This document shows positions 1 through 32,192 of a stretch of DNA of 32,192 bases, in pieces. The first letter of the stretch is position 1. Each line of letters begins with the position of its first letter. A program made the translations under genes and the position numbers. The stretch comes from Lachnospiraceae bacterium (GTDB lineage: Bacteria > Bacillota > Clostridia > Lachnospirales > Lachnospiraceae), in the NCBI GenBank assembly GCA_029062885.1, contig JAIDPH010000399.1:1-32192 (forward strand), written 5' to 3'. The notes under the pieces were generated by a model. It saw only the letters and a list, made by a program, of their open reading frames with translations. It was not told the origin of the DNA and did no database searches.

Positions 1-461
1 GTTACATACATATCTGCAAGGTTAAAAATAGGAAAATTAATAATTACAATATAAATAAAATCAACTACATAATTAAGACGTATACGGTCAATCATATTGC
101 CTATAGCGCCCGCTGCAATAAGGGAAAGCATCAGATGCATACGTATATACTTCTTTTTGGCGGGAGCTTTATATAAAATATAAGCGATAACGCCAAGAAC
201 AATGACTTCCACAAAAATGAAAAACACTCTTTGATTTTGAAGCATTCCAAAAGCTGCACCATGATTTTCCAGATAGTTAAACTCGAGCACTCCATTAATA
301 ATAGGATATGCCGGTTTATCCTTAAGGCGGACAACCGCAAGATATTTTGTATACTGATCAAGGACAATCAATACGGCAATCAACAATATATCAACTGTCA
401 AAATACATATTTTCCGTACATTAATTTTCTTTCTCGCCTTTTTGTAAACTCTGGTTTCCAT
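1..461 (-). CDS. lspA: Lipoprotein signal peptidase (signal peptidase II), C-terminus cut by window edge
   Basis: Reading the minus strand from an ATG at 461 gives an open frame that runs off the window. LspA is the membrane aspartyl protease that removes signal peptides from prolipoproteins. Visible here are an N-terminal hydrophobic helix followed by DQYTKYLAV, the family motif NHGAAFG, a further hydrophobic helix, and the two catalytic-Asp blocks GAIGNMIDRI...VVDFIY and FNLADMYV near the cut edge. About 153 codons are present, so only a short tail is missing. The start is preceded by GAGGAAAAAGG with 4 bases to the ATG. It lies 13 bases after the aroB stop, so it is probably the last or a late gene of an aroB-lspA transcript. 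A likely substrate, the lipoprotein-type DacA, is encoded in the same window. The frame is open at the edge, so the true end is not visible. Confidence 0.93.
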   Translation of the reverse strand, partial: METRVYKKARKKINVRKICILTVDILLIAVLIVLDQYTKYLAVVRLKDKPAYPIINGVLEFNYLENHGAAFGMLQNQRVFFIFVEVIVLGVIAYILYKAPAKKKYIRMHLMLSLIAAGAIGNMIDRIRLNYVVDFIYIVIINFPIFNLADMYV

Positions 462-474
462 ATTACCTTTTTCC

Positions 475-1584
475 TCACTCTTTTTCATCTTCCAGTGTAA
501 AAAGAATTTCCTTAACTGCGTTCAAAATATCTTCATCGGTAACGTTCATATCGATAACAGCTTTTCCGACTTTTTTAAGCAATACGAAACGAATTTGTCC
601 GGTTGCCATCTTTTTGTCCGACTTGGTCAATGTCAGAATTTCTTCAGGATCTATATCCTGAATGCTGATAGGTAGCTTAAATGGTACAAACATATCGCGT
701 ATTTCATAGTATTCTTCCATAGACAGCCAATTATGTTTCCATGATATAAACGCTGCGGCAACTGCTCCAAGTGCAACGCATTCACCATGAAGCATCTCAA
801 AGTTTTTCGCCTTCTCTATCGCATGTCCGATTGTATGTCCGAAATTAAGTAATGCCCTGTCTCCCTGCTCTTTCGGATCCTTTTCTACGACAAGTTTCTT
901 AATCGTATTACTTCGCATTAACATTTCTTCCAATATATTTAAATCCCGATCCTGTATCTCATACATATTATCGAGAAGCCATTCATAGTATATGGCATCC
1001 TTAATCAGCCCGTGCTTCATAATTTCCGCAAATCCTGAATAAAACTGCCGATCATCAAGCGTCTTAAGTGTGCTTATATTCATATAGACAAGTTTAGGCA
1101 TATAGAAAGCGCCTACCATATTTTTATAACCGTCAAAATCCACGCCTGTTTTTCCGCCTATACTGCTGTCAGCCTGTGCTAACAATGTAGTAGGAATCTG
1201 AATAAAATCTACCCCTCGCAGATAGGTTGCAGCAGCATAACCTGTCATATCGCCTACTACGCCGCCGCCCAAGGCAATCAGCAAATCTTTTCTGTCATAT
1301 TTTTCTTCAATTAAAGTCTTATATATTTTTTTTATATTATCTAATGTTTTATTCTCTTCGCCTGCAGGAATGATGTGCAAAATGACTTTTTTACAGTGCC
1401 CGTCGAGTATGTTTTTCACTTCTTCGCCATAAAGCGGTGCGGTGTTGGAATCCGCAATTATAGCTGCTCTGCGCTCTTCTATCCCTAAATCTTTAAGTTC
1501 TTCTAACAATCCGCCAAAATCAGACGCATACACAATATCGTAGCAAGGTTTTTTCTCATAATTAATAGTCAATCTGTTTGCCAT
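475..1584 (-). CDS. aroB: 3-dehydroquinate synthase
   Basis: AroB converts DAHP to 3-dehydroquinate, the second step of the shikimate pathway, using NAD and a divalent metal. The 369-residue product has the NAD-binding GGGVVGDMTG motif, the LLAQADSSIGGKTGV block typical of the family, and the metal-ligand region NFGHTIGHA. Length is normal. The frame is open upstream to 1641, but an ATG at 1584 (MANRL) is preceded by AAAGGATGG at suitable distance, whereas the upstream ATG (MENT) has AAAAGG directly against it with no spacing. The gene follows the terminator behind sepF, and a TATAAT box sits between that terminator and this start, so aroB-lspA is probably its own transcription unit. Nothing unusual is seen in the protein. 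Confidence 0.96.
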   Translation of the reverse strand: MANRLTINYEKKPCYDIVYASDFGGLLEELKDLGIEERRAAIIADSNTAPLYGEEVKNILDGHCKKVILHIIPAGEENKTLDNIKKIYKTLIEEKYDRKDLLIALGGGVVGDMTGYAAATYLRGVDFIQIPTTLLAQADSSIGGKTGVDFDGYKNMVGAFYMPKLVYMNISTLKTLDDRQFYSGFAEIMKHGLIKDAIYYEWLLDNMYEIQDRDLNILEEMLMRSNTIKKLVVEKDPKEQGDRALLNFGHTIGHAIEKAKNFEMLHGECVALGAVAAAFISWKHNWLSMEEYYEIRDMFVPFKLPISIQDIDPEEILTLTKSDKKMATGQIRFVLLKKVGKAVIDMNVTDEDILNAVKEILFTLEDEKE

Positions 1585-1606
1585 AGTATTTTCCATCCTT
1601 TTATCT

Positions 1607-1635
1607 ATTATACTAAAAAAAGCGCCGCCAGACAG
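1607..1635 (-). promoter_or_regulatory. Possible aroB promoter directly behind the sepF terminator
   Basis: A perfect TATAAT (1607-1612, minus strand) lies about 23 bases before the aroB start. The hexamer 17 bases upstream (CTGTCT, inside the terminator loop) is a poor -35 match, so the -10 is convincing and the -35 is not. The placement immediately after the terminator T-tract supports a restart of transcription. Confidence 0.4.
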
Positions 1636-1642
1636 CGGCACT
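1615..1642 (-). terminator. Intrinsic terminator after sepF
   Basis: On the minus strand an 8-bp stem AGTGCCGC / GCGGCGCT (one G-U pair) with a 6-base loop TGTCTG is followed by a run of seven T. It starts 9 bases past the sepF stop codon. This is a textbook rho-independent terminator. Confidence 0.88.
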
Positions 1643-1650
1643 TGCTTAAG

Positions 1651-2148
1651 CTAAATTCCTCTATTAATAGGAACATCGAAAGAAGAACCTGCTAAAATAT
1701 CCTGAAAATCACCGGAAATATCAACGCTTGCAGGCGTGATTATAAATATGTACTGAGATATTTTCTGCAGATTTCCACTGATAGCAAAACAGGAACCGGA
1801 AGTAAAATCAATTATTCTCTGTGCAATTTCAACATCCAGACCTTCCAAATTTAAAACGACGGTACGATTCGCTAACAATGTTTCAGTAATTTCTCTCGCA
1901 TCTTCTACTGTAGTAGGCTTAATAACACATACTTCCATACCTGACCCCATCATTTTCTTCGTCTGCCGCATTGGAGTTACTTTAGGTATCACTTTCTTTA
2001 CCGATTTGTCTTCATCTAAATTATCTTCCCTTGCAGGCGCTGATTTTTTCACAGGTTCCGGTTCATCATAGTAATCATCATCATAGAAATCGTCATCGTC
2101 CTCATCATTCAATTTCATAGCGTTCAAGAACTTATCCATAACACTCAT
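1651..2148 (-). CDS. sepF: Cell division protein SepF
   Basis: SepF binds FtsZ and the membrane and bundles FtsZ filaments in Gram-positive bacteria. The 165-residue product has the short N-terminal membrane-binding helix (MSVMDKFLNAMKLN), a very acidic linker at about residues 15-33 rich in Asp and Tyr, and a C-terminal SepF domain with the blocks TTVEDAREI, VVLNLEGLD, AQRIIDFTSG and ITPASVDISGD. Two starts are possible: ATG 2148 (MSVMDK), which matches the usual family N-terminus, or ATG 2160 (MVTSM), which has an AGGA 7 bases upstream. I prefer 2148 on family grounds. It lies 33 bases downstream of ylmE, a gene order seen across Bacillota, and is followed by an intrinsic terminator. Confidence 0.94.
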   Translation of the reverse strand: MSVMDKFLNAMKLNDEDDDDFYDDDYYDEPEPVKKSAPAREDNLDEDKSVKKVIPKVTPMRQTKKMMGSGMEVCVIKPTTVEDAREITETLLANRTVVLNLEGLDVEIAQRIIDFTSGSCFAISGNLQKISQYIFIITPASVDISGDFQDILAGSSFDVPINRGI

Positions 2149-2181
2149 GCTAGTAACCATGCTCCTTTCCTAAGCCTGCAT

Positions 2182-2880
2182 CTATTCTTTATTGACATAC
2201 AAGCGTTCCCCGAATATGGCTGTGCCTATTCTGACATATGTGGCGCCTTCCGTAATGGCAGTAACATAGTCACCGGTCATTCCCATAGAAAGCTCCTCCA
2301 TATAAACATTATCAACGTTTTTTTGAATTATGTCAACATATATTTGTCTCAATTTTTCAAAATATTGTCTATTTTCTTCCGGATTTTCTACATATGGTGC
2401 AATTGTCATGAGACCTTTTACCAAAATTCCCGGAAGTTTAGCAATTTCTTCTACTAAATTACAGACATCATTACAGGTAGTTCCGAACTTAGTCTCCTCC
2501 TGCGCTACATTGACTTCAATTAAAATAGATACCGTGACACCCTTCTTAACCGCTTCTTTACTGATTTCTTCTGCAAGCCTCAAAGAGTCCACACTATGAA
2601 TCAGATATACCTTATCCACAATATACTTTACCTTATTACGCTGCAAGTGACCAATCATATGCCACCGTATATCCTTAGGCATCTGCTCCCATTTATCCAC
2701 AAGCTCCTGCACCTTATTCTCACCAAAGTCCCGGCATCCGCAGTCATAAGCCTCCTTAAGCATAGAGACAGGCTTCGTCTTACTGACTGCAATCAACTTA
2801 ACATCTTCCTGCTTCCTGCCGCATTTCTCGCATGTCTCTCTAATTTTCGATCTAATGCATTCAATATTCTCCTTAATCAT
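2182..2880 (-). CDS. ylmE: YggS / YlmE family pyridoxal-phosphate homeostasis protein
   Basis: This is a 232-residue single-domain PLP-binding protein of the YggS/PROSC/YlmE family. The family has an alanine-racemase-like TIM barrel but no known catalytic activity and acts in vitamin B6 and amino-acid homeostasis. The PLP lysine is in AVSKTKP (Lys34). Other family blocks are DFGENKVQE, WHMIGHLQRNK, HSVDSL, LIEVNVAQEETKFG and the C-terminal LSMGMTGDY...VRIGTAIFG. The ATG at 2880 has GAGG with 9 bases of spacing. It sits directly upstream of sepF, the usual division-cluster partner, and downstream of an HlyD-like gene from which it is separated by a long palindromic repeat. Confidence 0.95.
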   Translation of the reverse strand: MIKENIECIRSKIRETCEKCGRKQEDVKLIAVSKTKPVSMLKEAYDCGCRDFGENKVQELVDKWEQMPKDIRWHMIGHLQRNKVKYIVDKVYLIHSVDSLRLAEEISKEAVKKGVTVSILIEVNVAQEETKFGTTCNDVCNLVEEIAKLPGILVKGLMTIAPYVENPEENRQYFEKLRQIYVDIIQKNVDNVYMEELSMGMTGDYVTAITEGATYVRIGTAIFGERLYVNKE

Positions 2881-2913
2881 AAATCCATTCCTCTTTCAGA
2901 TTTTCGATAACCA

Positions 2914-2993
2914 GAGTTAGTTCAAAATGAATAAAATAAGGGGTGATTTGCCACTGCATCGGAACCCCGTTTTTATTCATTTTGAACTAACTC
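2914..2993. repeat. Long palindromic element, copy 1
   Basis: Two 23-base arms (2914-2936 and 2971-2993) are perfect inverted copies, starting GAGTTAGTTCAAAATGAATA. They enclose an inner GGGGT / ACCCC pair and a 19-base loop. It fills the gap between the HlyD-like gene and ylmE. A second, diverged copy with the same architecture is at 21332-21409. Confidence 0.85.
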
Positions 2994-2997
2994 GTGA

Positions 2998-4389
2998 TTA
3001 CTCATAAATGAAATCATTATCCCCAACCGTTGAAGCATCCAGCACAATATAATCATACTCATTCAATCCATAAGTAGTATTTGACTTCACGATGGAATAT
3101 TCATCATTATCATACAGAATGATAATCTGCTTAAAATCGGCGTATCCTTTATTAATGTTGTAAACTCCCTGCAACGAACCGATTCTGCTGATTGGGTATT
3201 TTTCAGTGGAATCAGGCTTAATCAGATAATTACCGACCCTTAGTGTGGAATCATCAACATAGTATTCTTCATCTGTCTCTTCGTAAATAGTTGTTTCCAC
3301 AAACTGCGTCGTCGTGCCTTCCTCACCGTAGGTCTCTAATAAAACGCCATATGAGCCGCTGTTACTGCCCTGCGTAATATAATCCTTGGGAATGACGAAA
3401 AACTCTTTTGTAACAATAGCGGAATTGGGAATCTTAAGTCCTTTTTCATTCTCAAGCAATAGTTCTATATCAATGAAACGCTCCGTACAAAAGGTAATCA
3501 TAGAGTTAGTAAAAGTCAGGGATACAAAGGTATCTCCCGCCTCATTTGTAAATGCTTCCACCAATCCCCATGAAGTATATTGATTCTTGAGAAACTTGAC
3601 TTCAACATATTCTTTTTCCAATAATCGTTCTGCAAGCTCTTTTTCTACCGGAATGACGATAGACCAGTCTTCATTCGTAGATAATTTATAGACCGGATCA
3701 CCCATAGCAACCAATTCATTACTGAGCAGATGATTCTTTGTATAATTCTCCTGGTTAAAATAATCCATATTCATATCCTGCAGGGTAAGATTTTCATATC
3801 CATCAGTTGAATATATGACAATTCCGCTTTCATTTGCATAATAACGGCCAATCAATGTCGTATTGGAAGCGTCATTCAGCGCATTGACATTTTCCAGAAC
3901 ATTATAATTCGCAAGTTTTATAACTGTTCCCTGCAGATTATATTTAAAATTGTAAATGTCAGAAAAACTTGTCCGGTCAAAACCATTGGCAAACGACTCT
4001 ATTTCAGTCTTCAATTCGGCAAGTTCCTTATCGGAAAGCGAATTTTCTCCCGTTTCACTTGTTTTGATATAATCTGAAAGTCTGCCCGTTTCATCAATGG
4101 TATAAATAAGATTACCTACTGCTATGCGCTCTCCCTCTCTTGCATAATAGTTGGTATATCCGGCATTGGTACTGGTGACAATCGTTTCATCACGAAGGGC
4201 AATTCCCTTATATATATTATCGGAAGACAAAGAACCTTCGCGCACCTCATATCCTACAACATGTTTTGTTGAAAAATACATAAATATACAGATTACAACA
4301 TAAATAAAAATAACGGCAAAAATAATCATACCGATATTAAGATTGATTGGACGTCTGTATTTTCTTATATTATTTCCTGACCTTGCCAA
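2998..4389 (-). CDS. HlyD-like single-pass membrane protein (efflux adaptor-like)
   Basis: The 463-residue product starts with a basic segment, then one membrane helix at about residues 18-38, and a large extracytoplasmic part. A lipoyl/barrel-sandwich-like region follows the helix, with an NAGYTNYYAREGERIAVGNLIY segment resembling the HlyD family hairpin flanks. Later segments EDWSIVIPVEKE, VEVKFLKN, KIPNSAIV and VGNYLIKP resemble the beta-barrel of periplasmic adaptor proteins. No partner ABC or MFS transporter is adjacent, so export is unproven. The frame is open to 4428, but that stretch would start inside a terminator stem. A TTG at 4389 (MARSGNNIRK) is preceded by AAGGGAG with 8 bases spacing and is chosen. 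It lies upstream of ylmE-sepF, so a role in envelope or division is possible but inferred only from position. Confidence 0.8.
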   Translation of the reverse strand: MARSGNNIRKYRRPINLNIGMIIFAVIFIYVVICIFMYFSTKHVVGYEVREGSLSSDNIYKGIALRDETIVTSTNAGYTNYYAREGERIAVGNLIYTIDETGRLSDYIKTSETGENSLSDKELAELKTEIESFANGFDRTSFSDIYNFKYNLQGTVIKLANYNVLENVNALNDASNTTLIGRYYANESGIVIYSTDGYENLTLQDMNMDYFNQENYTKNHLLSNELVAMGDPVYKLSTNEDWSIVIPVEKELAERLLEKEYVEVKFLKNQYTSWGLVEAFTNEAGDTFVSLTFTNSMITFCTERFIDIELLLENEKGLKIPNSAIVTKEFFVIPKDYITQGSNSGSYGVLLETYGEEGTTTQFVETTIYEETDEEYYVDDSTLRVGNYLIKPDSTEKYPISRIGSLQGVYNINKGYADFKQIIILYDNDEYSIVKSNTTYGLNEYDYIVLDASTVGDNDFIYE

Positions 4390-4426
4390 AATGCGGTCTC
4401 CCTTCAGAATAATAAATACATACGAC

Positions 4427-4451
4427 AAAACCCCGGAAAACCCGAGGTTTT
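4427..4451 (-). terminator. GC-rich hairpin between the P-loop gene and the HlyD-like gene
   Basis: Minus-strand stem AAAACCTCGG / CCGGGGTTTT (one G-U pair) with a 5-base loop, followed only by GTCG rather than a clean T-run. It can terminate transcription from the gene ending at 4512. It also lies downstream of a candidate promoter (4464-4494), so it may be part of the HlyD-like gene leader. Confidence 0.55.
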
Positions 4452-4463
4452 ATGAATTTCATT

Positions 4464-4494
4464 ATTATAATCAGGCATTCTTTCCTGCGTTCAA
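4464..4494 (-). promoter_or_regulatory. Possible promoter of the HlyD-like gene
   Basis: A TATAAT box (4464-4469) is preceded by TTGAAC (4489-4494) with a rather long 19-base spacer. It starts just after the stop of the P-loop gene and points at the HlyD-like gene. Confidence 0.4.
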
Positions 4495-4511
4495 TAACTA
4501 TGTATCAGATA

Positions 4512-4931
4512 CTATAATGAAATAATAACTTTAGATTTTAAACTTTCCGGCAATTCATTTTCATCCCTGGAAACGCTCAGAACAAAATCAACCTTGAAAT
4601 TTGTGCTGATTGCATCTAATTTTTCAACTGTGCTTTCAATATCTTCCTCATTCATACATGCAATTTTTAAAAAGCTGTCAAAATACATCTGCTGCAAATC
4701 ATGATCCTGAGAAATAATACCACAAATGAATCCTAAAAACTCGTCCTTGTTTGTAACCATATAATCAGCAACATTGATTAATCTGATTTTATTATTAAGT
4801 TCAAACATATGCTTAGTGCTTTTGTCGAGATAAACGATATTACCTGCAACATCTTTTACTTCCGTATTTACTTTATCCAATAACTGCTTTGTCTTGCCCT
4901 TTCCTGCTCTGCCTACGATTAATTGAACCAT
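4512..4931 (-). CDS. Small P-loop protein of unknown function
   Basis: The 139-residue product opens with MVQLIVGRAGKGKTK, a Walker A motif at residues 7-14 (GRAGKGKT). This resembles the N-terminus of RexB/AddB and PilT-type ATPases, and similar proteins are sometimes labelled PilT-like. A strong Walker B is not evident: the only candidate strand, VDFVLSVSRDE near residue 118, lacks the usual acidic end. The frame is open upstream to 5009, but the ATG at 4931 has a strong AGGAGG with 8 bases spacing, and the upstream stretch contains the promoter. It has its own promoter (4981-5009), so it is not simply part of the dacA operon. Function is unknown; ATP or GTP binding is a reasonable inference from the P-loop alone. 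Confidence 0.82.
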   Translation of the reverse strand: MVQLIVGRAGKGKTKQLLDKVNTEVKDVAGNIVYLDKSTKHMFELNNKIRLINVADYMVTNKDEFLGFICGIISQDHDLQQMYFDSFLKIACMNEEDIESTVEKLDAISTNFKVDFVLSVSRDENELPESLKSKVIISL

Positions 4932-4980
4932 TGTAAACCCTCCTAAAGTAAAATAAATGCATAACTTACCTGCTATTAAC

Positions 4981-5009
4981 ATTATACTGTAAAATATATA
5001 AAAAGACAA
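4981..5009 (-). promoter_or_regulatory. Sigma-A type promoter for the small P-loop gene
   Basis: TTGTCT (5004-5009), a 17-base AT-rich spacer and TATAAT (4981-4986) give a near-consensus promoter about 50 bases before the ATG at 4931. The -35 box coincides with the 3-prime arm of a weak terminator-like hairpin. Confidence 0.78.
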
Positions 5010-5025
5010 CTAAAAATATTGTCCT
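5003..5025 (-). terminator. Weak intrinsic terminator after dacA
   Basis: Minus-strand stem AGGACAA / TTGTCTT (7 bp, one G-U pair) with a 9-base loop, followed by TTTATAT. It lies 25 bases past the dacA stop, at the end of the long mre-min-rod cluster. The stem is AU-rich, so efficiency is uncertain. Confidence 0.42.
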
Positions 5026-5049
5026 CAAGTCTTGTTTTCATAAAAAGTA

Positions 5050-6057
5050 TCAATTTATGGCGTTCAACAGCGTCGTCATATTTGAATATAAATCATCTGT
5101 AGAATCGGTGTTCATAATTACGGATATATATGGATTTCCGCTGCTGCTCCGTGAAAGCAGGATAAGACAGTGACCGGCCGCCTTAGTAGTTCCTGACTTG
5201 CCGCCAATTACCGTAACTTTATCCGGCATTGCCTTATCTCCGCGCAGATATAAATTGGTTGTCTGTTTATCAAATGCTTTTTGTGTTCCGTCACTGCCCA
5301 TATATGTAGTACTGTATGAAGACATTTGAATAATCTCGTTGAATAAATTATATTGAACTGCCTCTGCAAAAATCAAATATAAATCATATACGGTCACATA
5401 ATGACCATCCTGTGTCAGACCGTTTGGATTTAAAAAATTACAGTTTGTCGCCCCTAGCGCCTGTGCTTCTTTATTCATAAGATCGGTAAAATTTTCTACG
5501 GAACCGCCAACGCCTTCGGCAATCAAGACTGCCACATCATTTGCAGAATATAACAAAAGAATGTGCAGTGCCTGATCCAAAGTCATTGAATCCCCCGGTT
5601 TTAAACCGCACAACTGAGCGCCTGCTTCCGTAATTATAACATTATTGGAAGCCTTGAGTATATCGTCAGGAGAACCGTATTTTAAGGCTACCAACGCTGT
5701 CATTATCTTCGTCAGGCTTGCAGGATGAACCTGTATATTTGCATTTTTTGCATATAAAGTCTCATTATTTGACAAATCAAATAAAGCGGCTGCTCCTACA
5801 TCATTAAGCACAACATCAGGATTTGAAACGTCACCGTCAACCACACACAGATCAGCAGCAAATGGATTTGCAGTCTGCCGCTTATCAGTCTGTACAAGTT
5901 TGAAGCTGCTTACCTGATAATTGCTGTCATAAGGCATATCAATATTTCCTGAGCCGCAGCCTGTCAATGCAAGCATAATAAACAGTATACATATGCTTAT
6001 CAATTCCTTTTTAAAAATCTTTTCTTTATGTATCCTTCTTTTATTTATACATTTCAC
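5050..6057 (-). CDS. dacA: D-alanyl-D-alanine carboxypeptidase, lipoprotein type (PBP5 family)
   Basis: The product is a serine DD-carboxypeptidase that trims the terminal D-Ala from peptidoglycan stem peptides. All three active-site motifs of the S11 family are present in order: SxxK (Ser114-Lys117 in ASLTKIM), SxN (Ser171-Asn173 in YSAND) and K-S-G-T (Lys287). The N-terminus has a basic stretch, a hydrophobic core and a lipobox LTGC with Cys34, so it is probably a lipoprotein rather than a C-terminally anchored PBP5. It is the last gene of the elongation and division cluster. The start is a GTG at 6057, 17 bases inside mgsA, with only a weak RBS, so translational coupling is likely. A later internal start cannot be excluded, but it would shorten the signal peptide. 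Confidence 0.9.
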
Positions 6058-6436
6058 GCCACTCTAAATCTCCTCTGTCAAGTGATTTAATCAAAAGCTC
6101 TGCGGATGCAAGATTGGTTGCCGCCGGAATATTATGAACGTCGCAAAGACGAATGATATTGCTTATATCCGGTTCATGTGATTTAGGTGCAAGAGGATCG
6201 CGCAGGAAAATAACCAGATCAATCTGATTATGCTCAATCTGTGCTCCTATCTGTTGCTCGCCGCCTAAATGTCCGGCAAGATATTTATGAACAGATAAAT
6301 TTGTTACCTCTTCAATCAATCTTCCCGTCGTGCCTGTCGCGTATAATTCGTTTTTGCTCAAAATCCCCCTATATGCAATACAGAAGTTCTGCATAAGTTT
6401 TTTCTTTGCATCATGTGCAATCAGCGCAATATTCAT
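6041..6436 (-). CDS. mgsA: Methylglyoxal synthase
   Basis: MgsA converts dihydroxyacetone phosphate to methylglyoxal and phosphate, a bypass of lower glycolysis under phosphate limitation. The 131-residue product is full length and carries the family blocks [30 protein letters not shown] and the active-site segment IFLRDPL...HEPDI, with the C-terminal IPAATN. The start at 6436 is preceded by GAGGGG with 7 bases of spacing; an in-frame ATG two codons upstream is too close to that RBS. It sits between rodA and dacA, an arrangement common in Clostridia. No functional link to wall synthesis is shown by the sequence itself. Confidence 0.95.
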
Positions 6437-6453
6437 AGTCATACCCCTCTGCC

Positions 6454-7557
6454 TTATTTTTTACATTGCAACCGTACATTTAGTACAAATCCTATTCCTA
6501 TATATGAACTCACTAAGGAAGTAAGCCCGGCGCTGACAAACGGAAGCGGAATACCGGTATTAGGCATAGCACCTGTGGCTACCGCAATATTCATAATCCC
6601 TTGAAAACCTATCAGCGCAGCAGTACTTGCTGCTATAATAGTACCTGCTATATCTTTTGCTCTCCTAGCTACCATAATACATTCAATTGCGATTAAAATC
6701 AATATCACAATTGTTGTACATCCTCCTATAAATCCAAATTCTTCTCCGATAACGGCAAAAATAAAGTCTGTCTCCAGCTCGGAAATAAAATTACCATTTT
6801 TTACTGAACTGAATTCATTCGACATATAGCCTTTACCATAAAGCTGACCGGAACCTATCGCCATTTCGGAATTTAGCTGCTGGTATGCTATTGTAGTAGC
6901 ATACTTATCAGGATAAAGCCAGCCCAGGATTCTGTTTTGCTGAAATTGACTTATCAGATGCTGGTCAGGCTGTAAAATAATAGCAAGTAAAATAACAAAC
7001 GCAGGGATTGCAATTGCAAGCGCCATTATTACATATTTCCACTGAAGACCGCCTACAAACATAATAACACAAAAAATGATTGCAACCATAATACTTGTTG
7101 ACATATCAGGCTGTTTATAAATCAGTATAAGCGGAACGGTTAGTAGCACAAGGCAGGTAATGATAAAGCGTAAAGACCCCATTTCTTCCTGGTGTCTCAT
7201 AATAAGTTGCGCAAAAAAAAGTATTAGCAGTATTTTGGCTGTTTCTGACGGTTGAAAACGAATGCCGAAAATGTTGAGCCATCTCTGTGCGCCTCCTGCA
7301 GAATCACCCATCTGCTGTACTAAAACAAGCAAAACAACGTTTGCTGCATACATTATCCAATAAAAGCGGAGTATTATAGAATAATCAAAAAGGGAAAGCA
7401 CAAGCATCAGGAAAAAACCGAACACAAATCCAGCAATCTGCTTCGACTGCAAATCTTCTTTTGCACTTCCGATTGCCATGATTCCGATAACCGTAAGCGC
7501 CACGACAAGAATAATCAGCTTAAAATCGTAATCCCTGATGCGATAGTGCTTTATCAT
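6454..7557 (-). CDS. rodA: Peptidoglycan glycosyltransferase RodA (SEDS family)
   Basis: A 367-residue polytopic membrane protein with about ten hydrophobic segments, of the RodA/FtsW/SpoVE (SEDS) family, which polymerises lipid II. The conserved C-terminal block [22 protein letters not shown] and the GAQRWL...RFQPSE...KILLILFFA region after the first helices are present. The long extracytoplasmic loop between QPD and GEEFGFIGG carries [11 protein letters not shown], typical of RodA. The ATG at 7557 has GGGG with 7 bases spacing. Placement with mreBCD, the PBP2 gene and minCDE favours RodA (elongation) over FtsW. The partner transpeptidase is the PBP2 encoded at 9432-12311. Confidence 0.94.
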
Positions 7558-7575
7558 GCGTCTGCCCCTTTCGTT

Positions 7576-7851
7576 TTAATTCTTAATGTTCAAATCCAAT
7601 ATTGGGATATTAGCATACAGCGCAGGGTGTTTTGTGTTTCTTCCCCTGCCACCTGTTTTGGTAATTTGGATTTCCATACTTTTTGCATCTATTTTCATGT
7701 ACTTTGATATCACCTTTGCAATATCGTTTTTTATCATTTCCATCATTTCCGGAGAACAGTTCACTCTGTCGGAAATCAGCAATATCTTTAATCTGTCTTT
7801 TGCTATTTCTCTGGAACTTTTTCTTTTCAAAATATTCTTTAACAATTCCAT
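7576..7851 (-). CDS. minE: Cell division topological specificity factor MinE
   Basis: A 91-residue protein with the MinE pattern: an N-terminal amphipathic MinD- and membrane-contact region (MELLKNILKRKSSREIAKDR), the LKILLISDR strand, and a C-terminal dimerisation domain ending ALYANIPIL. MinE drives MinD off the membrane and makes the Min system oscillate. The RBS AGGGGG lies 2-3 bases before the ATG at 7851, and the gene starts 6 bases after the minD stop, so minD and minE are tightly coupled. Possession of MinE instead of a DivIVA/MinJ-based system is common in Clostridia and distinguishes this from Bacillus. Confidence 0.95.
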   Translation of the reverse strand: MELLKNILKRKSSREIAKDRLKILLISDRVNCSPEMMEMIKNDIAKVISKYMKIDAKSMEIQITKTGGRGRNTKHPALYANIPILDLNIKN

Positions 7852-7857
7852 TACCCC

Positions 7858-8649
7858 CTAACTCCGATGAAAAATACCTGATATTTTGGTCCAGAAAGAT
7901 ATACCTTTTTCAAAGTCAAGAAAAGGAGTATCTGTTCCGCTCACTCTGTAACAGATATTTTGGTATGCCTGTCCGGCAAGAGTGCTGCTTCCTACTAAAG
8001 GTTCCCCCTGGTTCGTTGCAATTACTACATTCTCATCATCCGGAACAAGTCCGATTAGTGGAATTGACAGAATATCTACAACATCGGCTGATGACATCAT
8101 ATCGCCTCTTTTTATCATGTCATAGCGGATTCTGTTAATGATCAGATCAATCTTTTGTATTTCATTTGCTTCTAACAGTCCGATGATGCGGTCAGCATCA
8201 CGAATTGCGGAAACTTCAGGCGTTGTAACGACCAATGCTCTGTCCGCCCCTGCTATGGCATTCTGAAAGCCCTGCTCTATACCTGCCGGGCAGTCCAGAA
8301 TAATGTAGTCGAACTGATCTTTTAAATGGCTTATCATTTTAACCATCTGTGCAGGATTTACCGCACTTTTATCTCTTGTCTGTGCAGAGGGCAGAAGAAA
8401 CAGCGTAGGATAACGTTTGTCTCTTACAAGAGCCTGTTTAATCCTGCAGTTACCCTCTACTACGTCTACCAGATTATACACAATCCTGCTTTCAAGTCCC
8501 ATGACTACATCCAGATTACGCAATCCGATATCAGTGTCAATCAAAATTACTTTTTTCCCCATGGCTGCCAGACCTGTACCAACGTTTGCTGAAGTAGTGG
8601 TCTTACCTACTCCGCCTTTACCTGATGTGACGACAATTACTTCACTCAT
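7858..8649 (-). CDS. minD: Septum site-determining ATPase MinD
   Basis: A 263-residue ParA/MinD-type ATPase. The deviant Walker A GKGGVGKTT is at residues 10-18, followed by LIDTDIGLRNLD (switch I), IILDCPAGIEQGF (switch II/Walker B) and TTPEVSAIRDADR. The C-terminal tail after residue 245 (ISFWTKISGIFHRS) can form the amphipathic membrane-targeting helix. MinD recruits MinC to membranes away from mid-cell. The RBS GGGGAGG with 8 bases spacing fixes the ATG at 8649. It lies between minC and minE in the usual order. Confidence 0.97.
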   Translation of the reverse strand: MSEVIVVTSGKGGVGKTTTSANVGTGLAAMGKKVILIDTDIGLRNLDVVMGLESRIVYNLVDVVEGNCRIKQALVRDKRYPTLFLLPSAQTRDKSAVNPAQMVKMISHLKDQFDYIILDCPAGIEQGFQNAIAGADRALVVTTPEVSAIRDADRIIGLLEANEIQKIDLIINRIRYDMIKRGDMMSSADVVDILSIPLIGLVPDDENVVIATNQGEPLVGSSTLAGQAYQNICYRVSGTDTPFLDFEKGISFWTKISGIFHRS

Positions 8650-8706
8650 GCTTAAAACCTCCCCAAATGAATCGTTATCGTCCGCTGAATACCATGCCTT
8701 TACACA

Positions 8707-9387
8707 CTAAATAGGCAAACCATTCAGTAATTCTTTGGTAATGGCTTCCATAATCACATGACCGTCATTTACATAAGCAATTTTGGGCTGAACCTTAGGT
8801 CTGATTGACCACTTGCTCTGCTTCTCTGATGTTTTATATTTGAATTCACCTATTTTTAATTTTTCCGGTGACATTTCAAGCGCTACAACAAAATGACCGT
8901 CCAGTCCGTTTCCGCCGGCATAAGCCTGTCCATATAATCCTCCCAGAACAATAATGTCTTTTTTGGAGATAATACATGCGCCGGGATATACGTCCCCTAA
9001 AACAATGATACTGTTATCGGTTTCCAGAATCTGTCCGTCCTTTAATGTTCCTTTGTAAAACTGTCCGGCATTCTCCATCTCCTGCCTATGGAAGTCAAGC
9101 TGCTGCAGGGCACGGATATAGTTCCTATTAGTTTCCTCGTCTTTTCCAATGATGCAGGCAATATTTAAAGAGGAATTGGCTGAAATAACCTCTACTATCT
9201 TACGTTCTTCTTCATCTGTCAGTCTCCTGCCTTCAAATGAAATTCCCATCCTTGCATTTTTAAAAAAATTAGCAGATTCTTTAAATTTTAATGCGATTTC
9301 ATTAAGCAGACTGTCAAATTCAATATCCTCATCCAGATAAAGAGACAGACCATTAGGAAAACTTTTGATTATAACCGGATTCTTCAT
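8707..9387 (-). CDS. minC: Septum site-determining protein MinC
   Basis: A 226-residue FtsZ-assembly inhibitor. The N-terminal domain (about residues 1-100, starting MKNPVIIKSFPNGLSLYL) is the divergent FtsZ-contact region. The C-terminal right-handed beta-helix is clear in the stretch IIVLGDVYPGACIISKKDIIVLGGLYGQAYAG, followed by FVVALEMSPEKLKIGEF. The ATG at 9387 has GTGAGG with 5 bases spacing. It is the first of the minCDE genes, 44 bases after the PBP2 gene, so Min synthesis is probably tied to the mre transcript. Confidence 0.93.
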   Translation of the reverse strand: MKNPVIIKSFPNGLSLYLDEDIEFDSLLNEIALKFKESANFFKNARMGISFEGRRLTDEEERKIVEVISANSSLNIACIIGKDEETNRNYIRALQQLDFHRQEMENAGQFYKGTLKDGQILETDNSIIVLGDVYPGACIISKKDIIVLGGLYGQAYAGGNGLDGHFVVALEMSPEKLKIGEFKYKTSEKQSKWSIRPKVQPKIAYVNDGHVIMEAITKELLNGLPI

Positions 9388-9431
9388 TGCACCTCACCTA
9401 TCCTTTTTCTGATTACCGTACTTCCTTCACA

Positions 9432-12311
9432 TTAATCCCCGTTGATAGAACCGCCTTCAAGCACGCTGGTAGTACCTGTGATAATTTCATTTTCATCAGC
9501 AAGACCATAATAATACATATATACATCTTTCGCTGTCTGTGCAGCATAATCTGAAGTATAACCGTTAGCAATACGGACTACCACGCTTATCTCCGGGTTC
9601 TCATAAGGCGCGTAGCTGACAAACAACGCATGGTTCGGACGTGAATTACTCTCCTGGGCAGTACCGGTTTTTCCGGCAACCTCTACGCCAAAATTGGTGT
9701 AATATTTTTTACTCTCGATTACTCTGCGCATACCAAGATGTATGGCATTCCAGTATGATACATCCATGTCTATCTGATTACGAACTTCCGCCTGGTTGTC
9801 TACAATTATATCACCGTTATGGTCCGTAATCTTATCTATCAATGTTAAATTATAGCATGTTCCGCTATTTGCGACAGTTGTAATATATCGCGCAAGTTCT
9901 GTGGTAGTATAAGCGTTTCTGCCCTGACCGATTGCAGAACGGACAGCATCTGTATCGGATATTATCGGGGTATACTCATCTATCTCTACCCCGGAAGTTT
10001 CTGAAAGTCCATACATATCAGCATATTTAGCCAGTTTATTCAATCCCACGTCGCTGTTATATGAATCCCCTACAATACCGAGCCGATAGCCTACTTCATA
10101 GAAGAAATAGTTACAGGAGTGCTCTATTCCACCACTTACATTTAAAAAGCCATGTCTGCCCCCGTTTGCAGCAATCCAGCATCTTGGTTCAGGACGAATT
10201 TTATCGAAGGTACCTACGCAGGATATGGTATCTCTGAGTCCGATAACACCTTCCATAAGACCGGCTGTAGAAGAAACCATCTTGAAAGTAGAACCCGGAG
10301 CCGTCCTCTGCTGTGTTGCATAATTTAAAAGAGGACGTGAAAGATCGTTTTGCAGCTTCGCAAAATATACAGCATCTACTCCGTTTGCCATTTTATTATT
10401 GTCATAGCTTGGATAAGATACAAGAGCCAAAACATCGCCTGTATTAACATCCACAATGACAATTGAACCGGAATACGGATCAAGTGCAAGCTGCGCAGGC
10501 GTGATATCTAAGTTTTCAATTCTGTTCATCATAAATACATAAGGTGAAATCGAGCCGTTTTCAAATTTGATACGTTCCTCATCTTCCACATCTACAACTT
10601 CCTGCTCCAAAAGAATGGAGCATATCTGCCGCCCGCTTACCTTATCGCTGTTTATCATATAACGATATATTTTCGTCTGAAAATCTTTATCCGTATCCAG
10701 ATTTTCAAAAATATAACTTATAATCTTTTCATAAATTTCACGAGAGTTGGAATACTGCGACGTAATATCCAGTTTGGAAACATCTACCCAGTTCATGGCT
10801 ATTGTGTAGTTTAAATATTCACTTAAACTTATCGTTTCTTCCTGCGTCCATGCAATATAAGTTGCATCATTTTTATCCACTTCACTTTGCGGGACAATTT
10901 TGTCCTCATAGAGCATGGCCATAATGAAACTCTCATAAACCTGAAATTCCTTTGTCAGCTTGTTATACGGTGTGTAAGTCTGTGTCAGTTCCTCTCTTAG
11001 TTCATCGAAAACCTGCTGTTTTCTCTCCAGGTAAGCTGCTTGAACGGCTTTCTCTGTTTCTCCTGCATACTTGGAAGTGAAGTGCTCGGTATCAATTATA
11101 TTATTTTCTATACAGGCAAAATAGACATCGTAAATCGGAATTTCTATATTGCCGCCGGAATGTTCAGGCACTTCATACTCTTTAATGTTTTGTATCTTTG
11201 TTGCAAGAATACTTGCAATATTTTCCTCCAGAATATTATACATAGCTTTCTGAAGGTCTGAATCTATTGTCAGATAGATGTCATTTCCCGCAACTGCTTC
11301 CACCCTGTCACTGGTTTCAATCACTTTTCCCAAGTTATCCACATAAACAGTTTCGGAACCCTTTGTCCCTTGCAGCATCAATTCCATAGATGCTTCAATA
11401 CCGGATTTACCAACCGTATCATTAGGCGCATAATCAGGATTCTCTTCCTGCAGGGTTTTTAACTCATCACTGGAAACTTTACCGGTATACCCTAAAATCT
11501 GCGCAAAATAAATACTGTCATTATACTTACGGATAGTATCCTCCGCAATAGAGACTCCGGCCAATACATCTGTATTTTCCATGACAACGGCAACAGTTTC
11601 TTCCGAAACATCCTTTGCAACTGTCGTTGCAATATATTTCTGATAACGGTTAGCATTCAATGCATAACGGACAGTCAGAATTTTCAATACCTCCTGTTTC
11701 GTATATCCAAGTCCTGTTACAAAACTATCCCTGTCCGATTCATCTTCATACCCGCCGATACCGTATTGTTCAGTTCCGCATAAAAAATCAATGACTTCAT
11801 CAGGCGTCGCACTTTTCTCTTCTTCCTTAAGATCATCAATTAGCGCATGACCATATACATCTGCAAGAAAACGAAGAAGCTGTGTTCCTTCAACATTGAA
11901 CTGATAGTAGTTGCTGCTATCCAGAATTATGTTAAAATCATTGATAATATGGTCTCCATTTCTTTCAACCAACTGAATTAATTGATAAATCGTGTTGTTT
12001 AGATTTGCATTTTTATCACGTCCGGATGCATACACATCTTCAATGGTAACAGAATATGCAAGCTCATTATATGCAAGCAGCCTGCCGTTTCTATCCCAGA
12101 TATTTCCTCGTGTTGATGATATTGTTTTTTCCTTTGTAATTTTCAACTGAAAATTGTTATAGTATTCCTCTCCATCCACAATCTGTAATTGAAATATCCT
12201 ATATATAAGAAACCCACCCATGCCTATGATAAGCAAAAAAAGAATGAGCAGTCTGGAAGCTACCATCGTAAATATATTCTCTTTCAGATGTTCCCATAGT
12301 TCTTCAAACAA
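9432..12311 (-). CDS. mrdA: Penicillin-binding protein 2 (elongation transpeptidase) with a large insertion
   Basis: A class B PBP cross-linking peptidoglycan during elongation with RodA. Order: cytoplasmic N-tail, one helix (about residues 19-40), PBP-dimer domain (about 50-340 with ISSTRGNIWDRNGRLLA and VGKSGIEASME), then the transpeptidase domain with SxxK (Ser674, GSTFK), SxN (Ser732, HSCNYF) and KTGT (Lys881). At 959 residues it is much longer than the usual 600-700 residues; about 240 extra residues lie between LTIDSDLQKAMYN (near 348-359) and SGSIVIVDVNTGDVLAL (near 614-630). The start is a TTG at 12311 overlapping the mreD end by 8 bases, with AAAGGAG 11 bases upstream. The next in-frame ATG (residue 16) would leave almost no tail before the helix. 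Confidence 0.93.
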   Translation of the reverse strand: MFEELWEHLKENIFTMVASRLLILFLLIIGMGGFLIYRIFQLQIVDGEEYYNNFQLKITKEKTISSTRGNIWDRNGRLLAYNELAYSVTIEDVYASGRDKNANLNNTIYQLIQLVERNGDHIINDFNIILDSSNYYQFNVEGTQLLRFLADVYGHALIDDLKEEEKSATPDEVIDFLCGTEQYGIGGYEDESDRDSFVTGLGYTKQEVLKILTVRYALNANRYQKYIATTVAKDVSEETVAVVMENTDVLAGVSIAEDTIRKYNDSIYFAQILGYTGKVSSDELKTLQEENPDYAPNDTVGKSGIEASMELMLQGTKGSETVYVDNLGKVIETSDRVEAVAGNDIYLTIDSDLQKAMYNILEENIASILATKIQNIKEYEVPEHSGGNIEIPIYDVYFACIENNIIDTEHFTSKYAGETEKAVQAAYLERKQQVFDELREELTQTYTPYNKLTKEFQVYESFIMAMLYEDKIVPQSEVDKNDATYIAWTQEETISLSEYLNYTIAMNWVDVSKLDITSQYSNSREIYEKIISYIFENLDTDKDFQTKIYRYMINSDKVSGRQICSILLEQEVVDVEDEERIKFENGSISPYVFMMNRIENLDITPAQLALDPYSGSIVIVDVNTGDVLALVSYPSYDNNKMANGVDAVYFAKLQNDLSRPLLNYATQQRTAPGSTFKMVSSTAGLMEGVIGLRDTISCVGTFDKIRPEPRCWIAANGGRHGFLNVSGGIEHSCNYFFYEVGYRLGIVGDSYNSDVGLNKLAKYADMYGLSETSGVEIDEYTPIISDTDAVRSAIGQGRNAYTTTELARYITTVANSGTCYNLTLIDKITDHNGDIIVDNQAEVRNQIDMDVSYWNAIHLGMRRVIESKKYYTNFGVEVAGKTGTAQESNSRPNHALFVSYAPYENPEISVVVRIANGYTSDYAAQTAKDVYMYYYGLADENEIITGTTSVLEGGSINGD

Positions 12312-12822
12312 ATTTCTTTTCGCTCCTTTTCTCTCTCTGTACCAGTTTATTATTTATTCCCAGAATCAAAGGATATAAAAACAGCGTTACCACAACCGTA
12401 TATACGATTTCCGGCGCTATGATATGGACCAGATAGTAACTGAAATCAAATCTTCCGCGTAATAAAAACAAAGTCGTATAGCAGGCAGCGCCATATAAGA
12501 AATCACTGCATATGATCAAAATAATCGGCAGTTTGATATCTTCAGGGAAGAAAATGGGACAGAACTTACCATTTGCATACCCTATATACATATATATCAG
12601 CGCATAAAAGCCAATGACAGAGCCAAAAAAGATATCAACCAATAAACCACAGAAAAAACCGATAAGCAGACCATCTTTTTCACCACGCATAAAGCCATAG
12701 GAGGATGTCAGCACGATCATAAGATTAGGAACTATTCCGCCAAAAGCAAGCGCATGAAACACAGTGCACTGCATCAGGAAACATATGAATATCAATAAAG
12801 CGGTTATCAGAATACGTCTCAT
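12304..12822 (-). CDS. mreD: Rod shape-determining protein MreD
   Basis: A 172-residue hydrophobic protein with five to six membrane segments, weakly conserved as usual for MreD. The segment PNLMIVLTSSYGFMRGEKDGLLIGFFCGLLVDIFFG is the recognisable family signature. The ATG at 12822 has GGAG with 7 bases spacing; a TTG two codons upstream is not needed. MreD links MreC to the PBP2/RodA synthase in the membrane. It lies between mreC and the PBP2 gene and overlaps the latter by 8 bases. Confidence 0.92.
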   Translation of the reverse strand: MRRILITALLIFICFLMQCTVFHALAFGGIVPNLMIVLTSSYGFMRGEKDGLLIGFFCGLLVDIFFGSVIGFYALIYMYIGYANGKFCPIFFPEDIKLPIILIICSDFLYGAACYTTLFLLRGRFDFSYYLVHIIAPEIVYTVVVTLFLYPLILGINNKLVQREKRSEKKFV

Positions 12823-12849
12823 CAACAATCTCCATTCTCATTCCGTCTG

Positions 12850-13716
12850 CTATTCAACTGTCTGCTTCATTTCCAGAATTACCAGAACAACTTCCAGATG
12901 TTCAAAATCAACTGCAGGGGTAATATAACCGGACTTAGTCAGGTTATTTGAATCCCTATTGATGGTGCTGATATATCCAATCAGAATACCGGGAAGATAT
13001 TTATCGCTGATATTTGAGGTTACTATTTTATCGCCCTCCACCACGACGTCTGCACTGTCTACTAACTGCTCGAAGGAAATCACTCCTGAGGCATATAGCT
13101 TCAAATCACCGGAGACTATCATATTATCGGAGCTTGACAGTACCATAGCGCTGACATTGGAATCGTCAGCTATAATAGCCTTAACCTTGGACCAGTGAGG
13201 GCCTGTATCCACAATACGACCCACAAGTCCGCTTCCTGCCATTACATTCATATCTACTTTCAGACCATCTTCTTCACCCTTATTTATTACAAAAGAATAA
13301 AACCAGTTGCCTGAATCCCTTGCAATGATCCTGGCTCCGATTTTGTCATATTCATCATATTGCGAATCGAGTTTATACAATTCCCGTAGATTGGTAAGCT
13401 CGTAACGGTCTTGCTGCAATCCTGTATTTTCTATGGTCAGTTCATCTATCTGCTGCTTCAAATTTTCATTCTCTGCAAGCAGGTCCCTCATCTGCCCAAG
13501 TTCTTCATAGCGGCTGTGAAGATAGCTTCCCGCAGAGCTTATACCTTCCTCAAAAGGAACTACGACATATCCCGCAACCATATTTAAAGGACCACTGAAA
13601 ATCGTGGTATTAAAAGTGAGCAGTACCATACCGGTACATAGAATTGTTAAAATAAAAAGGAGATATTTACCCGGAAGAGTAAATTTTTCTCCTTTTGTTT
13701 TTATGATTGGACTCAT
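12850..13716 (-). CDS. mreC: Rod shape-determining protein MreC
   Basis: A 288-residue bitopic protein: short basic N-terminus, membrane helix at about residues 17-36, coiled coil at about 70-115 (ELGQMRDLLAENENLKQQIDELTIENTGL), then two beta-barrel domains with the MreC signatures ARDSGNWF, INKGEEDGL, VMAGSGLVGRIV and DDSNVSAMV. It scaffolds the elongation complex outside the membrane. The ATG at 13716 overlaps the mreB stop as ATGA, so the two are translationally coupled. Confidence 0.95.
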   Translation of the reverse strand: MSPIIKTKGEKFTLPGKYLLFILTILCTGMVLLTFNTTIFSGPLNMVAGYVVVPFEEGISSAGSYLHSRYEELGQMRDLLAENENLKQQIDELTIENTGLQQDRYELTNLRELYKLDSQYDEYDKIGARIIARDSGNWFYSFVINKGEEDGLKVDMNVMAGSGLVGRIVDTGPHWSKVKAIIADDSNVSAMVLSSSDNMIVSGDLKLYASGVISFEQLVDSADVVVEGDKIVTSNISDKYLPGILIGYISTINRDSNNLTKSGYITPAVDFEHLEVVLVILEMKQTVE

Positions 13717-14723
13717 TTACTCATTCCTTCTATTGCATAAGCTACTGATTTATAATTACCGTCATTTATAATCTTGGAAAGCCCTAAAGCAACGCTCTCC
13801 ATCGGGTGTTCGGAAATATTAACCTTAAGTCCTGTTCCTTTGCTCATAAGCTGCGCTAATTTGCTGACCTGTGAAGCTCCTCCTGTCAAATATACGCCAT
13901 GCCTGTAAATATCCGCTGCAAGCTCCGGAGGAGTACGCTCCAGAATGACTTTTATATTATCAATAATCGTATTAAAATGCTCTATCATGCACTCTTCTAT
14001 TAAGGACACAGGAATTTCACGTTCCACCGGCAGTCCTGTTACTATATCGCGTCCATACACTACGGCGCCGCTCTTAGATGCCTGAAGCTCCGCCAGAGCA
14101 ATTTTAACGTTCTCTGCCGTTTTGCCGCCTATTACAAGATTAAATTCTCTCCTTACCGCACCTTTGATTGATTCGTCGAATTTTCTTCCGCCAACCTTAA
14201 TCAGCTTGCTAAGGACAATACCGCCAAGAGATAAAATAGAAATCTCTGTCGTATCAAAACCGACGTTGACAACAAGAATACCCTGCGAATTCTTTACATC
14301 AATTCCAAGCCCAAGGCCATCTGCAACTGCTTTGTCCACGACCATAACCCTTTTTGCTTTGACATTGGATTCCTTAATCAAATCCTTAAAAGCACGTTTC
14401 TCAACTTCCGTAACATCCCAGGGAACCGCAATATAATAATCTGCAGGACGCAGGTTTCCTTTCATAATATCAACCATAAAATATTTGATCAGGTTCTCCA
14501 TGTTCTGTATATCGGCGATGACTCCATTAGTCAATGGATATGTTATATGAATATTGTTCGGCGTTTTTTCATACATTTCAAATGCTGAATTGCCATATGC
14601 GAACACATCTCTTTTGTTCTCAATCGCAATCATATTCTTTTCAACCAAAACACTGTCGTCAGTACGGTTGTATATTTTGATATTGCTTGTTCCTAAATCA
14701 ATTCCAAATGCATTGTTTGCCAA
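13713..14723 (-). CDS. mreB: Rod shape-determining actin homologue MreB
   Basis: A 336-residue actin-fold protein that forms membrane-bound filaments guiding lateral wall synthesis. The phosphate 1 loop FGIDLGTSNIKIY (residues 6-18), the AVPWDVTEVEKRAF block, VVDKAVADGLGLG, phosphate 2 VVNVGFDTTEIS and the adenosine loop YLTGGASQV are all in place. The start is a TTG at 14723 with AAGGGG 9 bases upstream; there is no in-frame ATG near the N-terminus that would keep the first strand. It is the first gene of the mreBCD set and follows radC by 22 bases. Confidence 0.95.
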   Translation of the reverse strand: MANNAFGIDLGTSNIKIYNRTDDSVLVEKNMIAIENKRDVFAYGNSAFEMYEKTPNNIHITYPLTNGVIADIQNMENLIKYFMVDIMKGNLRPADYYIAVPWDVTEVEKRAFKDLIKESNVKAKRVMVVDKAVADGLGLGIDVKNSQGILVVNVGFDTTEISILSLGGIVLSKLIKVGGRKFDESIKGAVRREFNLVIGGKTAENVKIALAELQASKSGAVVYGRDIVTGLPVEREIPVSLIEECMIEHFNTIIDNIKVILERTPPELAADIYRHGVYLTGGASQVSKLAQLMSKGTGLKVNISEHPMESVALGLSKIINDGNYKSVAYAIEGMSK

Positions 14724-14745
14724 GGTAAATGACCCCTTTCTTAAG

Positions 14746-15450
14746 CTAAATTAATTTGCCTTCCTTAAAGCTGAAATAACTGTTATCACCGATAATAATA
14801 TGATCCAATAAAGAAATATCAATTGTTTTCCCTATTTCTGCAATCTTTTTGGTAATTTCAATATCATTACTGCTCGGTATCGGATTACCTCCCGGATGAT
14901 TGTGAAGAAGCATGATATGTGCCGCTTGCGATTTGAAAGCACTGATATAGACCTCTCTTGGTGATAATAGAGACGCATTGGCAGTTCCTGTTGAAATCAG
15001 TTCTTCTTCAAGCAGGTGTAAACCTGAATCCAACATAAGAAGCAGAATATGCTCTACCTTTTCATGCCTCAGACGTTCCATGTAATAGTCCGCAACAGAT
15101 TGAGGCTCCGTAAATACCAGCCTGTTTTTCGCCTTTTTCTGTGACATTCTTGTACACAGTTCAGCGAGAGCCTTTAGCTTTATGGCTTTAACCCTGCCGA
15201 TACCTTTAATCCCCATCAGTTCACCTAACGGAATCTGATACAGTCCAAGCAGACCGTTGCCATATCTTCCTGTTTCCTTAAGTACTTCTTCACCCAGCTC
15301 CCGCGCACTCATTTCCGGTGTTCCGGTTCGTATGATAATCGCAAGAAGTTCTGAATCCGTCAATGCTTCTGCACCATAGGAAATAAATTTCTCATATGGA
15401 AGATTCTGCATCGTGCCATTATCATTGTTCTCATACTTTATCAATTTCAT
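14746..15450 (-). CDS. radC: RadC family protein (JAB/MPN domain)
   Basis: A 234-residue protein with an N-terminal helix-hairpin-helix (GIKGIGRVKA, about residues 80-90) and a C-terminal JAB1/MPN-type metal-binding domain with HNHPGGNPIPSSND (His183, His185, Asp196). The historical name is DNA repair protein, but the role remains unclear even in model species. The start ATG at 15450 has AGAGA upstream and an in-frame stop directly before it. It is adjacent to mreB, as in many Firmicutes. Confidence 0.93.
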   Translation of the reverse strand: MKLIKYENNDNGTMQNLPYEKFISYGAEALTDSELLAIIIRTGTPEMSARELGEEVLKETGRYGNGLLGLYQIPLGELMGIKGIGRVKAIKLKALAELCTRMSQKKAKNRLVFTEPQSVADYYMERLRHEKVEHILLLMLDSGLHLLEEELISTGTANASLLSPREVYISAFKSQAAHIMLLHNHPGGNPIPSSNDIEITKKIAEIGKTIDISLLDHIIIGDNSYFSFKEGKLI

Positions 15451-15497
15451 TCAATCTCTTTCCCGACAGCAATCTCTCCTTTGCATGGGAAAAATCT

Positions 15498-15734
15498 TTA
15501 AATCAGGCGATAGATGATAACCGCCAGAATTATGCCGATAATACTGGCAACCGTTATCTTAATAGAAAGACCAAAGGTTATGCACAAAATACCAAGGTCT
15601 AAAACAACCGGCGATGATAAACCGAAGGACTGTCCATAATTCAGCCACGCTACAGGTAATAAATTACCTATGAAACCTCCTATTACAATACCTGCCAGTA
15701 TTAACAAAAAACATGCCCAGTTGTTCTTACTCAT
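15498..15734 (-). CDS. DUF4321 small membrane protein
   Basis: A 78-residue protein with two hydrophobic helices: residues about 6-29 (ACFLLILAGIVIGGFIGNLLP) and about 45-76. The pattern GGFIGNLLP and LDLGILCITFGLSIKITVASIIGI fits the DUF4321 family, usually found beside radC or maf and mreB in Clostridia. Function is unknown. The frame is open to 15794, but the ATG at 15734 has GGGAGG with 5-6 bases spacing, and the upstream part overlaps the likely promoter. It is probably the first gene of the radC-mre-min-rod transcript. Confidence 0.88.
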   Translation of the reverse strand: MSKNNWACFLLILAGIVIGGFIGNLLPVAWLNYGQSFGLSSPVVLDLGILCITFGLSIKITVASIIGIILAVIIYRLI

Positions 15735-15765
15735 ACCTACCTCCCATAAACATACACTGTTTATT

Positions 15766-15794
15766 TTATCATAATCTTTTTTTGATGTATACAA
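15766..15794 (-). promoter_or_regulatory. Possible promoter upstream of the DUF4321-radC-mre cluster
   Basis: TTGTAT (15789-15794) and TGATAA (15766-15771) are spaced by 17 bases in an AT-rich gap; an overlapping TAAAAT is an alternative -10. The gap separates the ABC exporter operon from the long cell-shape cluster, so a promoter is expected here, but the hexamers are not strong. Confidence 0.42.
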
Positions 15795-15810
15795 AATTTG
15801 GCAAAAAATT

Positions 15811-16605
15811 TTACATTCTCGCTTCCATAAGATTGCTTGAAGAGTATCTTCTTAATCCGCGGTAAAATACAAATGCAGCTAACGCCGAAATTAAAACTGT
15901 ATATCCAAGTATCGTCAGAAATATACACAAATCAAAATCCATCATAACATGCACCGGCAGATATACAGACATACCTACCGGAATGATCAAGTATATCAAA
16001 AATCTCACAGCACCCTTAAAAATACCGTCCGGATAGGTAGAAAAGCTTATTAGTATATTAACCATATTGCTTCCGAAGATTTCCACCCTGACCAGCCAGA
16101 AGGATAAACTTCCCATGAACAGGGCAAATGCTGTTCCGATTATCGCGCCGGTTATTGAAAAAATAAGAAACAGCGCAAATCTTACGAAACTAAATGAAAA
16201 AATGCAAATAATAATTATTCCATAGATGAAATCCCCTATTGCCGAGGTATTTGTTTCCGATGTCAGCACACTCAGCAGTACATTCTTAGGCTGAACCAGA
16301 TAAGTATCAAGTTTACCGTTTATAATAAGGTCCGGCAGTGAAAACGCCCTTGCAAAAAAGATTCGCGAAAGGCCGAAACTGCTTGCGCAAAGCCCCCACA
16401 GGAGCATAACCTCATTAATCGTATACCCGCCTATATCCTCCTTTAGACGGAATAAAATTACCCATTGTATTATAAATGAGGCGTTGTTAAGCATCATAAA
16501 ACAAATGTTGGTTATAAATGTTACTTTATTTATCATCTCTCGCATTATATTATACTTAACCGAAAGCGCACATACCTTTAACTGATTTTTAACCGCCGTT
16601 AACAT
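15811..16605 (-). CDS. ABC-2 family transporter permease
   Basis: A hydrophobic protein of about 264 residues with roughly six membrane helices, of the ABC-2 type family whose members pair with a second, similar permease and a DrrA-like ATPase (PF06182-like). A typical segment is FSLPDLIINGKLDTYLVQPKN, where such permeases have a conserved GxLDxxLxxP motif. The frame reaches an ATG at 16629, but that codon has no RBS. The ATG at 16605 has GGGGG about 12 bases upstream and overlaps the preceding permease by 17 bases. Substrate is unknown. It is the last gene of the exporter operon. Confidence 0.85.
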   Translation of the reverse strand: MLTAVKNQLKVCALSVKYNIMREMINKVTFITNICFMMLNNASFIIQWVILFRLKEDIGGYTINEVMLLWGLCASSFGLSRIFFARAFSLPDLIINGKLDTYLVQPKNVLLSVLTSETNTSAIGDFIYGIIIICIFSFSFVRFALFLIFSITGAIIGTAFALFMGSLSFWLVRVEIFGSNMVNILISFSTYPDGIFKGAVRFLIYLIIPVGMSVYLPVHVMMDFDLCIFLTILGYTVLISALAAFVFYRGLRRYSSSNLMEARM

Positions 16606-17380
16606 AGAGCTTCTTTGCCCCCTTTCCATAAATAAAAAACATAATCATAAAACCGACAGCCAGATATATTATCTGAGCGGAAAAAATTTCCAGAAATTTC
16701 TCCGTACTAAAGTCTATAAACAGCTTGGCAGGACCATAGCAGACCGTGTAAATCGGCGTAAGCTTAAAAACCGGCTGCAAAGATGCCGGAAATATTTCTA
16801 TCGGAAATATTGTTCCTATTACCAGAATCATCTTGTCATACAACCATTGGAACGGATTGGAGTCTTCTATCCAAAAAGAAAAAAGACTGATTGTGAGCTT
16901 AAAAACCGCATTTATTGTAACTCCGAGAATTAAGCTTAAAATTCCGGCAATAAGTCCGACGATGCTAAGACCCGGAATAGTTCCAACCATCAAAACTCCC
17001 ATTACTACAACCAGAACTGCATACATTGGCAGCTTAATGCTCCATTCACCTGTATATTTTGATAAAATATAAAGAGTGTAATGATACGGCTTGCCTACAT
17101 GATAAGCAATATTACCGCCCCGGACATCTGCCGCTGCCTGCCTTGACACAGTCGTTGAACGGCTGCCAAACCATATCATTTCCGTAAGCATGACATACCA
17201 GATCATCTGCGTTTTAGTATATCCGGCAATCAGTTCTTCCGGATTATCATACATATAATTCCATAACTGTATGAAGATAAAAATCATTATAAAATAACTG
17301 ACAAATCCCATAACAACATTCATTATATATTGCAGGTTTTCAATTAGCACCGATTTATAAATCACAGCATATTTTCTCAT
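16589..17380 (-). CDS. ABC-2 family transporter permease
   Basis: A 263-residue permease with about six hydrophobic helices. It carries the motif DVRGGNIAYHVGKPYHYTLY, the counterpart of the GxIxxxLxxP segment of the second permease in this operon. The ATG at 17380 overlaps the ATPase stop as ATGA, so the two are translationally coupled. With the other permease it forms the membrane part of a heteromeric exporter. Export of a drug or lipid-like compound is plausible from the family, but no substrate is indicated by the sequence. Confidence 0.86.
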   Translation of the reverse strand: MRKYAVIYKSVLIENLQYIMNVVMGFVSYFIMIFIFIQLWNYMYDNPEELIAGYTKTQMIWYVMLTEMIWFGSRSTTVSRQAAADVRGGNIAYHVGKPYHYTLYILSKYTGEWSIKLPMYAVLVVVMGVLMVGTIPGLSIVGLIAGILSLILGVTINAVFKLTISLFSFWIEDSNPFQWLYDKMILVIGTIFPIEIFPASLQPVFKLTPIYTVCYGPAKLFIDFSTEKFLEIFSAQIIYLAVGFMIMFFIYGKGAKKLYVNGG

Positions 17381-18372
17381 AATACCGCCTCTTTTCGTCC
17401 CTCCGCCTTATAGATTTGCGTGATAATATCTTCCAGTGGGATATTGGATATGTTGATATCTTCTATGTTATCTGCATCAATACAATGGAGCGCCTCATTA
17501 ATTTTAAGAATTGATGTATCCACCTCAAACTTGATATGGCCTCCATTTTCCTTAAGGACAACTATTCCTTCTGACATAGGGAGTCTGGTCTCTTCATGAA
17601 GCTTAACTTCAACTATTTTTCTATTCAGATAGTTGTACTTCAAATGCTGCATGGAATCGTCTAACACAATCTGTCCGTTGTTCACAATTATAATCCGTTT
17701 ACATAACTTCTCAATATCCCCCACATCGTGGCTGGTCAGGAAAATTGTCGTATGAAAGTCCCTGTTCATCTGCTTTATCAGTTTCCTGATATTTTCCTTT
17801 ACAACCGGGTCAAGACCTATCGTGGGTTCATCCAAAAACAGGATTTTAGGTTTGTGAATAAGCGATGCAACGATTTCACAGCGTATGCGCTGACCTAAGG
17901 AAAGATTCCTTACAGGAGTATTTATAAATGCCCCAAGTTCAAAGGTTTCTGAGAGTTCGTCAATCCTCGCTCCTATTTCGCTATCCGGAATATCATAAAT
18001 CGCACCGAAGAAACGGAAATTGTCATATGGAGTTAAGTGTGTCCATAGCTGTTCTTTCTGTCCGAATACCGTTCCAATCTCATAAGCAAGCTGTTTTCTT
18101 TTCTTCACAGGGTCAATTCCAAGCACTTCAACTTTTCCGCCGTCCGGATAAAGAATTCCTGTAAGCATCTTAATGGTAGTGCTTTTCCCGGCGCCGTTAG
18201 GCCCGATAAATGCAAGAATTTCACCTTCTTCCACGTCAAAGGATAGCTTGTCTACCGCTTTTATTTCTTCTGTTCTTGGATGCACTATCGCTCTTAAGCT
18301 TCCCTTCATTCCTTTTTCCTTCTGCTTTACCAGAAAGGTTTTTGATAAGTCTGTTACTGTGATTGCTTTCAT
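17377..18372 (-). CDS. ABC transporter ATP-binding protein (ABC-2 / DrrA-type exporter)
   Basis: A 331-residue ATPase. Walker A GPNGAGKST is at residues 57-65, the Q-loop FGQKEQLW near 103-110, the signature LSLGQ at 157-161, Walker B ILFLDEPT at 177-184 and the switch His in LTSHD near 215. The N-terminal 30 residues before the usual ABC start, with KTFLVKQKEKGMKGSLRAIV, and the C-terminal extension of about 90 residues match ATPases that pair with PF06182-like permeases. The ATG at 18372 has GAGGAGG with 9 bases spacing. It is the first structural gene behind an attenuator-like leader, which suggests the operon is inducible. Confidence 0.93.
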   Translation of the reverse strand: MKAITVTDLSKTFLVKQKEKGMKGSLRAIVHPRTEEIKAVDKLSFDVEEGEILAFIGPNGAGKSTTIKMLTGILYPDGGKVEVLGIDPVKKRKQLAYEIGTVFGQKEQLWTHLTPYDNFRFFGAIYDIPDSEIGARIDELSETFELGAFINTPVRNLSLGQRIRCEIVASLIHKPKILFLDEPTIGLDPVVKENIRKLIKQMNRDFHTTIFLTSHDVGDIEKLCKRIIIVNNGQIVLDDSMQHLKYNYLNRKIVEVKLHEETRLPMSEGIVVLKENGGHIKFEVDTSILKINEALHCIDADNIEDINISNIPLEDIITQIYKAEGRKEAVL

Positions 18373-18432
18373 AATATTTCGCCTCCTCGTTTTTCTGTCA
18401 TATGCAATCGCCGCTTATGCTTATTTTTCTAT

Positions 18433-18484
18433 AAAAAAAGAACCGCAATGTTACATACACCTTAGTGTATATACCATGCGGTTC
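18433..18484 (-). terminator. Strong intrinsic terminator in the ABC exporter leader
   Basis: Minus-strand outer stem GAACCGCA / TGCGGTTC (8 bp) and inner stem ATACAC / GTGTAT with loop TAAG, joined by a mostly paired stretch, followed by seven T. It lies 60 bases before the ATPase ATG. Its 5-prime arm can alternatively pair with an upstream segment (18501-18509). Confidence 0.88.
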
Positions 18485-18563
18485 AACTTTTATCCTGATT
18501 ACCGCATAGCCAAATAAGACTTCCTCATCTTACGGCCATGCGTTCTTCCGAAATAAACCGGAT

Positions 18564-18638
18564 TTAGGTAGTGACCGTAATAGAAAGTCCAGGGACTAGC
18601 ATAATCATAATAAACTGCACATTGTTTTTAGAGTTCAT
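18564..18638 (-). CDS. Possible 24-residue leader peptide of the ABC exporter operon
   Basis: ATG at 18638 is preceded by GAGGAA with 6 bases spacing and opens a 24-codon frame (MNSKNNVQF...LSITVTT) ending in TAA at 18564. It has a short polar start and a hydrophobic middle (IMIMLVPG). Its last codons contain the first pairing segment of the attenuator. It is too short to call by composition; the case rests on the RBS and its position. An overlapping -1 frame stays open from 18627 to 18499 but lacks an RBS-supported start. Confidence 0.5.
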   Translation of the reverse strand: MNSKNNVQFIMIMLVPGLSITVTT

Positions 18639-18683
18639 AATCAGTTCCTCGTTCAAACTTCAAAATAGTATAAAATTTCAAAA

Positions 18684-18712
18684 AGAATACCACAGTATTT
18701 CTGAAAACGCAA
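18684..18712 (-). promoter_or_regulatory. Candidate promoter of the ABC exporter leader
   Basis: TTGCGT (18707-18712), a 17-base spacer and TATTCT (18684-18689) preceded by an extended -10 TG one base upstream. It lies between the NUDIX stop and the leader frame. A TATACT 12 bases further downstream is an alternative -10 without a matching -35. Confidence 0.52.
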
Positions 18713-18759
18713 GAGGGAATTTAAAAATAATTTTACAAAACTTTTTTAGACGAAAAAAA

Positions 18760-19320
18760 TTAATCAACTTTAGACTGTGTTACAAAGGAATACGCTGCCA
18801 TCTGTGCCCTCGAACTAAATTCCTCAGTTTCCAGCAGTTCACGTACTTCTTCCCTGCTGTAAAACTTCGCTTCAATTAATTCATTATCGGAAGTATGGTC
18901 TTCAAATGCGCCTTCTGCTTCCACAAATGCAATCTGTGTCTTAATATCAGAAATGGCAATCGCCGAAAAAGACGGCGGTAAGATTTGAAGTACCTTTTTA
19001 AGTTGTAGACCTGTTTCCTCATACAATTCTCTTTGTATACATTCCTCAATAGATTCCCCGGCTTCTATCATTCCGGCGCACAGATTATATACATAGCGGT
19101 TGACGCCCATCCGGAACTCCTTAAGAAGCAATAGTTTGTCTTCACAATATGCCACAATGGAAACGCCGCTGATATGATTCCCCAATTCTTTTTCATCAGC
19201 AATCTCATGCCTGCTGACAATTTCATAAACCTTCTCTTTACCCTTTTTATTCAAATATGTCAATTCATAATTTTTTAAATATTTTCCGTCTTTTACCTTC
19301 TTAAGATTCAATAACCTCAT
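18760..19320 (-). CDS. NUDIX hydrolase, ADP-ribose pyrophosphatase-like
   Basis: A protein of 186 residues with a complete Nudix box from Gly83 to Leu105 (GMIEAGE...RELYEETGL) and the preceding NLCAG. The N-terminal strands (KNYELTY, YEIVSRHEIA) and the downstream PPSFSAIAISD and DNELIEAKFYSREEV fit the ADP-ribose / nucleoside-diphosphate-sugar pyrophosphatase subgroup. The exact substrate cannot be assigned. The frame is open to an ATG at 19347, which has no RBS. ATG 19320 (MRLLNLKKV) has AAGGGA about 12 bases upstream and fits family N-termini. It follows RNase G by 51 bases on the same strand. Confidence 0.88.
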   Translation of the reverse strand: MRLLNLKKVKDGKYLKNYELTYLNKKGKEKVYEIVSRHEIADEKELGNHISGVSIVAYCEDKLLLLKEFRMGVNRYVYNLCAGMIEAGESIEECIQRELYEETGLQLKKVLQILPPSFSAIAISDIKTQIAFVEAEGAFEDHTSDNELIEAKFYSREEVRELLETEEFSSRAQMAAYSFVTQSKVD

Positions 19321-19371
19321 TACACAGTCAGTTCCCTTCATTTTCATACTTATTCAGCCAGCGAGTTTGTG

Positions 19372-20583
19372 CTAGATAGCGCAACCTTTCATCTGCTCAG
19401 CAAACGACTTACTCTTTTTCTTTCTCGTAATTTCCATAAGTCCAAGCCCCGTTATATCTACAACCTGCGCAGGAATGGAATCCTTCTTTAACAGGCTTCG
19501 CATATATTCAATTAATTGCTCCGTGTGTTCTTTCTTCTTCATATTGATGAAATCAACCAGTATCATTCCTGAAAGATTTCTTGCACGCAGGGCAATGGCA
19601 ATTGCCTGGGCAGCCTCCAGATTAATTTTAAGATATGTTTCTTCCTGATTTTTTTTAGTTTCATACTTTCCGGTGTTTACATCTATTGCTGTCAATGCTT
19701 CGGTCTGCTCAATCACAAGGTAGGCTCCCGAATTAAGGTATACCTTTTTATTAAGTAACTCCTTTATTCTTGTTTCAATAGAATATAGCTTATAAAGCGG
19801 CAGCATATCATCTTCATAATATCGGACTACGGAAGTATCAAAACCATTGCCTGCAAGCAGCATTTCATAAATCTCTTTTTCATCCGTAACAATCTCATCA
19901 TATTCAGATTGATAGCAGTTTTTGATAAATCTCAGAAATTCATTCTCACTCTGATATAAACAACTTAAAACTGTCCGTTTATTTCCGACATTAAGAATGT
20001 GTTCCATCTGCAAAACTAAATTTTCTGCTTCATTGACTACAATGGAAGTATCCTCCACACCGGCGGCATTTGTCCTCACGATTATATCAAAGCGATTTGC
20101 AATTTCCTTAAGTGGTTCCAGATTTTTATATATATTATGATATTTTTTCCCCAATTTGGATGAAACTTCTATGTTTCCCGGTTCGTTTTTAACAACCACA
20201 TAAGAGCCTGACAAAGACAATCCTGCGGAAACTCCCGCAAGCTTTGTTTTTACAGGCTCTTTCACAATCTGCACTAAAAGTTCGTCGCCTGCCTTTATAG
20301 TACCGTCAGGCTTTCTGTTAATTACAATGGCATTCTTTGCTTCTTCAAGTGGCAAAAACGCCAGTTCTCCCTTTTTGATTTCCACAAAAGCAGCACCGAT
20401 ATTTACAGATACATTTTTAACCCTTCCTACATAAATATTCCCGATTGAAGATTCGTCGTTTACATAGCTGCCGTCACTGTTCTGCGCCTGAATAGCCAGT
20501 ACGTGATTATCGTATATCAGAATGGAAAACAGCTTATTATATAGTTTTAAAATTAATATTTTTCCTTTTTCATGACCATTCAT
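19372..20583 (-). CDS. rng: Ribonuclease E/G family endoribonuclease, short form
   Basis: A 403-residue RNase G-like enzyme that makes 5-prime-end-dependent single-strand cuts in RNA. The S1 domain is at about residues 35-130 (GNIYVGRVKNVSVNIGAAFVEI), then the 5-prime sensor and the DNase I-like catalytic domain with the two metal-binding aspartates, Asp301 in AIDVNTGK and Asp344 in LVDFINM. The protein ends soon after VVDITGLGLMEITRKK and shows no CPxC zinc-link motif, so it lacks the element that pairs subunits in E. coli RNase E. ATG 20583 has GGGG with 7 bases spacing and starts 1 base after the preceding stop, so it is coupled to the TIGR03936 gene. Confidence 0.94.
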   Translation of the reverse strand: MNGHEKGKILILKLYNKLFSILIYDNHVLAIQAQNSDGSYVNDESSIGNIYVGRVKNVSVNIGAAFVEIKKGELAFLPLEEAKNAIVINRKPDGTIKAGDELLVQIVKEPVKTKLAGVSAGLSLSGSYVVVKNEPGNIEVSSKLGKKYHNIYKNLEPLKEIANRFDIIVRTNAAGVEDTSIVVNEAENLVLQMEHILNVGNKRTVLSCLYQSENEFLRFIKNCYQSEYDEIVTDEKEIYEMLLAGNGFDTSVVRYYEDDMLPLYKLYSIETRIKELLNKKVYLNSGAYLVIEQTEALTAIDVNTGKYETKKNQEETYLKINLEAAQAIAIALRARNLSGMILVDFINMKKKEHTEQLIEYMRSLLKKDSIPAQVVDITGLGLMEITRKKKSKSFAEQMKGCAI

Positions 20584-20584
20584 G

Positions 20585-21301
20585 TCATTTCCCCACGGCA
20601 GAAAGAGGCATCAGATTTCCATCTTCCGACTTAGTATATGTTTCGGTTCTGATAATCTGCCAATTATATTTTTCAAACTCCGTCTGACAAAACTTACATA
20701 ACTCTTCTATCACCATTGACGGCTTAATATTACCGCTGCTGCTTGCATCTAAAAGCATATAAATGGCAGACTGATTATTTATATCTTTCCCCGGTAGATT
20801 TATTCCTTTTCCTGCTTTCAATTCAAAAATACCCGGTTTTATATCTATTTCCATTACACTTTTCTTTGTAGTCTTTGTGACCGGAATGCGTTCCTGCATA
20901 TGGAAATCTGCAAGTTTACGCTCTATTTCATCAATCGGTAAATCATTATATACAACAATGTATCCGGCGGCAGCTACACTAGCCATCGCATTTTTCACAG
21001 TATCAGGCAAAAGCTTTACTGATATAACTTCCATTCCTTCCACCATGACACGGTTTAAGGCATCTTTTATCTCATCAGTTGAAGTCATGGAATTTACTTC
21101 AATATCCAGATATTCTCCCGTACTTTCTATTCCCACTCCCAGAGGTGCCGCGAAGGACATAATTTGGTGCGGGCTGAAACCTTCCGAATACCTGATATCA
21201 ATATCTGCTCTTCTGATTGCCTTTTGAAAAAATCTCATCACGTCCAGATGCCCTATAAACTTCATTACGCCATATTTGGCAAATTGTATTCTGACTTTCA
21301 T
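20585..21301 (-). CDS. TIGR03936 family radical SAM-associated protein (DUF2344)
   Basis: A 238-residue protein beginning MKVRIQFAKYGVMKFIGHLDVMRFFQKAIRRADI, with SEGFSPHQIMSFAAPLGVGIESTGEYLDIEV, the signature of TIGR03936/DUF2344. The family is found next to or fused with the TIGR03960 radical SAM protein and upstream of RNase G, as here. Its function is unknown; a role in RNA or ribosome modification is only a guess from context. ATG 21301 has AAGGAG about 11 bases upstream. The gap to the TIGR03960 gene holds a long palindromic repeat. Confidence 0.93.
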   Translation of the reverse strand: MKVRIQFAKYGVMKFIGHLDVMRFFQKAIRRADIDIRYSEGFSPHQIMSFAAPLGVGIESTGEYLDIEVNSMTSTDEIKDALNRVMVEGMEVISVKLLPDTVKNAMASVAAAGYIVVYNDLPIDEIERKLADFHMQERIPVTKTTKKSVMEIDIKPGIFELKAGKGINLPGKDINNQSAIYMLLDASSSGNIKPSMVIEELCKFCQTEFEKYNWQIIRTETYTKSEDGNLMPLSAVGK

Positions 21302-21331
21302 CTAAGACCATACTCCTTATTTCAATTGCCA

Positions 21332-21409
21332 GAATTTAGGCAGAATAAACAAAATAAGGTGCGATTTCGCTTGCGGTGAGCACCGTTTTTGTTTATTCTG
21401 ACTAATTTC
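21332..21409. repeat. Long palindromic element, copy 2
   Basis: Two 23-base arms (21332-21354 and 21387-21409) pair with two mismatches. They enclose GGTGC / GCACC and a 17-base loop that itself contains CGC/GCG. The layout, and many positions of the arms (GA..TTAG..CA.AAT.AA.AAAA), match copy 1 at 2914-2993. It fills the gap between the two radical-SAM-related genes. Confidence 0.8.
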
Positions 21410-21424
21410 GTCACTTGCGATAAA

Positions 21425-23296
21425 TTACTTGCTTTCTATACAGACGCCTCCGCCGAACCTCATCGCACCGCATCCCTGACACTGGCTCCTGCAGTTAGGC
21501 GATACATTTCCTTCCATCGCTTTTTTCCACTCCCGCAAAAGAAATTCCTTCGTAACGCCGCAGTCTATGAAATCCCACGGGAAAATCTCATCCTCTTTTC
21601 TTTCGCGTACAGTATAAAAATCAGGGTCTACGCCACATTCTTCGAAACAGGATAACCAGATATCGTTATGAAACCATTCGCTCCAAGAATCGAACATACA
21701 TCCCTTTTCATATGCCTTTAAAATCACTTTTGCAAGTTTTCTGTCACCTCTTGCAAGAATTCCTTCAATAACGCTGACATCAGCTTCATGCCAATTATAC
21801 TTAATACTCTTCTGGTTGAGCTGTTCCGCTATGCCCTGTCTGGTCTTGTATGCCTTCTCAATAAATTCTTCTTTCGTACACATCCTCGCCCACTGAAACG
21901 GCGTAAATGGCTTGGGAATAAAGAAAGATGTGCTGGCAACAATCTGCACTTTACCATTAACACGCTTATCCTTCGGCACTGTATCAAAAAAAACAGCGGC
22001 AATTTTGTTGGATAAATCACCGATTCCTAAAATATCTTCCTCAGTCTCCGTAGGGAGTCCAAGCATAAAATACAGTTTAACTCTTGTCCAGCCTCCCTCA
22101 AATGCAAGCGCTGCACCATCAAGAATGACTTGTTCGGTCAACCCTTTGTTAATTACATCTCTAAGTCTCTGGCTTCCTGCTTCCGGAGCAAAGGTCAGAC
22201 TGCTCTTTTTTACATCCTGTACTTTACTCATCACATCAAGTGAAAAAGCATCTATCCGTAAGGAGGGCAGGGAAATATTGATATGCTTTTTACTGCATTC
22301 TTTAATAAGGAATTGAAGCAGCTCGTCCAATTTGGAATAATCACTGGAACTTAACGAGCTTAAAGATATTTCTTCATATCCTGTATTATTTAGCATTTCC
22401 ACTGCATACTTTTTCAGAACCTCAACATCCCGTTCTCTGACAGGTCTGTATAACTGCCCAGCCTGACAGAAACGGCAGCCTCTGATACAACCGCGCTGAA
22501 TCTCCAGAACAACCCTGTCCTGAGTCACCTGAATAAAAGGCACAACGGGTTTTGTCGGATAATATGTATCTGACACATCCATCTCAATTTCTTTAAGAAT
22601 CGTATCCTGCGCCTTATCGTATAGCTTTTTACGCCCTTTGATCGTACCGTCAGCATTGTATTCTTCTTCATAGAAAGCCGGCGCATATATTCCCGGAATG
22701 CATGAAGCTTTTTTAAGAAAGTCAAGGCGGCTTCCGCCTGCATTCTTATTCTCCTTATAGACATCTAAGAGTCGACGGTACTGTGTTTCGCCCTCTCCGA
22801 TATAGAATAAATCAAAAAAAACCGCAATAGGTTCCGGATTATAACTGCATGGACCGCCGCCGATTACAATCGGAGACGTTTCGTCCCTGTCTTTTGCAAG
22901 TATGGGAATCTGTGCCAAATCCAGTATTTGCAGAATATTGGTATAGCACATCTCATATTGGAGCGTAATACCAAGAAAATCCATATTTTTCACAGGTTCC
23001 TGCGATTCTAAGGCAAAAAGGGGAATCTTCTTATCCCGCATGATTTTATCCATATCGACCCACGGAGAATATACACGTTCACACCATACGTCATCCCATG
23101 AATTGAACATACTGTATAAGACCTGAATTCCAAGATGTGACATACCAATCTCGTAAACATCCGGAAAACACATACAAAAACGGATATCTACTTTATCTTT
23201 CGGTTTTATAACTGAATTAACTTCATTTCCGATATAACGGGCAGGCTTTTCCACCTTAAGTAAAATTTCATCTGATAGTGCCAGTCTTCTTGCCAT
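21425..23296 (-). CDS. TIGR03960 family B12-binding-type radical SAM protein
   Basis: A 623-residue protein. The N-terminal half resembles a cobalamin-binding-like domain (CFPDVYEIGMSHLGIQVLY, VIGGGPCSYNPEPIA, FYIGEGE). The radical SAM cluster motif is at Cys270-Cys274-Cys277 (RGCIRGCRFCQAG). Further blocks EISLSSLSSSDY, SLPSLRIDAF, TFAPEAGSQRLRDVINKG and KLYFMLGLPTE are typical. The C-terminal end CRSQCQGCGAMRFGGGVC holds extra cysteines. Its substrate is unknown. ATG 23296 has AGGA 11 bases upstream. It forms a conserved unit with TIGR03936 and RNase G. Confidence 0.95.
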   Translation of the reverse strand: MARRLALSDEILLKVEKPARYIGNEVNSVIKPKDKVDIRFCMCFPDVYEIGMSHLGIQVLYSMFNSWDDVWCERVYSPWVDMDKIMRDKKIPLFALESQEPVKNMDFLGITLQYEMCYTNILQILDLAQIPILAKDRDETSPIVIGGGPCSYNPEPIAVFFDLFYIGEGETQYRRLLDVYKENKNAGGSRLDFLKKASCIPGIYAPAFYEEEYNADGTIKGRKKLYDKAQDTILKEIEMDVSDTYYPTKPVVPFIQVTQDRVVLEIQRGCIRGCRFCQAGQLYRPVRERDVEVLKKYAVEMLNNTGYEEISLSSLSSSDYSKLDELLQFLIKECSKKHINISLPSLRIDAFSLDVMSKVQDVKKSSLTFAPEAGSQRLRDVINKGLTEQVILDGAALAFEGGWTRVKLYFMLGLPTETEEDILGIGDLSNKIAAVFFDTVPKDKRVNGKVQIVASTSFFIPKPFTPFQWARMCTKEEFIEKAYKTRQGIAEQLNQKSIKYNWHEADVSVIEGILARGDRKLAKVILKAYEKGCMFDSWSEWFHNDIWLSCFEECGVDPDFYTVRERKEDEIFPWDFIDCGVTKEFLLREWKKAMEGNVSPNCRSQCQGCGAMRFGGGVCIESK

Positions 23297-23319
23297 GTAT
23301 TGATAATTCCTTTTCCTGA

Positions 23320-23802
23320 TTAATGATATGTTGAATTAAAATCAAGTAATTCCGTAAGCTGCGGAAGTTCATCTATGTTCTCTGAATCATATAACTTAAA
23401 ATAATCTTCGGAAATCATTCCGTAAATATCATTCATTGAATACCCAAATATTTTATATTGGCCTGCATCACACAGTAAAAAGCCGATAAACAGTATGACA
23501 GCCGCCGCCATGCGCAACCTGAATGTGCCGGATACACCATTCGGTATCTCTTCGGGATAAAAACCGTTTCTTTCATCCATTCCCGCACGCAGAGATTCTT
23601 CCATCCGCATGGAGTCACCTTTTCTCCATAGCAAAGGTGTGCTGTCCACTCCGTATAGAAGTCTTTCCCTCTGCCTCATTTTCATTCGGTTATCCATATT
23701 TTCCGCCCTGATATACTGCGCTAATCTTAGCTTTTTATCAATCGGTACCTGCCTTTTTAATCTCTGACTCTGCTCTATTTGGTTTGATTGCATTCTTCTC
23801 AT
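23320..23802 (-). CDS. Unknown single-helix membrane protein
   Basis: I do not recognise this 160-residue protein. It has a very basic, Gln- and Arg-rich N-terminal part of about 92 residues, one hydrophobic helix at about 95-113 (MAAAVILFIGFLLCD) and an acidic tail of about 45 residues (SENIDELPQLTELLDF). The charge pattern predicts the N-terminus inside and the acidic tail outside. ATG 23802 has CAGGA with 5 bases spacing. It lies 24 bases before the TIGR03960 gene, so it is probably cotranscribed with the radical SAM pair and RNase G. The gap to the his operon (23803-23878) has a possible TACAAT -10 box at 23840-23845 but no clear terminator. Confidence 0.72.
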   Translation of the reverse strand: MRRMQSNQIEQSQRLKRQVPIDKKLRLAQYIRAENMDNRMKMRQRERLLYGVDSTPLLWRKGDSMRMEESLRAGMDERNGFYPEEIPNGVSGTFRLRMAAAVILFIGFLLCDAGQYKIFGYSMNDIYGMISEDYFKLYDSENIDELPQLTELLDFNSTYH

Positions 23803-23878
23803 TGATATCCTGCTTTTCCAACATCTATGCTTTTACAGAATTGTATGAGAAACGGTAAGAAAAAAGAACGTCCGGGCA

Positions 23879-25159
23879 CTATCTTTTCGCAAGCTCTGAC
23901 GTAATTTCCTCCCATGTGACGCCTTTTTCAGCCATCAGAACCATCATATGATACAGGAAATCAGCAATTTCATATTTTATCTCATTTGCATTTGGATTCT
24001 TAGCCGCAATGACGATTTCGGTAGCTTCTTCACCCAGCTTTTTCAGAATTTTATCAATTCCCTTATCAAAAAGATAATTGGTATATGAGCCGTCCTTAGG
24101 ATGCAGTTTTCTATCCAGAATAACTCCGAATACCTGTTCAAATACTCTTAGCGGATTGCTCTCTTCATACTCTTTTCGCATGATCTCATTAAAGAAGCAG
24201 GAATGAGCACCGGTATGACAGGCTGCCCCAATCTGGGATACTTTAGCTAAAATTGTGTCCTTATCACAATCAGCAGTCAAAGATTTAACATATTGATAAT
24301 GTCCGCTCGTCTCACCCTTAACCCATAGTTCATCACGGCTTCTGCTGTAATAAGTCATTTTTCCGGTCCTAATCGTCGTATTATATGCTTCTTCATTCAT
24401 ATACGCGACCATCAGCACTTCATCAGTCTTATAATCCTGTACAACAACCGGAATATGTCCGTCAGAGTTTAATTTAAATTCAGACCATGCAATTCCTGCT
24501 TCAAATGTATTCATGGCAATACCATTCGCCTGACACAGTGTTTTAACTGCCAATAACTCTTTTGCATTTTCATTAATGGCATATCCTGAAATACCGCATA
24601 TGTTTTCTGAGGAAAGCAGCTCAATAATTTTATCTAAAGAAACCTCCGGTACTGACACAATCATTGGAAATCTTGAGACTGTAACCGCTTCCTTAATGCA
24701 GCGTTCCTTTACAAGAATAAGTTTGTCAACATAAGCTTCAATAAGATCTTCGTTTTCGGTAATCTCGCTGGTTTCCGAAATGCATACGGCTATCTTATCC
24801 TTACCGAACTTTTTAGAAACTTCTTCAGTAATCTCTATATTCCCTGCCTTGGAATAATTAAGCGCCGCCATTTTGCAGCCTGCATAAATCAGTTTCTTTA
24901 TATCTTCCATCCGATGTACGTTACCGGCTCCAATAACAGGAATCTCAGCTTCTGTGCAGATATCCTTGATAATATCCAGAGCTGCCTCATGCTCAGTGTC
25001 ACCACTTGACAAATCATATACAATCAATTCATCGGCATTGTTATCGCCATAAAATTTAGCCAATGCCGCCGGATTAGTATCAATAATTGTACTGTCTGAA
25101 AAACCTTTGACAGCATTTCCCTTATATAAATATATACATGGTATCAATTTTTTGTACAT
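23879..25159 (-). CDS. hisIE: HisIE: phosphoribosyl-AMP cyclohydrolase / phosphoribosyl-ATP pyrophosphatase, with degenerate HisF-like N-terminal barrel
   Basis: A 426-residue three-part protein. Residues 1 to about 215 look like a HisA/HisF TIM barrel (KKLIPCIYLYKG...VKGF, ADELIVYDL, AEIPVIGAGNVH, KLIYAGCKMAALN). The catalytic Asp of HisF (IPCLDV) is Tyr10 here, the GGGIR phosphate loop is GAGNVH, and the second Asp region is IAVCISE, so cyclase activity is unlikely. Residues about 218-325 are HisI, with the DCDKD metal site (297-301) and Cys314/Cys321. Residues about 340-426 are HisE, with KKLGEEATEIVIAAK and YEIADFLYH. HisIE performs the second and third steps of histidine synthesis. ATG 25159 has GAGAGGG with 6 bases spacing. 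It is the last gene of the his operon. Confidence 0.93.
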   Translation of the reverse strand: MYKKLIPCIYLYKGNAVKGFSDSTIIDTNPAALAKFYGDNNADELIVYDLSSGDTEHEAALDIIKDICTEAEIPVIGAGNVHRMEDIKKLIYAGCKMAALNYSKAGNIEITEEVSKKFGKDKIAVCISETSEITENEDLIEAYVDKLILVKERCIKEAVTVSRFPMIVSVPEVSLDKIIELLSSENICGISGYAINENAKELLAVKTLCQANGIAMNTFEAGIAWSEFKLNSDGHIPVVVQDYKTDEVLMVAYMNEEAYNTTIRTGKMTYYSRSRDELWVKGETSGHYQYVKSLTADCDKDTILAKVSQIGAACHTGAHSCFFNEIMRKEYEESNPLRVFEQVFGVILDRKLHPKDGSYTNYLFDKGIDKILKKLGEEATEIVIAAKNPNANEIKYEIADFLYHMMVLMAEKGVTWEEITSELAKR

Positions 25160-25192
25160 TATAATCCCTCTCGTCCTATATAGTAAAAAATG

Positions 25193-25783
25193 TTATACCA
25201 AACTTCCTTTTGTGCTAAGAACATCAACTATCCGTCCATCACGCGTTATGGCTTCATCCAATGCCTTAGAAAATGCTTTGAACATCGCTTCTATCATATG
25301 ATGCGCATTATTGCCGGAAATCATCTTAATATGTATATTCATTCCTGCACTATATGAAACTGCATAGAAAAACTCCCTTACGAGCTCCGTATCCAAATCA
25401 CCGACACGCGCTGCATTAAAATCACATTCAAATCCAAGATACGGTCTGCCGCATAAATCTACCGCACACAGACATAAGGCATCATCCATAGGTAAAATAA
25501 ACGAACCATAACGCTTTATTCCTGCCTTGTCTCCAAGAGCATCTTTTATTGCCTGGCCAAGTACTATGCCGGTATCCTCTACAGTATGATGTCCGTCTAC
25601 CTCTAAATCACCATTGACCGATACAGTCAAATCAAAAAAGCCATGCTTGGCAAAGCCTTCAAGCATATGATCAAAAAAGCCGATTCCCGTATCAATCTCA
25701 GCTATACCCTTACCGTTCAATCCAAGCGTCACAATTATATCCGTCTCTTTAGTTTTTCTCTTAACAGAAGCTGTCCTTGCCAT
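25193..25783 (-). CDS. hisB: Imidazoleglycerol-phosphate dehydratase
   Basis: A 196-residue monofunctional HisB, which dehydrates imidazole glycerol phosphate. The duplicated Mn-binding motifs are present: GIGFFDHML with DGHHTVEDTG in the first half, and SGNNAHHMIEAMFK in the second. ALDEAI and the C-terminal VLSTKGSL complete the fold. No phosphatase domain is fused. RBS AAAGGAG with 7 bases spacing precedes ATG 25783. Only 3 bases separate it from the hisD stop. Confidence 0.97.
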   Translation of the reverse strand: MARTASVKRKTKETDIIVTLGLNGKGIAEIDTGIGFFDHMLEGFAKHGFFDLTVSVNGDLEVDGHHTVEDTGIVLGQAIKDALGDKAGIKRYGSFILPMDDALCLCAVDLCGRPYLGFECDFNAARVGDLDTELVREFFYAVSYSAGMNIHIKMISGNNAHHMIEAMFKAFSKALDEAITRDGRIVDVLSTKGSLV

Positions 25784-25786
25784 ATC

Positions 25787-27082
25787 CTACTCCTTTCTAA
25801 ATCTCACGCTGATGGAATTAGCATGAGCAGTAAGCCCTTCCTTTGCCGCAAATAACTCTATATCCTTATGCGCATGCTCCAGCGCTTGTTTTGAATAAGA
25901 AATAATACTGGTCTTCTTCATAAAGTCGTCCACACTAAGAGGCGAGAAAAATCTTGCCGTTCCATTGGTGGGCAAAATGTGATTGGGACCCGCATAATAA
26001 TCTCCCAACGGTTCCGAAGAATATTCACCTAAGAAAATCGCTCCGGCATTCTCAATCTTTGTCATAACCTCATATGGGTTTTTCGTCAGAATTTCAAGGT
26101 GCTCGGACGCAATGGCATTTGCCGCCGAAACTGCTGCATCTATAGAGTCTGCAATTAAAATATAGCCGTAATTTTCAAGCGACTGCCCTATAATATCTGC
26201 TCTTGATAACTCCTTAAGAAATTCATATATCTGCGCAGACACAGCTTTTGCCAATTCCTCGCTTGTTGTAACCAAAATAGCGCTTGCCAGTTCGTCATGC
26301 TCAGCCTGGGACAGCAAGTCTGCCGCTACATATCGTGGATTTGCTGTTTCATCGGCAATAACAAGAATCTCACTCGGTCCGGCGATAGAATCAATACTGA
26401 CATATCCGAAACACGCCTTCTTAGCCAGAGCAACAAAAATATTTCCCGGACCGGTGATTTTATCCACCTTCGGAATACTTTCCGTTCCAAAAGCCATAGC
26501 TGCTATTGCCTGTGCACCTCCGACTTTATATATTTCATCAACTCCGGCAATTTTTGCGGCAACCAAAGTCCCTGTGGGTACTTTTCCATCTGCTCCCGCG
26601 GGCGTTGTCATAATAATCTTTTTAACACCGGCCACCTTCGCCGGAATTACATTCATCAGCACACTGCTTGGATAAGCCGCCTTACCACCCGGCACATAAA
26701 CGCCGGATATTGCAATCGGCATGATTCTCTGACCCAGAATAGAACCATCCGGTTTCGTATCAATCCAGCTGTTGCGCAATTGTCTGCGATGAAAAGCATC
26801 AATGTTTGCAGCACAGCGTTTCATTACTTCAATAAAGTCGGAATCCGTTTTAGCATAAGCCTCTTCAATTTCTTCTTCCGTCACCTTAATATTGTCAGCG
26901 GTTATATCCCACTTATCAAATTTTTTAGTATATTCAAAAACAGCCTGATCTTTTCTTTCCCGAATATTCGCAATAATATCGGCAACAACTGATTCATACT
27001 GTCCATAGTTGTTAGGGCTTCTTTTCAAAAGATTATCTAACAAATTATTTTGTGTCTCGGCAGTTAATTTTATGATATTCAT
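25787..27082 (-). CDS. hisD: Histidinol dehydrogenase
   Basis: HisD oxidises L-histidinol to L-histidine in two NAD-dependent steps. The protein of 431 residues has YVPGGKAAYPSSVLMN, KVGGAQAIAAMAFGT, ITGPGNIFVALAK, the zinc-ligand segment LLSQAEHDE, the catalytic pair Glu-His in SEHLEI, and GDYYAGPNHILPTNGTARF. The frame is open to an ATG at 27103 (MEEYDHH), which has no RBS of its own. ATG 27082 (MNIIKLTAE) matches usual N-termini, with GGAGG 14 bases upstream, which is long, so the start is uncertain. It sits between hisG and hisB. Confidence 0.95.
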   Translation of the reverse strand: MNIIKLTAETQNNLLDNLLKRSPNNYGQYESVVADIIANIRERKDQAVFEYTKKFDKWDITADNIKVTEEEIEEAYAKTDSDFIEVMKRCAANIDAFHRRQLRNSWIDTKPDGSILGQRIMPIAISGVYVPGGKAAYPSSVLMNVIPAKVAGVKKIIMTTPAGADGKVPTGTLVAAKIAGVDEIYKVGGAQAIAAMAFGTESIPKVDKITGPGNIFVALAKKACFGYVSIDSIAGPSEILVIADETANPRYVAADLLSQAEHDELASAILVTTSEELAKAVSAQIYEFLKELSRADIIGQSLENYGYILIADSIDAAVSAANAIASEHLEILTKNPYEVMTKIENAGAIFLGEYSSEPLGDYYAGPNHILPTNGTARFFSPLSVDDFMKKTSIISYSKQALEHAHKDIELFAAKEGLTAHANSISVRFRKE

Positions 27083-27106
27083 ATGATGATCATATTCCTC
27101 CATCGA

Positions 27107-27751
27107 TTAAAGATTATTTTTCATGTCTGTAATCAGCCGCTTGATTCTTTCAGGCTCCATCTGCATACTGACCTGATTAACTATCATGCGCGCCGACAAC
27201 GGACAGATTTCTTCCAGTACCTCCAACCCATTCTCCTTAAGCGTTGAACCGGTCTCTACGATATCCACTATTACATCCGAAAGCTGTACAATCGGTCCAA
27301 GTTCCACAGAACCGTTAAGCTTAATTATATCTACGGTCTGGTGCTTTTTGTTATAGAAATAATCCTTGGCTATGTTCGGGTACTTACTTGCCACGCGAAT
27401 CATTTCATGATGCTTAAGCAATTCACCCGCGCTCTTAGGTCCGCAGATACACATACGACATTTTCCATAACCTAAATCCAGCACTTCATATACGTGTCTG
27501 TTCTCCTCCATAATCGTGTCACTGCCCACTACGCCGATATCAGCCGCACCATATTCCACATAAGTCGGTACGTCAGGTCCTTTTGCAAGGAAAAATTTAA
27601 GCTTTTTCTCTTCATTTATAAAAATCAGCTTTCTGGAATCCTTATCTTTCATTTCTTCACAGGTAATGCCGATTTTTTCCAGTAATTCCATTGTCTTATT
27701 CGCAAGTCTTCCCTTTGCAAGCGCAAAGGTCAGATATCTTTCCTCGCTCAT
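27107..27751 (-). CDS. hisG: ATP phosphoribosyltransferase, short form catalytic subunit
   Basis: At 214 residues this is the short HisG, which needs HisZ for activity and feedback control by histidine. It performs the first step of histidine synthesis. Diagnostic are LTFALAKGRLANKTMELLEKIG, the AADIGVVGSDTIME segment and the PRPP loop DIVETGSTLKENGLE. The C-terminal regulatory domain of long HisG is absent, as expected. ATG 27751 has GGGGG about 12 bases upstream. It follows hisZ by 59 bases. Confidence 0.96.
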   Translation of the reverse strand: MSEERYLTFALAKGRLANKTMELLEKIGITCEEMKDKDSRKLIFINEEKKLKFFLAKGPDVPTYVEYGAADIGVVGSDTIMEENRHVYEVLDLGYGKCRMCICGPKSAGELLKHHEMIRVASKYPNIAKDYFYNKKHQTVDIIKLNGSVELGPIVQLSDVIVDIVETGSTLKENGLEVLEEICPLSARMIVNQVSMQMEPERIKRLITDMKNNL

Positions 27752-27810
27752 CTTTATTTTGGTCCCCCTTATATGTAGGCTTCATATCTGTACACTGCAA
27801 CACATCCATA

Positions 27811-28923
27811 TCATCGCTGTGGAAGCAGCTCCACATGCTTTCCTTCTGCACGCAGCGCTTTGGCTTCTTTCAGCTTATCACTGAAATTCTCATCATTATA
27901 GTAAATCTGAATTGGTCTTTCCGGCTTAGAAATCATGACCTTCTGCCTGTCCATTGCTAAAAGCAGATCATCAACCGCTATCATGAAACCGATTGCTGGA
28001 GCTTCTTTCCCGAAACGTCCAAGCAGCGTATCATATCTTCCGCCTTTTACAATTGCATCACCTACTCCGTAGGTATAGCCTTTAAAAATAATCCCCGTAT
28101 AGTAATTATACTTGCTGAGCATTGTCAGGTCAAAAGAAATATATTTTTCCACACCATAATCACAAAGCGCATGATAAACCTGTTTCAGCCTTTCGATTGC
28201 GCTTAACGAACGCTTATTGTGAACTGCTTTTTCCGCTTCTTCAAGCGTGTCATAAGAGCCGAAAAGGTCGCTTGTTTTAAGCAGTATTTCCCTATCCTTC
28301 TCCTTTACATTCTTATGTTCAAGCAATTCTTCCGCACCGAAATAATTCTTGCCTGATATGAGTTCCCTAAGAGTAAGCTCTGTCTCCTCGTCCAAACCGG
28401 CTTCTGCGCATATACCTTTGAAATATTCCAGATTTCCTATACTTACCTGAAAATCATTAAGTCCTGCATGATATAGGGTTTCTATCGTCATCGCTATCAT
28501 TTCGGCGTCAGCCTGAACGGATGCATCTCCTATAAGTTCAGCCCCCATCTGCGTTGCTTCTTTCAATTTTCCCTGAAGATTGGAAGTATTGGTAAAGGTA
28601 TTTCCACGATAGCAAAAACGTATCGGCGTATCATCCTCCATAAAATATTTAGCCGCACATCTGGCAATTGAAGGCGTAAAGTCAGGACGAAGCACCAGCG
28701 TATTTCCTTCTTTATCAAAAAACTTATATAATTCTTTAGACGGCGTCGTTCCTACTTCCTTGGAAAAAACATCGAAAAACTCAAATGTCGGTGTCTGAAT
28801 ATCACGATATCCATACGCATGAATACGCTCGCTAAGAAGCCTTTCCACTTCCAGCTTCTTTTCTTCTTCATCACCATATATATCCCTGACACCTTCCGGC
28901 GTATGTACCAGTTTGCTGCTCAT
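27811..28923 (-). CDS. hisZ: ATP phosphoribosyltransferase regulatory subunit HisZ
   Basis: A HisRS-like paralogue without tRNA charging, forming a complex with short HisG. The 370-residue protein has HTPEGVRDIYGDE, the motif 2-like FCYRGNTFTNTSN, GAELIGDASVQADAEMI and the motif 3-like VKGGRYDTLLGRFG. It ends at HVELLPQR, somewhat early for the family, probably a shortened C-terminal domain. The frame is open to a TTG at 28938, which lies against the AAAGGA and is too close. ATG 28923 (MSSKLVHTP) fits the family but has long spacing. It is the first gene of the his operon, which lacks hisC, hisA, hisH and hisF in this window. Confidence 0.93.
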   Translation of the reverse strand: MSSKLVHTPEGVRDIYGDEEEKKLEVERLLSERIHAYGYRDIQTPTFEFFDVFSKEVGTTPSKELYKFFDKEGNTLVLRPDFTPSIARCAAKYFMEDDTPIRFCYRGNTFTNTSNLQGKLKEATQMGAELIGDASVQADAEMIAMTIETLYHAGLNDFQVSIGNLEYFKGICAEAGLDEETELTLRELISGKNYFGAEELLEHKNVKEKDREILLKTSDLFGSYDTLEEAEKAVHNKRSLSAIERLKQVYHALCDYGVEKYISFDLTMLSKYNYYTGIIFKGYTYGVGDAIVKGGRYDTLLGRFGKEAPAIGFMIAVDDLLLAMDRQKVMISKPERPIQIYYNDENFSDKLKEAKALRAEGKHVELLPQR

Positions 28924-28965
28924 ATCTGTCAGTACCAATCCTTTCCGTCAACGTAAATAATACTA

Positions 28966-28994
28966 ATTATATTGTTAAATAACATATTTTGCAA
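28966..28994 (-). promoter_or_regulatory. his operon promoter
   Basis: TTGCAA (28989-28994), a 17-base spacer and TATAAT (28966-28971) lie between the recU stop and hisZ. The predicted leader is only about 36 bases, too short for a T-box or leader-peptide attenuator, so regulation of this operon must be at initiation or by HisG/HisZ feedback. Confidence 0.8.
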
Positions 28995-29006
28995 GAGTAT
29001 TGAAAC

Positions 29007-29543
29007 TTAATCTACCCTGTCATCCAAATCCTTTTGTATCATGTCCAGATACGGTACAAGAATTCCGTGTTTTTTCGGAAGAACATATTCAGGATTAAGT
29101 TCCTCATAGCGAAAGCTTTTTTTGCCTCCATTCTTAGCCCTGTCCCAGAAAAAACGAAGCATCTCGTAAGGCAGATAATAGAAAATATCCTTGTGCGTAT
29201 AATAAATCAAAAAAAATGCTATTCCTTTCTGCTTTTCAAATTGTTCCATAAATTTAACCTGATGCTCATGGATATTCTGTAAAGAGAAGGTATCCACGGC
29301 ACATTCTTTTGCGTCAAAGCATACAGGAATCCCCTGTACTGCGCCGATATAATCCACGGTACTTTTCTGTTCAAAATAAGCAAGTGTAATATGTCTGCTC
29401 TGCTTATCAATATTAATCGGAGTGATCGGGGTCGGAATCTTCTGAATCAAAGCCAGACCGTTTTCTAAATACTTCTCATTGGTACGGTTAATCAAGTCTT
29501 CCAGCGTAGAACCCCTAAGTCCTCTTGAGTTCCAAGTAGCCAT
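29007..29543 (-). CDS. recU: Holliday junction resolvase RecU
   Basis: A 178-residue RecU, which cleaves Holliday junctions in recombination and chromosome segregation in Firmicutes. The N-terminal NSRGLRGSTLEDLIN, the catalytic region STVDYIGAVQGIPVCFDAKE (a PD-(D/E)xK-type site) and HQVKFMEQFEKQKGIAFFLI are clear. The usual partner gene for a class A PBP is not adjacent. ATG 29543 has AAAGGAG with 10 bases spacing. It is the last gene of the group 29007-32192, just upstream of the his promoter. Confidence 0.95.
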   Translation of the reverse strand: MATWNSRGLRGSTLEDLINRTNEKYLENGLALIQKIPTPITPINIDKQSRHITLAYFEQKSTVDYIGAVQGIPVCFDAKECAVDTFSLQNIHEHQVKFMEQFEKQKGIAFFLIYYTHKDIFYYLPYEMLRFFWDRAKNGGKKSFRYEELNPEYVLPKKHGILVPYLDMIQKDLDDRVD

Positions 29544-29558
29544 TATAAATCTGCTCCT

Positions 29559-30566
29559 TTATAAATCTGTAACTTTATTAAAAATCTCTGGCAGCGGCGC
29601 CAGAAATTCTTTCTCACTGATATCGGTAAAAGGCTCGTCAAGATATGGAAACACAACTTTATAAGCGTGAAGAAGCTGATGCTTGATGCCAAATTGCCTG
29701 CGATACTTATCATTCCATTCCCTGTCGCCGTATTTGTAATCCCCTAACAGCGGATGCCCGATACTTGCCAGATGCGCACGAATTTGATGAGACTTGCCGG
29801 TAATCAGCTCTACTTCTAGCAAAGTCATATCCTCATACTGCCTTATGGGTACATACCTGGTTTTTATATAAGATTCTTTTACATGCGCTGTGGAATGAAT
29901 CTGCACCTTATTGGTTTTCTCATCTTTTTGCAAATACCCCTCGATTACATTTTCTTTTGTAATACTTCCTTTTACATACAATCTGTAAAATTTATGAATA
30001 CTGCGGTCTTTAAGCACATCACCAAGCATCTGGGCTCCACGCACGGACTTAGCGCACAGTACTATACCGCTTGTATTCCGGTCCAGCCTGTTACATGTTG
30101 ACGGTCTAAACGTCTTAAGCTGAGATTCGGTTATCTGATTATTCCGGATCATATAATTTATAAGCCATTCATTCAGCGAAACGTCATTGGCAGAAGCTTT
30201 CTGAGTAAGCAGTCCTGCGGGTTTATCCGCTATCAGAATTTGCTCATTTTCATATATTACAGAAATATTTTTTATTTCCGGTAAAGATGCCAATACTTTA
30301 TCGTATTCTGAATATTCATCTGCGGTAATTTTTCTTTTCTGCGATGTTCCCATAAACTTATCAAGAGTTTCATTGGAAAAATAAACGGCTACAACGTCTC
30401 CTTTGACAAGCTTTTCACTTCCATCCGCTTTTGCATCATTCAGCATGATATTCTTTTTGCGAAGCATTTTGTATAAAAATGAGCTTCCCGCTTCCGGAAG
30501 TAATTTTCGCAGATATTTATCAAACCGCTGTCCTGCTTCCGTCTCTGTAATTGTTCTTTGATACAT
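29559..30566 (-). CDS. RluA-family (RluC/RluD-type) 23S rRNA pseudouridine synthase
   Basis: The protein of 335 residues has an N-terminal S4 RNA-binding domain (EAGQRFDKYLRKLLPEA...LYKMLRKKNIMLND) and a catalytic domain with the RluA-type motif NRLDRNTSGIVLCAK, whose Asp is the nucleophile. TGKSHQIRAHLASIGHPLLGDYKYG follows. Target uridines cannot be read from sequence. Two starts are possible: ATG 30566 (MYQRTITETEAGQR), which fits the family, and ATG 30578 (MVIIM), which is only 2 bases from AAAGGA. The gene is 15 bases before recU. The gap upstream contains three palindromes. Confidence 0.94.
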   Translation of the reverse strand: MYQRTITETEAGQRFDKYLRKLLPEAGSSFLYKMLRKKNIMLNDAKADGSEKLVKGDVVAVYFSNETLDKFMGTSQKRKITADEYSEYDKVLASLPEIKNISVIYENEQILIADKPAGLLTQKASANDVSLNEWLINYMIRNNQITESQLKTFRPSTCNRLDRNTSGIVLCAKSVRGAQMLGDVLKDRSIHKFYRLYVKGSITKENVIEGYLQKDEKTNKVQIHSTAHVKESYIKTRYVPIRQYEDMTLLEVELITGKSHQIRAHLASIGHPLLGDYKYGDREWNDKYRRQFGIKHQLLHAYKVVFPYLDEPFTDISEKEFLAPLPEIFNKVTDL

Positions 30567-30604
30567 GATAATAACCATGTTCCTTTCTCAACCTGCGAAT
30601 TTAA

Positions 30605-30680
30605 GTGCCCAAGGCATCATTGATGCCTGCACAAATATTGCGTAACACATGCATGCATGTGTGAAAAATTTATTTTTCAC
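30605..30680. repeat. Cluster of three adjacent palindromes
   Basis: First, GGCATCA/TGATGCC (30613-30627) inside an outer GTGC/GCAC (30605-30608, 30629-30632). Second, a perfect 18-base palindrome ACACATGCATGCATGTGT (30645-30662). Third, GTGAAAAAT/ATTTTTCAC with a 2-base loop (30661-30680). None has a clean T-run, so they do not look like ordinary terminators. Confidence 0.78.
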
Positions 30681-30685
30681 TCTAT

Positions 30686-31255
30686 TTATAATGATATGGA
30701 ATAAAACATCTGAATCATGCCGTTTCTGTTTTTATTTTCTTCGGCCTCGGATTTTTCAAGTTGACTTAATCGGTCAATATACTTATCGAGATTATTAAAT
30801 ATCTTAATCGTCACATTCTTATATCCATCCTGTAAAAGCATCTGCTCTAAATGCTTTTCACCCGCGCTGCAATCACATTTTTCGCTTTCTGTATAAGCGC
30901 ATATTACATTTCCCTTTAATACCATATGGCTTATGGGGAAATTCTTCTGATATGAAGTAAAATACATATCATAAAAGCCAGTCAGCTTATCATCGTATGA
31001 AGATATTTTCTTCCATGCTTCCATGCTGCAGCCTTTCGCCATAAAGAACATTATCATATTTATCGCACTCTTGCATGACGGCAGACAGCCAAGCACTGCT
31101 ACTACCGTGAGCAGATTTTTGCTGCTTCCTGTGGAATAAATTCCGATTCCATACACCATAAGAGAAATTGCAAAATAAGCAATCGTTCTGATTACAGTAA
31201 ACTTTTTTTGATATTCTATATACCCATAACCGCCCTTCAGTACTCTTTTTTTCAT
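30686..31255 (-). CDS. Membrane protein of unknown function
   Basis: I do not recognise a characterised family. The 189-residue protein has a basic N-terminus (MKKRVLKGGYGYIEYQKK), two membrane helices at about residues 21-40 and 47-73, and a C-terminal soluble part of about 115 residues. Cysteines occur in CLPSC, GCSME and CDCSAGEKH. It ends in a basic and polar tail. ATG 31255 overlaps the short-chain dehydrogenase stop as ATGA, so they are translated together. The three-palindrome cluster lies directly after its stop codon. Confidence 0.78.
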   Translation of the reverse strand: MKKRVLKGGYGYIEYQKKFTVIRTIAYFAISLMVYGIGIYSTGSSKNLLTVVAVLGCLPSCKSAINMIMFFMAKGCSMEAWKKISSYDDKLTGFYDMYFTSYQKNFPISHMVLKGNVICAYTESEKCDCSAGEKHLEQMLLQDGYKNVTIKIFNNLDKYIDRLSQLEKSEAEENKNRNGMIQMFYSISL

Positions 31256-32022
31256 CGGATTAACCCTCTTGTAAGTCCATATAGTAATTTCATCGGTATG
31301 CCGTAAATAGATACCGCTTTTTTCTTTTTACAATCCTTAAGCGCCTTTCTTACAACGCTTTCCGGCTTTACCATTGTAAGTTTCTTTATCATACTTATCT
31401 GGCAATATCTTCCGTATGCATGAGATAAAAATGGCGTATCCACCGGACCCGGGCATACTACCGTTACATTTATGCCTTTATTTTTCATCTCTTTTCCCAA
31501 GGCTTTTCCAAAATAATATACATATGCCTTAGATGCGGCGTAAACCGCAAAATCACGTTGAGGTAGAAAAGCGGCGCCTGATGCGACCTGTATTATCGCG
31601 CTGCCTCTTCTCATATACGGCAGGCAGAATTTAGTCATCTGTGTCAATGCAAGTACGTTTAAGCGCACCATTTGCGCGGTTTCGTCTCTGCTCAGATTTT
31701 CAAAAGCACCATATGTTCCTACTCCTGCGCAGTTTATCAGCACAGATATACCCGCATTCTGTATCATTAAAAGCTCTGCGAAATGCGAAAGTTGCACATC
31801 ATCTGTAATATCAACGGGAATTGCCCTGACTCTGGTTTTTTTGCCGGATTTGTCAGTTCTCTCCTTAAGCAATTCTTCAATATTTATTACAAGTTCTTCT
31901 AATGAATCCTTTCTTCTTGCAACCAGCCATATTTCATCGGTTTTATGCAGGATAGGTGCAAGTTGTATTGCAAATTCTTTACCCATACCGGAAGAAGCCC
32001 CTGTAACAATTGCTATGTTCAT
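31252..32022 (-). CDS. Short-chain dehydrogenase/reductase (SDR family)
   Basis: A 256-residue classical SDR. The NAD(P)-binding motif TGASSGMG is at residues 7-14, INCAGVGTYG (the NAG equivalent) near 96-105, catalytic Ser148 in VASGA and Tyr161-Lys165 in YAASK, followed by CPGPVDTPF. A basic residue pair after the second strand (VARRKDS) suggests NADP, as an inference. Substrate is unknown; the sequence resembles the DltE/YdfG-like general reductase group. The frame is open to a TTG at 32040, but ATG 32022 has AAAAGGGGG with 7 bases spacing. It starts 18 bases after the upstream radical SAM gene stop. Confidence 0.92.
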   Translation of the reverse strand: MNIAIVTGASSGMGKEFAIQLAPILHKTDEIWLVARRKDSLEELVINIEELLKERTDKSGKKTRVRAIPVDITDDVQLSHFAELLMIQNAGISVLINCAGVGTYGAFENLSRDETAQMVRLNVLALTQMTKFCLPYMRRGSAIIQVASGAAFLPQRDFAVYAASKAYVYYFGKALGKEMKNKGINVTVVCPGPVDTPFLSHAYGRYCQISMIKKLTMVKPESVVRKALKDCKKKKAVSIYGIPMKLLYGLTRGLIR

Positions 32023-32040
32023 AAAAATCCCCCTTTTCAA

Positions 32041-32192
32041 TTACTTATTCTTATGACCATGAATCTTACTTTTCTTATTTTTTCCGCTATCTTTTGTTTT
32101 TTTGATTTTTCTTGGCGGAATCAGGCATTTTTTATCAAATCCGATTAAATCCTCCCTGCCGGATTTAACCAACGCCTCCCTGACAAGTTCAT
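32041..32192 (-). CDS. YgiQ-family radical SAM protein, C-terminal fragment (cut by window edge)
   Basis: The last 49 codons of a gene entering from the right edge, frame starting two bases in, stop TAA at 32041. The peptide contains LVREALVKSGREDLIGFDKKCLI, which matches the C-terminal end of YgiQ-type radical SAM proteins (UPF0313, DUF3362 region), then PPRKIKK and a lysine-rich tail. The catalytic part lies outside the window, so only the C-terminus can be assessed. Confidence 0.78.
   Translation of the reverse strand, partial: ELVREALVKSGREDLIGFDKKCLIPPRKIKKTKDSGKNKKSKIHGHKNK

Follow-up and report, generated by a model that had tools for sequence, protein, structure and literature searches.

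What governs transcription of the three-gene exporter operon on the minus strand of Lachnospiraceae bacterium contig JAIDPH010000399.1 (positions 1 to 32,192, the whole stretch analysed, hereafter the window)? The region upstream of the operon, 18433-18712 on the minus strand, had been described in a first-pass annotation as a multi-state attenuator with a leader frame and five pairing segments, an observation that is real and understated. The four helices proposed there, 0:1, 1:2, 2:3 and 3:4, are all present at their reported positions as contiguous helices of 9, 9, 9 and 8 bp, and they exclude one another as described. The sequence of the candidate promoter with its extended -10 was likewise found at 18684-18712, and the 24-codon frame (18638-18564) with a GAGGAA RBS at 18645-18650. 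Beyond that list, the region contains a lower half of helix 0:1, a small covarying hairpin and a sixth segment, L, with segment 2 as its partner. The features are as follows.

18684..18712, minus strand: promoter-like site TTGCGT-17-TATTCT, read from the sequence, with TG upstream of the -10 (-35-like TTGCGT at 18707-18712, 17-nt spacer, TATTCT at 18684-18689)
18645..18650, minus strand: RBS of the leader frame, GAGGAA, read from the sequence
18564..18638, minus strand: leader frame of 24 codons plus stop, MNSKNNVQFIMIMLVPGLSITVTT*, from the sequence and related frames
18594..18607, minus strand: segment L, inside the leader frame, pairing with segment 2 and its 3' flank (18496-18511)
18572..18590, minus strand: segment 0, upper part 18572-18580 with 18530-18538, lower part 18582-18590 with 18517-18525
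18547..18562, minus strand: small hairpin between segments 0 and 1, 18558-18562 with 18547-18551
18517..18542, minus strand: segment 1, partner of segment 0 or of segment 2 (18534-18542 with 18503-18511)
18496..18511, minus strand: segment 2 with its 3' flank, partner of L, 1 or 3
18473..18486, minus strand: segment 3, partner of segment 2 (18474-18482 with 18501-18509) or of segment 4
18433..18447, minus strand: segment 4 and U-run, forming the intrinsic terminator, 18440-18447 with 18477-18484, U-run at 18433-18439
17377..18372, minus strand: ABC ATPase, 331 aa, PF00005 (E 9.7e-31)
16589..17380, minus strand: 263-aa protein, presumed membrane subunit, its frame overlapping that of the ATPase by 4 bases
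15811..16629, minus strand: ABC-2 permease, 272 aa, PF06182 (E 2.3e-29)

All nine pairs form in each of the helices 0:1, 1:2 and 2:3, with one G-U apiece, and all eight form in 3:4, which is followed by seven U. The frames of the operon overlap, and the 263-aa protein has no Pfam or NCBIfam match. We take DUF990 to be PF06182. A table in PMC5417439 gives the DUF990 family as the ethyl viologen exporter family, TC 3.A.1.141. Both the ABC ATPase (PF00005) and the DUF990-type permease (PF06182) that characterize TC 3.A.1.141 are encoded here, and the operon is a putative exporter of this type. A DUF4321 protein (PF14209) is encoded at 15498-15794 on the minus strand, starting 16 bases behind the last permease.

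We propose, at a probability of about 0.75, that the region is a six-segment (L, 0, 1, 2, 3, 4) ribosome-mediated transcription attenuator controlling the ABC-2 exporter operon. A ribosome at the stop codon would cover segment 0, so that 1:2 and the terminator 3:4 form and transcription ends. A ribosome held at about codons 9-13 would cover L and leave segment 0 free, so that 0:1 and 2:3 form and transcription continues into the exporter genes; the trigger would be elongation stalled early in the frame, at these codons. With no ribosome on the frame, L would keep segment 2 from segment 3 while 0:1 forms, leaving segment 3 free for the terminator as a fail-safe.

A search of the genome collection with the ATPase returned 228 relatives, from which 80 loci were kept. 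In 28 of these (L031-L058; by record 26 Lachnospiraceae bacterium, one Roseburia sp. and one Acetatifactor muris DSM 23669, L055) an RNA of the window's type lies upstream of the ATPase, with a leader frame in 27. Another eight loci carry diverged leaders with the same architecture in largely different letters, namely three from Herbinix (L059, L060, L080), one from Lachnoclostridium phytofermentans (L061), three from Anaerocolumna (L062, L065, L092) and one from a Clostridiales MAG (L102). All eight preserve L:2, 0:1, 1:2 and 2:3 and a terminator hairpin. Related leaders thus precede the orthologous ATPase in 36 of the 80 loci kept (28 + 8). A frame of 156 aa lies between attenuator and ATPase in L041 (2517-2987) and at the same place in L049, and in one genome two stop codons lie within the ATPase frame (G674:C15:31467-32306), whose leader looks intact.

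A covariance model of segments 1-4, built from 28 sequences with L031 excluded, matched at 85 bits or more in 35 of the 77 genomes of the window's genus (37 of 77 at E ≤ 0.01), and the ATPase was found at E ≤ 1e-110 in 35 of the 77. RNA and ATPase occur together in 34 genus genomes, with one exception on each side: in G719, which has the ATPase without an RNA match, the ATPase starts at base 76 of its contig, at the contig edge; in G704, the RNA lacks a leader frame and tblastn found no ATPase within the 3-kb locus. Outside the genus, the RNA is rare: of 397 family genomes, 6 gave a match, of which two belong to the genus, one is weak, one is a decayed copy and two are others; of 295 order genomes, 2 did, namely the window's and one with a weak match. 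The ATPase is similarly rare there: at E ≤ 1e-120 it turned up in 3 of 150 family genomes, counting that of the window. A DNA search of 299 family genomes gave a match at E ≤ 0.01 in 35; besides the window, L002 and L003 coincide with RNA-model positions, and we take the remaining short matches to be mostly chance. RNA-model matches were also seen in G691 and G693 (28-34 bits), and we take those in G129 and G650 (35-37 bits) to be spurious, L116 and L117 having neither the core motif nor an exporter frame. In L115 (G264) segments 0-2 are kept and the leader runs straight into a remnant of the permease frame; neither a terminator nor, within the 3-kb locus, an ATPase frame was seen, and this locus reads as a decayed copy. 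Spread by mobile elements was considered and rejected, as the exact 19-base core had no match in viral contigs and the L033 leader none in plasmids or phages.

We aligned 51 sequences, comprising 50 non-redundant leaders (out of 61 found) and L047, and evaluated the two exclusive folds. In the read-through fold (upper and lower 0:1, small hairpin, 2:3), 91.2% of 1562 cells were paired and 35 were changed on both sides; in the termination fold (1:2, 3:4), 97.5% of 1472 cells were paired and 24 were double-changed. For both folds, none of 500 shuffles reached the observed pairing, double-changed cells or covariation score. In the termination fold, the number of pairs with a double change was matched by 4 of 500 shuffles and the pair types by 28 of 500. 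As a control, sliding the partners by 1-3 columns left just 27-52% of cells paired in the 51 sequences. The first 29 sequences gave the same covariation picture for both folds. The small hairpin has changes on both sides in 5 of 5 alignment pairs with 81.3% of cells paired, and helix 3:4 is paired in 96.4% of cells. The covariation is uneven: 4 of 9 pairs of 2:3 are invariant, and double changes are absent from the lower stem of 0:1. Compensatory change and conservation in orthologous leaders, which the first-pass annotation had named as the check on its reading, were thus both found in these 51 sequences, and the attenuator with its ribosome logic is well supported by comparison.

A detector for complete four-helix chains pointed the same way, finding one in 27 of 81 upstream regions versus 33 of 3000 length-matched background stretches. 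These 27 comprise 26 of the 37 regions held to carry the attenuator, plus L104. The best background chain scores, up to 81, overlap the attenuator range of 74-94. A stricter first version (7 of 81 versus 3 of 3000) was too strict and was replaced by this looser one. The case for the attenuator is carried mainly by the comparative evidence, and the detector counts for less.

Is the leader frame itself conserved? An RBS-like sequence and a leader frame are present in 48 of the 48 related leaders having enough upstream sequence, and 5' of the frame an extended -10 pattern occurs in 34 of these 48, together with a -35-like hexamer in 26. The part of the frame 5' of segment 0 shows modest coding constraint in 46 of the 50 leaders (L031, L039, L053 and L144 were left out): third positions are more variable (p = 0.013), and the BLOSUM score was matched by 3 of 300 column shuffles. 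For the first 27 leaders, the corresponding values were p = 0.06 and 10 of 400 shuffles. The pN/pS of the leaders, 0.74-0.87, is alike in true and shifted frames. Segment 0 is conserved as RNA, because in L057 and L058 the leader stop codon precedes ACGGTCA, and in L053 the frame differs after QIF with the RNA unchanged. The RNA is also present in L047, where the frame has no start codon, and in L135 without a leader frame.

The earlier scheme of segments 0-4 holds in its pairings and folds and was incomplete, since segment L also pairs with segment 2. On comparative evidence, L is a sixth segment predicted to pair with segment 2 across the family, with covariation. It is made of codons near the putative stall site, and their partner is segment 2 together with its 3' flank. 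In a fixed register, at least 6 of 7 L:2 pairs form in 22 of 47 leaders (47 of the 50; L031, L053 and L144 were left out), for example as CTGATTA/TAATCAG or TCGATTA/TAATCGA. Free of a register, the L:2 duplex averages -12.93 kcal/mol in 46 leaders versus -10.89 kcal/mol with partners swapped between species, and none of 5000 swaps was as good. Shuffling the codon order gave a mean of -9.27 kcal/mol, with 0 of 200 as good. Within subgroups, the swap test was weaker in the subgroup of 26 leaders (44 of 5000 as good) and gave 1 of 5000 in the subgroup of 20; the latter draws L from codons 6-11, as ATGGTC/GGCTAT in L147 and ACGGTC/GGCCGT in L149. In the eight diverged leaders, stretches in codons 2-13 pair with segment 2 (1 of 20000 permutations as good). 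In L059 and L062, the segment 2 of another species pairs better than their own. The window's own L duplex with segment 2 has -11.6 kcal/mol, yet at the decision point P(L:2) is close to 0 there and the equilibrium fold lacks this pairing. Across the 46 leaders, at least five L:2 pairs are expected in 22 in the equilibrium fold.

A ribosome covers 14 nt before and 15 nt behind its P site. With this footprint, we folded 46 leaders up to segment 4 (46 of the 50 non-redundant leaders, as in the L:2 calculations; L031, L045, L053 and L144 were left out), the held ribosome standing five codons before the QIF position, which is codon 11 in the window. With the ribosome on the stop codon, P(1:2) exceeded P(2:3) in 46 of 46 leaders, at means of 0.94 and 0.03. 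With the ribosome held mid-frame, mean P(2:3) was 0.32, above P(1:2) in just 20 of 46 at equilibrium. With no ribosome it was 0.10, above P(1:2) in 10 of 46. The ribosome logic proposed earlier stands for the stop codon, where 1:2 forms throughout, and only in part for the held ribosome. These equilibrium folds take no account of the order in which the segments are transcribed, and that order should favour 0:1 over 1:2.

In the window, P(2:3) is 0.76 without a ribosome, 0.80 with a held one and 0.01 with one at the stop codon, and because the first two values are so close, the calculation does not support an OFF state of the untranslated leader for the window. The three states are well separated in some other leaders (L046, L049, L129, L147, L149), and the fail-safe, as we infer it from these models, emerges clearly from the calculation for some relatives but not for the window. 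Since L pairs with segment 2, termination is predicted to be favoured in many relatives when the leader is not translated. The rule that no translation means ON, which had been drawn from segments 0-4 alone, was abandoned in general after L was found and stands by calculation for the window. From the fold probabilities, the stop-codon state is robust, the held state is permissive and the fail-safe is drawn at the level of the family. The U-run after the terminator hairpin is weak in L136, L142, L144 and L150, so termination may be weaker or Rho-aided there; the U-run counts for L035 and L045 are void owing to parsing errors.

The state logic resembles that of the Salmonella his attenuator. In passages of PMC4046918, a slowed ribosome there allows B:C and D:E to form and transcription continues, and E:F terminates when the ribosome is at the stop codon or, without translation, as A pairs with B. 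Our leader shares the frame and this logic, as far as those passages describe it, with L, 0, 1, 2, 3 and 4 in the places of A-F, and both his-type fold sets, 0:1 with 2:3 and 1:2 with 3:4, are conserved with covariation. It differs from his, as described there, in that the fail-safe pairing found here joins L with segment 2 (the place of D) rather than A with B, in its exporter target and in having no sequence relation that we found; moreover, the leaders have no run of a single codon, and Ile is enriched, not invariant.

In B. subtilis, the passages of PMC4191407 report that blocking translation of the bmrB leader raised termination and that induction by lincomycin required translation. There, too, an ABC exporter is preceded by a leader frame and a terminator, with three successive alternative structures predicted for bmrB. 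It is unlike ours, in those passages, in that bmrB has 53 codons with the terminator inside the frame and bmrCD is another type of ABC transporter; here the frame ends at 18564, the stop codon is followed by the terminator (18433-18484) at a distance of about 117 nt, and the switch has two additional segments. Short upstream frames of B. subtilis tlrB (PMC6851288), Bacillales hflX (uORFC-6-1, PMC8632094) and E. coli toiL (PMC12121999) have been shown or proposed, in the passages concerned, to sense ribosome-targeting antibiotics; their genes, peptides and structures, as given there, differ from those of this leader, and the R/K-x-R/K motifs of the tlrB and hflX leaders are absent from the window's leader peptide. 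No Rfam 15 family matched the window at its gathering score, the best match below threshold having 22.5 bits versus 65.6 needed, and 13 further loci gave just an unrelated tmRNA in L106. A known RNA family was rejected on these below-threshold matches, and such leaders go unmarked in annotation as no Rfam family matches them. The literature searched, some of it by passages, contained no description of this leader. We regard it as resembling a variant of his-like attenuation logic, with its own L:2 wiring and an exporter target.

What would hold the ribosome? The switch is probably an alarm for blocked protein synthesis, and a translation inhibitor is the signal that suits an exporter best; a compound stalling the ribosome is the likeliest cause, and one we favour. 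The serious rival, though one of fairly low probability, is an isoleucyl-tRNA sensor, in which starvation or an inhibitor of the synthetase lowers charged tRNA-Ile, the ribosome halts at Ile codons 9-12, as happens in leaders of amino-acid biosynthesis genes, and the RNA part is unchanged. Ile occurs at codons 9-12 in 55 of 58 leaders, and its fraction, 0.147 in 50 leaders and 0.169 in the 8 diverged ones, exceeds the 0.087 of seven window proteins. At the two central positions, however, it is not invariant (present in 36 of 46 leaders at -5 and in 18 of 46 at -4, with mostly M in the others), ATT codons are partly constrained by the pairing with segment 2, no leader has the run of one codon typical of his, and an exporter would be an odd target. 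As Ile is enriched but not invariant at these codons, tRNA-Ile shortage stays a rival. A cause other than a stalling compound or this shortage seems comparably unlikely.

Much less probable is a riboswitch-like RNA that senses a small molecule directly, with the leader frame incidental. The sequence of segments 1 and 2 is very conserved within the window's genus, as a riboswitch would have it, and some orthologs in other lineages carry an aptamer-like RNA at the same place. A different conserved RNA, GUGAGUAUGUAUAAG..AGCUACAUAGGG..ACACGU..ACGGAGUCAC, stands before the exporter ortholog in at least 16 of the 52 other loci (L064, L068, L071, L073, L081-L086, L090, L094, L098, L099, L106, L109), about 100-330 nt upstream of the ATPase; a first pattern for it had matched L084 alone and a second 15 of 52. 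Seven of its 20 predicted pairs changed on both sides, its 3' part seems to overlap an intrinsic terminator, and L064, L066, L068 and L084 had no match at the Rfam gathering score, as against the tmRNA in L106. This second RNA is an orphan riboswitch candidate. For the window's type of leader, by contrast, a frame with an RBS-like sequence accompanies the RNA in all 48 leaders examined, segment 0 sits at the end of the frame or just behind it, the diverged leaders swap letters yet retain the pairings, and no Rfam match was obtained, all of which speaks against direct sensing.

The least probable explanation, that the upstream NUDIX gene simply has its terminator here or the leader is unregulated, the alternative pairings being by-products of repeated segments, has in its favour the strong terminator and the NUDIX gene ending at 18760 on the same strand, but both exclusive folds covary, the RNA tracks the ATPase across the genus, and the leader frame and promoter-like site stand in between.

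We return to the attenuator responding to a stalled ribosome. In its fullest form, it would be a band-pass sensor, closed when the leader is idle or normally translated and opening the exporter only on arrest near codons 9-13; an old Lachnospiraceae architecture whose pairings were kept through near-complete turnover of sequence, with L:2 wired unlike his, reporting ribosome-targeting compounds. This extended version is tentative, a possibility short of even odds, because the folds of the window do not support the untranslated-OFF state. If true, a poorly studied DUF990 exporter type would be tied to a translation-stress signal in Lachnospiraceae, which would offer a handle on the role of the exporter. 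The family would also be a natural experiment in the evolution of RNA switches, in which several mutually constraining pairings were kept while the letters changed.
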